A stretch of DNA of 64,000 nucleotides from Gammaproteobacteria bacterium (GTDB taxonomy: Bacteria > Pseudomonadota > Gammaproteobacteria > Arenicellales > Poriferihabitantaceae): the NCBI GenBank assembly GCA_028066695.1, contig JALCBG010000001.1:24047-88046 (forward strand), written 5' to 3'. Position numbers and translations under genes: made by a program. This document shows positions 1 to 64,000 of this stretch, in pieces (position 1 is the first letter of the stretch; each line of letters opens with the position of its first letter). The notes under the pieces are model-generated. The model saw nothing but the letters and a program-made list of their open reading frames with translations, was not told the origin of the DNA and made no database searches.

Positions 1-477
1 GATGTCGCGGAGTTCTACGAGCCGCTCGCCGAGGAAAAACAGCAGCGCATCGCCGTCGCGCCGGGACAAGACGGCGGCATCGCCGTTCGCGGCGACCGCG
101 ATTTGCTGTTTCAGGCGCTCGCGAACATTCTGGAAAACGCACTGCGCTACGCCCCGCGCGGCGGCGCCATAGAGATTTCCCTGCATCGGAGTGGTGCGGT
201 GGCATGCATCGCGGTCGCCGACAACGGGCCCGGCATTCCCGAGGGCGAGCGTGAAAATGTGTTCCGCCGCTTTCACCGCCTGGACCAAAGCCGCGGCTCC
301 GGCGGCAACGGGCTGGGCTTAAGTTTGGTCGCGGCGGTGGTGGCGATGCATGACGGCGAAATTGCACTGCAGTCCAATCATCCGGGACTGCGCGCGCTGA
401 TCACTTTGCCGCTCGGCGAAAAAATGACGGAGGCGGGGCCGGCGGCGGCCCCGCAGAAAATGCCCGACGCGGCGTAA
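1..477 (+). CDS. Sensor histidine kinase, C-terminal part (gene begins before the window)
   Basis: The reading frame is open from base 1, so only the last 158 codons are present. They form the ATP-binding HATPase_c domain of a two-component sensor kinase. The N box is visible (ANILENALRYAP), as are the G1 box (VADNGPGIP), the F-box-like VFRRFHRLD and the G2 box (GNGLGLSLV). The domain would bind ATP and phosphorylate a conserved His in the missing upstream part. The C-terminus ends in a short Ala/Pro-rich tail. The input signal and partner regulator cannot be told because the sensor half is off the window. It converges on pnp with a 26-base gap. The HATPase domain is certain; the specific kinase is not identified. 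Confidence 0.9.
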   Translation, partial: DVAEFYEPLAEEKQQRIAVAPGQDGGIAVRGDRDLLFQALANILENALRYAPRGGAIEISLHRSGAVACIAVADNGPGIPEGERENVFRRFHRLDQSRGSGGNGLGLSLVAAVVAMHDGEIALQSNHPGLRALITLPLGEKMTEAGPAAAPQKMPDAA

Positions 478-503
478 CCGCCGCGCCGGCGCAGAAGGCG
501 AAC

Positions 504-2630
504 TCAGCCGCCCTCCACCGCTTTCATGCTCAGCCGCACCCGCCCCTGCTTGTCCACTTCCAGCACCTTGACCTTGACCAGGTCGCCCTCGCTCAGCACA
601 TCGCTGACCTGATTGACGCGCTCGTTGGAGATTTGCGAGACATGGACCAGCCCGTCGCGGCCGGGCAGGATGTTGACGAATGCGCCGAAATCCATCAGCC
701 GCACCACCTTGCCGTTGTAGATCGCGTTGACCTCCACATCGGCGGTGATTTGCTCGATGCGGCGAATCGCCTCCTGCGCGGCGGCGTTGTCGGTGGAGGC
801 GATTTTGATGGTGCCGTCGTCGTCAATGTCAATGCTGGTGCCGGTCTCCTCGCACAGCGCGCGCACCACCGAGCCGCCCTTGCCGATGACATCGCGGATT
901 TTTTCCGGGTTGATTTTGATGGTCAGGATGCGCGGCGCGTATTCGGACATCTCCTCGCGCGGCGCGGAAATTGCGCGCGCCATTTCGCCGAGGATGTGCA
1001 GCCGCCCATGTTTCGCCTGCTCCAGCGCCTGCTGCATGATTTCGCGCGTGATGCCATCTATTTTGATGTCCATCTGCAGCGCGGTGATGCCGCTCTCGGT
1101 GCCGGCGACCTTGAAGTCCATGTCGCCGAGGTGGTCTTCGTCGCCGAGGATGTCGGTCAGCACGGCGAAACGCTCGCCGTCTTTGATCAGCCCCATCGCC
1201 ACGCCGGCGACCGGCGCCGACACGCGCACGCCGGCGTCCATCAGCGCCAAACTCGCGCCGCACACCGTGGCCATGGAACTGGAGCCGTTTGACTCGGTGA
1301 TTTCCGAGACCACGCGCACCGTGTAGGGGAACTCTTCCTGGCTCGGCAGCACCGCGCCGATCGCGCGTTTCGCCAGATTGCCGTGCCCGATTTCGCGGCG
1401 CTTCGGCGAGCCGACCCGCCCGCATTCGCCGACCGAATACGGCGGGAAGTTGTAGTGCAGCATGAACGGGTCGCGGTAGTCGCCCTGCAGCGCGTCCACG
1501 ATTTGCGAGTCGCGCTCGGTGCCGAGCGTCACCACCACCAGCGCCTGCGTCTCGCCGCGCGTGAAGCAGGCCGAGCCGTGCGTGCGCGGCAGCAGCCCGG
1601 TCTCTATGTGAATCGGGCGCACGCTTTGCAAGTCGCGCCCGTCAATGCGCGGCTCGCCGCCGAGGATGCGCCCGCGCACGGTGTTCTTCTCAATGTTTTT
1701 GAGTTCGTCTTTGACCGTGTCGGCCGGCGCGTCGCCGTTGCCTTGCGCGCCGTCGGCCGGGCACAGCGCGGCGAGGGTGTTGCGGCGGATTTCGGCGAGG
1801 CCGGCGAGGCGCTCGGCTTTGTCGGTGATTTGGTACGCGGCTTCAATGCGCCCGCCGGCTTCGGCGGCGACGCGCTTCGCCAATTCGGCATCGTGCTCGG
1901 GCGCCTGCCATTCGCGCCGCTCCTTGCCGGCTTCGCGCCCGAGTTCGCGAATCGCGGCGATCGCCGCCTGGCTTTGCTCGTGCCCGAACATGACCGCGCC
2001 GAGCATCTGCTCCTCGCTCAGCACTTTCGCCTTGGATTCCACCATCAGCACCGCGCTCTCGGTGCCGGCGACCACCAAATCCAGCGAAGACGCGGCGAGT
2101 TGCGCCGAGTCCGGATTCAGCACATAGTCGCCGCCGACCAGGCCGACCCGCGCCGCGCCGACCGGCCCGTTGAACGGGATGCCGGAAATTTCCAGCGCGG
2201 CCGAGGCGCCGAGCAGCGCCGGAATGTCGGGGTTGATGCGCGGGTCTATGGACAGCACCGTGGCGATGATCTGCACCTCGTTCATGTAGCCCTTCGGAAA
2301 CAGCGGGCGAATCGGGCGGTCGATCAGGCGGCAGGTCAGCACCGCGTTTTCCGACGGCCGGCCCTCGCGCTTAAAAAAACCGCCGGGAATTTTGCCGGCG
2401 GCATAGGTGCGCTCTTCGTATTCCACGGTGAGCGGGAAAAAGTCCAGGTGCCCCTTTTCGCGGCGGCCGACCACGCTGACCAGAACGATGGTGTCGCCCA
2501 TGGACACCAGAACCGCGCCGTCGGCTTGCCGGGCGAGCGCGCCGCTTTCAATGCGCACCGTGTGCCGCCCGTATTTAAATGACTTGGAGACCTTCTCGGA
2601 TTTCTTGCCTTCGTTGCTTGCAGTGTTCAC
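504..2630 (-). CDS. pnp: Polyribonucleotide nucleotidyltransferase (PNPase)
   Basis: This encodes a 708-residue PNPase, the usual length. It is a phosphorolytic 3'-5' exoribonuclease of mRNA turnover that works as a trimer and, in many proteobacteria, with RNase E. Two RNase PH domains occupy the first ~550 residues, including [10 protein letters not shown] in the first and the [16 protein letters not shown] segment in the second. A KH domain ([16 protein letters not shown]) and a C-terminal S1 domain ([19 protein letters not shown]) follow. It lies 26 bases downstream of rpsO on the same strand, the classical rpsO-pnp operon, so it should share the rpsO promoter. No frameshift or missing domain was seen. 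Confidence 0.98.
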
Positions 2631-2656
2631 TTCTCTTCTCCTCTCGGATTCTCGGA

Positions 2657-2926
2657 TTATTTGCGCAAGCCGAGTTTTCGGATGAGGTCGCGGTAGCGAC
2701 CGGCGTCAATCTTCCGAAGATAGCCCAGCAGTTTGCGGCGGTGGTTGACCAGGCGCAGCAGGCCCTGGCGGGAATGGTGGTCATGCGCGTGCGCCTTGAA
2801 GTGCTCGGAGAGGTCCTGAATGCGCGCGGTCATCAGCGCGACCTGCACTTCGGGTGAGCCGGTGTCGCCCGGCTGGCGCTGGTGTTCTTTGACGATGGCG
2901 GATTTGTCCGCGGTGCTAAGTGCCAT
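2657..2926 (-). CDS. rpsO: 30S ribosomal protein S15
   Basis: The product is an 89-residue S15, the standard length, which binds 16S rRNA early in assembly of the small-subunit platform. The sequence begins [16 protein letters not shown] and contains [17 protein letters not shown] and [20 protein letters not shown], all family hallmarks. The ATG at 2924-2926 is the conserved start; the much longer open frame upstream on this strand is a GC-rich artefact overlapping asd. The gene is first in the rpsO-pnp operon and has a probable -10 element about 65 bases upstream. S15 often regulates its own translation through a leader structure, but no specific fold was identified here. Confidence 0.97.
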
Positions 2927-2991
2927 GATTTTTCCGGATTTTTCGCTTGGGTAGGGGGCGGGCGCGCGGCGGCGCGCGGCGGTGAGGCGCG

Positions 2992-3000
2992 ATTGTAGCC
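2992..3000 (-). promoter_or_regulatory. Probable -10 element of the rpsO-pnp promoter
   Basis: On the minus strand this reads GGCTACAAT, closely matching the TGCTACAAT element seen before other genes in the window. The expected transcription start is near 2985, giving a leader of about 60 bases before rpsO. No clear -35 hexamer was recognised. Confidence 0.55.
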
Positions 3001-3054
3001 GAATTTTCCGGCGCGCGGCGCAATTTTTTTGCGGATTTTCGCCGGCGAAATCCG

Positions 3055-3060
3055 TATAAT
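3055..3060 (+). promoter_or_regulatory. Probable -10 element (TATAAT) of the asd promoter
   Basis: A perfect TATAAT lies 31 bases before the asd ATG. No good -35 at 16-18 bases is visible; the upstream DNA holds a run of seven T. It probably drives asd and the following ser genes. Confidence 0.55.
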
Positions 3061-3091
3061 CGGCGCGCTGGATTGCAATGCAAAGCGCGCC

Positions 3092-4279
3092 ATGAAACTC
3101 AACCAAGTGGGATTTGTCGGCTGGCGCGGCATGGTCGGCTCGGTGCTGCTGCAGAGGATGCGCGCCGAGGGCGATTTTGCCGCGTTCGGGCAGCCGGTGT
3201 TTTTCTCGACCTCGCAGGCCGGGCAGCCGGTGCCCGGCCCGGTCGCCGAACTCGCCGCCCAGGGCGGCGCCGGGTCCGCCTCCCCCGCCCCGACGCTTCG
3301 CGACGCCCGCGACCTCGGCGCGCTCGGCGAAATGGACGCGGTCATCACCTGCCAGGGCGGCGACTACACCGAGTCGGTGCACGCCGATTTGCGCGCGCGC
3401 GGCTGGCGCGGCTACTGGATAGACGCGGCCTCCACGCTGCGCCTGCGCGACCACGCGACCATCGCGCTGGACCCGGTCAACCTCGGCCTGATTGAGCGCG
3501 GCCTCGGCGAAGGCAAGCGTGATTTTGTCGGCGGAAACTGCACGGTGAGTTTGATGCTGATGGCGCTGCACGGCCTGTTCGCCGAAGACCTGATTGAATG
3601 GCTGAGCGTCAGCACCTACCAGGCGATTTCCGGCGGCGGCGCGCGGCAGATGCGCGAATTGCTGTCGCAGATGGGCGCGCTGCACCGCGCCGCCGAGCCG
3701 CTGCTGGACGATCCGGCCAGTTCCATTCTGGACATTGACCGCCGCGCCGGCGAGGCCGTCGGCGCGCTGCCCGACGGGCCGATCGGTTTTCCGCTGGCCG
3801 GCAGTTTGCTGCCGTGGATAGACCGCGACCTGGACGACGGCGTCAGCCGCGAGGAAGCCAAAGGCGCGCTGGAGACCGCAAAAATTCTCGGGGGCAACGG
3901 CTCCAACAAAGTGCCGCCGCAAGTGTTCAGCACCTGCGTGCGCATCGGCGTGCTGCGCTGCCACAGCCAGGCGTTCACCATTAAATTGAAGCGCGATTTG
4001 CCGCTGGAGGAAATCGGCGGCATCATTGACGGCGCCAACGAGTGGGTGACGCTGGTGGACAACAATCGCGAGGGCTCGCTGCGGCGGCTGACGCCGGCCG
4101 CGGTCACCGGCACGCTGGACATTCCGGTCGGCCGCCTGCGCAAACTGCAATTTGACGGCAACGGGAGCGAGAACGGCGGCGGCGGAAGCGTGATTTCCGC
4201 ATTCACCGTCGGCGACCAGTTGCTGTGGGGCGCGGCCGAGCCGATTCGGCGCATGCTGCGCATTCTGACACGACATTGA
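3092..4279 (+). CDS. asd: Aspartate-semialdehyde dehydrogenase
   Basis: This enzyme reduces aspartyl phosphate to aspartate semialdehyde with NADPH, the branch point to lysine/diaminopimelate, threonine and methionine. The 395-residue product begins [20 protein letters not shown], the dinucleotide-binding start typical of the enterobacterial-type Asd. The catalytic Cys lies in [13 protein letters not shown], followed by [14 protein letters not shown] and [15 protein letters not shown]. The start at 3092 is chosen from family alignment; an in-frame ATG at 3029 would lie upstream of the TATAAT element. At 395 residues it is slightly long for the family, with small Gly/Ser-rich insertions. serA follows after 10 bases. 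Confidence 0.96.
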
Positions 4280-4289
4280 GGAGAATCCC

Positions 4290-5252
4290 ATGAAAATTCT
4301 GATCGCCGACGCCTTCCCCGCAGCGCAGCAAAAAACGCTGAGCGCGGACGGCCACCGCCTGACTTTCGCGCCGGCGCTGCAAGGCGGCGAGTTGCGCGAT
4401 GCCATCGGCGACAACGAGGCGCTGGTGGTGCGCAGCACCAAGGTGGACGCGGCCGCGATTGACGCCGGCGAACAACTGAAACTGGTGATTCGCGCCGGCG
4501 CCGGCACCAACACCATTGACAAAGCGCATGCCGCGGGCAAGGGCGTGCGCGTCTGCAATGTGCCGGGCGCGAACGCCGCGGCGGTCGCCGAACTGGTCAT
4601 GGGGCTGATCGTCTGCATAGATCGCAACATCCCGGACAATGTCATTGACCTGCGCGCGAAGCGGTGGCGCAAAAAACACTACGCAAAAGCGCGCGGCCTG
4701 CGCGGGCAATGCATCGGCATCCTCGGGCTCGGCGCGATCGGCATGGAAGTGGCGGCGCGCGCGCGCGCATTCGGCATGCGCGTCTGCGCGCCGGCAAAAG
4801 CCGGGCGCGCGGAGCGCGCGCGCGAGGCGATCGCCGAATTGGAAATCGCCGAAATGAAATCGCGCGAACAACTCCTCGCCGAAAGCGACATCGTCACGCT
4901 GCACCTGCCGGCAAACGCCGACACCGAAAAAATGGTCAATGACGATTTCCTCGCGCAAATGAAGGACGGCGCGACGCTGATCAACACCTCGCGCGGCGAA
5001 TTGGTGGACGAGGCCGCGCTGTTGCGCGCGCTGGACGCGAAAGGCATTCGCGCCGGCCTGGATGTCTATCAAAACGAGCCGGCAAGCGGCAAAGGCGAAT
5101 TCGCCTCGCAACTCGCCGCGCACCCGAATGTCTGCGGCACCCACCACATCGGCGCCTCCACCGAGCAGGCGCAGGACGCGGTCGCCGACGGCGTGCTGCG
5201 CGTGGTCGCCGCGTTCGCGCGCGGCGAATTGCTGCATTGCGTAAATGACTGA
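4290..5252 (+). CDS. serA: D-3-phosphoglycerate dehydrogenase (short, no ACT domain)
   Basis: The product would oxidise 3-phosphoglycerate to 3-phosphohydroxypyruvate with NAD+, the first step of serine synthesis. The 320 residues contain the D-2-hydroxyacid dehydrogenase pattern: [10 protein letters not shown], the Rossmann motif [27 protein letters not shown] with the substrate Arg, an Asp/Glu region ([10 protein letters not shown]) and the catalytic His in GTHHIGAST. It stops where longer SerA proteins carry ACT or intervening domains, so allosteric serine inhibition of the ACT type is not expected. A clear GAGGAG ribosome-binding site precedes the ATG. The serC gene downstream supports SerA over another family member. 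The pairing is seen; the exact substrate is inferred from family and context. Confidence 0.9.
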
Positions 5253-5306
5253 CTTCCCGGCGCCGTCCGCGGCGTTCCCTTTCCCTTTTCCCACAAAACC
5301 AACCGA

Positions 5307-6395
5307 ATGAACAATCGCAAACACAACTTCAGCGCGGGGCCCTGCACCCTGCCCCTGGAAACCCTGCAGCAAGCGCAGGAAGAATTCATCGACTACCACG
5401 GCGCCGGCATGTCGCTGATAGAGATGTCGCACCGCGGCGGGCACTTTGAGGAAATCGCCAAGCAAACGCGCGAATTGGCGCTGGAAATTTTTCAGGCGCC
5501 GAAGGAATTCAGCGCGCTGTTTCTGCAGGGCGGCGCGACGCTGCAGTTTGCGATGGTGCCGATGAACCTGCTGCATGGCGGCGCGCGCGGCGCCTATGTC
5601 AATTCCGGCGCATGGGCGAAAGGCGCGCTCGCCGACGCCGGCATGCACGGCGAGGTGTACGCGGCCTGGGACGGCGCCGATGAAAAATACATGCGCATGC
5701 CGGCCGACGACGAAATCCAACTCCGCGACAACACCCGCTACCTGCACATCACCAGCAACGAAACCATCGGCGGCATCCGCTTCCCCGAATGGCCGAACGC
5801 GCCGGTGCCGCTGGTCGGCGACATGTCGTCCGATTACATGTCGCGCGAAGTGGACTGGAAAAAGTTTGACCTGATCTACGGCGGCGCGCAAAAAAACCTC
5901 GGGCCGGCCGGAATGACCGTGGTGTTCGTGCGCAAGTCCATACTGGAAAACTGCAGCCAAAACATCGGGCGCTACCTGCGCTACGACATCCACGAGGCGA
6001 ACGGCTCCATGTTCAACACCCCGCCGGTGTTCGCCATCTACATGTTCCACCTGGTGCTGCGCTGGATGAAATCGCAGGGCGGCCTGGCCGCGATGCAGCG
6101 CAACGCCGCCGAAAAATCCGAAACGCTCTACTCGGCCATAGACCAAAGCGACGGTTACTACAACTGCCCGGTCGCGCGCGAATGCCGCTCGCAGATGAAT
6201 GTGGTGTTCCGCCTGCCGAGCGAGGCGCTGGAGAAAAAATTCCTCGCCGAAAGCGAGGCGGCCGGGCTGATGCACCTGAAAGGCCACCGCAGCGTCGGCG
6301 GCTGCCGCGCCAGCATCTACAACGCGATGCCGCTCGCCGGCGTGTCCGCATTGACCGGCTTCATGGCGGAGTTCCAGCACAACAATCCCGCCTGA
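5307..6395 (+). CDS. serC: Phosphoserine aminotransferase
   Basis: SerC is a PLP enzyme converting 3-phosphohydroxypyruvate and glutamate to phosphoserine, and it also serves pyridoxal phosphate synthesis. The 362-residue protein opens with NFSAGPCTLPLETLQQ and carries the PLP-lysine motif YGGAQKNLGPAGMTVV. It also has GMSLIEMSHRGGHFEEI and the C-terminal GHRSVGGCRASIYNAMPL, all typical of SerC. It follows serA by 54 bases and precedes a DUF1015 gene by 25, so the three are probably one unit with asd. No Shine-Dalgarno is obvious before the ATG. Length and motifs are intact. Confidence 0.97.
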   Translation: MNNRKHNFSAGPCTLPLETLQQAQEEFIDYHGAGMSLIEMSHRGGHFEEIAKQTRELALEIFQAPKEFSALFLQGGATLQFAMVPMNLLHGGARGAYVNSGAWAKGALADAGMHGEVYAAWDGADEKYMRMPADDEIQLRDNTRYLHITSNETIGGIRFPEWPNAPVPLVGDMSSDYMSREVDWKKFDLIYGGAQKNLGPAGMTVVFVRKSILENCSQNIGRYLRYDIHEANGSMFNTPPVFAIYMFHLVLRWMKSQGGLAAMQRNAAEKSETLYSAIDQSDGYYNCPVARECRSQMNVVFRLPSEALEKKFLAESEAAGLMHLKGHRSVGGCRASIYNAMPLAGVSALTGFMAEFQHNNPA

Positions 6396-6420
6396 CACCG
6401 CCGCGCGCGCCCTACCCCCG

Positions 6421-7683
6421 ATGCCGCACATTCGCGCTTTCACCGGTTATTTGGTGGCCGCCGCGCGCGCCGAGGCGGTGGTTTCGCCGGCCTATGACGC
6501 GGTCTCGCCGGCGATGCGCCGCAAATTCGCCGACGCGCATCCCGGCAATTTTCTGAACACCATGCGCCTGCGCGAGGATTTTCCGCCGGACGCGCAGCCG
6601 TCCGCCGATGAATTGCTGGCGCGCAACAAAGCGCACCTGGACAAATTGCTCGGCGACGGCTCGTTTGAAAAGTTTGATTCGCCGTGCATGTTCATCTACC
6701 GCCTTCGCGCCGGCGGACATACCCAGACCGGCGTGGTCTGCGAAATTTCGGTGGACGAATACGCCGACGGGCGCGTGCGCAAACACGAGGACACGCGCAG
6801 CGACAAGGAGGATTTGCTGGCGATGTATCAAAAAGTAGTCGGCGTTTCCTCCAGCCCGATCTGCCTCGCCTACCCGCACGACCGCGCCATTGAAAAATTT
6901 CTCGGCGAAAAAACGCGGACGCCGCCGCAGTTGGATTTCACCGCCGAAGACGGCGTGGTGCAGCAAGTGTGGCGCATTGAAGACGCCGATGCGCAGCGCG
7001 AATTGCGCGGCATGTTTGAAAAAGTCGGCGCGACTTATTTAACCGACGGTCACCACCGCGCCGCCTCGGGTTTGCGCTACGCAAAAATGATGCGCGAAAA
7101 AAATTCCGCACAACATGTTGGGGCCGGGGCCGACGACCCCGGCGCGCCGCACAATCAACTTCTGGTCGCGCTGTTTTCCGCCGAGCAACTTGTGCTGCTG
7201 CCGTTTCACCGCGCGGTGCGCGATTTAAATGGCATGCGCGAGGCCGAGTTTCTGGAAAAATTGTCGCGCGATTTTGAAGTCGTGCCGTCATCCGCGCCGG
7301 TCGCGCCGCGCGGAGACGCGCCCGGCGAATTCGGCATGCTGCTCGGCGGCAACTGGCGCCGCCTGCGACTGCGCGAAAACCGCGCCGATTTGCGCGACCC
7401 GGTCGCCTCGCTGGATGTCGTCATTTTGCAGGAGCGCATTCTCGCGCCGCTGCTCGGCATCGCCGACATGCGCTCGGACGCGCGCCTGGACTACATCTCC
7501 GGCGCGCAGGGCATGGACGGACTGGCGCGCCACGCCGCCGACGGCTGGGCGGTCTGCTTCGCCTGCGCGGCGACTTCCATTGAGCAGTTGATGCGCGTCG
7601 CCGACGCCGGCGCGCTGATGCCGCCGAAATCCACCTACTTTGATCCGAAGGCGCGCTCCGGGGTGTTTATTCGGAGGAAATAA
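6421..7683 (+). CDS. DUF1015 family protein next to serA-serC
   Basis: The 420-residue protein matches the DUF1015 family. An N-terminal VVSPAYDAVSPAMRRKF resembles the family's PPYDVI-type start, RDEDTRSDKEDLL-like residues (KHEDTRSDKEDLLAMY) follow, and a central TDGHHRAASGLRYAKMM holds the DGHHR signature. No signal peptide or membrane segment is visible, so it should be cytosolic. DUF1015 genes are repeatedly found beside serine-biosynthesis genes in distant bacteria, which points to a role in serine or phosphoserine metabolism. The reaction is not established as far as I know, and none is claimed here. It is the last gene of the run and is followed by convergent prmC. Confidence 0.85.
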   Translation: MPHIRAFTGYLVAAARAEAVVSPAYDAVSPAMRRKFADAHPGNFLNTMRLREDFPPDAQPSADELLARNKAHLDKLLGDGSFEKFDSPCMFIYRLRAGGHTQTGVVCEISVDEYADGRVRKHEDTRSDKEDLLAMYQKVVGVSSSPICLAYPHDRAIEKFLGEKTRTPPQLDFTAEDGVVQQVWRIEDADAQRELRGMFEKVGATYLTDGHHRAASGLRYAKMMREKNSAQHVGAGADDPGAPHNQLLVALFSAEQLVLLPFHRAVRDLNGMREAEFLEKLSRDFEVVPSSAPVAPRGDAPGEFGMLLGGNWRRLRLRENRADLRDPVASLDVVILQERILAPLLGIADMRSDARLDYISGAQGMDGLARHAADGWAVCFACAATSIEQLMRVADAGALMPPKSTYFDPKARSGVFIRRK

Positions 7684-7728
7684 CGGCGGTTTGGGCGGCG
7701 GCGTGAAGGAAATTTCAGGGAGAAAAAA

Positions 7729-8555
7729 TCACGACTTTCCGCGCCACACCCCGCCGCTGACGCGCTCGTGCCCGGCCAGGTCGCGCCGCGTGGTGATGGC
7801 GCGAAAGCCGCGCGCGGCGAGCATTGCGCGCACTTTTGCGCCCTGCGCGAAACCGTGCTCCAGCAGCAGCGCGCCGCCGCCGCGCAAATGCCGCGGCGCG
7901 CCGCGAATGATTTTTGCGATGTCGGCAAAACCGCCGCGCGCCGCGACCAGCGCCGATTTCGGCTCAAAGCGCAAATCGCCCTCGCGCAAGTGGCGGTCAT
8001 GCGGCGCGACATAGGGCGGGTTGGACACGATCAAATCAAAACGCCGCGGCGGCGCCGCGGCAAACCAGTCGCCGCGGCGCAACTCCATGTTTGCGCGGTG
8101 CCGCCGCCGGTTGCGCGCGGCGACGCGCAATGCGGCCGCGTCTTTGTCGGTGGCGACCACGCGGCAGCGCAATTCGCGCGCGAGCGCAAGCGCGACCGCG
8201 CCGCTGCCGGTGCCCAGTTCCAAAATCTCCGGCCTGCCGCCACTGCGCCGCGCCGCATGCGCGAGCGCGCATTCCACCAGCAACTCGGTCTCGCATCTCG
8301 GAATCAGCACATCCGGACTCACCGCCAGCGGCAGCGACCAAAACTCCCGCTCGCCGAGCAGATAGGCGAGCGGCTCGCCGCGCGCGCGCCGCGCCACCAA
8401 TTTGCGAAACCGCGCGGCGCGATGCGGCGGCAACTTCGCGGGCGTGCCGGCGATGATCGCGGCCGCGCCGCGCCCGGCGCAGGCGCATAACAGCGCGTCC
8501 GCGTCGGCCGGCGCGCGCAGTCGCGCGCGCGCCCAGTGGCGCAACTCGGCCGTGC

Positions 8556-8559
<4 letters not shown>
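7729..8559 (-). CDS. prmC: Peptide chain release factor N5-glutamine methyltransferase
   Basis: PrmC methylates the glutamine of the GGQ motif in release factors RF1 and RF2 using S-adenosylmethionine. The 276-residue product has an N-terminal helical region, the SAM-binding [16 protein letters not shown] and the catalytic [13 protein letters not shown] motif that holds the target amide. It overlaps the prfA stop region by four bases (ATGA), so it is translationally coupled to the gene for its own substrate. Length and motifs are normal. Confidence 0.95.
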
Positions 8560-9641
<1,082 letters not shown>

Positions 9642-9648
9642 CGCGAAC

Positions 9649-10905
9649 TCAGGACTTTAAGTTGAACAATTTGCGCGCGGCCGCGAGCAGCCCGGAATCG
9701 CCGTCGGCCTGCGCCCGGCGCAGCGCCTCGCTCGGGTGGTGCGCGAATTTTTTCGCGAGGCGCCGCGCGAGTTGTTCTACCGCCTCGCGCGGGTCTTCGC
9801 CGCTTTCCATCCGGCGCAGCGCGCCGCCGGCCTCGGCGCGCGCCGCGTCAAAAATTTCGCCGCGCAATTCGCGAATCGCCGGCACCGATTCCAGCGAGCG
9901 CATCCAGCGCATGAAGCGGACGACTTGCAGGTCAATGATCATTTCGGCCTCGCGCGCCGCGCGCATGCGCGAATCGCGGCCGCTGTCCACCACGCGCCGC
10001 AAGTCGTCCACGCAATAGAGATACACATCGCGCAATTTGCCGGCCTGCGGTTCCACATCGCGCGGCACCGCCAGATCCAGAATGCACATCGGCTTGTGGC
10101 GGCGCGCGGCGAGCGCGCGCTCCACCGCGCCCTTGCCGAGAATGGGCAGCGTGCTCGCGGTCGCCGAAACCACGATGTCGGCCCGCGCCAAATGCTCGGG
10201 CATTTGCGCCAGCGGCGCGCCGATGGCGCCGCCGCCGAGCGCGCGCGCCAGGTTCTGCGCGCGCGCAAGCGAGCGGTTGGCGACCACCATTTGCGTCACG
10301 CCGCGCTCCCGCAAATGCCGCGCGACCAATTCCACGGTCTCGCCCGCGCCGATCAGCAGCGCGCGCTGCTCGTTCAGGCGCGCGAACACTTGCGCGGCAA
10401 GCGCGGCGCCGGCATAGGCGAGCGAAACCGGGTTGGCGCCGATGGCGGTGTCGGTGCGCACCTGTTTGGCGACCGAAAAAGTGCGTTGAAACAGCCGGTT
10501 CAAAACCTTGCCGGTGGCGCCGGCGTCGGCCGCGGCGTGAAACGCGTCCTTCATCTGCCCGAGGATTTGCGGCTCACCCAGCACCATGGAATCCAGGCCC
10601 GAGGCGACGCGAAACGCGTGCTTGACCGCCTGGTCGTCGGGAAAGCGGTAGATGCTGCCGCCGAGCGCTTCGCGGCTGATGCCGGTGCGCCGGCACAGCC
10701 AATCCAGCAGCGGGCGCTCGCCGGCGTGGCGGCCGCAGTAAATCTCGGTGCGGTTGCAGGTGGAAAGAATCGCGGCCTCGCGCGCGCCGCCGTCGGCGAC
10801 CAGTTCACGCAGCGCCGGCGGCAGCGCTTCGCGCGCGAACGCGGCGCGCTCGCGCAATTCCAGCGGAGCGGTTTCGTGATTGAGGCCGAGGGCGAGAAGA
10901 TTCAT
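9649..10905 (-). CDS. hemA: Glutamyl-tRNA reductase
   Basis: HemA reduces Glu-tRNA(Glu) to glutamate-1-semialdehyde with NADPH, the first committed step of C5 heme synthesis. The 418-residue protein begins [20 protein letters not shown] and has the catalytic Cys in [13 protein letters not shown]. The NADPH-binding region includes [17 protein letters not shown], and a C-terminal dimerisation helix is present. The ATG at 10905 is preferred because it starts the conserved N-terminus; an ATG at 10914 is possible, and the longer frame reaches into the promoter. It leads the hemA-prfA-prmC operon, divergent from the TPR lipoprotein gene. Confidence 0.96.
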
Positions 10906-10956
10906 CGGGGATGTCATGAGTTGGCCGGCGGCGCGGCGGGACCGGCGCGCGCCGTC

Positions 10957-10962
10957 ATTATA
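10957..10962 (-). promoter_or_regulatory. Probable -10 element (TATAAT) of the hemA promoter
   Basis: A perfect TATAAT on the minus strand lies about 52 bases before the hemA ATG. No strong -35 was recognised. It is divergent from the TPR gene promoter about 35 bases away. Confidence 0.55.
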
Positions 10963-10995
10963 ATAAAGGAAGCGAACTTTGCGCCCGGCCGGATT

Positions 10996-11004
10996 TGCTA
11001 CACT
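10996..11004 (+). promoter_or_regulatory. Extended -10 element (TGCTACACT) of the TPR-lolB-ispE operon
   Basis: TGCTACACT fits an extended -10 promoter. Its last base is only 6 bases before the ATG at 11011, so the predicted transcript would start at or next to the start codon, or translation begins at the ATG at 11020. Confidence 0.5.
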
Positions 11005-11010
11005 TTGCGA

Positions 11011-12789
11011 ATGAGGCCGATGGGTTTGCAACCGCGCTTTGACACCGGCCGCGCCCGCCGAAAGAACGCGGCCGCGGGCGCATTGCTTGCGGCGCTGCTG
11101 TGCGCGTGCGCGGGGCCCGGCGAACTGGCGCGCGACGGCGGCGCGGAGAAAGCAAACGCGCCGCGCGTGGAACTCGGCGCCGACCTCGTGTATGACCTAC
11201 TGCTCGCCGACATCGCCATGCAACGCGGGCGCGAGCGCGTCGCGCTGGACGCATACACGCGCGCCGCGCGCCAAACGCGCGACCGCGCGCTGGCGAAAAA
11301 AGCGCTGCTGCTGGCGATGCACTTGAAGGCGCACGAGCGCGCCGCCGAGTTGACCGCGCTGTTTGCGGAACTGGACACCGGCGGCGGACAATCACCGGAG
11401 GCGGCCGGATTCGCCGGCAGCCGCGAGGAATTGGCGCTGCGCCTGCTCGCCGACATCGCGCGCGCGCACCCCGAACAGGAAGACGCGCTGCGCGAAATCG
11501 CCGAAATGCTGACAGAGCAGGCGCGCCTTCCGGGACACGCGCACATTCTGCCGCGCTTTCGCGAGATCAGCGCGCGCTGGCCCGAAGAAGCCGCGCTGCA
11601 CTGGATCGCGGCGTTGCTCGCGACCGAGTTGGATGAGCGCGAGGCCGCGCTTGAAAGCGCCGATGCGGTGCTGCGCTTCCGCCCCGGCTGGGAAAGTCCG
11701 GCGATGCTGAAACTCTCGCTGCTGGCGGAAACCTCGGTCGCGGCGATGCAAGATTTCGCCGGCAAGTTTTTGCGCGCGCATCCGCGCGCCGCGCGCGCGC
11801 GCATTCATTACGGGCAATTGCTGCTGCGCGCCGAATACACCGAAGCGTCGCTGGAGCAATTTGAAAAGGCGCTGGCGCAGCGTCCGAATTCGCCGGCCGC
11901 GCTGCTGTTCTCCGGAGTCGCGCAAACGCGGCTGCGCATGCCGGAAAAAGCGCTGGCGCCGCTGCGGAAATTGCTGGCCGCGTATCCGCAACATGATCAG
12001 GCGCGTCTGTACATTTCCGAAGCCGAACTCGCGCGCGAAAATTTTGATGCGGCAAACGAGGTGCTGCGCGGCATCTCCTCGCCGCAATACCGATTGGACG
12101 CGCAGTTTCAATACGCAGCGGTGGCCGCGGCGCGCGACGGCGTGGACGCCGGCATCGCGCGCCTCGCGCAACTGCAGCCGGGCGGCGAGGACGAGCGCGT
12201 CCGCATCGTCATGGAGCACGAGGCGCTGTTTCGCAAACACGGCGCGCCGCAGCGCGCGCTCGCCGTGTTTGACCGCGCGCTCGCGGAAACGCCGAAACAG
12301 GCCGACTTGCTCTACCAGCGCGGTATTCTGGCGGCGCAACTGAACCTGCTGGAACTGCACGAGCGCGACATGCGCGCGGTGCTGCAACTGCAGCCGGAAA
12401 ATGCGCATGCATACAACGCGCTCGGCTACACCCTCGCCGACCGCACCGCGCGGTTCGCCGAGGCGCGCGAGTTGATCGCGCGCGCGCTGGAGTTGCTGCC
12501 GAACGACCCGTTCATTCTGGACAGCATGGGCTGGGTGCAGTTTCGCCTCGGCCGGCACAAGTCGGCGATCTCCTATCTGCGCCGCGCGCTGGACATTCGC
12601 CGCGACGCCGAAACCGCCGCGCATCTCGGCGAGGCGCTGTGGGTCAGCGGCAAGCGGCGCGAGGCGCGCGAAATTTGGACGCGCGGGCGCGAATGGTCGC
12701 CCGACAACACCACGCTGCAGGACACCATCGAGCGGCTGTGGCGCGACGCCTCGCTGCGCGCGCCGGCGGCGGCCGCGCGCGCCGGGTAA
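11011..12789 (+). CDS. Tetratricopeptide-repeat lipoprotein upstream of lolB
   Basis: The 592-residue protein starts with an N-terminal region ending in a lipobox-like [13 protein letters not shown] (Cys near residue 32-34), so it is probably a lipoprotein. The rest is helical repeats that fit TPR motifs, best seen in RIHYGQLLLRAEYTEASLEQFEKAL, AHAYNALGYTLADRTARFAEA and FILDSMGWVQFRLGRHKSAISYL. It matches in position and type the TPR protein encoded between hemA and lolB in Pseudomonas, whose biochemical role I do not know; a scaffold role in outer-membrane assembly is an inference. Starts at 11011 or 11020 are possible. Its stop overlaps the lolB start (TAATG). Confidence 0.85.
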   Translation: MRPMGLQPRFDTGRARRKNAAAGALLAALLCACAGPGELARDGGAEKANAPRVELGADLVYDLLLADIAMQRGRERVALDAYTRAARQTRDRALAKKALLLAMHLKAHERAAELTALFAELDTGGGQSPEAAGFAGSREELALRLLADIARAHPEQEDALREIAEMLTEQARLPGHAHILPRFREISARWPEEAALHWIAALLATELDEREAALESADAVLRFRPGWESPAMLKLSLLAETSVAAMQDFAGKFLRAHPRAARARIHYGQLLLRAEYTEASLEQFEKALAQRPNSPAALLFSGVAQTRLRMPEKALAPLRKLLAAYPQHDQARLYISEAELARENFDAANEVLRGISSPQYRLDAQFQYAAVAAARDGVDAGIARLAQLQPGGEDERVRIVMEHEALFRKHGAPQRALAVFDRALAETPKQADLLYQRGILAAQLNLLELHERDMRAVLQLQPENAHAYNALGYTLADRTARFAEARELIARALELLPNDPFILDSMGWVQFRLGRHKSAISYLRRALDIRRDAETAAHLGEALWVSGKRREAREIWTRGREWSPDNTTLQDTIERLWRDASLRAPAAAARAG

Positions 12790-13433
12790 TGCGCGCGCGC
12801 AACGCGGCGCCGACCGCGGCCCTGCTCGCGCTGGTCATGCTCGCGGCCGGCTGCGCCGCGCCGCGGCCGGCGGTTCGCACCGGCGCGCCGCCGGAAGTTT
12901 TGTGGCAGCAGCACCGCGACAAAATCGCGGCGATTTCCGGCTGGCGCGTCAAGGGAAAAATCGCCGTGCAAAGCGGCAACGAAGGCGGCAGTGCGCGGCT
13001 GTTGTGGACGCGCCGCGGCGAACACGAGCAAATAGAACTCTCCGGGCCGCTCGGCGGCGGGCGCATGCGCATTGAAGCCTCGCCGGGACGCGCGCTGCTG
13101 CGCGACACCGAAGGCGGCCGCATTGAAGCCGAAAGCGCCGACGCCGCGCTGCGCGAGCGCCTCGGCTGGCGCGTGCCGTTCGGCGAGCTGGCGCACTGGG
13201 CGCGCGGCCTGCCCGGCGGCGCGCGCGAAGACGAATTGGAATTTGACGCCGCCGGCCGGCTGCGCGCGCTACAGCAGGGGCGCTGGCGGGTGCGCTACCG
13301 CGAATACGCGCGCGTCGGGGAAATTGAACTGCCGCGCAGCATCTTCCTCACCGCCGCGGAGGAAGCCGGCGAAGACGCGTTCAGCGTGAAAGTCCTTTTG
13401 CAAAGTTGGAAGGATCTGCGCGTTGGCGACTGA
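12789..13433 (+). CDS. lolB: Outer-membrane lipoprotein receptor LolB
   Basis: LolB accepts lipoproteins from the periplasmic carrier LolA and inserts them into the outer membrane. The 214-residue protein has a lipoprotein signal (AALLALVMLAAGCAAP). Typical family segments follow, such as GWRVKGKIAVQSGNEGGSARLLWTRR and LSGPLGGGRMRIE near residues 55-100. The ATG overlaps the TPR gene stop by one base, and the 3' end overlaps ispE by 11 bases. The fold is weakly conserved in sequence, so the call rests partly on the lolB-ispE-tRNA-prs order known in gammaproteobacteria. Confidence 0.9.
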   Translation: MRARNAAPTAALLALVMLAAGCAAPRPAVRTGAPPEVLWQQHRDKIAAISGWRVKGKIAVQSGNEGGSARLLWTRRGEHEQIELSGPLGGGRMRIEASPGRALLRDTEGGRIEAESADAALRERLGWRVPFGELAHWARGLPGGAREDELEFDAAGRLRALQQGRWRVRYREYARVGEIELPRSIFLTAAEEAGEDAFSVKVLLQSWKDLRVGD

Positions 13434-14283
13434 GCGCGCGCAACCCGAAAATGGGAATGGAAACGGGGGCGGCGCGCGCCGCAACTGGCCGGCCCCGGCG
13501 AAGATCAACCTTTATTTGCATGTCCGCGCGCGCCGCGCCGACGGCATGCACGAATTGGACACGCATTTTCAATTCCTGGATTTCGCCGACGAATTGCAGT
13601 TTGATACCGACGCATGCGGCATTCGCCGCATGGACCGCCACGATTTTGAATTGCCCGATGACGATTTGTGCGTGCGCGCGGCAAAATTGCTGCGCGCCGA
13701 AGCGGGCGGCGGCGAGCGCGGCGCGGTTATCACCCTGCGCAAAATCATTCCGCCCGGCAGCGGGCTCGGCGGCGGCAGTTCCAACGCGGCGACCACATTG
13801 CTCGCGCTAAACCAATTGTGGAAATTAAACCTGCCGCGCGCGCGCCTCGCCGAATTGGCATTGCAACTCGGCGCGGATGTGCCGTTGTTCGTGCATGGAA
13901 ACGCGGCGCGCGCCGGCGGAGTCGGCGAGAAGTTGACGCCGGCCGCGGCCGATGAAAAGTGGCTGTGCTTGTGCCTGCCGCCGGTCGCGGTTTCCACCGC
14001 GCGCGTCTTTGCGAATTGGCGGCCCGGCGATACTGAAAAAACCGCCGAACAAAAAAACGACTTGGAAAACGCCGCAACCCGCCTCTATCCCGAAGTCGCC
14101 GGCGCGCTGGCGCGCATGCGGCGGCACGCCGATGCGCGCATGAGCGGCAGCGGCGGCGCGGTCTATGCGCGTTTTGACACGCGCGCGCAGGCCGAGCGCG
14201 CCGCCGCGCAATTGCCGGAAATTCCCTCGGTGATCACCCGCTCGCGCAACATTCATCCGCTGCGCGATTTGCCGCCGGCGTAA
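13423..14283 (+). CDS. ispE: 4-diphosphocytidyl-2-C-methyl-D-erythritol kinase (TTG start)
   Basis: IspE phosphorylates CDP-methylerythritol with ATP in the MEP isoprenoid pathway. The 286-residue GHMP kinase has PAPAKINLYLHVRARRADGMHEL at its N-terminus and the ATP-binding glycine loop IPPGSGLGGGSSNAATTLLAL. A C-terminal ARMSGSGGAVYARF-type motif is also present (MSGSGGAVYARFDT). The apparent start is TTG at 13423, overlapping lolB by 11 bases. An AAGGAT Shine-Dalgarno lies about 9 bases ahead of it, and no in-frame ATG occurs before the conserved region, so TTG is well supported. The first ~20 residues are a Gly/Asn-rich extension. Confidence 0.95.
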   Translation: MATERAQPENGNGNGGGARRNWPAPAKINLYLHVRARRADGMHELDTHFQFLDFADELQFDTDACGIRRMDRHDFELPDDDLCVRAAKLLRAEAGGGERGAVITLRKIIPPGSGLGGGSSNAATTLLALNQLWKLNLPRARLAELALQLGADVPLFVHGNAARAGGVGEKLTPAAADEKWLCLCLPPVAVSTARVFANWRPGDTEKTAEQKNDLENAATRLYPEVAGALARMRRHADARMSGSGGAVYARFDTRAQAERAAAQLPEIPSVITRSRNIHPLRDLPPA

Positions 14284-14287
14284 CCCC

Positions 14288-15253
14288 CTATTTCGCGGTG
14301 AACTTTTCGCCGAGTCGGTGGCGCGCCGCATACAGGCACAAAAAATCGTAGGCGAGCGTCGCGGCGAGCAGCGCGGTTACTTCGGCGTGATCAAACGGCG
14401 GCGACACTTCCACCACATCCATGCCGACCAAGTTGACGCCGCGCAGCGCGCGCACCGTTTGCAGCGCCTGCGCCGAACTCAGGCCGCCGCAGACCGGCGT
14501 GCCGGTGCCGGGCGCGAACGCCGGATCCACGCAGTCTATGTCAAAGGTGAGGTAGGTCTTGTGCTCGCCGAGGATGTCGCGCAGCGCGGCGGCCAGCGCG
14601 GCCGCGCCATGCGCCTGCACCCAGTCAGCGTCAAAGATGTGAAAACCGAGCGTCGCGTCGTTGGTGGTGCGAATGCCGACCTGCGCCGAGCGCCGCGGAT
14701 CAACCAGCCCCTCCTTGACCGCGTGAAAAAACATCGTGCCGTGATCCACCCGCCCATCCTCGTCCTCCCAGGTGTCGGTGTGCGCGTCAAAGTGCAGCAG
14801 CGACAACTTGCCGTGCTTCGCCGCGTGCGCGCGCAAAATCGGCAGCGTGATGAAGTGGTCGCCGCCGAGCGCCAGCATCGCCGCGCCGCTGTCCAGAATG
14901 CCGCGCGCATGCGCTTCTATCGCCGCCGGAATGGTTTCCGGGCGGCCGTGATCGAAATAACAGTCGCCGCAGTCGGCGGTTTTCAGAATTTCAAACGGGT
15001 CAAACTCCCACGGCCAATTTCGCTGCCACGCCACCTCGGTGGAAGCGGCGCGAATCGCGCGCGGGCCAAGGCGCGCGCCGGGCCGGTTGGTGGTGGCGAC
15101 ATCAAACGGCACGCCGGTAATCGCGACATCGGCGCCTTTCGGGTCCTTGGAATACTTGCGCCGCGCAAAACTCAGCACGCCCGAATAGTTCGGCTCCGAG
15201 CGCAGCCCGGTCAGGGTTTTGGCGGTGATCGCGTCGTCGATTTTGTTTGGCAT
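14288..15253 (-). CDS. speB: Agmatinase / ureohydrolase family enzyme
   Basis: The 321-residue protein belongs to the arginase-agmatinase superfamily, binuclear Mn enzymes that release urea from guanidino compounds. Metal-ligand motifs are complete: GGDH (LALGGDHFITLPIL), HFDAHTD (LLHFDAHTDTWEDED) and DIDCVDPAFAPGTGTP. The last motif and overall length fit agmatinase, which makes putrescine from agmatine, but related guanidinobutyrase or guanidinopropionase activities cannot be excluded. No speA is in the window. The ATG at 15253 is preferred over an upstream frame because a promoter element lies between them. It converges on ispE. Confidence 0.85.
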   Translation of the reverse strand: MPNKIDDAITAKTLTGLRSEPNYSGVLSFARRKYSKDPKGADVAITGVPFDVATTNRPGARLGPRAIRAASTEVAWQRNWPWEFDPFEILKTADCGDCYFDHGRPETIPAAIEAHARGILDSGAAMLALGGDHFITLPILRAHAAKHGKLSLLHFDAHTDTWEDEDGRVDHGTMFFHAVKEGLVDPRRSAQVGIRTTNDATLGFHIFDADWVQAHGAAALAAALRDILGEHKTYLTFDIDCVDPAFAPGTGTPVCGGLSSAQALQTVRALRGVNLVGMDVVEVSPPFDHAEVTALLAATLAYDFLCLYAARHRLGEKFTAK

Positions 15254-15273
15254 GTTTCTGCGGGCGCCGGCGA

Positions 15274-15282
15274 ATTGTAGCA
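15274..15282 (-). promoter_or_regulatory. Extended -10 element (TGCTACAAT) before the agmatinase gene
   Basis: The minus strand reads TGCTACAAT 21 bases before the ATG, predicting a leader of about 14 bases. It is identical to the elements at 21036, 47243 and 58992. Confidence 0.5.
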
Positions 15283-15305
15283 TGCGCCCCGGCCTCCCCC
15301 GCCTA

Positions 15306-15334
15306 TTGACAATTCGCGCCGCGCCCGGCACAAT
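15306..15334 (+). promoter_or_regulatory. Sigma-70-type promoter for tRNA-Gln and prs
   Basis: A consensus -35 TTGACA (15306-15311) is followed after exactly 17 bases by a -10-like CACAAT (15329-15334). Transcription would begin near 15341, about 60 bases before the tRNA. It is one of the best full promoters in the window. Confidence 0.75.
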
Positions 15335-15401
15335 ACGCCCCCGAACGGCCCGCGGCGCGCGGGTTTTCGCACATCATCCCATTCACCACCACTCATCCCA
15401 T

Positions 15402-15478
15402 TGGGGCGTAGCCAAGCGGCCTAAGGCACCGGATTTTGATTCCGGCATTCGGAGGTTCGAATCCTCCCGCCCCAGCCA
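15402..15478 (+). tRNA. tRNA-Gln (anticodon TTG), 3' CCA encoded
   Basis: The acceptor stem TGGGGCG pairs with CGCCCCA, and the discriminator and CCA are encoded (GCCA). The anticodon stem CCGGA/TCCGG encloses a loop with TTG, and the T loop is GGTTCGAATCC. The unusual U1-A72 pair is shared with known bacterial tRNA-Gln. It precedes prs as in other gammaproteobacteria. Confidence 0.96.
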
Positions 15479-15511
15479 CGCCCCAGCACTCCCTCAACCC
15501 CGGGCAACGGC

Positions 15512-16462
15512 GTGTCACCAGAGAATCTGTCGGTTTTCAGCGGCAACGCCAATCCCGAACTGGCGCGGGAGGTGGCGCAGCGCCTCGGCATTCCGCTCGG
15601 GCGCGCGCTGGTCGGCAAGTTCAGCGACGGCGAAATCAACGTGGAGGTGATGGAAAATGTGCGCGGGCAGGATGTGTTTGTCATCCAGCCGACCTGCGCG
15701 CCGAGCAACGACAATCTGATGGAGTTGCTGGTGATGCTGGACGCGGTCAAGCGCTCTTCGGCGGCGCGCATCACCGCGGTCGTGCCGTATTTCGGCTACG
15801 CGCGCCAGGACCGCCGCCCGCGCACCGCGCGCGTCGCCATCTCGGCGAAACTCGCGGCCGAGATGATCAGCGTGGCCGGCGCGAACCGCGTGCTGACCAT
15901 AGACTTGCATGCCGACCAAATTCAGGGGTTTTTCGACATACCGACCGACAACATTTACGCATCGCCGGTGTTAATGAGCGAAGTGTGGCGCCGGCAACTG
16001 CCCGACCCGGTGGTGGTGTCGCCCGATGTGGGCGGCGTGGTGCGCGCGCGCGCGCTGGCGAAACAACTCCAGACCGAACTTGCGATCATAGACAAACGCC
16101 GCCCGAGCGCGAACCAGGCGAAAGTGATGCACATCATCGGCGAGGTGGACCAAAGGTCGTGCATTTTGATAGACGACATGGTGGACACCGCGAACACTTT
16201 GTGCGAAGCCGCAACCGCGCTGAAAGCGCGCGGCGCGGTCAAAGTGCTGGCCTGCTGCACGCATCCGGTGCTGTCCGGCGGCGCGGTCGCGCGCATCGCC
16301 GAATCGCAACTCGACGAATTGCTGGTGACCAATTCCATCCCGCTGCGCGATGACGCGCGCGAATGCGCGATGATTCGGCAGTCCAGCGTGGCCGAATTGC
16401 TGGCGGAATCCATCCGCCGCATCGCCACCGGGGATTCCATCAGCAGCCTTTTTATTGATTAA
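15512..16462 (+). CDS. prs: Ribose-phosphate pyrophosphokinase (GTG start)
   Basis: Prs makes PRPP from ribose 5-phosphate and ATP for purine, pyrimidine, histidine and NAD synthesis. The 316-residue product is full length and has the ribose-5-phosphate region [28 protein letters not shown] and the PRPP-binding [18 protein letters not shown]. The start is GTG at 15512, giving [18 protein letters not shown], which matches the family N-terminus. It lies 33 bases after the tRNA 3' end, so tRNA-Gln and prs probably share one transcript. Confidence 0.97.
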
Positions 16463-16480
16463 CCCGATTAGGAGCAAAAC

Positions 16481-17173
16481 ATGAGCGATCAATTTGAATT
16501 AATCGCGCGCAAACGCGCGCGTTCCGGCACCGCGCTGGTGCGCCGCCTGCGGCGCGAGGGCGACGTGCCGGCGGTGCTGTACGGCGGCGGCAAGGAAAAC
16601 CTGATCATCGCCATCAACCACGACGTGCTGTTCCACAGCCTCGAGCGCGAGGAGTTTCACTCGGCGATCATCGTCATCAACACCGATGGAAACCGCGAGC
16701 AGGCGATTTTGCGCGATGTGGTCCGCCACCCGCACAAGAACGCGATTCTGCACGCCGACTTTCAGCGCGTGGAAGAGTCAAAGATCCTGACCATGTCGCT
16801 GCCGATTCACTTCACCGGCGAAAGCGAATGCGTCGGCGTGCGCATGTCGGGCGGCATCATCTCGCACCTGATGACCGAGGTGGAAATTTCCTGCCTGCCG
16901 AAAGACCTGCCGGAATCGCTGTCGCTGGATGTCGCCGCCCTGGACCTGCACGACTCGCTGCACCTGTCCGACATCAAACTGCCCGAGGGCGTCCAAATCA
17001 CCTCGCTGATGCACGATGTGAACAAAGAGCACGACCACGCGGTGGTCGCGGTGCTGCCGCCGAAGGTCAGTCTGGCCGAGGAGGAAGAGGAAGCGAAAGC
17101 GGCCGAAGGCGAAGAAGCCGAAGCGCCGGCCGAAGGCGAGCCCGGCGGCGACGCCGGCGGCAAGGAAGCCTGA
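16481..17173 (+). CDS. rplY: 50S ribosomal protein L25 / Ctc family
   Basis: The 230-residue protein has the N-terminal L25 domain that binds 5S rRNA (ARKRARSGTALVRRLRREGDVPAVLYGGGK). A C-terminal TL5/CTC beta domain and a highly acidic Glu/Ala tail after residue 195 follow. This is the long two-domain form rather than the ~94-residue E. coli L25. A clear TAGGAG Shine-Dalgarno lies before the ATG. It sits between prs and pth as in many proteobacteria. Confidence 0.95.
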   Translation: MSDQFELIARKRARSGTALVRRLRREGDVPAVLYGGGKENLIIAINHDVLFHSLEREEFHSAIIVINTDGNREQAILRDVVRHPHKNAILHADFQRVEESKILTMSLPIHFTGESECVGVRMSGGIISHLMTEVEISCLPKDLPESLSLDVAALDLHDSLHLSDIKLPEGVQITSLMHDVNKEHDHAVVAVLPPKVSLAEEEEEAKAAEGEEAEAPAEGEPGGDAGGKEA

Positions 17174-17199
17174 GAGCGCGCCCGCCCGGTATCGCGGCG

Positions 17200-17820
17200 G
17201 TGAAACCGGGCGGCATCGCGCTGGTCGCCGGGCTTGGCAACCCCGGCGCGCGCTACGCGCCGACGCGCCACAACGCCGGCTTCTGGTTCATCGAGCGGCT
17301 GCGGCGCGAATGGGATTTTGATTTGGCGCGCCAGTCGCGCTTTCAGGCGGAAACCGGCGCGGCGCGCGTCGCCGGGCATGCGCTGCGCGTGATAAAGCCG
17401 GACACCTTTATGAACCTGAGCGGCGGCGCGCTCGCGCCGTTCGCGTCGTTCTACCGCATCGCGCCGCCGGAAATTTTGGTCGTGCATGACGAAGTGGATT
17501 TGCCGCCCGGCGCGGCGCGGCTGAAGCGCGGCGGCGGACACGGCGGACACAACGGCCTGCGCGACATCATCGCGCGGCTCGGCAGCGCCGACTTCGCGCG
17601 GCTGCGCATCGGCGTCGGGCATCCGGGCGCGGCGCGCGAGGTTTCCTCGTATGTGCTGCATCCGCCCGGCGCCGATGACTTGGCGCAAATTGAAAACGCG
17701 ATTGAGCGCGCGCTCGGCGTGTTCGGCGAAGTCGCCGCCGGCGAATTTGACGCGGCCGCGAACAAACTGCATACCGCCGAAGGCGCATCGCATGGCCGGC
17801 GCGCCCCGGGCATGAACTGA
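17200..17820 (+). CDS. pth: Peptidyl-tRNA hydrolase (GTG start)
   Basis: Pth recycles tRNA by cleaving the ester of prematurely released peptidyl-tRNAs. The 206-residue protein has IALVAGLGNPGARYAPTRHN with the catalytic His, IKPDTFMNLSGG, VVHDEVDLPPG and RLKRGGGHGGHNGLRD, all standard. No ATG or TTG precedes the conserved N-terminus, so GTG at 17200 is taken as the start. The C-terminus carries a short extra tail. The stop codon overlaps the ychF start by one base (TGATG), indicating translational coupling. Confidence 0.96.
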   Translation: MKPGGIALVAGLGNPGARYAPTRHNAGFWFIERLRREWDFDLARQSRFQAETGAARVAGHALRVIKPDTFMNLSGGALAPFASFYRIAPPEILVVHDEVDLPPGAARLKRGGGHGGHNGLRDIIARLGSADFARLRIGVGHPGAAREVSSYVLHPPGADDLAQIENAIERALGVFGEVAAGEFDAAANKLHTAEGASHGRRAPGMN

Positions 17821-18908
17821 TGGGCTTCAAGTGCGGCATCGTCGGCCTGCCCAATGTCGGCAAGTCCACGCTGTTCAACGCGCTGACGCGCTCCAACGCG
17901 GCGCAGGCCGAGAACTACCCGTTCTGCACGATTGACCCGAATATCGGCATGGTGGAAGTGCCGGACGCGCGGCTGGCGCAACTCGCCGCGCTGGTCTCGC
18001 CGCAAAAAGTCATTCCGGCGGCGATGGAATTTGTCGACATCGCCGGGCTGGTCGCGGGCGCGGCTGACGGCGAGGGCCTCGGCAACCGCTTTCTCGCGCA
18101 CATCCGCGAAGTGGACGCGATTGCGCATGTGGTGCGCGCCTTTGAAGACGACGCGGTCACGCATGTCGCCGAGCGGGCCGACCCGGCCGCCGACATTGAA
18201 ACCGTGAACACCGAGTTGCTACTGGCCGACATAGAGACCGCCGGCAAGGCGCAGCAGCGCGCCGAGTCGCGCGCCAAGTCCGGCGACAAGGAGCAAATCG
18301 CGCTGCGCGATCTTCTCGCCGAAGTGAAACAGCAACTGGAAAGCGGCGTCGCGGTGCGCGCGATGCAGCTTGAAGACGCGCAGCGGGAGGCGCTGAAGCC
18401 GTGCTGTTTTCTGAGCGCAAAGGCGGCCATCTACATCGCCAACATCGGCGAAGACGGCGGCGGCGACCGGCTGCGCGCGGTGGAGGAAATCGCCGCGCGC
18501 GAGCGCGCAAAAACGGTCGCGCTGTGCGCGGCCATAGAGGGCGAATTGGCCGGCCTCAGCGAGGAAGAAGCCGCGCCCTTTCTCGCCGAAATGAACCTGC
18601 GCGAGCCGGGATTGGCGCGCCTGATTCGCGCCGGCTACGAATTGCTCGGGCTGCACACCTTTTTCACCGCCGGACCGAAGGAAGTGCGCGCTTGGACCGT
18701 GCGCATCGGCGCGCGCGCGCCCGAGGCGGCCGGCGCGATTCACACCGATTTTGAAAAGGGTTTCATTCGCGCCGAGACCGTTTCCTTTGACGACTACCTG
18801 CGCCACAACGGCGAGCACGGCGCCAAGGAAGCGGGCCGGCTGCGCCTTGAAGGCAAGGACTATGTGGTCGCCGACGGCGATGTCATGCATTTCCGTTTTA
18901 ATGTGTAG
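17820..18908 (+). CDS. ychF: Redox-regulated ATPase YchF (OBG family)
   Basis: The 362-residue protein begins with the P-loop [18 protein letters not shown]. It continues with a coiled-coil insertion near residues 130-200 and ends in a TGS domain ([15 protein letters not shown] through [13 protein letters not shown]). YchF proteins bind ribosomes, prefer ATP over GTP and act in translation and oxidative-stress responses. Overlap with pth and a two-base gap to the next gene imply one operon. Full length, no anomalies. Confidence 0.96.
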
Positions 18909-18910
18909 CC

Positions 18911-21025
18911 ATGCGCAGCGGCGAAATAGAACAAGCGCTGGATGAACTGCTGGATCCGGTGCTGTCAAGCCGCCGCACCGCCGAGGGCCCGGCGCGCGCG
19001 CTGGCGAAACTGCCGGACGACCAGCAGCGTTTCGCGCTGCACTGGACCGGCGTCATCGGCAAATCCAATTCGGAGATGGCCTACCAATTCGCCGCGCATG
19101 CGCCGCGCGCGCTCGCGCTGCTCGGCTGCGAAGGCGCGAAGTTGTGGCTGCTGCGCGCGATGGACATCTATGACAAACAGGGCCTCTACCCCGGCAGCGA
19201 GGCGTTCGCGCGCATTGAGGACTTTTCGCGCGAGCGGCGGCGGCGCAACAGCGCGGTCGCGCTCGCCGAGGTGCGCCCGGTGCTGGAGCGCTTTTTGCGC
19301 GGGCTGTCGGGGCGGCCGCTGATTCTTGAGGCCGGCGCGCGCCTTTGCACCGACACCGAAACGCTGTATTTGCCGGAGAGCATCAACCGCTTTGACAGCC
19401 GCGAAAAAAATTACCTGCTCTACAAAGCGGCCGCGGTGCACCTGTGGGCGCAGGCGTGGTTCGGCACTTTTCGCCGCGCCGCGCCGGACGCGCCGCATCT
19501 CGGCGAACAACTGGCGCGCATCGGCGGGCGCGAACGCGCGCTGAAATTGTTTTCGCTGCTGGAAACCGCGCGCCTCAATGCATGCATCGCGCGCGAATTG
19601 CCCGGGCTGGCGCGCGAGATGAAAACGCTGGACGCGCGCGCGCCGGCGCATGACGCAACCTGGCAAAAACATCTGCGCAAACTGCGGAACCCCGGTGCCG
19701 GCGTCGCCGATACGCTCGCCGCGACCGCCGCGTTATACCCGCTGCAAACTCCGCTGCCCGGCGCGCCGCCGTATCAGGGCGAACTGGATTTGGAGGCGGC
19801 GCAAATTGCAATTCAGCGGCGGCTGGAAAAAGAGCAACTGCAACTGCGCGCCGGCGTGGATGAACTTCTCGCCGGCGCGGCGCAGCATGAGCAGACGGAA
19901 GTTTCTGCGGAGATTTCCGCGGAAATGTCCCCGGAAGTTTCCATGGACGACAGCGGCGAAATTGAAGTGAAACTGGACGGCGAATTGCTGGCGCCGCCGC
20001 CGGATTTTGCGAGCGCCGCATCTTCATTGCTGCAGGACTTGGAGCAATTGCCGCAAGAATGGCTGCAGCCGGCCGGCGACGGAAAATACGACCGGCGCGG
20101 CGGCGCGGGCGAGGCGGACGACGCGGCGCGCGCCGACGAAGAAAACGCGAACCGCGGCGTCTTTCGCTATGACGAATGGGATTTTCACCGCGAGAGTTAC
20201 CGCAAAAAGTGGTGCGCATTGCGCGAGCGCGACGCGCATCCGCTGCACGACGGATTTGTGGATGACACGCTGAAAAAATACGCGCACTTGGTCGCCGACA
20301 TTCGCCGCAGTTTTGAGGCGCTGCGCGACGCGCGCAAACTTTTGAAAGCGCAGCCCGACGGAGACGGCGTGGATTTTGACGCGCTGGTAACCGCGCACGC
20401 CGACGCGCGCGCCGGCGCCGAGATGAGCGAGCGCCTGTTCACGCGCGCGCACAAGGCCGAGCGCGACCTCGCGGTGATTTTCATGGTGGATGTCAGCGGC
20501 TCCACCAAGGGCTGGATCAACGACGCCGAGCGCGAAAGTCTGGCGCTGCTGTGCGAGGCGCTGGAAGCGCTCGGCGACCGCTACGCGATCTACGCGTTCT
20601 CCGGCATGACGCGCAACCGCTGCGAGGTCTATCCGGTTAAAACTTTCGCGCAGCCCTACGACGCCGATGCGCGCGCGCGCATCGGCGGACTGCGCCCGCA
20701 GGACTACACGCGCATGGGCGCGACCATCCGCCACCTGACGCAAATCTTCGGCCGCGTGGAAGCGCGCGCAAAAATCCTGATCACGCTGTCGGACGGCAAA
20801 CCCGACGACTACGACGGCTACCGCGGCGACTACGGCATAGAGGACACCCGCCGCGCGCTGATGGAAGCGCGCCACGCCGGCATCCGCCCGTTTTGCATCA
20901 CCATTGACGAGCGCGCCGCCGAATATTTGCCGCACATGTACGGGCGCGCGCGCTACGCGGTGGTTTCCGATGTGCAAAAACTGCCGCTCAAAGTCGCCGA
21001 CATCTACCGCCGGCTGACCACCTGA
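18911..21025 (+). CDS. NorD/CbbO-type von Willebrand factor A protein without an adjacent MoxR ATPase
   Basis: The 704-residue protein ends in a VWA domain with a complete MIDAS: DVSGSTKG near residue 527, the Thr in TRMGATIRHL, and the Asp in ITLSDGKPDDYDGYRGDYG. This C-terminal layout is characteristic of NorD and CbbO, which work with MoxR-type AAA+ ATPases (NorQ, CbbQ) to activate nitric oxide reductase or Rubisco. The N-terminal ~300 residues are helical. A Glu/Ser-rich low-complexity repeat (EVSAEISAEMSPEVS) occupies about residues 333-350. No MoxR ATPase, Rubisco or nor gene is in this window, so the partner is unknown. It follows ychF by two bases and precedes a separate promoter. Confidence 0.82.
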   Translation: MRSGEIEQALDELLDPVLSSRRTAEGPARALAKLPDDQQRFALHWTGVIGKSNSEMAYQFAAHAPRALALLGCEGAKLWLLRAMDIYDKQGLYPGSEAFARIEDFSRERRRRNSAVALAEVRPVLERFLRGLSGRPLILEAGARLCTDTETLYLPESINRFDSREKNYLLYKAAAVHLWAQAWFGTFRRAAPDAPHLGEQLARIGGRERALKLFSLLETARLNACIARELPGLAREMKTLDARAPAHDATWQKHLRKLRNPGAGVADTLAATAALYPLQTPLPGAPPYQGELDLEAAQIAIQRRLEKEQLQLRAGVDELLAGAAQHEQTEVSAEISAEMSPEVSMDDSGEIEVKLDGELLAPPPDFASAASSLLQDLEQLPQEWLQPAGDGKYDRRGGAGEADDAARADEENANRGVFRYDEWDFHRESYRKKWCALRERDAHPLHDGFVDDTLKKYAHLVADIRRSFEALRDARKLLKAQPDGDGVDFDALVTAHADARAGAEMSERLFTRAHKAERDLAVIFMVDVSGSTKGWINDAERESLALLCEALEALGDRYAIYAFSGMTRNRCEVYPVKTFAQPYDADARARIGGLRPQDYTRMGATIRHLTQIFGRVEARAKILITLSDGKPDDYDGYRGDYGIEDTRRALMEARHAGIRPFCITIDERAAEYLPHMYGRARYAVVSDVQKLPLKVADIYRRLTT

Positions 21026-21035
21026 CGCGGCGGGT

Positions 21036-21044
21036 TGCTACAAT
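21036..21044 (+). promoter_or_regulatory. Extended -10 element (TGCTACAAT) before the DddP-like gene
   Basis: TGCTACAAT ends 8 bases before the ATG at 21053. A start 7 bases after the -10 would give a transcript with a leader of about 2 bases, so the DddP-like gene may be leaderless. Confidence 0.5.
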
Positions 21045-21052
21045 CGCGCCGC

Positions 21053-22252
21053 ATGAACGCCGCGCCGCGCAAGCCAAATTTCAGCGAGGCCGACCTGGCC
21101 GAGTTGCGCGCCTACCGCCTCAAGCGCCTGCGCGAAAAAATGCGGGAGGCCGATGTCGCGCTGTGCGTGCTGACCAACCCGGTCAACCTGCGCTACGCGG
21201 CCGACTTTCGCGAATACCAAATGTTTCAGTCGCACATTCCGACCAACTACCTGTTCGTGCCGGCCGAGGGGGAGCTTTGCATGCACGGCTCGTGGCACCG
21301 CAACCTGCCGGCGGTCGCCGACTACCGGCCTTCCGATTTGCTGACCGTTTTTGACGGCGGTTTTGATTTGCGGCGCAACAACGCGCGCTTCGCCGGCAAC
21401 CTGAATGCGTTTCTCAAAGAGCGGCACTTATACGAGCGCGGCGCGCGCGTCGCGCTGGAGCGGTTTTTGCCGGGAACGGCCGCCGCGGTCGCGGACACCG
21501 GGCTGCGCGTGTGCGACGCGGAAGTGCTGGCCGAACAGGCGCGCGCAATCAAATCGGAAATGGAATTGCGCTGCATGCGCCATTCCATCGCGGTCGCCGA
21601 ATTTGGCATCGCAACAATGCTGGAGCGCCTGAAACCCGGCGTCACCGAGAATCAACTCTGGTCGGTGCTGCACCAGGTGAACATTGAAAACGACGGCGAC
21701 TGGATAGACGGGCGCGTGCTGAGTTCCGGCGCGCGCACCAATCCGGGGCTGCAGGAAGCCACCGATAAAGTCATTCAGGCCGGCGAACTGGTCGCGTTTG
21801 ACACCGACATGATCGGGCCGTTCGGCTACTGCGCCGACATCTCGCGCACCGTGCTGTGCCGGCCGGCGGTGCCGAACGCGCAGCAAAAACGCGCATACCG
21901 CCACGCCTATGACGAAGTGCATCACAATCTGGAATTGTTGCGCCCCGGCGCCGCTTTCGCCGAACTCAGCGAGCGCGGATTTGCGCGCGGCGCCGAGTTC
22001 ACCGCGCGGCGCTACCCGTGCATGATGCACGGCGTTGGCATGTGCGACGAATATCCGAAAATCTTTTACCCGGAAGACTGGGAACGCGACGGATATGACG
22101 GCGCGCTTGAGGAAAACATGGTGATGTGCGTGGAGAGTTACAGCGGCTCGGAGCGCGGCGGCGAGGGCGTGAAACTGGAGCAAGTGGCGCGCATCACCGC
22201 CGGCGGCTGTGAATTGCTGTCGCACTACCCGTTTGAACAATGCCTGCTGTAA
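21053..22252 (+). CDS. DddP-like M24-family metalloenzyme (candidate DMSP lyase)
   Basis: The 399-residue protein has the pita-bread fold of M24 metalloproteins (creatinase/Xaa-Pro peptidase superfamily). Candidate metal ligands are D250, D252 and D262 (AFDTDMIGPFGYCADIS), H326 (MHGVGMCDE), E361 (CVESYSG) and E376 (KLEQVAR). These match the iron ligands of Ruegeria DddP as I recall them (D295, D297, D307, H371, E406, E421) at a constant offset of 45. D332 and Y321 fall at the positions of its proposed catalytic D377 and of Y366. DddP splits dimethylsulfoniopropionate into dimethyl sulfide and acrylate. Family membership is seen; the activity is inferred, because DddP-like proteins of other function exist. 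It overlaps hemH by 13 bases. Confidence 0.75.
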   Translation: MNAAPRKPNFSEADLAELRAYRLKRLREKMREADVALCVLTNPVNLRYAADFREYQMFQSHIPTNYLFVPAEGELCMHGSWHRNLPAVADYRPSDLLTVFDGGFDLRRNNARFAGNLNAFLKERHLYERGARVALERFLPGTAAAVADTGLRVCDAEVLAEQARAIKSEMELRCMRHSIAVAEFGIATMLERLKPGVTENQLWSVLHQVNIENDGDWIDGRVLSSGARTNPGLQEATDKVIQAGELVAFDTDMIGPFGYCADISRTVLCRPAVPNAQQKRAYRHAYDEVHHNLELLRPGAAFAELSERGFARGAEFTARRYPCMMHGVGMCDEYPKIFYPEDWERDGYDGALEENMVMCVESYSGSERGGEGVKLEQVARITAGGCELLSHYPFEQCLL

Positions 22253-23241
22253 CGGCCGAAACCGAAACGCGCGAACGCATCGGCGTGCTGCTGACCAACC
22301 TCGGCACGCCGGATTCCTGCGCGCCCGGCGATGTGCGCCGCTACCTGCGGGAGTTTTTGTCCGACCGGCGCGTGGTCGGGCTGCCGCGAATTTTGTGGCT
22401 GCCGCTGCTGCACGGCGTCGTCCTCAACACCCGCCCGCGCAAATCCGCGAACGCCTATGCAAAAATCTGGCGCGACGACGGCTCGCCGCTGCTGGTGTTT
22501 TCGCGGATGCAGCAGCGCAAACTGCAGCGGCGCTTTGATGAAAGCGCCGTCGTGGTGGAACTGGGCATGCGCTACGGTAATCCGTCCATCGCCGCCGCGC
22601 TGGAAAAACTGCACGCGGCCGGCGCGCGCAAAGTGCTGGTGCTGCCGCTCTATCCGCAGTATTGCTCGGCGACCACCGCTTCCACTTTTGACGCGCTCGG
22701 CGCCGCGTTCGCGCGCCGCTGGCATCTGCCGGCATTGCGCTTCGTTGACCACTACCACGATCACCCGAAATACATCGCCGCGCTGGCGCGCAGCGTCCGC
22801 GCACACAATTCCGATGGCGTGCTGGTGATGTCGTTTCACGGCATTCCGGAAGCCTTCGCCGACGCCGGCGACCCCTACCCGGCGCAATGCAAAACCACCG
22901 CGCGCCTCCTCGCCGATGAACTGAAATTGGCCGACGACGAATGGCGCCTGAGTTTTCAGTCGCGATTCGGCCCGGCGCGCTGGCTGCAGCCCGGCACCGA
23001 AGAAACCCTCGCCGCGCTCGCGCAGGACGGCGTACAAAGCGTGCGCGTCATCTGCCCGGGCTTCAGCGCGGATTGTTTGGAGACGCTGGAGGAAATCGCA
23101 ATCGGCGGCCGAGAAACCTTTCTGCAAGCCGGCGGCCGGCATTTCCAATATATTCCCTGCATGAACGACGAAGACGCGCACATAGACGCGCTGCAAGAAA
23201 TCATCCGCGCCAACCTCGGCGACTGGCTGGCGCCGGCATGA
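22240..23241 (+). CDS. hemH: Ferrochelatase
   Basis: HemH inserts ferrous iron into protoporphyrin IX, the last step of heme synthesis. The 333-residue protein has the N-terminal GVLLTNLGTPDSC, a central VLVLPLYPQYCSATTASTFDA and the catalytic His in VMSFHGIPEAFAD. CPGFSADCLETLEEI is present near the end. The gene overlaps the DddP-like gene by 13 bases and the cbiX gene by four (ATGATGA), so all three are probably co-transcribed. Confidence 0.96.
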   Translation: MPAVTAETETRERIGVLLTNLGTPDSCAPGDVRRYLREFLSDRRVVGLPRILWLPLLHGVVLNTRPRKSANAYAKIWRDDGSPLLVFSRMQQRKLQRRFDESAVVVELGMRYGNPSIAAALEKLHAAGARKVLVLPLYPQYCSATTASTFDALGAAFARRWHLPALRFVDHYHDHPKYIAALARSVRAHNSDGVLVMSFHGIPEAFADAGDPYPAQCKTTARLLADELKLADDEWRLSFQSRFGPARWLQPGTEETLAALAQDGVQSVRVICPGFSADCLETLEEIAIGGRETFLQAGGRHFQYIPCMNDEDAHIDALQEIIRANLGDWLAPA

Positions 23242-23612
23242 TGCGCGCATTGTTGCTGGTCGCCCACGGCAGCCGCCGCCAGTCGTCCAACGACGAAGTC
23301 CGCGAACTCGCGTCCAAAGTGCGCGGCGCCGGCGCGCCTTTTGACATCGTGGAACACGCTTTCATGGAAATGGCCGAACCCGGCATCACCGCGGGTCTCG
23401 ACAAACTCATCAACGCCGGTGCTACGGAAATCGTCGTGCTGCCGTATTTGCTCGCGGCCGGGCGGCATGTCGCCTCCGACATTCCGGCCGAAGTGGAATC
23501 ACTCGCGCGCCGCCACCCGCGCGTTCACATCACCCTCGCCCCGCACCTCGGCGCGGCCGGCGGCATGCCGGAATGGATTTGCGCGCACCTGCGGCGCGCT
23601 GAGAAGCAGTAA
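23238..23612 (+). CDS. Short CbiX/SirB-type chelatase
   Basis: The 124-residue protein is a single-domain class II chelatase of the CbiX-S size. It has LLVAHGSRRQSSNDEVREL with the first metal-binding His, VEHAFMEMAEPGI, and VLPYLLAAGRHVASDIP with the second His. Such enzymes insert Co or Fe into sirohydrochlorin for cobalamin or siroheme; which metal is used cannot be told. The start is ATG at 23238 or 23241, overlapping the hemH stop. It is the last core gene before the GmrSD locus. Confidence 0.85.
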   Translation: MMRALLLVAHGSRRQSSNDEVRELASKVRGAGAPFDIVEHAFMEMAEPGITAGLDKLINAGATEIVVLPYLLAAGRHVASDIPAEVESLARRHPRVHITLAPHLGAAGGMPEWICAHLRRAEKQ

Positions 23613-23728
23613 GTTGGTGGAAATATTTATGCCATAATACGGCTCGACATTCGCAACAAGGCAGAAAAACCAGCCTCTACTTTATCGTGTAAAATCGACC
23701 TTTCGCCAGAAACTTTACTTAACAAGAC
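23613..23728 (+). other. AT-richer junction upstream of the GmrSD-type gene
   Basis: This 116-base stretch is visibly richer in A and T than the surroundings. It holds possible -10 elements (CATAAT at 23633-23638 and TAAAAT near 23690), but no confident -35 and no repeat or attachment site that I can see. It probably contains the promoter of the incoming gene. Confidence 0.4.
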
Positions 23729-25870
23729 ATGCAAGCAAAACAAATCAATTTCCTCAAATTTCTCAAGGACTCGCCCCGGTTTGCAGTTCCGATTTACCAG
23801 CGCACTTACAGTTGGACCACGCAACAGTGTCGGCAACTGTGGAATGACATTTTGCGCACTGGTCGCGAGCCTGGCGACAACGCCCACTTTGTCGGCTCTA
23901 TCGTCTACATCATGGAAGATGAGTTCCAGGTCGCCAGTCATACCCCGCTGTTCGTCATTGACGGACAGCAGCGCCTGACCACTGTGCTGCTCATCTTGGA
24001 GGCATTAGCACGACACATTGGCGACCAAGAGCCTGTGCCTGGCTTTTCCGCCAAAAGGTTGCGCGAGTACTATCTGCTCAACCACCTGGAAAAAGACGAG
24101 CAACGCTTCAAACTGAGTCTTACCCAAACCGACAAGGAAACTTTCCTTTCGCTGATGGAGGGAGGCCCCCAGGCGCCCGCAAACGCCTCCGTTCGCGTCA
24201 AAGACAATTTTGCGTTTTTCCAAGAAAACATCGCCAACTTGGGCAATGACCTTGCCGCTTTCTGCAGGGGGCTTGCCGGGCTGGTAATTGTCGACATTTC
24301 CCTCCACCACGGGAAAGACAATCCACAGTTGATTTTCGAGAGCATGAACTCGACCGGGCTTGATCTTAGCCAGGCCGACCTCATCCGCAACTTCGTTCTG
24401 ATGGGTCTGGATTACGATCTCCAGGAAAAAATCTACACCGAACAGTGGCGCCCTATGGAGATTGAGTTTGGCCAGGAAGCGTATGGAAAGCATTTTGACG
24501 CATTCATGCGTCACTATCTCACGCTGAAAATGCATGAAATCCCGAAGATCAGCCAAGTGTACAAAAGGTTTAAGGAGTACGCCAACAGCGCGAAGATAAA
24601 GGAAAACGGAGTCGAGGCGCTGGTGGCGGATATCCGCGCCTACTCCGGCCACTACTGCGCCATGGCGCTTGGCAAAGAGCAAAACAAGGCATTAGCGAGC
24701 GCTTTTGCCGACTTTGTCAAACTCAAGGCCGAGATCGCGTTCCCCTTCCTGCTGGAACTCTACGGCGACTATGCATCCGGCAGTTTGTCGGCGGAAGATT
24801 TCGAGCGCGCGGTTCGCTTAGTGGAAAGTTATGTCTTGCGCCGCGCAATCTGTGAAATCCCGACGAACTCAATGAACAAGACTTTTGCGAATTTCGGCCG
24901 CGTCTTGAAAAAAGAGCGCTATCTGGAAAGCATTCAGGCGCACTTTTTGTTGTTGCCGACCTACCGGCGGTTCCCGGCGGACGACGAATTTCGCAAGCAA
25001 ATCAAGGAGCGGAATATTTACACTTTTCGCTCACGAACCTACTTGCTCGGCAAGTTGGAAAATCACGGCCACAAAGAGTTCGCCAACATCAATGAATACA
25101 GCATCGAGCACATCCTGCCTCAGAACAAGAATCTTTCCCCTGAATGGAAAGAAATGCTTGGAGAAAACTGGCAGGAAGTTCAAAAAACCTGGCTGCACAC
25201 CCTCGGCAACCTCACGCTGACCGGCTACAACTCCGAATACAGCGACCGCTCATTTCTTGAAAAACGGGACATGAAGAACGGGTTTGGCCAAAGCAAGTTG
25301 TACCTGAACCGGGACCTTGGGTCGCTGGACGTTTGGAACGAGCAGGCCATTCAAAACCGGGCCGCAGAATTGGCGGACACCGCCGTCAAAATTTGGGACG
25401 CCCCCCGCCTCGATGATGCAACACTCGCAACCTATAAGCGGGAAGAGGAACAAAGCAGCGTCCATACGATCGAGAAAGACCACCCGTACCTTGCGGCCGG
25501 AAGCGCCATGCGCCCACTGTTCGATGAGTTTGACCGTGAAGTGCGGGCATTTGACGAAAATGTCAAACAAGAAGTGCTGATGCACTACATCTCTTACAAA
25601 TCCGATTCCAGCATTGTGTCTGTGATACCGCAGGCAAAAGCCCTGCAACTCACGATCAACATTTCACATGCCGAAATCAGCGACCCTGCAGGCATGGCAG
25701 AATATGTGAGCGGCCGGGGCCATCTGGGGATTGGTGATACGCGGGCATATCTGCGCAACGAAGAAGACCTGCGCTATGTCATCGGCCTCGTGCGCCAGGC
25801 TTTCGAAAAGCAACTGGGCGACCCCGGACCGTTTGATGACGAGGTAGGCGACGAAAAAATCGAGACGTGA
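23729..25870 (+). CDS. GmrSD-type modification-dependent restriction protein (DUF262-DUF1524-DUF5655)
   Basis: The 713-residue protein begins with a DUF262 domain (VPIYQRTYSW near residue 20 and IDGQQRLTT at 77-85), a ParB-like NTP-binding module. The DUF1524 HNH nuclease follows near residues 455-520 (SIEHILPQNK then HTLGNLTLTGYN). A C-terminal DUF5655-like domain covers about residues 595-700. The first two domains form GmrSD-family restriction enzymes, some of which cut glucosylated hydroxymethylcytosine DNA of phages using nucleotide. The target here is unknown. Base composition is less GC-rich than neighbours, and TCGA occurs about 11 times against about once per 1-3 kb in core genes, indicating transfer. 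It converges on ftsB. Confidence 0.88.
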   Translation: MQAKQINFLKFLKDSPRFAVPIYQRTYSWTTQQCRQLWNDILRTGREPGDNAHFVGSIVYIMEDEFQVASHTPLFVIDGQQRLTTVLLILEALARHIGDQEPVPGFSAKRLREYYLLNHLEKDEQRFKLSLTQTDKETFLSLMEGGPQAPANASVRVKDNFAFFQENIANLGNDLAAFCRGLAGLVIVDISLHHGKDNPQLIFESMNSTGLDLSQADLIRNFVLMGLDYDLQEKIYTEQWRPMEIEFGQEAYGKHFDAFMRHYLTLKMHEIPKISQVYKRFKEYANSAKIKENGVEALVADIRAYSGHYCAMALGKEQNKALASAFADFVKLKAEIAFPFLLELYGDYASGSLSAEDFERAVRLVESYVLRRAICEIPTNSMNKTFANFGRVLKKERYLESIQAHFLLLPTYRRFPADDEFRKQIKERNIYTFRSRTYLLGKLENHGHKEFANINEYSIEHILPQNKNLSPEWKEMLGENWQEVQKTWLHTLGNLTLTGYNSEYSDRSFLEKRDMKNGFGQSKLYLNRDLGSLDVWNEQAIQNRAAELADTAVKIWDAPRLDDATLATYKREEEQSSVHTIEKDHPYLAAGSAMRPLFDEFDREVRAFDENVKQEVLMHYISYKSDSSIVSVIPQAKALQLTINISHAEISDPAGMAEYVSGRGHLGIGDTRAYLRNEEDLRYVIGLVRQAFEKQLGDPGPFDDEVGDEKIET

Positions 25871-25882
25871 TTGCCCCGCCGC

Positions 25883-28621
<2,739 letters not shown>

Positions 28622-28625
<4 letters not shown>

Positions 28626-29703
28626 AACAGTTTGCCGTTTTCCAGTTCGAGTCTGTCAATGGAATGCGCCACAAACTTCTCGTTGAGTTCATAGCCTACG
28701 CCGTTGCGCTGCTGCAGCGCGGCCGCAAGCAAAGTCGTGCCGCTGCCGCAAAACGGATCCAGCACGGTTTCGCCGACAAAGCTGTATGCCTTGATTAAGC
28801 GCGCCGGCAACTCCACCGGGAAAGGCGCAACATGTATGCGACCGTCACCGCTTTTCTCCGGCTTCATAGTCCACACATCCGAGTTCTTGATGGACAGCCA
28901 GAAATCCTTGTCCAGCTTTGACTGCTCTTTGTCGGCCGCGCTGACATGCGCGTATTTTTTTGCGCCGGATTTTTCCGGCTTGCTGAACTCCAGAATGAAT
29001 TCGTGCATGTTGTTCAGCAGAATCCCCCCGGGATACGGGTAAGTGCCAAAATGCGCGCGCACCCCATTGGTTTTGTGCCAAATGATGTCGCGCTTGAAGA
29101 CAAAGCCGGTCTCCTCGCACAAGTCCACCGACCGCCCGACCAAATTCAGCGTGCGGAAACTGTTTTTGTTTCGCACGGGAAGATTCATGATGTTGAGGAA
29201 AAACTTCCGCCCCGGCTGCAAAACACGGAATACTTCCTTCCAGACTTTCCCGATTTCAAAAAGCCAAGTGTCCAGATCATGGATGTTGCCCAGGTCTTTT
29301 TCGCTGTCCTGCGAATACATTTTGGCGTTGAAGTAAGGCGGAGAAGTCACCGCCAGATGCGCGCTGTCATCGCGCAACTCATTCATTGCGCGGGAGTCGC
29401 CAAGATACAATTCTTGCCGCGTTCCCCAAATGCACACTTCATTCTTCCGCGCCGTCTTCGCAGGATTCGGCGCCGCATTCCCGGGCGCGGCGGCATGCCC
29501 GTCCGCTTTTGCTTTTTTCACATCGGACAGCGCAAAGCGGTACTGTCCGCCGGCCGACTTGTAGCTTTTCAGCGCATTGCAGCGCACCAGTCCGTGCACA
29601 TCCCTGACCGTGACGCCGAGATACGCGGCGACTTCCCCCGCGGACAAATACGCCCGGGTGGAATAATCTTCCATTGCTTCCGCATCCACCGTGCGCGCCC
29701 CGC

Positions 29704-29707
<4 letters not shown>
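28622..29707 (-). CDS. DNA methyltransferase, beta class, probably N4-cytosine, with N-terminal HTH
   Basis: The 361-residue protein has the catalytic motif IV as TSPPYFN (residues 121-127) and the SAM-binding motif I as DPFCGSGTT (317-325). This is the beta-class order, and the SPPY form is typical of N4-cytosine enzymes, though N6-adenine is not excluded. Residues 19-66 form an excisionase/MerR-like helix-turn-helix ([18 protein letters not shown]). That domain might aid target recognition or regulate the operon. The start is GTG at 29707, overlapping the kdsA stop (GTGA), or ATG at 29674. Together with the next gene it forms a type II restriction-modification pair inserted between kdsA and eno. 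Confidence 0.88.
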
Positions 29708-32240
<2,533 letters not shown>

Positions 32241-32405
32241 GCCCCGCTCGCCCGGCCGCGGCGGCGATTTTTGGCGGATTTCGGGGAATTTTGGGGAAAT
32301 GTTGGGTATGATGCGCGGCATGCGCGAGGCGCCCCCCCCATTTTTCCCGTTTTTCCACGCCGCGGACGGTCCCGACCGCCCCGGCGGCCGGCGTGAGGCG
32401 CGCGC

Positions 32406-33218
32406 ATGATTCGCCTCGCCGTCTCCGGCGCGGGCGGGCGCATGGGCGGCGCGCTGCTGCGCGCGGCCGCGCGCGCCGACGATTTGAAAGTTACCGCGGC
32501 GATTGAGCATGAAAAAAGCGCCGCGCTCGGGCGCGACTCCGGCGAAATCGCCGGGCTCGGCAAAAACGGCGTCCGCATCGGCGCCGACCTCGCCGCGGCC
32601 GAATTTGATCTGCTGCTGGAATTCACCACGCCGGCCGCGACCCTGGCGCATTTGGAAATCTGCCGGCAATTGCGCCGCGCCATGCTCATCGGCACCACCG
32701 GACTTGACGCGGACGCGGAGGCGCGCATTGGCGAGGCGGCGCGCGACATCGCGCTGGTGCAGGCATCCAACACCAGCGCCGGCATCAACCTGTGCCTGGA
32801 ACTGGTCGCGACCGCCGCGGCCGCGCTCGGCGACAGCAGCGACATTGAAATCGTGGAAGCGCACCACCGCGACAAAGTGGACGCGCCGTCCGGCACCGCG
32901 CTTTCGCTGGGGCGCGCGGCGGCCGCGCCGCTCGGGCGCGACCTCGGCAAAGACGGAGTGTTCGCGCGGCACGGCGAAACCGGCGCGCGCCAGCCGGGCG
33001 CCATCGGTTTTTCCGCGATTCGCGGCGGCGACATCGCCGGCGAGCACAGCGTGCTGTTCATCGCCGACGGCGAGCGCGTGGAAATCACGCACAAAGCGGG
33101 CGACCGGAAAATTTTCGCCGACGGCGCGATTCGCGCGGCGCGCTGGCTCGCCGGGCGGCCGCCGGGGCTGTATGCGATGCGCGATGTGCTCGGGCTCGGC
33201 GGCGCGCGCGCAACTTAA
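32406..33218 (+). CDS. dapB: 4-hydroxy-tetrahydrodipicolinate reductase
   Basis: DapB reduces hydroxy-tetrahydrodipicolinate in lysine/diaminopimelate synthesis. The 270-residue protein has the Rossmann start IRLAVSGAGGRMGGALL, LLEFTTPAATLAHL, GTTGLDADA and the catalytic EAHHRDKVDAPSGTAL. In Pseudomonas-like genomes dapB directly precedes carA; here a 6-kb minus-strand transporter block separates them. A possible -10 (TATGAT, 32307-32312) lies about 95 bases upstream. The first 200 bases upstream hold no other gene. Confidence 0.96.
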   Translation: MIRLAVSGAGGRMGGALLRAAARADDLKVTAAIEHEKSAALGRDSGEIAGLGKNGVRIGADLAAAEFDLLLEFTTPAATLAHLEICRQLRRAMLIGTTGLDADAEARIGEAARDIALVQASNTSAGINLCLELVATAAAALGDSSDIEIVEAHHRDKVDAPSGTALSLGRAAAAPLGRDLGKDGVFARHGETGARQPGAIGFSAIRGGDIAGEHSVLFIADGERVEITHKAGDRKIFADGAIRAARWLAGRPPGLYAMRDVLGLGGARAT

Positions 33219-33227
33219 TTCGGCGCG

Positions 33228-33932
33228 TTACACCCCGAGATAGCGCGCCTGCAATCCGCCGTCGGCGCGCAGCGCATCGCCGCCGCCCTCCCAAACGAGC
33301 GCGCCTTTTTCCATGATGCACAGGCGGTCGGCGAGTTCGCACAACGCGCCGAGATTTTTGTCTATCAGCAGCAGCGAAATTCCGGTCTGTTTGATTTCGC
33401 GCAACTTTTCCCAGATGGTTTTTTGCACCAGCGGCGCCAGTCCTTCGGTGGCTTCGTCCAGCACCAGCAAATGCGGGTTCAGCATCAGTGCGCGGCCGAT
33501 GGAAAGCATCTGCTGTTCGCCGCCGGAGAGTTGGCTACCCATGTTGTTCAGGCGCGGTTTTAATTGCGGGAACAATTCCAGCACGCGCTCCAAATTCCAC
33601 GGCGATTTTGCCCCGTTGTAATTCGCCGCGGCCGCGACCAGGTTTTCGCGCGCGTTTAAGTTGGGAAAAATTTGCCGGCCCTCGGGCGCAAGTCCGAGGC
33701 CCTTTTGCGCGATGCGCTGCGGCGGCAGGCCGTGGATTTTTTCGCCGCCGAAAATAATTTCGCCGCGGCGGCAGCGCAATTGCCCGGTAATCGCGCGCAC
33801 CGTGGTGGTCTTCCCCATGCCGTTGCGCCCGAGCAGTGCGACCGCCGCGCCGCGCGGCACCGCGAGGCGCATGCCGAAAAGCGCCTGGCGGCCGCCGTAA
33901 AACACGTCAATGTCTTTCACGCTCAACTGCAT
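33228..33932 (-). CDS. livF: Branched-chain amino acid-type ABC transporter ATPase LivF
   Basis: The 234-residue ATPase has Walker A GRNGMGKTTT, signature LSGGEQQML, Walker B LLVLDEATEGLAP and an EKGALVWEGGG end region, the LivF pattern. It would pair with LivG on the LivHM channel to power uptake of branched-chain amino acids, amides or urea-like solutes. The ATG at 33932 is chosen from the family N-terminus (MQLSVKDIDVFYGG). It is last in a livK-H-M-G-F run, 10 bases after livG. Confidence 0.92.
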   Translation of the reverse strand: MQLSVKDIDVFYGGRQALFGMRLAVPRGAAVALLGRNGMGKTTTVRAITGQLRCRRGEIIFGGEKIHGLPPQRIAQKGLGLAPEGRQIFPNLNARENLVAAAANYNGAKSPWNLERVLELFPQLKPRLNNMGSQLSGGEQQMLSIGRALMLNPHLLVLDEATEGLAPLVQKTIWEKLREIKQTGISLLLIDKNLGALCELADRLCIMEKGALVWEGGGDALRADGGLQARYLGV

Positions 33933-33942
33933 GCCGCGCCCG

Positions 33943-34683
33943 TTATTGCGGCGTTCCCAAATACGCGCGCTGCACTTCGGCATTGCCGCGAATTTCCGCG
34001 GTGCTTCCGGCGGCGAGAATGCGCCCGTCCACCAGCACCGAGGCGGTGTCGGCGAGCGCGAACACCGCGTCCATGTCGTGCTCTATCAGCAGCATGGCCG
34101 CGCTCCCTTTGCGTTTTTTCAGCAGCGCAATCATCGCCGCGCTTTCGCTTTTGCCGAGCCCGGCCATCGGCTCGTCCAGCAGCAGCAGTTTCGGGCGCGG
34201 CGCCAGCGCCATCGCGATTTCCAGTTGGCGGCGCACGCCGTGCGCGGCCTCGCCGGCGCGCAACTCCGCGTCATGCGCCAGTCCGACTTCCTCCAGCAAC
34301 TGCATCGCGCGCGCGCGCAAATCGGCGTCGCGCGCCAGCGGCGACCAGCAGTTAAACGAATTGCCGGCCGCGGCCAACAGCGCGAGCGTCGCGTTTTCCA
34401 GCAGGGTCATCGGCGCGATGACATCGGCGGTTTGAAAGCAGCGCGCCAGCCCGAGTTGCGCGCGCTTGTGCGCGGCCAGGCCGGTGATGTCGCGCCCGGC
34501 AAAAACGATGCGCCCGCGGTCGGGGGCGATTTCGCCGGCGAGTTGCGCCAGCAGAGTGCTTTTGCCGGCGCCGTTCGGGCCGATGACCGCGTGGATTTGC
34601 TTGTCGGCGAGCGCCAAGTCGACGCCGCGCACCGCGCGCACGCCGCCGAATTGCTTGTGCAGGTTTTGGACTTGCAGAATCAC
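33943..34683 (-). CDS. livG: Branched-chain amino acid-type ABC transporter ATPase LivG (GTG start)
   Basis: The 246-residue ATPase has Walker A GPNGAGKSTL, a Q-loop region (ARCFQTADVIAPMTLLEN), Walker B LLLLDEPMAGLG and the switch His in LLIEHDMD. The ABC signature is degenerate: AAHGVRRQLEIAMAL stands where LSHGEQRQLEIA-like residues are usual, which could weaken ATP hydrolysis at one site. The GTG start at 34683 overlaps the livM stop (GTGA); no ATG precedes the conserved start. The family call is firm and the unusual signature is directly seen. Confidence 0.92.
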   Translation of the reverse strand: MILQVQNLHKQFGGVRAVRGVDLALADKQIHAVIGPNGAGKSTLLAQLAGEIAPDRGRIVFAGRDITGLAAHKRAQLGLARCFQTADVIAPMTLLENATLALLAAAGNSFNCWSPLARDADLRARAMQLLEEVGLAHDAELRAGEAAHGVRRQLEIAMALAPRPKLLLLDEPMAGLGKSESAAMIALLKKRKGSAAMLLIEHDMDAVFALADTASVLVDGRILAAGSTAEIRGNAEVQRAYLGTPQ

Positions 34684-35639
34684 CCGCGCGTAAAAAGTTG
34701 GCCGCGCAGCACCAGCGCGATTAAAAGCGCGCCGAAAAGCAAATGCCAGTGCAGCGTGATGCCGGACAGCAATTCGGCCAGCACCAAAAACACGGCCGCG
34801 CCGACCAAGGGTCCGAACAACGCGCCGGCGCCGCCGATGATGACCATGAACAGCAACTCGGCCGAGCGCGTCCAGTCCAGCATCGCCGGGCTGACGAAGT
34901 CGGTGAAGTTGCCGAGAAAAAATCCGGCGACGCCGCACACCGCGCCGGACAGCACATAGCAGGCGAGTTGGTGGCGGTAGGCATCAAAGCCGAGCGCCCG
35001 CATGCGCGCGCGGTTGTGGCGGCAGCCGAGCAGCACGCGGCCGAAACGCGCGTGCATGAGGCGGCGCATGCCGAACAAAAACAGCGCGAGCGCGGCGAAG
35101 ACGCAGTAATACAAAACCAGCGCGTGCTCAAGTTGCAGGCCGGGGAAACTGCTGCGCCGGGTAATGACCAGTCCGTCGTCGGCGCCGTATGCGTCAATGC
35201 TGACCAGCGTGAAATACAGCATCTGCGAGAACGCCAGCGTGATCAAAATAAAATACAGTCCGCGGGTGCGCAGGCAGACCGCGCCGGTCAAAAACGCGAA
35301 AGCCGCGCTGAGCGAAACCGCCAGCGCGAGGTGCAGCGCGCCGTCATGCACTCCGTAATGCGCGGGAATGCCGACGCTGTATGCGCCGATGCCGATGTAG
35401 GCGGCGTGTCCGAGACTGACCATGCCGCCGCAACCGACCAGCAAATTTAAACTGAGCGCGGCGATTGCAAGGATCAACGCGCGCGTCAAAAGGTCCAGAT
35501 AAAAATCTTGCCCGGTGAAAAACAAAAGCGGCGGCGCGAGCAGGAGCAGCGCGGCCGCGGGCAACACGGCGCGCCGGCCGAACATTTTCGCGGGAAGTTT
35601 TGGGCGCAACTTGAAAAACGCCCGCAACGCGCCGTTCAT
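34680..35639 (-). CDS. livM: Branched-chain amino acid-type ABC transporter permease LivM
   Basis: The 319-residue membrane protein has multiple hydrophobic segments and the LivM landmarks NLLVGCGGMVSLGHAAYIGIGAY and RTRGLYFILITLAFSQMLYF. The permease loop GVAGFFLGNFTDFVSPAMLDWTRSAE is also present. It forms the channel with LivH. The ATG at 35639 overlaps the livH stop by four bases and the 3' end overlaps livG, so the four genes are tightly coupled. Confidence 0.92.
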   Translation of the reverse strand: MNGALRAFFKLRPKLPAKMFGRRAVLPAAALLLLAPPLLFFTGQDFYLDLLTRALILAIAALSLNLLVGCGGMVSLGHAAYIGIGAYSVGIPAHYGVHDGALHLALAVSLSAAFAFLTGAVCLRTRGLYFILITLAFSQMLYFTLVSIDAYGADDGLVITRRSSFPGLQLEHALVLYYCVFAALALFLFGMRRLMHARFGRVLLGCRHNRARMRALGFDAYRHQLACYVLSGAVCGVAGFFLGNFTDFVSPAMLDWTRSAELLFMVIIGGAGALFGPLVGAAVFLVLAELLSGITLHWHLLFGALLIALVLRGQLFTRG

Positions 35640-36568
35640 GTTTTCACGCCCGCGCCGGCCGGCGCGAAAAGTCCGCGCGGTTTCAGCGCCAGAACGCATG
35701 CCATCAGCACATACACCGACATCGCCGACAGCGCCGGCGCCGCGGTCTCGGCGGCCGCGCCCGGCAAAAACAGTTTCAGCAAGTCGTCCAAATAGGCGCG
35801 CCCGAGCGTGTCTATGAAGCCGATCAAAAGCGCCGCGCAAAACGCGCCCTTGACCGAGCCGATGCCGCCGACTATGACCACCACGAACGCGATGATGATG
35901 ATTTCGCCGCCCATGCCGATGCTCGCTTCGGTCAGCGGCGCGATCAACGCGCCGGCCAGGCCGGCGAGCGCGGCGCCGATGGCGAACACCAGCAGATAGA
36001 GGCGGTCAATGTTGACGCCGAGCGCGGCCGCCATCGCGCGGTTGGAGGCGCCGGCGCGAATCAGCATGCCGAGCCGCGAGCGCGTCACCAAAAAATACAT
36101 GCCGGCCGCGACCAGCAAGCCGCACATAATGATCAGCAAACGGTAACGCGGCACGCCGACACCGCCGATGTCCACGCGCCCTTCCAGCGCGGCCGGCAGC
36201 GCGATGGCCGCGCCGGCCGGACCCCATACCAGATGCGCCAACTCGTCAAAAATCAAAATGAGTCCGTAGGTGACCAGCACTTGCTCCAAGTGGCCGCGCG
36301 CGTAGAGTTTGCGCGCGATGCATCTTTCCACCAGCGCGCCGGCGGCGAAAGTCGCGGCGGCCGCGGCGAGCACCGCGAGAAAAAACGAGCCGCTCACCGC
36401 CGCCACCGTGGCGCAGACGAACGCGCCGAGCATGTAGAACGAGCCGTGCGACAGGTTGATGAAATCCATGATGCCGAAAATCAGCGACAACCCGGCCGCC
36501 AGCAAAAACAGCAGCAAGCCGAGTTGCAGGCCGTTCAGCAGTTGCGCGAAAAGGAGATGCCAGTCCAT
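35636..36568 (-). CDS. livH: Branched-chain amino acid-type ABC transporter permease LivH
   Basis: The 310-residue permease starts MDWHLLFAQLLNGLQLGLLLFLLAAGLSLIFGIMDFINLSHGSFYMLGAF, the classic LivH N-terminus, with about eight membrane segments. The conserved AAALGVNIDRLYLLVFAIGAALAGLAGAL loop contacts the ATPases. It is 94 bases downstream of livK; the gap holds hairpins that may raise livK expression over the membrane genes. Confidence 0.93.
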   Translation of the reverse strand: MDWHLLFAQLLNGLQLGLLLFLLAAGLSLIFGIMDFINLSHGSFYMLGAFVCATVAAVSGSFFLAVLAAAAATFAAGALVERCIARKLYARGHLEQVLVTYGLILIFDELAHLVWGPAGAAIALPAALEGRVDIGGVGVPRYRLLIIMCGLLVAAGMYFLVTRSRLGMLIRAGASNRAMAAALGVNIDRLYLLVFAIGAALAGLAGALIAPLTEASIGMGGEIIIIAFVVVIVGGIGSVKGAFCAALLIGFIDTLGRAYLDDLLKLFLPGAAAETAAPALSAMSVYVLMACVLALKPRGLFAPAGAGVKT

Positions 36569-36616
36569 CTCAGCAAGAAGGCGTCAAAAAAAGCGTCGCA
36601 AAAACGCCGGCAAAAA

Positions 36617-36643
36617 CAAAAAGCGCCGCGGAAAATCGCCGGT
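36617..36643. repeat. Dispersed intergenic repeat, copy A
   Basis: This 27-base element contains CCGCGGAAAAT followed by CGCCGGT. It shares most positions with elements at 63783, 63888 and (reversed) 58936. It lies between livK and livH. Its function is unknown. Confidence 0.6.
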
Positions 36644-36673
36644 CAATTAACCGGCGCGCGCGCTAGCGCGCGC
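36638..36673 (-). terminator. Two hairpins at the livK-livH junction, possible attenuator or mRNA stabiliser
   Basis: A perfect 18-base palindrome (36656-36673, centre CTAG) contains the livK stop codon. It is followed by a GCCGGT/ACCGGC stem-loop (36638-36655) and then T-rich tracts on the minus strand. Such structures after binding-protein genes often protect the 3' end or partly terminate. This role is inferred. Confidence 0.45.
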
Positions 36674-37886
36674 AGTCCGCGGCATACGGGTCCTGGTGGC
36701 CGCGGTAGACCAAGTCGGTGATGCGCGTGGTCCAGTTGCCGTCGGCGTCCTCCACCACTTCGCGCAGGTAGAAATTCTGCACCGGAAAGTGGTTGTTGCC
36801 GAAACGGAAATCGCCGCGCACCGAGGCAAAATCGGCGCGCCGCAGCGCCGCGCGCACCGCGTCGCGGTCGCGCAAATCGCCGCCGGTGGCGCGCAGCGCG
36901 CTGTCAATTAACATGACGCTGTCATACGACTGCGCCGCGTAAAACGACGGATAGTTGCCGTGCCGCGCCTTGAAATCCGCGACGAATTTTTTGTTCGCCG
37001 CATTGTCCAGATCGGGCGCCCAGAACATGGTGCTGTTGGAGCCGAGCACGCCCTCAATGCCGGCCGCCTGCAGCCGCGGCAGCGAAAGGGAGTCCACGGT
37101 AAACACGCTGTATAACGGCAGGCGGTCTTTCAGCCCGGCCTGCTGATATTGCTTGAGGAACGCGCCGCCGGCGCTGCCCGGATAAAAAATGAACAGGCCG
37201 TCGGCGCCCGAGGCCGCGGCTTTCGCCAATTCCGCGGAGAAATCCAATTGCCGGTCGCGCCCCCATTTGGTCATGTCGCGCCCGACCACGCGCCCGCGAA
37301 AAGTGCGCTCAACGCCGGCCAGCATGTTTTTTCCGGCGGCGTAATTCGGCAGCATCACATACAGCGACTTCACGCCGCGCCGGTTCAGCACCTCACCGAG
37401 CGCCATCGGCGTCTGGTCGTTCTGCCAGGAAGTGGAGAAAAAGTTTTGGTGGCATCCCTTGCCGGCGAGTTGCGACGGGCCCGCGTTCGCGCTGATCAGA
37501 AATTTATCCGCGTCAAAAACCGTCTTCGCCGAAGCGAGCAGCACATGCGACCAGATGTAACCGGCGACAAAATCCACGCGCTCGCGCTTGATCAGTTTGC
37601 CGGTCTTTTGCCTGCCGATTTCCGGCTTGAACGCGTCGTCCTCAAAAAACACGCGAACTTCGCGCCCGGCCATTTTTCCGCCGAGATGCTCCAGCGCGAG
37701 TTCCACGGCGTTTTTCATGTCGGCGCCGATGACGCCGGCCGGCGTGGTCAGCGTGGTGACGAAACCGATTTTTACCGGCGCATCGTCCGCGGCGGCGCGG
37801 GTTGCAAAAGTTCCGGTGAAAAGCGTCGTAACAAAAAGCGCCGCGGAAACGACGGCGGCGGCGGGAGTTTTCTTTGCGGCGGACAT
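36663..37886 (-). CDS. ABC transporter periplasmic substrate-binding protein (LivK-like)
   Basis: The 407-residue protein has a signal peptide (hydrophobic run AAAVVSAALFVTTLFTG, cleavage near TRAAADDA). A type I periplasmic binding fold of the Peripla_BP_6 group follows: VKIGFVTTLTTPAGVIGADMKNAVELA near residue 38 and VDFVAGYIWSHVLLA near 105. It captures the solute for LivHMGF. The ligand cannot be read from sequence; branched-chain amino acids, amides, urea or aromatic acids are all possible. It leads the cluster and has a -10-like element 43 bases upstream. The DNA of its signal peptide carries an 18-base match to the dispersed CCGCGGAAA repeat. Confidence 0.88.
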   Translation of the reverse strand: MSAAKKTPAAAVVSAALFVTTLFTGTFATRAAADDAPVKIGFVTTLTTPAGVIGADMKNAVELALEHLGGKMAGREVRVFFEDDAFKPEIGRQKTGKLIKRERVDFVAGYIWSHVLLASAKTVFDADKFLISANAGPSQLAGKGCHQNFFSTSWQNDQTPMALGEVLNRRGVKSLYVMLPNYAAGKNMLAGVERTFRGRVVGRDMTKWGRDRQLDFSAELAKAAASGADGLFIFYPGSAGGAFLKQYQQAGLKDRLPLYSVFTVDSLSLPRLQAAGIEGVLGSNSTMFWAPDLDNAANKKFVADFKARHGNYPSFYAAQSYDSVMLIDSALRATGGDLRDRDAVRAALRRADFASVRGDFRFGNNHFPVQNFYLREVVEDADGNWTTRITDLVYRGHQDPYAADCAR

Positions 37887-37928
37887 GGCTGGGCTGCTCC
37901 TGAGGAAACGGGAAAATGGGGAGGCGCG

Positions 37929-37937
37929 ATTGTAGCC
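37929..37937 (-). promoter_or_regulatory. Probable -10 element (GGCTACAAT) of the liv operon
   Basis: GGCTACAAT on the minus strand lies about 43 bases before the livK ATG, and an AGGAG Shine-Dalgarno lies about 11 bases before it. The same hexamer context occurs before rpsO. Confidence 0.5.
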
Positions 37938-37959
37938 GCCTCCCCCGCCCGCGGGGCGA

Positions 37960-39384
37960 TTAACTTTTCGCCCGCCCCGACATCGCGTAGTGCAGCGCGC
38001 CGCCGAGGGCGGCGCCGATGATCCAGCCGTAGCCGCTGAGGTTGGCGAAGCCCGGGTACCACACGGTGGAAACCGCGAACACCGCTGCGATCGCCAGCGC
38101 GATCAGCGCGCGGCGGTTCCAGCCGCCGTCGTAGTAATACTTGCCGGACGGGTCGGTGGAGAACAACTGCTGAATGTCCAGTTGCTGTTCTTTGATCAGG
38201 TAGTAGTCCACGATCATGATTCCGTAGACCGGGGCGAGGATTGCGCCGAGCGTGTTGACGAACGGAAACACGCCCATCTTTGACACCACCGAGACCCACA
38301 GCACCGCAAGCACAAACCCGGCGAGCGCGGTGATCATCCCGCCGCCGCGGAAATTGATCTTGCGCGGCGCGAGGTTCGCGAGATCGTAGGCCGGCGGAAT
38401 GAAGTTGGCGACCATGTTGATGCCGACGGTGGCGGTGAAAAACGCGAAGGCGGCGACGATGGTCAGCGGCAGGCTGTCCACGCGCTCCACCATTTGCGTC
38501 GGCTCGGTCAGCGTCTCGCCGAACACCGCGACCGAGCCGGCGGTGACGATCAGCGCGATGAACGAGAACAGGATAATGTTGCCGACCAGGCCGAACAGGT
38601 TGCCCTTGCGCATTTCGGCCTCGCTTTTGACGAAGCGCGAGAAGTCGCCGAAGTTGATGACCACCGCGGCGAAGTAGGCGACCATGGTGCCGAAGATGGC
38701 GAAGAACGCGGCGAGCGCGCCGCCGCTTGCATTGCCGCGGCCGGAGAAGATGTCGCCAACTTCGGCGAGCAGTCCGCCGCCGGCCTGAAACCAGATGACC
38801 GCCATCAGCACGAGCATGACCGCATACACGGCCGGCCCGGCGAAGTTGAGGAAGCGGCGAATCGGATCAATGCCGTTCCAAAACAGCCACACTTGAAAGG
38901 CCGCGACCAGAACCAGCGAAAACCAGCCGCTCGCGCTCATGCCGAGCAGCGCCGGCGCGGACGAGGCGCCGGTCAGCGAGCGAACCAGCAGGTCCACCGC
39001 GGTGGAGGCGAAATAGGTTTGTGCGCCATACCAAAAAATCGCGACCACGCCGCGCACCATCGCCGGAAAATTCGCGCCGATAACGCCCATACTGGCGCGC
39101 GCGAACACCGGATAGGGAATGCCGTGTTTGACGCTCGGGCTGCCGGAGAGGTTGACCAGCCACATGATGAAAAAGCCGGCGAGAATGATCGCGGCGAACA
39201 CCGCCCAGCCGTTCAGTCCGTAAGCGAGAAACAGCGAGGCGGCGAGGGTGTAACCGAACAAACTCTGCACGTCGTTTGCCCAGACATTAAAGATCTCAAA
39301 CCAGCCCCAGGTTTTTTGATTGGGCGGGGTCGGCGCGAGGTCGCTGTTATACAGCCTCGGATCTTTGCGGGTGATTTCGGTCAT
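37960..39384 (-). CDS. NCS1-family nucleobase/hydantoin-type permease
   Basis: The 474-residue protein has about 12 membrane segments. Its N-terminal [31 protein letters not shown] is diagnostic of the NCS1 family (purines, pyrimidines, allantoin, hydantoin, thiamine precursors). [25 protein letters not shown] and the C-terminal [21 protein letters not shown] also fit. It imports its substrate with Na+ or H+ across the inner membrane. The exact nucleobase cannot be assigned. It lies on the same strand just upstream of the liv operon, which may reflect a joint nitrogen-scavenging role. A TATAAT lies 34 bases upstream. Confidence 0.9.
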
Positions 39385-39417
39385 GGCAGCATTCGCAGGT
39401 GGGTGAAAGGAGCGGCG

Positions 39418-39423
39418 ATTATA
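39418..39423 (-). promoter_or_regulatory. Probable -10 element (TATAAT) of the NCS1 permease gene
   Basis: A perfect TATAAT on the minus strand is placed for a leader of about 27 bases. No clear -35 was recognised. It is divergent from the carA promoter. Confidence 0.5.
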
Positions 39424-39448
39424 GCGGTGAATGGCGGCGCGACGCGGC

Positions 39449-39477
39449 TTGCGCGACCGCCGCCGGGCGGATATACT
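39449..39477 (+). promoter_or_regulatory. Sigma-70-type promoter of carAB-greA
   Basis: TTGCGC (39449-39454) and TATACT (39472-39477) are separated by exactly 17 bases. Transcription would start near 39484, only about 3 bases before the carA ATG at 39487. Confidence 0.65.
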
Positions 39478-39486
39478 CCGCCCGCC

Positions 39487-40710
39487 ATGGCGAAGTCAGT
39501 GGGAAAAAATCGGGGAAAAAACCGCCCCGCTCCCGTTAACTTCCCCGTTAACTCCCCCCCGGCCCTGCTCGTTCTGGAGGACGGCAGCGTTTTTCGCGGA
39601 ACTTCCGCCGGCGCGGACGGCCTCGCCGCCGGCGAGGTGGTGTTCAACACCGCCCTGTGCGGCTACCAGGAAATCCTCACCGACCCGTCCTACGCGCGCC
39701 AACTGGTGACGCTGACCTGCGCGCATATCGGCAATGTCGGCGCGAACGCGCAGGACTTTGAATCGCGCCGCGTGTTTTGCGCCGGGCTGATCGTCAAAAA
39801 CATCCCGCAACTGCACTGCAACTGGCGCGCCGAGACGAGTCTGCCCGAGTATTTGCGCGAGCACGATGTGGTGGCGATTTGCGATGTGGACACGCGCCGG
39901 CTGACGCGGTTGCTGCGCATCAAGGGCGCGCAGCGCGGCGCGGTGGTCGCCGGCGCGAACGCCGACTCGGAAAAGAGTTTGCAACTCGCGCTGGAAGCGG
40001 CGCGCGCGTTTCCGGGACTGGCCGGCATGGACTTGGCGCGCGAAGTCAGCGCCGAGAAACCCTACCAATGGAGCGGCGGCGGCGAGTGGCGCGACGGCGA
40101 ATACGCGGCCGCGCCGCCGGAGAAATTTCGCGTGGTCGCATGCGATTACGGCGTCAAGCACAACATCCTGCGCCAACTGGCGATGCGCGGCTGCGCGATT
40201 GAAGTGTTGCCGGCGCGCGCCACCGCGGAGGAAATTCTGAATCGCAAACCGGACGGCGTGTTTCTCTCCAACGGGCCCGGCGACCCGGCGCCGTGCGGCT
40301 ACGCGGTGGACGCGATTCGCGAATTGCTGGCGCGCAAGGTGCCGCTGTTCGGCATCTGCCTCGGCCACCAGTTGCTCGCGCTGGCCGGCGGCGCGCAGAC
40401 CGAAAAAATGAAATTCGGCCACCACGGCGCGAACCACCCGGTGCGCGATCTGGACAGCGGGCGCGTGCTGATCACCAGCCAGAACCACGGCTTTGCGGTG
40501 CGCGCCGAATCGCTGCCGGAGCACACCCGCGTCACCCACATTTCGCTTTTTGACGGCAGCGTGCAGGGGCTGGAGCGGCTGGACGCGCCGGCGTTTTCGT
40601 TTCAGGGGCATCCGGAGGCGAGCCCGGGCCCGCACGACGCGGCCGATTTGTTCGACAAATTCGCCGGCATGATGGCGGCGAACATGGCCGCCGGGGCGCG
40701 GCATGCCTAA
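39487..40710 (+). CDS. carA: Carbamoyl-phosphate synthase small subunit
   Basis: CarA supplies ammonia from glutamine to CarB for arginine and pyrimidine synthesis. The 407-residue protein has [42 protein letters not shown] and the class I glutaminase site [13 protein letters not shown]. The His-Glu partner lies in [16 protein letters not shown]. Compared with typical ~380-residue CarA it has an N-terminal extension of about 25 basic/Pro-rich residues if the ATG at 39487 is used; no other ATG precedes the conserved part. It overlaps carB by 8 bases. Confidence 0.96.
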
Positions 40711-43700
40711 GCGCGACGACATTCATTCGGTGCTGATCATCGGCGCCGGGCCGATCATCATCGGGCAGGCATGCGAGTTTGATTATTCCGGCGCGCAGGC
40801 CTGCAAGGCGCTGCGCGAGGAAGGCTGCCGCGTCATTCTGGTCAATTCCAATCCGGCGACCATCATGACCGATCCGGACTTCGCCGACGACACTTACATA
40901 GAACCGCTGGACAGCGGCACGCTGCGCGCGATCATTGAGAAAGAGCGCCCGGACGCGCTGCTGCCGACCATGGGCGGGCAGACCGCGCTGAACTGCGCGC
41001 TGGATTTAAAGCGGCTCGGCGTGCTGGACGAATTCGGCGTGGAGATGATCGGCGCGAGCGCCGAGTCCATTGACAAGGCCGAAGACCGCCGCCTGTTTCG
41101 CAGCGCGATGCAGCGCATCGGCCTTGACACGGTGCGCGGCGAAATCGCCTCGTCGCTGAGCGAAGCGCATGCGGTGCTGGAAAGCGTCGGCTTTCCGGCG
41201 ATCATCCGCCCGTCGTTCACGCTCGGCGGCAGCGGCGGCGGCGCGGCTTACAACATGGACGAGTTTGACGAAATCTGCCGGCGCGGGCTGGCCGCGTCTC
41301 CGACCGGCAAACTGCTGGTGGAGGAAAGCATCCTCGGCTGGAAGGAATTTGAAATGGAAGTGGTGCGCGACCGCGCCGACAACTGCATCATCGTCTGCGC
41401 GATTGAAAACTTTGACCCGGTCGGCGTGCACACCGGCGACTCCATCACGCTCGCGCCGGCGCAGACGCTCACCGACAAGGAATACCAGGTGATGCGCGAC
41501 GCGAGCATCGCGGTGCTGCGCGAAATCGGCGTGGACACCGGCGGCTCCAATGTGCAGTTCGCGCAGGATCCGAAAGACGGAACTTTTCGCATCATTGAAA
41601 TGAATCCGCGCGTGTCGCGCTCGTCGGCGCTCGCTTCCAAGGCGACCGGTTTTCCGATTGCAAAAGTCGCGGCGAAACTCGCGCTCGGTTTTACGCTGGA
41701 CGAACTGCAAAACGACATCACCGGCGGCGCCACCCCGGCCTCGTTTGAGCCGAGCATTGATTATGTCGTCACCAAGATCCCGCGGTTTGATTTTGAAAAA
41801 TTTCCGCAGGCCGACGCGTCGCTGACCACGCAGATGAAATCGGTCGGCGAAGTCATGGCGATCGGGCGCACCTTTCAGGAGTCTTTTCAAAAAGCGCTGC
41901 GCGGGCTGGAGACCGGCGCCGACGGTCTGGACGAGCGCGCGCCGCCAAAACCATCCGCGGCCGCGGACGCGCCGGAAGACGCCGACGAGGAAGAATTGGC
42001 CGCGCGTTTGCGCGTGCCGGGCGCCGAGCGACCGTGGCATCTGGCCGAGGCGTTTCGGCGCGGCATGAGCATTGATGAGGCGTATGAAATCTGCAAGATT
42101 GACAAATGGTTTTTGGCGCAACTCGCCGATTTGGTCGCGACCGAGTCGCGCATCGCCAAATCCGCCGGCAAAACATCCTCGCTCGCGCCGCATGAATTGC
42201 GCGAGTGGAAACAAAAAGGCTTCTCCGACCGGCGCATCGCCGCGCTGCTGCAAAGCGACGAGGGCGAAGTGCGCGCGCGCCGCGAAAGCGAAAACATTCA
42301 CCCGGTGTTCAAGCGCGTGGATTCCTGCGCGGCCGAATTTGACGCGGCGACCGCGTATCTGTATTCCAGTTACGACGAGGAATGCGAAGCCGCGCCGACC
42401 GGCCGCAAAAAAATCATGATCCTCGGCGGCGGCCCGAACCGCATCGGCCAGGGAATTGAATTTGACTACTGCTGCGTGCACGCCTCCATGGCGCTGCGCG
42501 AGGCCGGTTTTGAAACCATCATGGTCAACTGCAATCCGGAAACGGTGTCCACCGATTACGACACCTCCGACCGGCTGTATTTTGAGCCGCTGACTCTGGA
42601 GGATGTGCTGGAAGTCGCGCGCGTGGAAAAACCGGCCGGCGTCATCGTGCAATACGGCGGGCAGACGCCGCTGAAACTCGCGCGCGCGCTGGCGCGCGCC
42701 GGCCTGCCGGTCATCGGCACTTCGCCGGATTCCATTCACCGCGCCGAAGACCGCAAGTTTTTCCGCCAATTGCTGGAAGACCTCGGCCTGCGCCAGCCGC
42801 CCAACGCCACCACATTGGACCCCGAAGACGCGCGCGCGCTCGCCGAACGCATCGGTTATCCGCTGATGGTGCGCCCGTCCTATGTGCTCGGCGGGCGCGC
42901 CATGGAAATCGTGCGCAACGAGGAAGAGTTGCTCGGCTACATGCGCGACGCGCCGCCGCAAACGCAGGCCGGGCACGACTCGCCGCTGCTGCTGGACCGC
43001 TTCCTCGCCGACGCGATTGAAGTGGATGTGGACGCGGTGTGCGACGGCAAAGAAGTGCTGATCGGCGGCATCATGCAGCACATTGAGGAGGCCGGCGTGC
43101 ATTCCGGCGATTCGGCATGCGCGCTGCCACCGTTCAGTTTGTCCGCGGAAATGCAAACGGAATTGCGCCGCCAGACGCGCGAGTTGGCGCTGGCGCTCGG
43201 CGTGGTCGGGCTGATGAATGTGCAGTTCGCGGTGCAGGGCGGCGACATCTATGTGCTGGAAGTAAACCCGCGCGCCGCGCGCACCGTGCCGTTCGTCTCC
43301 AAGGCGACCGCGCGCCCGCTCGCCAAGATCGCGGCGCACTGCATGACCGGCGCGAGTTTGGCCTCGCAAAACCTGTCCGCCGATGATGATGACCAAAGCG
43401 CGCCGCCGTTTTGCGCGGTCAAGGAGGCGGTGTTTCCGTTCATCAAATTTCCCGGCGTGGATCCGGCGCTCGGCCCCGAGATGAAAAGCACCGGCGAAGT
43501 CATGGGAATCGGCGACACTTTCGGCGAGGCTTTCGGCAAGGCGCAGCGCGCGACCGGGCTGGACATTCCGCGCGGCGGCAGCGCGCTTCTGAGTTTAAAA
43601 ACCGAAGACCAGGCGCCGGCCGCCGGCATCGCGCGCGAACTGGCCGCGGCCGGCTTTTCGCTGGCCGCGACCGAGGGCACCGCGGCCGCGCTCGCCGAGG

Positions 43701-43996
43701 CCGGGCTGCGCGTCGCGCGCGTCAACAAAGTCAGCGAGGGCCGCCCGCATGTGGTCGACCAAATCAAGAACGGCGAATTCCAACTGGTCATCAACACCAC
43801 CGCCGGCAAGCGCAGTCTGGCCGATTCCCATACAATCCGCCGCGAAGCCCTGCTGCACAAGGTCGCGTATTTCACCACCCTCGCCGGCGCGCGCGCCGCG
43901 GTGGAGGCGCACAAAGCGGCCGGCGGCGGCCGCGTTCGCCGCCTGCAGGCGCTGCATTCCCCGCCAACAAATTCGCCCGCCAATCCGCCCGCATGA
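40703..43996 (+). CDS. carB: Carbamoyl-phosphate synthase large subunit
   Basis: CarB makes carbamoyl phosphate from bicarbonate, two ATP and ammonia. The 1097-residue protein contains two homologous synthetase halves, each with a GAGPIIIGQ / [10 protein letters not shown]-type start and an ATP-grasp domain (about residues 1-400 and 560-950). A C-terminal MGS-like allosteric domain follows ([21 protein letters not shown]). It is slightly longer than usual because of a charged linker near residues 415-435 and a short Pro-rich tail. The stop overlaps greA (ATGA). Confidence 0.98.
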
Positions 43997-44475
43997 CCAC
44001 CGAACGAATTCTGCTGACGCGCAACGGCGTGAAAACGCTGCGCGCCGAGTTGCGCCAACTCAAGGACGAAGAGCGCCCGAAGGTGATTGAAGCGATCGCC
44101 GAGGCGCGCTCGCACGGCGACCTGTCGGAGAACGCCGAATACGACGCGGCGAAAGAGCAGCAGCGTTTCGTGGAGGGGCGCATTCGCGAACTGGAGGCGT
44201 CGCTGTCGCGCGCCGAAGTGATTGATCCGGCCGAAATCGGCAAGGACGGCGCGGTGGTGTTCGGCGCGACGCTGCTGCTGTATGACGAGCAAAACGACGC
44301 CGAAGTCACCTACCAACTGGTCGGAAACTTGGAAGCCGATTTGGAACAGGGGCGCATCTCCATCTCCTCGCCGATCGGCCGCGCGCTGCTCGGCAAGCGC
44401 GAAGGCGACGAAGTGGAAGTCGCCGCGCCGGCCGGAAAACGCATTTATGAAATTTTGAAAGTGCGGTATGACTGA
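43993..44475 (+). CDS. greA: Transcription elongation factor GreA
   Basis: GreA rescues backtracked RNA polymerase by stimulating transcript cleavage. The 160-residue protein has the N-terminal coiled coil with the acidic tip ([20 protein letters not shown]) and the C-terminal domain ending [32 protein letters not shown]. Start at ATG 43993, overlapping the carB stop by four bases; carAB-greA is a common gammaproteobacterial order. Confidence 0.97.
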
Positions 44476-44507
44476 GCGCCCCGCGCCCGCATAGCGCCCG
44501 CCCGCGC

Positions 44508-45398
44508 ATGAAACCGCATGACATGCTGCTGGCGGCCTCGGTCGCGGTTCTCTGGGGCATGGGATTTGTCGTCGCCAAATCCGCGCTCGCGCACTTTCCG
44601 CCGATTTTTTTGATGGCGCTTCGCTTCGGGCTGAGCGCGGCATGTCTGGTTTGGTTTTTTCGCCCGCCGTGGAAATTATTGCGGCACATTTTTTGGATCG
44701 CGCTGGTCGGCGCCACTTTGGAATACGCGCTGATCTTCACCGGGCTGGCGCGGCTGGATGTCTCCACCGCGACGCTGCTGGTGCAGTTGGAGGCGCCGTT
44801 CGGAATTTTTCTCGGCTGGCTGGTGTTTCGCGAGCGCATCGGCGCGCGGCGCATCGGCGGCATCGCGCTCGCGCTCGCCGGCGTGGTTGGCATAGTCGGC
44901 GCGCCGCGCATGCAGGGCGGGCTGCTGCACGCGGCGATGGTCATCGGCGGCGGGTTCGCCTGGGCCGCCGGGCAAATTATGGTCAAGCGCCTGAGCCGCG
45001 CCGGCATTCGCATTGACGGGCTGCCGCTGGTCAGTGCAATCGCGGTGATGGCCGCGCCGCAACTCTTACTGGTCTCGCTGCTGCTGGAGGACGGGCAACT
45101 CGCGGCGGTGCAAACCGCGACGCCCGGCATGTGGGCGGCGGTGGCTTATCTCGGGCTGGGCATGACCATCCTCGCCTACGCGATTTGGTATCACCTGCTC
45201 GGGCGGTATCCGGTCAGCCGCGTGATGCCGTTTCTGCTGCTGCTGCCGCTGGTCGCGGTCGCCGGCGGCGTGCTGATTCTCGGCGAGCCGCTGAGCGCGA
45301 ACATGGTCATCGGCGGTTTGTGCATACTGATCGGCGTGGCCGTCATCAACGCGCGCGAGCCGGCGCGCGGCCCGGCCGGCGCGCCGCCGTCTCCATAA
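44508..45398 (+). CDS. EamA-domain DMT-family transporter
   Basis: The 296-residue membrane protein has about ten hydrophobic segments arranged as two EamA repeats. AVLWGMGFVVAKSALAHFPPIFLMALRF begins the first, and AYLGLGMTILAYAIWYHLLGRYPVSRVMPFLLLLP lies in the second. Drug/metabolite transporters usually export amino acids, metabolites or drugs by proton exchange. The substrate cannot be told. It follows greA by 32 bases and may be co-transcribed. Confidence 0.88.
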   Translation: MKPHDMLLAASVAVLWGMGFVVAKSALAHFPPIFLMALRFGLSAACLVWFFRPPWKLLRHIFWIALVGATLEYALIFTGLARLDVSTATLLVQLEAPFGIFLGWLVFRERIGARRIGGIALALAGVVGIVGAPRMQGGLLHAAMVIGGGFAWAAGQIMVKRLSRAGIRIDGLPLVSAIAVMAAPQLLLVSLLLEDGQLAAVQTATPGMWAAVAYLGLGMTILAYAIWYHLLGRYPVSRVMPFLLLLPLVAVAGGVLILGEPLSANMVIGGLCILIGVAVINAREPARGPAGAPPSP

Positions 45399-45432
45399 TC
45401 GCGGCCGCGCATTCATTAATATCCATTTAATA

Positions 45433-47205
45433 ATGACCAGCGAACAAATCATTTTGTTTTCCCTGCTCGGCGCGGTGTTCGCGCTGCTGTTGTGGGGAAA
45501 GATTCGCCACGACCTGGTCGCGTTCGGCGCACTGGTCGCGGCGATCCTCATCGGCGCGGTGCCGGAGGAGCGCGCCTTTGACGGCTTCGCGCATCCGGCC
45601 ACCGTGATCATCGCGCTGGTGCTGGTGGTCAGCCGCGGCCTGTCCAATTCGGGCGCGGTGGAATTGCTGGCGCGGCATGTGGTCGCGCGCGGGCGCTCGC
45701 TGTTCGCGCACATCGGCGTGATGTCCGGAGTCGCCGCGGTGCTGTCGGCGCTGATGAACAATGTCGCCGCGCTCGCGCTTTTAATGCCGATAGACATAAA
45801 GGCCGCGTCGCAGGCGCGCCGCCATCCGGGCCTGAGCCTGATGCCGCTGTCTTTCGCTTCCATCCTCGGCGGGCTGATTACGCTGATCGGCACGCCGCCC
45901 AACATCATTATCGCCGGCTTTCGCGAAGAGGCGCTCGGCGCGCCCTTTTCCATGTTTGATTTCACGCCGGTCGGCGCGGTCGCGGCGCTCGCCGGCATCG
46001 CCTACATCGCTGCGCTCGGCTGGCGGCTGATACCGGCGGCCGGCAAAGGCGCGCCGGGCGACCTGTTCAACCTGGAGGGATACACCGCCGAGGTGCGCGT
46101 CGGCGAAAAATCCAAAGCCATCGGAAAAAAAATCACCGAACTGGAAGACCCGGCCGAAGCCGCCGATGTCGCCATCATCGGACTGGTGCGCGGCGGGCGG
46201 CGCTTCCCCGGGCATGTGCGCCGCGAAGTCGTCAAGAAGGGGGACTTTCTGGTCATTGAAGCGGCCGCCGACAACATTGACGCGTTCGTCGGCGAATTCG
46301 GCCTGGAATACGACCTCAAAAAGAAAAAGGACGGCGCGCCGATAGGCGAGGACCTGTCCATGTTTGAAGTCACGGTGCCGCACGGCGCGCGCATTGAGGG
46401 GCGCAGCGCGCTGGATTTGCGGCTGCGCGCGACCCAGGGCGTGACCATGCTCGGCGTCGCGCGCCAAGGCCGGGTGGAGCGCCGGCGCGTGCGCAAGTTA
46501 AAAATCCGCGCCGGCGATGTGCTGCTGTTACTCGGCCCGACCGAGCGCATCGCGCATGTCGGCGCATGGATCGGCGGACTGGCATTGCAGGAGCGCGACC
46601 TGCGCGTGGTGAAGCGCGACAAGGCGCGCCTCGCGGCCGGCGCGTTTGCCATTGCAATCGCGGCCGCGGCCTCCGGAGCGGTCAGTCTGACCGTGGCGCT
46701 CGCGCTGGTCTGCGTGGTCATGGTCGCGGCCAACATCGTGCCGCCGCGCGACATCTACAACTCCATTGAATGGCCGGTGATCGTGCTGCTCGGCTCCATG
46801 ATTCCGCTCGGCGCCGCGCTGCAGTCGTCGGGCGGCACCGCGCTGATCGCGCAGGCGCTGCTCGGCCTGGCCGAGGGCTACGGCGCGGTGGTGGTGCTGC
46901 TGGTGCTGATGGCGGTCACCATGACGCTGTCGGACATATTAAACAACGCCGCGACCACCGTTATCGCCGCCCCGGTCGCGCTGGACATCGCCGCCGGACT
47001 CGGCCTAAATCCCGATCCGTTTTTGATGGCGGTCGCGGTCGCCGCGTCCTGCGCGTTTTTGACGCCGATCGGCCACAAGAACAACACGCTGATCATGGGG
47101 CCCGGCGGCTACCGCTTCGGCGACTACTGGCGCATGGGGCTGCCGCTGGAAATCATCATCCTCGCGGTCGCGATTCCGATGATTTTGTGGGTGTGGCCGC
47201 TTTGA
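45433..47205 (+). CDS. SLC13/ArsB-type anion permease with TrkA-C domains
   Basis: The 590-residue inner-membrane protein has two blocks of hydrophobic segments (about 1-205 and 395-590). The first holds LSALMNNVAALALLMPI and GGLITLIGTPPNIIIAGF, and the second holds LSDILNNAATTVIAAPVAL and FLTPIGHKNNTLIMGPGGY. These are the twin substrate loops of the SLC13/DASS superfamily. Two cytosolic TrkA-C (RCK-C) domains lie between at about 210-290 and 305-385. Relatives move dicarboxylates, sulfate or other anions with Na+ or H+. Which anion is used here is unknown. Confidence 0.88.
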   Translation: MTSEQIILFSLLGAVFALLLWGKIRHDLVAFGALVAAILIGAVPEERAFDGFAHPATVIIALVLVVSRGLSNSGAVELLARHVVARGRSLFAHIGVMSGVAAVLSALMNNVAALALLMPIDIKAASQARRHPGLSLMPLSFASILGGLITLIGTPPNIIIAGFREEALGAPFSMFDFTPVGAVAALAGIAYIAALGWRLIPAAGKGAPGDLFNLEGYTAEVRVGEKSKAIGKKITELEDPAEAADVAIIGLVRGGRRFPGHVRREVVKKGDFLVIEAAADNIDAFVGEFGLEYDLKKKKDGAPIGEDLSMFEVTVPHGARIEGRSALDLRLRATQGVTMLGVARQGRVERRRVRKLKIRAGDVLLLLGPTERIAHVGAWIGGLALQERDLRVVKRDKARLAAGAFAIAIAAAASGAVSLTVALALVCVVMVAANIVPPRDIYNSIEWPVIVLLGSMIPLGAALQSSGGTALIAQALLGLAEGYGAVVVLLVLMAVTMTLSDILNNAATTVIAAPVALDIAAGLGLNPDPFLMAVAVAASCAFLTPIGHKNNTLIMGPGGYRFGDYWRMGLPLEIIILAVAIPMILWVWPL

Positions 47206-47242
47206 TGCGGGTTTGATGCGGATATTCTCCGCCGCGCCAAAC

Positions 47243-47251
47243 TGCTACAAT
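47243..47251 (+). promoter_or_regulatory. Extended -10 element (TGCTACAAT) of the formate dehydrogenase genes
   Basis: TGCTACAAT lies 44 bases before the ATG at 47296, predicting a leader of about 38 bases. No Shine-Dalgarno is evident in that leader. Confidence 0.5.
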
Positions 47252-47295
47252 TCTCCGCCGCGCCGCCCGCGCCGACCATTTCAAACCATCCCCGC

Positions 47296-48999
47296 ATGTC
47301 TTCCCCGCCCACCCGCGGCCGCCCGCGCCGCACAGGCCACCCGGGCCGCAGCGCGCGCAAAACCCGCGCCACGCCGAAGGGTCGGCAGGTCACCGAGGAA
47401 GCGCGCGCCGAGGTGCGCGCGCTGCTCGGCGACGGCGCGCCGCGGCGCGACTTGCTGATTGAATATCTGCATTTAATTCAGGACCGCCACAATTGCCTGT
47501 CGGCCGCGCATCTCGCCGCGCTCGCCGAGGCGATGAAACTGTCCATGACCGAGGTCTATGAGGTCGCGTCGTTTTACGCGCACTTTGACATCGTCATGGA
47601 GGGCGAGGATCCGCCGCCTGCGCAGACCATTCGCGTCTGCGACAGCATCGCCTGCCAACTCGCCGGCGCCGAAGAATTGCTGCGCGCGGTGCGCGACGGC
47701 GCGCCGAATGCGCGCGTACTGCGCGCACCGTGCATGGGGCGGTGCGAGCACGCGCCGGTGGCCGCGCTCGGCAAACATCATGTGTGCGCCGCTGACGCCG
47801 AGCGCGTCTTAGCCGCGCTTAAATCCGGGCGCGCCGAAGCCGAGATGCCCGACTACGCCGGGTTTGACACCTACCGCAAAGCCGGCGGCTACCGCCTGCT
47901 CGGCGAATGCATCGGCGGCAAACGCGACGCCGAATCGGTGATGGCCGCGCTGGACGCGGCCGGTCTGCGCGGGCTCGGCGGCGCCGGCTTTCCGGCCGGG
48001 CGCAAGTGGCGCATCGTGCGCGGCTACGACGCGCCGCGGCTGATGGCGGTCAACGCCGATGAAGGCGAGCCCGGCACTTTCAAGGACCGTTTTTATTTGG
48101 AATCCGACCCGCACCGTTTTATTGAAGGAATGCTGATCGCGGCCTGGGCGGCCGGCTGCGAAAAAACCTACCTCTATGTGCGCGACGAATACCCGGCGGT
48201 GCGCGAAATTTTGCGCGCCGAATTGGAGCGCGCGCGCGAGGCCGGCCTGGCCGCGCACACCGAACTGCATCTGCGCCGCGGCGCCGGCGCGTATATCTGC
48301 GGCGAGGAATCGGCGATGATTGAATCCATTGAGGGCAAGCGCGGCCTGCCGCGCAACCGCCCGCCTTTTGTCGCCGAAGTCGGCTTGTTCGGCCGCCCGA
48401 CGCTGGAGCACAATGTGGAAACGCTGTTCTGGGTGCGCGACATCGTGGAAAAAGGCGCGGAGTGGTTCGCCGGCGCCGGGCGGCGCGGGCGTTCCGGGCT
48501 GCGAAGTTTTTCGGTGTCGGGGCGCGTCAAAAATCCCGGCGTAAAACTCGCCGATGCCGGCATCAGTCTGCGCGAATTGATAGACGAGCATTGCGGCGGC
48601 ATGCCCGACGGCCACACATTAAAGGCCTACCTGCCCGGCGGCGCCTCCGGCGGCATTTTGCCGGCCTCGCTCGCCGATGCGCCGCTGGATTTTGACACGC
48701 TGCAGGAGCACGGCTGCTTCATCGGCTCGGCCGCGGTGGTGGTCTTCAGCCAGCACGACAACATGCGCGAAGTCGCGCTGAACCTGATGAAATTTTTTGA
48801 GGACGAAAGTTGCGGCCAATGCACGCCGTGCCGCGCCGGCACCGAGAAAGCGGTTAAATTAATGTCCAAACCGAAGTGGGACACCGAATTGCTCGGCGAA
48901 CTCAGCGAAGTAATGGCGGACGCGTCCATCTGCGGCCTCGGACAGGCCGCGGGGAATCCGATCAACTGTGTTTTGAAGTATTTTCCGGAGGATCTTTGA
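47296..48999 (+). CDS. NAD-dependent formate dehydrogenase, fused FdsG-FdsB (diaphorase) subunit
   Basis: The 567-residue protein fuses a NuoE/FdsG-like 2Fe-2S domain (about 30-175; Cys in CDSIAC and CMGRC) to a NuoF/FdsB-like domain. The latter has GLRGLGGAGFPAGRKW, VNADEGEPGTFKDRFYLESDP for FMN and NADH, and a 4Fe-4S motif SCGQCTPCRAGTEK near the end. It passes electrons from FdsA to NAD+. The same fusion occurs in Methylobacterium FDH1, a tungsten enzyme, so this fusion is not new. The first 30 residues are a basic low-complexity extension. Its stop overlaps the next, foreign-looking gene. Confidence 0.92.
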   Translation: MSSPPTRGRPRRTGHPGRSARKTRATPKGRQVTEEARAEVRALLGDGAPRRDLLIEYLHLIQDRHNCLSAAHLAALAEAMKLSMTEVYEVASFYAHFDIVMEGEDPPPAQTIRVCDSIACQLAGAEELLRAVRDGAPNARVLRAPCMGRCEHAPVAALGKHHVCAADAERVLAALKSGRAEAEMPDYAGFDTYRKAGGYRLLGECIGGKRDAESVMAALDAAGLRGLGGAGFPAGRKWRIVRGYDAPRLMAVNADEGEPGTFKDRFYLESDPHRFIEGMLIAAWAAGCEKTYLYVRDEYPAVREILRAELERAREAGLAAHTELHLRRGAGAYICGEESAMIESIEGKRGLPRNRPPFVAEVGLFGRPTLEHNVETLFWVRDIVEKGAEWFAGAGRRGRSGLRSFSVSGRVKNPGVKLADAGISLRELIDEHCGGMPDGHTLKAYLPGGASGGILPASLADAPLDFDTLQEHGCFIGSAAVVVFSQHDNMREVALNLMKFFEDESCGQCTPCRAGTEKAVKLMSKPKWDTELLGELSEVMADASICGLGQAAGNPINCVLKYFPEDL

Positions 49000-49496
49000 T
49001 GCGGCGGAATTCCAAGCAAGACGCAAAAATTCCTCCGCAAATTGTCGGAAACATCGGGCTTTTTCATGTATGCCGTGAATTGTCTTGCAAAGGGCTGAAT
49101 GTCGTGCCTACATCGCGCAACACACGCGCGGTGGATGTCATCGTCGGCCCGGCGGATTTTTCCTGCCATGCAACTCTGCAAGTGAAAACTTCCACCATCA
49201 ATATGGGACATCCCATCGTAACAGCGGACAAACGCGAAGAAGACGCGCTGCAAAAAGTGACGCTCGCGGATTTTTGGGTTTTTGTGCTGCTGGAAGGAAA
49301 GAGCGACCCTTGCGTACGCGCGAGCACCGTGTGCGACAGCCGCGACACTGACATGCTCGAATTGCGCAAGACACACTGGTGGTATAACCCGTGGACGGCA
49401 AAAGCCGGAAGCGCGGCGCGCGCAAAATGGGAAAATCAAACCGATGAAAGCGGCTGGCAACTAATCATCGACCACTTGGCCGTGCATCCCGCATGA
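48999..49496 (+). CDS. Small PD-(D/E)XK-like protein inserted between formate dehydrogenase genes
   Basis: The 165-residue protein has a possible nuclease-fold core: a helix with E27 (GNIGLFHVCRELSCKGLNVV), then D46 (PTSRNTRAVDVIVG) and Q61-V-K63 (LQVKTST), an E...D...QxK-type site. A Trp-rich C-terminal half follows (HWWYNPWTAKAG). It resembles uncharacterised small PD-(D/E)XK-like proteins rather than any formate dehydrogenase accessory factor. A strong GGAGG ribosome-binding site lies before its ATG, which overlaps the previous stop (TGATG). It is richer in A and T and has two TCGA sites in 498 bases, unlike its neighbours, suggesting transfer. Nuclease activity is only inferred. Confidence 0.7.
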   Translation: MRRNSKQDAKIPPQIVGNIGLFHVCRELSCKGLNVVPTSRNTRAVDVIVGPADFSCHATLQVKTSTINMGHPIVTADKREEDALQKVTLADFWVFVLLEGKSDPCVRASTVCDSRDTDMLELRKTHWWYNPWTAKAGSAARAKWENQTDESGWQLIIDHLAVHPA

Positions 49497-49536
49497 CATT
49501 GCAAAAGAAAATCTGCGATCATCCGCAAACAATCCA

Positions 49537-52296
49537 ATGAGCGAAAACACAACCTTCACCCTGGACGGCAAAAAAGTCCAAGCCGCGCCCGGCGAAACCA
49601 TCTGGAGCGCGGCGAAGCGCGCCGGCGTGGACATCCCGCACCTCTGCCATGCGCCGCATCCGGACTACCGCCCCGACGGCAACTGCCGCGCATGCATGGT
49701 GGAAATTGAGGGCGAGCGCGTGCTCGCGCCGTCATGCCTGCGCGAGGCGCGCGACGGAATGGTGGTCGCCTCGCAAAGCGCGCGCGCGGAAAAATCGCGG
49801 GCGATGGTGATGGAATTGCTGCTGGCCGACCAGCCGCCGCGCGAAGCCGCGCATGAGCACAACTCGCATTTCTGGCGGCAGGCCGACGCGATCTCGCTCA
49901 CCAAAAGCCGCTTTGAGCGGCGCGCGCCGGAAGCGACGCCGGCCGCCGACCCGAGCCACCCGGCGATGCATGTCGCGCTTGACGCATGCATCCAGTGCAA
50001 CCTGTGCGTGCGCGCCTGCCGCGAAGTGCAGGTCAACGACGTCATCGGCATGGCGCGGCGCGGACACCACGCGAAAATCGTGTTTGACATGGACGACGCG
50101 ATGGGCGCGAGCACCTGCGTCGCCTGCGGCGAATGCGTGCAAATCTGCCCGACCGGCGCGCTGATGGAAAGCGCGCTGGTGGATGAAAACGGCGTGGCGC
50201 GCAAGGAACTCGCCGCGCCGGCCGAGGTGGACAGCGTCTGCCCGTATTGCGGCGTCGGCTGCCAGATCACCTACCAAGTCGCCGCCGGAAAAATCGCCGC
50301 GGTGCGCGGCCGCGACGGGCCGGCAAACCGCGGCCGCCTGTGCGTCAAGGGGCGTTTTGGTTTTGATTACGCCTCGCATCCGGAGCGCCTGACGCGCCCG
50401 CTGATTCGCCGCGAAGACGCGCCCAAGGACGCGGGCGCGGACATTGACCCGGCAAACCCGCTCACGCATTTTCGCGAAGCGGACTGGGACGAGGCGCTGG
50501 ACCGCGCGGCCGCCGGCCTGGTAAAAATCCGGGACGAACACGGCGGCGGCGCGCTCGCCGGATTCGGCTCGGCGAAATGCTCCAACGAAGAGGCCTACCT
50601 CTTTCAAAAACTGGTGCGCGCCGGTTTCGGCATCAACAACGTGGACCACTGCACCCGGCTGTGCCACGCGTCTTCGGTGGCCGCGCTGCTGGAGGGCGTC
50701 GGTTCCGGCGCGGTCTCGGCGCCGTTTAACGCGGTCGCCGATTCCGATGTGATCATCGTCATCGGCGCCAACCCGGTCGGCAACCACCCGGTCGCCGCGA
50801 CCTTTTTTAAGCAGGCCGCAAAACACGCCACGCTGATCGTCATTGACCCGCGCGCCACCGCGCTCGCGCGCCACGCCGATTACATGCTGCAGTTCAAACC
50901 CGGCTCCGATGTCGCGCTGCTGAACGCGCTGCTGCATGTGATCATTGAAGAGGAATTGTTCGACCGCGAATATGTGGAAACGCACACCGAGGGTTTCGCC
51001 GAATTGAAGGCGCACATCGCGGACTTTTCGCCGGAGCGCATGCAGGAGTTGTGCGGCATACCCGCCGAAACTTTGCGCGAAGTCGCGCGCATTTACGCGC
51101 GCGCCAAAGCCGCGATCATTTTTTGGGGCATGGGCATCTCGCAGCATGTGCACGGCACCGACAACGCGCGCTGCCTGATCGCGCTCGCGCTGGTCACCGG
51201 GCAAGTCGGCCGCCGCGGCACCGGGCTGCACCCGCTGCGCGGCCAGAACAATGTGCAGGGCGCGTCCGACGCGGGGCTGATACCGATGATGCTGCCCGAC
51301 TACGCCGCGGTGGACGACGCGGCGGTGCGCGCGCGCTTTGAGCATGCATGGGACACCAAACTGGATTCCGAGCGCGGCCTCACCGTGGTGGAAATCATGC
51401 GCGCGATTCACGACGGAAACATTCGCGGCATGTACATCATGGGCGAGAACCCGGCGATGTCCGACCCGGACGCGCGGCACGCGCGCGAAGCGCTGGCAAA
51501 ACTTGAGCATCTGGTGGTGCAGGACATCTTCCTTACCGAGACCGCGTTCCACGCCGATGTGGTGCTGCCGGCCGCGGCCTGGCCCGAAAAGGACGGCAGC
51601 GTCACCAACACCAACCGCCAGGTGCAGATGGGACGCGCCGCCTTGCAGCCGCCCGGCGAGGCGCGCCCCGACTGGTGGATCACGCGCGAAATCGCGCGCC
51701 GCGCCGGCATGCAATGCGACTACGCCGGCCCCGAGGAAATTTTCGCCGAGATGGCCTCGCTGATGCCGTCGCTGAACCACATCACCTGGCAGCGCCTGCT
51801 GCGCGAGAACGCGGTCACCTACCCGTGCGCCGCGCCCGACGCGCCTGGCGACGACATCGTTTTTGACGACGGCTTCCCGACCGCGAGCGGGCGCGGCAAA
51901 CTGGTGCCGGCCGCGCTGACCGCGCCGGACGAACTGCCCGACGACGGCTACCCGCTGGTGCTGTGCACCGGCCGGCAATTGGAGCACTGGCACACCGGCG
52001 CGATGACGCGCCGTGCCGGCGTGCTGGACGAACTGGAGCCGGAGGCGGTCGCGCTGCTGCCGGCGCGCGCGCTGCGCGACATGAAACTTGCGCCGGGCGC
52101 GCCGATTCGCGTCAGCACGCGGCGCGGTGAAATTGAATTGAAAGCGCGCGCCGACGACGCGGTGCCGGACGGCATGGTGTTCATTCCGTTTTGTTACGCC
52201 GAGGCCGCGGCAAACTTGCTGACCAACCCGGCGCTGGATCCGGTCGGCAAAATCCCCGAGTTCAAATTCTGCGCGGCGAAAGTGGAGGCGGCCTGA
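49537..52296 (+). CDS. NAD-dependent formate dehydrogenase catalytic subunit
   Basis: The 919-residue molybdenum/tungsten-bis-MGD enzyme oxidises formate to CO2. An N-terminal NuoG-like 2Fe-2S domain (HLCHAPHPDYRPDGNCRACMVE) comes first. Two 4Fe-4S motifs follow (CIQCNLCVRACREVQ and CVACGECVQICPTG near 150-215), then the catalytic-domain cluster CPYCGVGCQITY. The active-site residue is Cys in DHCTRLCHASSVA (near residue 380), not selenocysteine. It pairs with the fused FdsGB subunit. The usual accessory genes fdsC/fdhD and fdsD are not in this window. No Shine-Dalgarno is visible before its ATG. Confidence 0.94.
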   Translation: MSENTTFTLDGKKVQAAPGETIWSAAKRAGVDIPHLCHAPHPDYRPDGNCRACMVEIEGERVLAPSCLREARDGMVVASQSARAEKSRAMVMELLLADQPPREAAHEHNSHFWRQADAISLTKSRFERRAPEATPAADPSHPAMHVALDACIQCNLCVRACREVQVNDVIGMARRGHHAKIVFDMDDAMGASTCVACGECVQICPTGALMESALVDENGVARKELAAPAEVDSVCPYCGVGCQITYQVAAGKIAAVRGRDGPANRGRLCVKGRFGFDYASHPERLTRPLIRREDAPKDAGADIDPANPLTHFREADWDEALDRAAAGLVKIRDEHGGGALAGFGSAKCSNEEAYLFQKLVRAGFGINNVDHCTRLCHASSVAALLEGVGSGAVSAPFNAVADSDVIIVIGANPVGNHPVAATFFKQAAKHATLIVIDPRATALARHADYMLQFKPGSDVALLNALLHVIIEEELFDREYVETHTEGFAELKAHIADFSPERMQELCGIPAETLREVARIYARAKAAIIFWGMGISQHVHGTDNARCLIALALVTGQVGRRGTGLHPLRGQNNVQGASDAGLIPMMLPDYAAVDDAAVRARFEHAWDTKLDSERGLTVVEIMRAIHDGNIRGMYIMGENPAMSDPDARHAREALAKLEHLVVQDIFLTETAFHADVVLPAAAWPEKDGSVTNTNRQVQMGRAALQPPGEARPDWWITREIARRAGMQCDYAGPEEIFAEMASLMPSLNHITWQRLLRENAVTYPCAAPDAPGDDIVFDDGFPTASGRGKLVPAALTAPDELPDDGYPLVLCTGRQLEHWHTGAMTRRAGVLDELEPEAVALLPARALRDMKLAPGAPIRVSTRRGEIELKARADDAVPDGMVFIPFCYAEAAANLLTNPALDPVGKIPEFKFCAAKVEAA

Positions 52297-52315
52297 CGCG
52301 TCCGCTGGCAAACGC

Positions 52316-53329
52316 ATGCCGGAAAAAATGAAAGCGATTCTGCTGAGCGGCTTCGGCGACGCCGGCGTCATGCGCCTCGGCGAAGTTCCGCGCCCGCAGC
52401 CGGGCCCCGGGCAAATCCTGATCAAAGTCGCCGCGGCCTCGGTCAACCGCCCCGACGTCGTGCAGCGCGAAGGCAACTACCCGCCGCCGCCCGGCGAATC
52501 CGAAATCCTCGGCCTTGAGGCCGCCGGCACGATTGAATCGCTCGGCGAAAATGTTTCCGGCCGCAAACCCGGCGAGCGCGTGATGGCGCTGCTGCCCGGC
52601 GGCGGTTATGCTGAATACGCGCTCGCCCGCGCCGACCACGCGATGCCGATTCCGAACGGCATGGAGTTCGCCGCCGCGGCCTGCCTCTGCGAGACCTACA
52701 TTACCGCCTACCTCAACCTGTTTTTGATCGCCGGCCTGCGCGACGGCCAAACCCTGCTGCTGCACGGCGGCGGCGGCGGCATCGCCACCGCGGCGATTCA
52801 GTTGTGCCGGCAACTCGCGCCCGGCGCGCGCATCATCGCCACCACCTCGCCCGGCAAAATCGCGCGCGTGCGCGAACTCGGCGCGCACGAAGTCATAGAT
52901 TACCGCGGCGAATCTTTCGCCGAGCGCGTCAAAGAGATCACCAAAAAACGCGGCGCCGATGTCATCCTCGACCACATCGGCGGCCCCTACCTCGCGCCCA
53001 ACATGCAGTCGCTCGCGCTCGGCGGCACGCTGATGCTCATCGGCGTAATGGGCGGCGTCTCCGCCGAATTAAACCTGGCGCGCGCGATGGTAAAACGCCA
53101 GCGCATCATCGGCTCGGTTTTGCGCTCGCGCCCGCCCGAGGAAAAAGCCGAAATCATCGCCAAGTTCTCCGAAGCGGTCCTGCCCCACTTCGCAAGCGGC
53201 GCCATCGCCCCGCTGATCTCCGCCACCCACCCCCTCGCCAAAGCCGCCGACGCCCACCGCGCGATGGAGGCCGGGGAGCATTTTGGGAAGATCGTGCTGG
53301 ACATGCAAGATGCGGACAAGCCGAATTGA
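52316..53329 (+). CDS. Quinone oxidoreductase-like zinc-independent MDR enzyme
   Basis: The 337-residue protein is a medium-chain dehydrogenase/reductase of the quinone oxidoreductase group (zeta-crystallin/PIG3-like). It has VKAAASVNRPDVVQREGNYPPPPG-type residues (AAASVNRPDVVQREG), GLEAAGTIESLGENV and the NADPH-binding LLLHGGGGGIATAAIQL. No zinc ligands were seen. It would reduce quinones or enals with NADPH. Starts at 52316 or the in-frame ATG at 52328 are possible. It follows fdsA by 19 bases and overlaps the exonuclease gene (ATTGA). Confidence 0.88.
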   Translation: MPEKMKAILLSGFGDAGVMRLGEVPRPQPGPGQILIKVAAASVNRPDVVQREGNYPPPPGESEILGLEAAGTIESLGENVSGRKPGERVMALLPGGGYAEYALARADHAMPIPNGMEFAAAACLCETYITAYLNLFLIAGLRDGQTLLLHGGGGGIATAAIQLCRQLAPGARIIATTSPGKIARVRELGAHEVIDYRGESFAERVKEITKKRGADVILDHIGGPYLAPNMQSLALGGTLMLIGVMGGVSAELNLARAMVKRQRIIGSVLRSRPPEEKAEIIAKFSEAVLPHFASGAIAPLISATHPLAKAADAHRAMEAGEHFGKIVLDMQDADKPN

Positions 53330-54132
53330 ACCCCGTCCTCGCCTTTGACATAGAGACCGTCCCCGACACCGCCGCCGGCGCGCGGCTTTACGGGTTGGAG
53401 GGGTTGTCGGATGAGGACATCGCGCGCGCGATGGCGACGCGGCGGGTGCAGCAGACCGGCGGTTCGGATTTTTTGCCGCTGCATTTGCACCGCGTGGTGG
53501 CGATTTCGGCGGCGCTGCGCAGCGGCGAGGATTCGCTGCGGGTGTGGTCGCTCGGCGAGGAAGATTCGGACGAGGCCGAGTTGATCGCGCGGTTTTACGA
53601 CGGCATAGAGCGCTACACGCCGACGCTGGTAAGTTGGAACGGCGGCGGGTTTGATTTGCCGGTGCTGCATTACCGCTCGCTGCTGCACGCCACGCCGGCG
53701 CGGCGCTACTGGGAAATGGGCGACGGCGACCGCGAGTTTCGCTTCAACAATTACCTGAACCGCTTCCACTGGCGGCACATTGATTTGATGGACGCGCTCG
53801 CCGGGTTTAACCCGCGCGCGTTCGCGCCGCTGGACGAATTGGCGGTGATGCTCGGGCTGCCGGGCAAACTCGGCATGCATGGCGGCGATGTGTGGCGCGC
53901 GTATTTGGACGGCGGCATCCGGCAAATCCGCGAATACTGCGAGAGCGACGCGCTCAACACCTTTTTAATTTATCTGCGCTGGGAGGCGGTGCGCGGCGCG
54001 CTGGACCGCGAGGCGCTGGAGCGCGAATACGGCCTGGTCAAAAAGTTTCTGCAGGAAAGCGGGCGGAAGCACTTCGCGGCGTTTCTTGACGCCTGGGAAA
54101 AAACCGGCGGCCCGGCGGAGGAGGAAGAGTAA
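53326..54132 (+). CDS. PolB-type 3'-5' exonuclease (TTG start)
   Basis: The 268-residue protein fits the predicted 3'-5' exonuclease related to DNA polymerase B. The Exo I motif is LAFDIETVPD, the Exo II region is LVSWNGGGFDLPVLHYRS, and the Exo III-like part is IREYCESDALNTFLIYLRW. It is a stand-alone nuclease without a polymerase domain. The only plausible start is TTG at 53326, overlapping the stop of the preceding gene. Role in repair or RNA processing is unknown. Confidence 0.85.
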   Translation: MNPVLAFDIETVPDTAAGARLYGLEGLSDEDIARAMATRRVQQTGGSDFLPLHLHRVVAISAALRSGEDSLRVWSLGEEDSDEAELIARFYDGIERYTPTLVSWNGGGFDLPVLHYRSLLHATPARRYWEMGDGDREFRFNNYLNRFHWRHIDLMDALAGFNPRAFAPLDELAVMLGLPGKLGMHGGDVWRAYLDGGIRQIREYCESDALNTFLIYLRWEAVRGALDREALEREYGLVKKFLQESGRKHFAAFLDAWEKTGGPAEEEE

Positions 54133-54159
54133 GCCCCCGCGCGCCGGGCCCGGCGCGCC

Positions 54160-56271
54160 TCAGCGGTTGCCGTAATCTTCCGGCAATTCACGCTCCGGTT
54201 GCGCGCGGTTGGGATCCGACTTGTTCGGATTGGCCGCACCCGCGTTTGCGGCCGCTTTTTGCTGGCGGTGGCCGACGCGCTGCTCCGGCTCGTGCGCGGC
54301 GAAATCGCGCCGCGTCGGGCGCGCCGGCGAGTCGTTGTTTTTGTTGGAGCGTCCGCCGGATTGCTTCGGCTGGCGGCGGCCGCCGCCTCCACCCCCGCCG
54401 GATGACGGCTGCGCCGCGCGCTCGCCCTGATTGCCGCGCCCTCTTCCGCCGCGTCCGCCGCGCGTACCGCGCCCGCCTTTTGACTGCGCGCCGCGGCGCG
54501 GCGCGCCGCGTCCGCGCGGTTGCTGCCCGCCGTTTTTTGCGCGCGCCCGGCCGCCGCCTTTTTTGCCGCGCTCGGCCGGCGCGGGTTTGCCGTTGCCGCG
54601 GCCGCCGAACAGCGCGTTCCACAGGCGGCGCAGAATGCCGGGCGACGCAGCGCGCGCCGGCGCGGCGTCGCGCTCAATTTCATCAAGCCGAATGTGCGGC
54701 GTCTCCTGCGGCGCGGCGGCCGCGCCCGCATCGGCATCGTCGCCCTCGGCGAAATCGATTTGCTGGCGGTAACTGGGAATGCCGGCGAGTTCATCGGCCT
54801 CCTCGCGCCGCAGCCGCTTGATGTGAAACTGCGGGCTGGCCAACTCGCTTGAAGGAATGATGATGATGCGCGACGCCAGCCGCGCTTCCAGCTGGTTGAC
54901 CTCGCGGCGCTTTTCATTCAGCAGGTAGGTCGCCATGTCCAGCGGCAGCACCACCTGAATCGCCTCGGTGTTTTCCATGCGCGCGCGGTCTTCAATCAGC
55001 CGCAGCAAACTGATGGAGGACGACACCACATTGCGAATGGAGCCGGTGCCTTCGCAGCGCGGGCAGAGCGAGTAGTTCGCCTCGGACAGCGACGCGCGCA
55101 GCCGCTGGCGCGACATCTCCAGCAGGCCGAAACGCGAGATTTTTCCGACCTGCACGCGCGCGCGGTCGGGCTTGAGCGCCTCGCGAAAGCGCGCCTCCAC
55201 CGCGCGCTGGTTGCGCCCGGCCGCCATGTCGATCAGGTCAATGACCACCAGCCCGCCGAGGTCGCGAATGCGCAGTTGGCGCGCGAGTTCGTCCACCGCT
55301 TCCAGATTGGTCTGCAGCGCGGTCTCTTCAATGTCGGCGCCGCGGGTGGCGCGCGCCGAATTGACATCCACCGCGATCATCGCCTCGCCGTGGTCAATGA
55401 CCAGCGCGCCGCCGGACGGCAGGTTCACCTCGCGGTTGAACGCGGATTCAATCTGCCGCTCGATTTGGTAGCGCGAAAACAGCGGCGCGCTGTCTTCGTA
55501 GTGCTTCAGTTTGGAGAGGTTGTGCGGCATCACCTGCTTGGTGAAGCGGCTGGCGCGCTCGTGGATTTCGCGGTCGTCAATGACGATTTCGTCGATGTCG
55601 GCGGCGAGGTCGCGCATCGCGCGCACGATCAGGTTGCTCTCCTGGTAGATCAGGCGCGGCGCCTCCAACTCGTTCGCGGCGGTTTCAATGCTCTCCCACA
55701 ACTTCAGCAGGAAATCCAAATCCTGCTGCAGTTCGGCCTGCTCGCGGCCGATGCCGGCGGTGCGCGCGATCAGCGCGTGGCGCTCGCCGCAGTCCAGATT
55801 GGCGACCACCTCGCGCAAATCGGTGCGCTCTTCGCCCGAGACGCGCCGCGAGATGCCGCCGCCTTTCGGGTTGTTCGGCATCAGCACCAAAAACCGCCCG
55901 GCCAAACTGATGAAGGTGGTCAGCGCCGCGCCTTTTGCGCCGCGCTCGTCCTTGCCCACCTGCACCACCATTTCCTGGCCGGTTTTGATTTCCTCGGCGA
56001 TTTTCACCTCGGCCATGGACTTCTGCCCGCCGCCGGAGAAATAGCCGCGGTAGATTTCCTTCAGCGGCAAAAAGCCCTGCCGCGCCGCGCCGAAATCGAC
56101 GAAGGCGGCCTCCAAACTCGGCTCCACCTTGGTGACCACCGCTTTGTAGATGTTGCCCTTTTTCTCGGCGCGCACCGCCGATTCAAGGTCCAGGTCGATG
56201 AGCCGCTGCCCATCCACGATGGCGACGCGCAACTCTTCGGGGTGCGTCGCGTTAAACAGCATTCGTTTCAT
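54160..56271 (-). CDS. rne: Ribonuclease E with a short Arg/Gly-rich tail
   Basis: The 703-residue endoribonuclease starts MKRMLFNATHPEELRVAIVDGQRLIDLDLE and has an S1 domain (about 38-120). The DNase I-like catalytic core with Asp residues lies in AVDVNSARATRG and VVIDLIDM (near 303-346). A zinc-link CPRCEGTG sits near residue 404, as in E. coli RNase E. The C-terminal ~170 residues are Arg/Gly/Lys/Pro-rich with a Gly7 run and look disordered, shorter than the E. coli scaffold. They probably bind RNA; degradosome partner motifs were not recognised. It converges on the exonuclease gene and has a long structured leader. Confidence 0.93.
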   Translation of the reverse strand: MKRMLFNATHPEELRVAIVDGQRLIDLDLESAVRAEKKGNIYKAVVTKVEPSLEAAFVDFGAARQGFLPLKEIYRGYFSGGGQKSMAEVKIAEEIKTGQEMVVQVGKDERGAKGAALTTFISLAGRFLVLMPNNPKGGGISRRVSGEERTDLREVVANLDCGERHALIARTAGIGREQAELQQDLDFLLKLWESIETAANELEAPRLIYQESNLIVRAMRDLAADIDEIVIDDREIHERASRFTKQVMPHNLSKLKHYEDSAPLFSRYQIERQIESAFNREVNLPSGGALVIDHGEAMIAVDVNSARATRGADIEETALQTNLEAVDELARQLRIRDLGGLVVIDLIDMAAGRNQRAVEARFREALKPDRARVQVGKISRFGLLEMSRQRLRASLSEANYSLCPRCEGTGSIRNVVSSSISLLRLIEDRARMENTEAIQVVLPLDMATYLLNEKRREVNQLEARLASRIIIIPSSELASPQFHIKRLRREEADELAGIPSYRQQIDFAEGDDADAGAAAAPQETPHIRLDEIERDAAPARAASPGILRRLWNALFGGRGNGKPAPAERGKKGGGRARAKNGGQQPRGRGAPRRGAQSKGGRGTRGGRGGRGRGNQGERAAQPSSGGGGGGGRRQPKQSGGRSNKNNDSPARPTRRDFAAHEPEQRVGHRQQKAAANAGAANPNKSDPNRAQPERELPEDYGNR

Positions 56272-56724
56272 GTCTCACTCCCGGCGCGCGCCGCGCGCGC
56301 GCCTTGTCGTGCCGCCGCGCCGGAGGGCGCAACGGCGAATCAGTCGGGGCGCGACGGGGGAGCGGGTGCGGCTTAGGTTGCGCGGCCGGCGGTTTGTCCG
56401 CCGGCGGTGTTTCGCGCGGGAGTCACGAGGAAAGAATGGGGTCGCGGAGCGCGCCCGCGGAACGCGGCGGCAAAAATTTGCCGCGTGTGCCGCGTCTGTT
56501 GTTCGGGCGCTTTTCGCATATTCGGTTCGCTCATTCGTTTCGGCATCGTTTGTCTGGTCGGGCCGCGCTTTTGCGGCCTTTTGGCTTGACTCCGCGCCCC
56601 GAAATCTCGGGGCGCGCCGCCGCGTAACACTTCGCTCTCGTCCCGGGCGCCTCGCCCGGCGATGGCGGCGCATGCGCCGCCGCTAATAACTCGGACCGGC
56701 CCGCGCGAATTGCGCCGGGCAGGT
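56272..56724 (-). promoter_or_regulatory. Long hairpin-rich 5' leader of rne
   Basis: No gene is evident in this stretch. Perfect inverted repeats occur at 56385-56405 (8-bp stem), 56467-56484 (8 bp), 56561-56578 (6 bp), 56593-56616 (10-bp stem with AAUC-type tetraloop), 56643-56659 (7 bp) and 56664-56681 (18-base palindrome). From the promoter at 56731-56759 the leader would be about 450 bases. In E. coli the rne leader mediates autoregulation by RNase E cleavage; the same is inferred here. Confidence 0.65.
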
Positions 56725-56730
56725 CGGGGC

Positions 56731-56759
56731 AACATAGCAGATTGCGGGCGGGATTGCAA
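56731..56759 (-). promoter_or_regulatory. Promoter of rne
   Basis: On the minus strand TTGCAA (56754-56759) and TATGTT (56731-56736) are spaced by 17 bases, with TGC just before the -10 giving TGCTATGTT. The expected start is near 56724. Confidence 0.6.
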
Positions 56760-56806
56760 GATTTTTTTCACCGGCCCGCAATTGGGAATGGCGGGGTGGC
56801 GGGGGC

Positions 56807-56883
56807 GCCAATTCACGAAAATTGGCCGCGGAAATCGGCGGCTGGCATAAATTCCGGGGCATTTCGCGGGGAAAAACCCCGCG
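56807..56883. other. Two hairpins between the rne and tRNA-Val promoters
   Basis: The rest of the 658-base gap between rne and tRNA-Val holds GCCAATT/AATTGGC (56807-56826, 6-base loop) and CGCGGGG-A5-CCCCGCG (56865-56883). Neither has a T tract on the plus strand, so they are not typical terminators. No gene is seen. Confidence 0.5.
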
Positions 56884-56890
56884 CCACGCC

Positions 56891-56919
56891 TTGCATCCGC
56901 CGGCGCGGGCGTGTACACT
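56891..56919 (+). promoter_or_regulatory. Sigma-70-type promoter of tRNA-Val and thrS
   Basis: TTGCAT (56891-56896) and TACACT (56914-56919) are separated by exactly 17 bases. Transcription would begin about 4 bases before the mature tRNA 5' end. Confidence 0.72.
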
Positions 56920-56929
56920 CCGCCGCCAC

Positions 56930-57006
56930 AGGCGCGTAGCTCAGTTGGTTAGAGCACCACCTTGACATGGTGGGGGTCAGTGGTTCGAATCCGCTCGCGC
57001 CTACCA
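56930..57006 (+). tRNA. tRNA-Val (anticodon GAC), 3' CCA encoded
   Basis: The acceptor stem AGGCGCG pairs with CGCGCCT, followed by ACCA. The anticodon stem CCACC/GGTGG encloses TTGACAT with GAC, and the T arm is AGTGGTTCGAATCCGCT. It is 11 bases before thrS and shares its promoter. Confidence 0.96.
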
Positions 57007-57017
57007 GTTTTCACCGC

Positions 57018-58931
57018 ATGCCCGAAATCACCCTCCCCGACGGCTCCACACGCAGTTTCGCGCAACCGCCCAGCGTCGCCGAAGTCGCGCGCGCGGTCGG
57101 GCCGCGGCTGGCCAAGGACGCGGTCGCCGGAAAAGTCGGCGGCGCGCTCGCCGACGCCGGCGATGTCATAGACGCCGACAGCGAGGTGGCGATTTTGACC
57201 GCGGCCGACGCCGAGGGGCTGGAAGTCATCCGCCACTCCTGCGCGCACCTGCTCGGGCACGCGATGAAGCAATTGTGGCCGGGGTGCAAGATGGCGATCG
57301 GGCCGGTGATTGAAAACGGGTTTTATTACGACATAGATCTCGACCACCGCATCGACGACGACGACCTCGCAAAAATTGAGGCGCGCATGGAAGAGTTGTC
57401 AAAGAGCGATTACCGCGTGGTCAAGAAGCGCGTCTCGTGGGACGAGGCGCACCGCGTGTTCAGCGAGCGCGGCGAGCCGTATAAATTGGAAATTCTGGAG
57501 CGCGACATCGCGCGCGACGCGCGCCCCGGCCTGTACCACCACGAGGAATACATAGACATGTGCCGCGGCCCGCATGTGCCGAGTATGAAGTTTTGCCGGC
57601 ACTTTAAACTGATGCGCGTCTCCGGCGCGTATTGGCGCGGCGACAACCGCAACAAAATGCTGCAGCGCATTTACGGCACCGCCTGGCCCGACAAAAAACA
57701 ACTGGACGCGCACCTGGCGCAACTGGCCGAAGCGGAAAAGCGCGACCACCGCAAACTCGGCCGCCGCCTGGATTTGTTTCACATGCAGGAGGAGGCGCCG
57801 GGCATGGCGTTCTGGCACCCGCGCGGCTGGCGGCTCTATCAGACATTGATGCAGTACATGCGCGAGGCGCAGCGCGCGCGCGGCTACCAGGAAGTGAACA
57901 CGCCGGAGGTTTTGGATTTTTCGCTGTGGGAGCGCTCCGGACACGCCGACAAATTCGGCGACGACATGTTTTCGGTCGCCTCCGAGGGGCGGCGGTTTGC
58001 GCTGAAGCCGATGAACTGCCCGTGCCATGTGCAGATATTCAACCGCGGCCTGAAAAGTTACCGCGATTTGCCGCTGCGCCTCGCCGAGTTCGGCAGTTGC
58101 CACCGCAACGAGCTTTCCGGCGCGCTGCACGGCCTGATGCGCGTGCGAAGTTTTGTGCAGGACGACGGCCACATCTTTTGCGCCGAGGAGCAGGTGCAGG
58201 ACGAGGTGTCGGACTTCATAGACTTTTTGCACGCGGTCTACCGCCGCCTCGGTTTTGACCAGGTGCTCTACCGCCTCGCATTGCGCCCGGAAAACCGCGT
58301 CGGCTCGGACGCCGAATGGGACAAGGCCGAAGCCGCGCTCGCGCAGGCGCTGCGCGCGAAAAATTTGGAGTTTGACGAACTGCCCGGCGAAGGCGCGTTT
58401 TACGGGCCGAAAATTGAATTCTCGCTGCGCGATGTTCTCGGCCGCGTCTGGCAGTGCGGCACCATGCAGGTGGATTTTTCCATGCCGGGCCGGCTGGACG
58501 CGCATTACATCGCCGAGGACGGAAGCAAGCGTGTGCCGGTGATGCTGCACCGCGCGCTGCTCGGCTCGTTTGAGCGCTTCATCGGCATTTTGACCGAGCA
58601 TTACGAAGGCAAATTTCCGGCGTGGCTCGCGCCGGTGCAGTGCGTGGTGCTCAGCATCTCCGAGGCGCAGGCCGATTACGCCGCGCGCATTGAAAAAATG
58701 CTGCGCGCGCGCGGCTTTCGCGCCGAGTCGGATGTGCGCAATGAAACCGTCGGGCACAAAATCCGCGAGCACGCGATGCAGCGCATTCCGTATTTGCTGG
58801 TCGCCGGCGCGCGCGAGGCCGACGGCGGCTCAATCTCGGTGCGCGCGCGCGACGGCCGCGACCTCGGCGCGATGCCGCCGGAGCGCTTCGCCGACATGCT
58901 GGCCGAAGAGACGCGCGACCCGCGCGACTGA
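57018..58931 (+). CDS. thrS: Threonyl-tRNA synthetase
   Basis: ThrRS charges tRNA-Thr and edits mischarged serine. The 637-residue protein has an N-terminal TGS domain ([14 protein letters not shown]), the editing domain with [16 protein letters not shown], the class II catalytic core ([33 protein letters not shown]) and the anticodon domain. The metal-binding Cys lies in MNCPCH. The ATG at 57018 gives the conserved N-terminus. It begins the thrS-infC-rpmI-rplT-pheST run; infC also has its own promoter. Confidence 0.98.
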
Positions 58932-58935
58932 GCCG

Positions 58936-58962
58936 CCCGGCATTTTCCGCGGAACTTTTTCG
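58936..58962. repeat. Dispersed intergenic repeat, copy D (reverse orientation)
   Basis: Read on the minus strand this contains AAAAAGTTCCGCGGAAAAT then GCCGGG, nearly identical to copies B and C. It lies 4 bases after the thrS stop. The central TTCCGCGGAA is a perfect 10-base palindrome. Confidence 0.6.
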
Positions 58963-58991
58963 GCGCCGCGCCGGGATGCGGCGCGCCGCTG

Positions 58992-59000
58992 TGCTACAAT
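58992..59000 (+). promoter_or_regulatory. Extended -10 element (TGCTACAAT) of the infC operon
   Basis: TGCTACAAT lies 47 bases before the proposed ATA start of infC, giving a leader of about 40 bases. It lies downstream of the in-frame ATG at 58976, which argues against that ATG as the infC start. Confidence 0.55.
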
Positions 59001-59047
59001 CCGCGCCGACCATTCATCCGCCCGCCCACCGCAAGAGGAACCCGAAC

Positions 59048-59563
59048 ATATCCAAGGCAAAACAACAGCGCGTCAACGACGACATCAGCAGCGACCCGAT
59101 CCGCGTGATCGGGGTGGAGGGGGACCAACTCGGCATACTTCGCTTGAGCGAAGCGCTCCAAACCGCGCAGGAGTCCGGCTACGATTTGGTGGAGATTTCC
59201 CCGTTTGCCGACCCGCCGGTGTGCCGGCTGATGGACTACGGCAAGTTTCTCTACACCGCCAGCAAAAAACGCCAGGAGGCGAAAAAGAAGCAAAAGCAGA
59301 TCGTCGTCAAAGAAGTGAAGTTTCGCCCCGGCACCGATGTCGGCGATTACGAGGTCAAACTTCGCAACCTAACGCGCTTTCTCGAAGCCGGCAACAAAAC
59401 CAAGGTGACCATGCGCTTTCGCGGCCGCGAACTCGCGCACCGCGAACTCGGGCTGGAGAAGTTGAAACTGGTCGAGCGCGATCTCGCCGAAATCGCCATG
59501 GTTGAGCAGGAGGCGACCATGGAGGGCCGGCAAATGGTCATGGTGCTCGCGCCGAGGCGGTAA
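59048..59563 (+). CDS. infC: Translation initiation factor IF-3 with apparent ATA start codon
   Basis: IF-3 binds the 30S subunit and checks initiator tRNA and start-codon identity. From 59048 the product is 171 residues, close to the family length, with [41 protein letters not shown] and the basic linker [12 protein letters not shown]. No ATG, GTG or TTG lies at the expected N-terminus. ATA at 59048 is preceded by AAGAGGA with 8-base spacing and begins ISKAKQQR. infC of E. coli starts at AUU, which lets IF-3 repress its own synthesis; an ATA start would act the same way. The alternative ATG at 58976 lies upstream of the promoter-like element. Identity is certain; the start is inferred. Confidence 0.93.
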
Positions 59564-59619
59564 AATGCGCGCCCCGGAGCGCCCGCCGCCGCTTCGGGAT
59601 TTGCAAACGATTTTTCCCG

Positions 59620-59664
59620 ATGAACTTTTTTCACGCAAACTTTTCTGATGAACTTTTTCTTTAA
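59620..59664 (+). CDS. Possible 14-codon Phe-rich leader ORF before rpmI
   Basis: This mini-ORF reads [14 protein letters not shown] and ends in TAA. Four of 14 codons are Phe, and the operon downstream encodes phenylalanyl-tRNA synthetase. No Shine-Dalgarno or terminator hairpin was recognised, so it may be chance. It begins in one copy of a 12-base direct repeat. Confidence 0.25.
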
Positions 59665-59677
59665 CGAACCGGAATGA
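59648..59677 (+). CDS. Possible 9-codon Phe-rich leader ORF before rpmI
   Basis: This reads MNFFFNEPE with three consecutive Phe codons and stops 4 bases before rpmI. It begins in the second copy of the repeat GATGAACTTTTT (59619-59630 and 59647-59658). It overlaps the first mini-ORF in another frame. Function is speculative. Confidence 0.25.
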
Positions 59678-59681
59678 TCAA

Positions 59682-59879
59682 ATGCCAAAATTGAAAAGCA
59701 ACCGCGGCGCGGCGAAGCGCTTCAAGCGGACCGCGCGCGGCAACTTCAAGCGCTCGCATTCGCACGCCAACCACATCCTGACCAAGAAGTCGCCGAAGCG
59801 AAAACGCAACCTGCGCGACCCGGCGCTGGTCAGCGCGTCCGACCGCGCGGCCATCGCCAAACTCCTTCCCTACCGGTAA
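59682..59879 (+). CDS. rpmI: 50S ribosomal protein L35
   Basis: The 65-residue protein [20 protein letters not shown] through [22 protein letters not shown] is a standard L35 of the large subunit. It sits between infC and rplT, as in most bacteria, 118 bases after infC. In E. coli this operon is repressed by L20 through a leader pseudoknot; no such fold could be confirmed here by eye. Confidence 0.97.
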
Positions 59880-59884
59880 CCGTC

Positions 59885-61331
<1,447 letters not shown>

Positions 61332-61343
61332 CCGCGCCCGGCA

Positions 61344-63761
61344 ATGCTGGTAAGCCGCGACTGGTTGTGCGACTGGGTCGCGCCGACCGGGAGCGCCGAC
61401 GCGCTCGCCGAGCGGCTGACGCTTGGCGGGCTGGAAGTCGCGTCGGTCGCGCCGGCCGGGCCCGCATTGCCCGGCGTGGTGGTCGGTGAAATCCTGCGCC
61501 GCGCGCCGCACCCGAACCGCCCGTCGCTGGCCGTCTGCGAAGTCGCGGCCGGCGGCAAAAAAACCGCGCAAGTGGTTTGCGGCGCGGCGAACGCGGAAGC
61601 CGGCTGCAAGGCGCCGCTCGCGCGCCTCGGCGCGCAATTGCCGGGCGGGCGCGTCGGCGCGCGCGACATCGGCGGCGTCTTCTCCGAGGGCATGCTGTGC
61701 TCTGCGGCCGAACTCGGCTTGGAAGAGCAATCGGAAGGCGTGATGCTTTTGGACAATGATGCGCCGCGCGGCAAACCGCTCGGCGCGTATCTCAATTTAT
61801 CCGACCGCGTTTTTGAACTGGAACTCACCCCGAACCGCGGCGACTGCCTCGGCGTGCTCGGGCTGGCGCGCGAAATCTCCGCGCTTTACGGAGGCCGCGC
61901 AAAATGGAAAGGCCGCGCGGTGCGAAAAATCCGCGCGCAATGCGGCATGAAATTGCCGATTGAATTGCGCGCGCCGCGCGGCTGCCCGCGCTACGCCGGG
62001 CGCGCGGTGCGCGGCATCAACATGCGCGCGCGCACGCCGGACTGGATGGCCGAGCGGTTGCGGCGCGGCGGCCTGCGCGGCATCAACATCGTGGTGGACA
62101 TCACCAACTATGTGATGCTGGAACTCGGACAGCCGATGCACGCGTTTGACTTTGACAAATTGGAGGGCGGCATTGTGGTTCGCCGCGCGCGCCGCGGTGA
62201 AAAATTGCGCCTGCTGGACCGCCGCGAAGTGATTCTGGACGGCGGCGACCTGGTCATCGCCGATCGCAAAAAAGCGGCCGCGCTTGCCGGCGTGATGGGC
62301 GGGCTGGATTCGGCCATCGGCGACGCCACGCGCAATGTGTATTTTGAGTCCGCGTTTTTTCCGATGAATGAAATGCGCGGCCGCGCGCGCCGCTTCGGCA
62401 TGCACACCGACGCCGCGCACCGTTTTGAGCGCGGCGTGGATCCCGGCATGCAAACCCAGGCATTGGAGCGCGCCACGCGACTCTTGCTGGCAACCGCCGG
62501 CGGCGAGGCCGGGCCGCTGACCGACCAATGCGCGCGCAAGTGGATGCCGCGCGCGGCGACCGTCAATTTTGACTGCGGAGAAATTGAACGGCTGCTCGGC
62601 GTGCATATTCCGCCGGCGCGCGCGCGCGCCACGCTGGAGCGGCTCGGCATGCGCGTCTCCGGCGCGGGTGGAAAGTGGAAAGTGCGCGCGCCCGCTTGGC
62701 GCTTTGACATTGAGGGCGCGCATGATTTGGTGGAGGAAATCGGGCGCGTGCACGGTTTTGAACGCGTGCCGCCGCGCATGCCGCATGCTTCCCCGGTCGC
62801 GTCTTCCAACAAAATGCACAGCGCGCATTCGGAGACGCGCGTCGCGCCGGGCGGCGTCAAACAAAAACTGGCGGAACTCGGCTACTTTGAAGCGATCACT
62901 TACAGTTTCGTGGAGCCGCACGCGCAGCAAATGCTGCTCGGCGGCGGCGGACTCGCATTGCGAAATCCGATCGCCGACAACTTGTCGGAGATGCGCCGCA
63001 GTTTGTGGCCCGGCCTGCTGGAAGCGGTCAAGACCAACCTCAACCGCGACCACGAGCGCGTGCGGCTGTTTGAAAGCGGCGCGGTGTTTTTGCCAAAACG
63101 TAACGGCGCGCGCGAAACCCAGCGCGTCGCCGCGGCCGCGAGCGGTTCCGCGCTTCCGCTGCAATGGGGCGGCGCGGCGCGCGAGGTGGATTTCTTCGAC
63201 ATCAAAGGCGATGTGGAAGCGCTGCTCGCGCTGGCGAACGGACATGGACATGGACATGGACATGAAAATGAAATCAAATTTTCGCCGGGCGAACACCCCG
63301 CGCTGCACCCGGGGCGCTGCGCGCAACTTTTGCGCGGGCGCGAGAGCATCGGCCATCTCGGGCAACTGCATCCGCGCCACCAGCGCGAACTCGGCATTGA
63401 ACAGCCGGTCTATCTGTTTGAAATGGACATGGCCGCGCTGGCGCGCGCGCGCCTGCCGAAGTTTGCCGCGGTCTCGCGCTATCCGGCGGTGCGCCGCGAT
63501 CTCGCGGTGGAAGCCGGCGCCGATGTCGCCGCGCAGGATGTGCTGGACGCGGCGCGCCGGGCGGCCGGCGAACTCCTGGTGGATTTGCAGTTGTTTGACA
63601 TCTACCAGGGCGCGCGCCTGAAAGAGGGGCGAAAAAGTCTGGCGTTTCGCTTGACCTTTCAATCCGACTCGGGCAATCTTACCGCCGAAGAAGTCGACGC
63701 AAAAACCGCGGACATTTTGCAGGCGCTGCAGCGCGAACTCGGCGCGCGTTTGCGCGCATAA
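61344..63761 (+). CDS. pheT: Phenylalanyl-tRNA synthetase beta subunit
   Basis: PheT provides editing and tRNA binding. The 805-residue protein starts MLVSRDWLCDWVAPTGSADAL. It contains the tRNA-binding/EMAP domain (near 40-150), the B3/B4 editing region (GINIVVDITNYVMLELGQPMHAFD) and the catalytic-like domain (GYFEAITYSFVEPH). The C-terminal FDX anticodon domain includes SRYPAVRRDLAVE. A Gly-His repeat encoded by four GGACAT units lies near residues 633-640. It follows pheS by 12 bases. Confidence 0.97.
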   Translation: MLVSRDWLCDWVAPTGSADALAERLTLGGLEVASVAPAGPALPGVVVGEILRRAPHPNRPSLAVCEVAAGGKKTAQVVCGAANAEAGCKAPLARLGAQLPGGRVGARDIGGVFSEGMLCSAAELGLEEQSEGVMLLDNDAPRGKPLGAYLNLSDRVFELELTPNRGDCLGVLGLAREISALYGGRAKWKGRAVRKIRAQCGMKLPIELRAPRGCPRYAGRAVRGINMRARTPDWMAERLRRGGLRGINIVVDITNYVMLELGQPMHAFDFDKLEGGIVVRRARRGEKLRLLDRREVILDGGDLVIADRKKAAALAGVMGGLDSAIGDATRNVYFESAFFPMNEMRGRARRFGMHTDAAHRFERGVDPGMQTQALERATRLLLATAGGEAGPLTDQCARKWMPRAATVNFDCGEIERLLGVHIPPARARATLERLGMRVSGAGGKWKVRAPAWRFDIEGAHDLVEEIGRVHGFERVPPRMPHASPVASSNKMHSAHSETRVAPGGVKQKLAELGYFEAITYSFVEPHAQQMLLGGGGLALRNPIADNLSEMRRSLWPGLLEAVKTNLNRDHERVRLFESGAVFLPKRNGARETQRVAAAASGSALPLQWGGAAREVDFFDIKGDVEALLALANGHGHGHGHENEIKFSPGEHPALHPGRCAQLLRGRESIGHLGQLHPRHQRELGIEQPVYLFEMDMAALARARLPKFAAVSRYPAVRRDLAVEAGADVAAQDVLDAARRAAGELLVDLQLFDIYQGARLKEGRKSLAFRLTFQSDSGNLTAEEVDAKTADILQALQRELGARLRA
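63240..63263 (+). repeat. In-frame hexanucleotide repeat (GGACAT x4) within pheT
   Basis: Four exact GGACAT units encode Gly-His repeats in a surface linker. The six-base unit keeps the reading frame when copies are gained or lost. Confidence 0.85.
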
Positions 63762-63782
63762 TTGCGGCGGGCATTTATCATG

Positions 63783-63809
63783 CAAAAAGCGCCGCGGAAA
63801 ATGCCGGGT
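63783..63809. repeat. Dispersed intergenic repeat, copy B
   Basis: CAAAAAGCGCCGCGGAAAAT followed by GCCGGGT; matches copy A through its first 20 bases. It lies in the gap after pheT. Confidence 0.6.
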
Positions 63810-63831
63810 GAAAAAGTTCTGTTAAAATGTC

Positions 63832-63845
63832 GGCGGAAAACCGCC
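63832..63845 (+). other. Small hairpin after pheT
   Basis: GGCGG-AAAA-CCGCC forms a 5-bp stem with a tetraloop but has no T tract, so it is a weak terminator candidate at best. Confidence 0.35.
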
Positions 63846-63887
63846 CCAAGAAATGACATGAAAAAAATGACATAATAAAAAGCCCCG

Positions 63888-63914
63888 CAAAAAGTTCCGC
63901 GGAAAATCACCGGC
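63888..63914. repeat. Dispersed intergenic repeat, copy C
   Basis: CAAAAAGTTCCGCGGAAAAT followed by CACCGGC; about 100 bases from copy B in the same gap and orientation. Confidence 0.6.
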
Positions 63915-63919
63915 GAAAA

Positions 63920-63979
63920 ATGACTCGCGAAAAAATCATTCACGAAAATGATCCCTCAAAAATGACCCCTGAAAAATGA
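63920..63979 (+). CDS. Possible 19-codon upstream ORF overlapping the next gene
   Basis: The frame reads MTREKIIHENDPSKMTPEK and its TGA overlaps the following ATG (ATGA). It could couple translation to the next gene, or be a product of the AAATGA repeats. No Shine-Dalgarno is clear. Confidence 0.25.
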   Translation: MTREKIIHENDPSKMTPEK

Positions 63980-64000
63980 CAGTGACCAAATCAACCTTGC
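63976..64000 (+). CDS. ihfA: Probable start of integration host factor alpha (cut by the window end)
   Basis: Only eight codons are present (MTVTKSTL). They fit the beginning of IHF-alpha, which typically contains a LTKAEM-like start, and ihfA follows pheT in most gammaproteobacteria. The identification rests mainly on position. Confidence 0.4.

Follow-up and report, generated by a model that had tools for sequence, protein, structure and literature searches.

A DddP-like M24B metalloenzyme outside the DMSP lyase clade in a gammaproteobacterial housekeeping cluster

The window (the whole stretch of DNA that was analysed, 64,000 nucleotides) carries a DddP-like gene, P0001, which stands alone in a housekeeping cluster between a gene for a VWA-domain protein and hemH (Table 1). 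A TTG lies in frame with P0001 at 21035, and Pfam matches on the product are Peptidase_M24 (85.7 bits) and Creatinase_N (24.2 bits). The hemH frame and the 3′ end of P0001 share 13 bases. A similar GCTACCAT to the possible -10 element of P0001 precedes hemH in the same-genus genome G001, the likeness of the two being a resemblance only. The VWA gene adjoins ychF, an arrangement conserved in G001, and no NCBIfam match was found for its product. No DMSP-linked or DMSP-specific gene was recognised among the neighbours of P0001.

G001 keeps the order prs-rplY-pth-ychF-VWA-hemH-cbiX, in which the VWA and hemH matches are some 100 bases apart and P0001 is missing, and no P0001-type match was found in the same-genus genomes G001-G003. 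The gene was therefore either gained in the lineage of P0001 or lost in these relatives. Its GC content by codon position (0.66/0.43/0.80) is like that of the neighbour genes. Farther downstream, between cbiX and eno, lies a gene for a GmrSD-type restriction-endonuclease-like protein with a GC3 of 0.66 versus ∼0.80; it looks newly acquired, as the cbiX-eno interval of G001 gave no match to this gene. Between eno and kdsA, a DNA methylase lies beside a 373-aa protein that has no Pfam or PADLOC match, and the two are possibly a restriction-modification pair in which the partner is an unrecognised nuclease.

Table 1. Features of the P0001 locus and selected residues of its product (positions in the window).
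Feature	Position	Strand	Remarks
VWA-domain protein, 704 aa	18911..21025	+	Pfam VWA; upstream neighbour of P0001
TACAAT, possible -10 element	21039..21044	+	8 bases before the P0001 ATG; resemblance only
P0001	21053..22252	+	intact ORF, ATG start, 399 aa; DddP-like M24B metalloenzyme
F58	21224..21226	+	position of RlDddP W95; N-domain block NMQLWNTHNP in DddP, EYQMFQSHIP in P0001
G232 (codon GGG, 21746-21748) and L233	21746..21751	+	positions of RlDddP W277 and F278
D250, D252, D262	21800..21838	+	metal ligands, = RlDddP D295, D297, D307; from alignment and conservation
Y321, H326 (metal ligand), D332 (proposed catalytic base)	22013..22048	+	= RlDddP Y366, H371, D377; roles from PMC4108388
E361, E376	22133..22180	+	metal ligands, = RlDddP E406, E421; from alignment
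hemH (ferrochelatase)	22240..23241	+	TIGR00109, 320 bits; downstream neighbour of P0001
GmrSD-type (DUF262) protein	23729..25870	+	between cbiX and eno
N6/N4-type DNA methylase with HTH domain, next to a 373-aa protein	27504..29707	-	between eno and kdsA

An earlier note on this DNA had aligned six metal ligands, a tyrosine and an aspartate of P0001 with those of Ruegeria DddP at an exact offset of 45 residues, using residue numbers from the literature. Global alignment with Ruegeria lacuscaerulensis DddP (RlDddP, 4RZY) bears this out: residues 198-398 of P0001 correspond to 243-443 of RlDddP, gap-free and at an offset of 45 throughout, and all eight residues are present in the intact frame at the positions given. 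The residue numbers of the note also agree with the roles assigned in RdDddP, where the corresponding residues are six metal ligands and two proposed catalytic residues (PMC4108388). D252 is the extra, sixth ligand, absent from ordinary M24 enzymes, and glycine occupies its position in the same-order M24 proteins L003 and L027. Both histidines of the M24 peptidases are replaced in P0001, by L233 and D332 in alignment with 3Q6D. P0001 thus carries the DTD...G...D motif with the sixth ligand and the Y...HGVG..DE.P motif without the peptidase histidines, which places it in the DddP-like M24B superfamily, and the sixth ligand together with the two replacements excludes an ordinary M24 peptidase.

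The AlphaFold model of P0001 (mean pLDDT 94.7, pTM 0.92) matches four DddP structures with TM scores of 0.91-0.92, as compared with ∼0.62-0.77 for prolidases, DoeA, creatinase and other M24 enzymes. The sequence match to DddP greatly exceeds chance: searches with phmmer retrieved RdDddP (4B28, E=1.7e-67) and RlDddP (4RZY, E=6.2e-66) well ahead of the best solved non-DddP structure (4e-12), with an overall identity to RlDddP of 34%. The Pita-bread fold and the five canonical M24 ligands are common to P0001 and M24B prolidases, aminopeptidase P and creatinase, from which P0001 differs in lacking both histidines and in possessing the sixth ligand. A generic peptidase identity was rejected for the missing histidines, and creatinase was set aside on the same grounds, its hydrolytic histidines being absent. 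Ectoine hydrolase DoeA (6TWK), which acts on a small osmolyte, has an M24 fold like that of P0001, but identity is ∼21%, the TM score is ∼0.7, and P0001 matches DoeA models at 36-48 bits only.

Relatives were pooled from 30 nearby genomes, a scan of 84,980 species genomes (80 named loci), plasmids, and an order-wide search with the DddP model. In a conservation alignment of 129 sequences (17 DddPs and 112 DddP-like non-DddP sequences, P0001 included), all eight residues are present in 17/17 DddPs; among the non-DddP sequences seven of the eight are found in at least 111 of the 112, and D332 in 105. Because nearly all of the non-DddP sequences carry them, the eight residues are not diagnostic of a DMSP lyase; the pattern marks the DddP-like superfamily. 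Of the two inferences drawn in the earlier note, kinship with DddP rather than with a generic Xaa-Pro peptidase holds, given D252 and the lack of peptidase histidines, whereas the step from residue pattern to DMSP lyase does not. One DddP-like clade, from Halobacillus, Alkalibacillus and Alkalicoccus (L075, L093, L094, L102, L103), together with L018, has glycine at the position of RlDddP D377 and keeps the metal ligands. W95 alone was rejected as a discriminator of DddP, since paralogues of the L002 type have this tryptophan too.

P0001 scores 293 bits against the NCBIfam DddP equivalog NF043017, short of the cutoff of 600. A PMSF maximum-likelihood tree of 66 rows, among which Oceanimonas DddP2 and the fungal DddPs are not included, places P0001 in a 37-row clade without any DddP (SH-aLRT 100), while the DddPs are grouped together (96) next to L024 (99). 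Forcing P0001 to group with the DddPs lowers the likelihood by 228.7 log units (AU p = 3.8e-87). The P0001 branch is a separate, large, DddP-free clade outside the DMSP lyases, which is the placement that the earlier note had named as evidence against its proposal. A literature search on DddP-like clades found nothing.

P0001 resembles DddP (RlDddP 4RZY/4S00/4S01, RdDddP 4B28) in its fold, six ligands, proposed Tyr and Asp, and gap-free C-terminal 200 residues, but differs at W277->G and in several N-terminal and local features. The N-terminal loop-helix appendix of DddP (∼40-50 residues) is absent, as the model match begins at profile position 48 and the open frame extends to 408 aa at most. 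Also missing are W95 (W95->F) and the glutamate of the GEWI motif (E261->D, giving GDWI), which are both present in 17/17 DddPs, although GDWI also occurs in the near-DddP L024, so that the GEWI criterion is weaker.

Genuine DddP does occur in this order. The order-wide search recovered proteins above 600 bits (scores 614-877) in 12 of 109 genomes, six of them in the family of P0001 (e.g., G014, 832 bits), and G009 has both a genuine DddP (616 bits) and, encoded by another gene, a P0001-type protein (319 bits). The genome of P0001 itself contains no DddP that passes the cutoff; its two family members are L002, at 375 bits, and P0001. Over the class, 6 of 276 sampled genomes carry a DddP above the cutoff. 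The suggestion in the earlier note that P0001 would widen the known distribution of DMS production is therefore not supported, as a functional DddP has already been described from a gammaproteobacterium, Oceanimonas doudoroffii (PMC6309047, PMC3338564, PMC10989825), and genuine DddP occurs in these 12 genomes.

The second paralogue, L002 (G000 contig C17, 1501-2640, minus strand), is 42% identical to P0001, lies closer to the DddPs in the tree, and keeps both W95 and W277. As read from the sequence, it adjoins enoyl-CoA-hydratase-like (CaiD-like), ADP-forming acyl-CoA synthetase-like, acyl-CoA dehydrogenase-like and SDR genes, and it is the stronger candidate of the two paralogues for a DMSP- or carnitine-like pathway. 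P0001 matches number up to 17 in one genome of its family, 8 in G009 and 12 in the same-order G023, many of them DddP-like. This unusual expansion of DddP-like proteins (G009, G011, G023 and others) suggests many related substrates.

At the position of RlDddP W277, tryptophan is found in all 128 other family sequences and glycine only in P0001. G232 is the sole departure of P0001 among 42 conserved columns; RdDddP departs at 3. A review mentions only a tryptophan and a tyrosine, and does not give the residue (W277 or W95) behind the reported contact with the sulfur of DMSP (PMC5395565). G232 may be a true substitution, the beginning of decay or an assembly error, and it could mean changed or lost activity.

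Information on function was sought in the gene neighbourhoods of relatives, where neighbour genes were identified by tblastn with seeds. Around 70 non-SAR11 relatives (769 kb of flanks), Rieske oxygenases occur at 16 loci and dimethylglycine-dehydrogenase (DMGDH)-like genes at 10, as compared with 2 and 1, respectively, in 800 kb of arbitrary DNA of related genomes; this control DNA is from other genomes and unmatched, and relatives within a clade are not independent. Rieske genes are present at 9/10 and DMGDH-like genes at 10/10 loci of SAR11 relatives. In these Pelagibacteraceae (L097, L100, L101, L104-L106, L109-L112) the DddP-like gene belongs to a conserved cluster with DMGDH-like, Rieske, SAM-methyltransferase, APS-kinase-like and PhyH-like genes, and betaine-homocysteine methyltransferase (BHMT) is found in several to most of the SAR11 clusters. 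The ABC-transporter ATPase (proV) was dropped as a context marker because it is common in control DNA.

Within the subclade of P0001, genes for an OpuAC-type betaine binding protein, a permease and an ATPase lie near Litoricola L045, together with one for a GbcA-like Rieske protein that scores 450 bits against the glycine betaine monooxygenase model (cutoff 670). A weaker GbcA-like Rieske gene lies near Amphritea L035, and FrhB-type genes lie near L033 and L036. In L113 and L114 of the same subclade, the 5-oxoprolinase genes pxpBCA are the immediate upstream neighbours. The annotated neighbours of plasmid relatives include a glycine betaine ABC transporter and members of the trimethylamine methyltransferase, hydantoinase/oxoprolinase and mandelate racemase families. 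The DddP-like proteins of Marinobacterium jannaschii (L033, 58% identity), Litoricola (L045) and Pseudomonas sp. MPC6 (L138), annotated as Xaa-Pro peptidase family proteins, are of the same family as P0001, full length and with the eight residues at no more than 58% identity; they lie in catabolic clusters (betaine transport, Rieske, PhyH/HalD-like, FrhB), whereas P0001 lies between the VWA gene and hemH and alone has G232. The genome of P0001 contains 9 Rieske-domain matches and ∼7 DMGDH-like genes.

On this evidence we somewhat favour the view that P0001 is a DddP-fold two-metal enzyme outside the DMSP lyases that acts on a betaine-like small carboxylate, and that it is not a peptidase and most probably does not cleave DMSP physiologically. 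The constant residue offset, the fold match and the replaced peptidase histidines point to the enzyme type, the tree and the NCBIfam score set it apart from DddP, and the Rieske, DMGDH-like, betaine-transport and oxoprolinase neighbours of its relatives, including those of SAR11 and on plasmids, suggest the substrate class. Six ligands would hold a two-metal centre, probably of iron by analogy, and the metals would bind the carboxylate of a small zwitterionic substrate, either a quaternary-ammonium acid of the betaine type or an N-substituted amino acid related to it. D332 may serve as the base with help from Y321, and an amine-bearing group would be eliminated or hydrolysed; the product would enter demethylation (Rieske oxygenase, dimethylglycine dehydrogenase) or cyclic-amide (oxoprolinase) catabolism. 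Against a betaine-type substrate, the VWA and hemH neighbours of P0001 are uninformative on betaines, its genome lacks pxpA, the unique G232 may point to changed or lost activity, the neighbourhood controls have the limits given above, and context differs among subclades, so that one substrate for all is unlikely.

A functional DMSP lyase, in which the metals would bind the DMSP carboxylate and D332 would take the alpha proton with release of DMS and acrylate, appears distinctly unlikely. All eight published residues are present, the nearest solved structures are DddPs, and an acuI/yhdH gene occurs in the genome, although yhdH-type genes are widespread; moreover, Fusarium graminearum DddP is functional at 32% identity to RdDddP (PMC4108388), so low identity is not enough to rule out this activity, and Oceanimonas DddP2 and the fungal DddPs lie outside the rows of the tree. 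These points are set against the non-diagnostic nature of the residues, the position outside the DddP clade, the subthreshold model score, the missing W95 and appendix, the glycine in place of W277, and the separate genes for genuine DddP in related genomes, along with the lack of a recognised DMSP-linked neighbour. An Xaa-Pro peptidase or other M24 peptide hydrolase, the name under which databases file the relatives, is highly improbable: the M24 fold, the five canonical ligands and the Peptidase_M24 match fit it, but the substrate and catalytic histidines are replaced, D252 is added, and RlDddP, likewise without both histidines, has no measurable Val-Pro activity (review PMC5395565).

The oxoprolinase-type neighbours raise a further alternative, a pyroglutamate- or hydantoin-linked hydrolase that opens or trims a cyclic amide or N-acyl amino acid also handled by oxoprolinase-type enzymes, which we regard as unlikely. 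In the two nearest relatives from the same family, the gene is immediately preceded by the 5-oxoprolinase genes pxpB-pxpC-pxpA; hydantoinase/oxoprolinase genes lie near L140 and L141 as well as near a true DddP in L144, and DoeA, which acts on a cyclic amidine, has the same fold. Yet pxp genes were found at 0/80 named loci, the hydrolytic M24 histidines are absent, and a family search found no pxpA in the genome of P0001, for which an oxoprolinase link within that genome was rejected. That P0001 is instead a copy in decay or without catalytic activity, acquired laterally and now missing an otherwise invariant tryptophan, seems very unlikely. The unique G232, the vacant syntenic site in G001 and the absence of matches in three same-genus genomes would fit such a history, as would the isolated position in a housekeeping cluster; but the frame is intact, 1/42 conserved columns deviates, which is fewer than in some DddPs, the codon-position GC is like that of the neighbours, and a single T-to-G assembly error would also give G232. 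It is possible, though rather doubtful, that the members of the P0001 clade and of its sister clades are lyases or hydrolases of betaines, with the dinuclear site of DddP put to use on quaternary-ammonium osmolytes, that DMSP lyase DddP is one derived branch that switched from nitrogen to sulfur onium substrates, and that G232 lets P0001 accept a bulkier substrate.

P0001 is not evidence of DMS production in its host bacterium, because it belongs to a separate branch and the neighbours of its relatives point to methylated nitrogen compounds (betaines). Counts of dddP in metagenomes serve as an indicator of DMS production. As this case shows, a large family of relatives, present in multiple copies, cannot be told from the DMSP lyases by the published catalytic residues, and residue checks or loose E-values will therefore overcount dddP. 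If the link to betaines is true, it would hint at the origin of DMSP lyase and would provide a function for a common family of marine bacterial enzymes.
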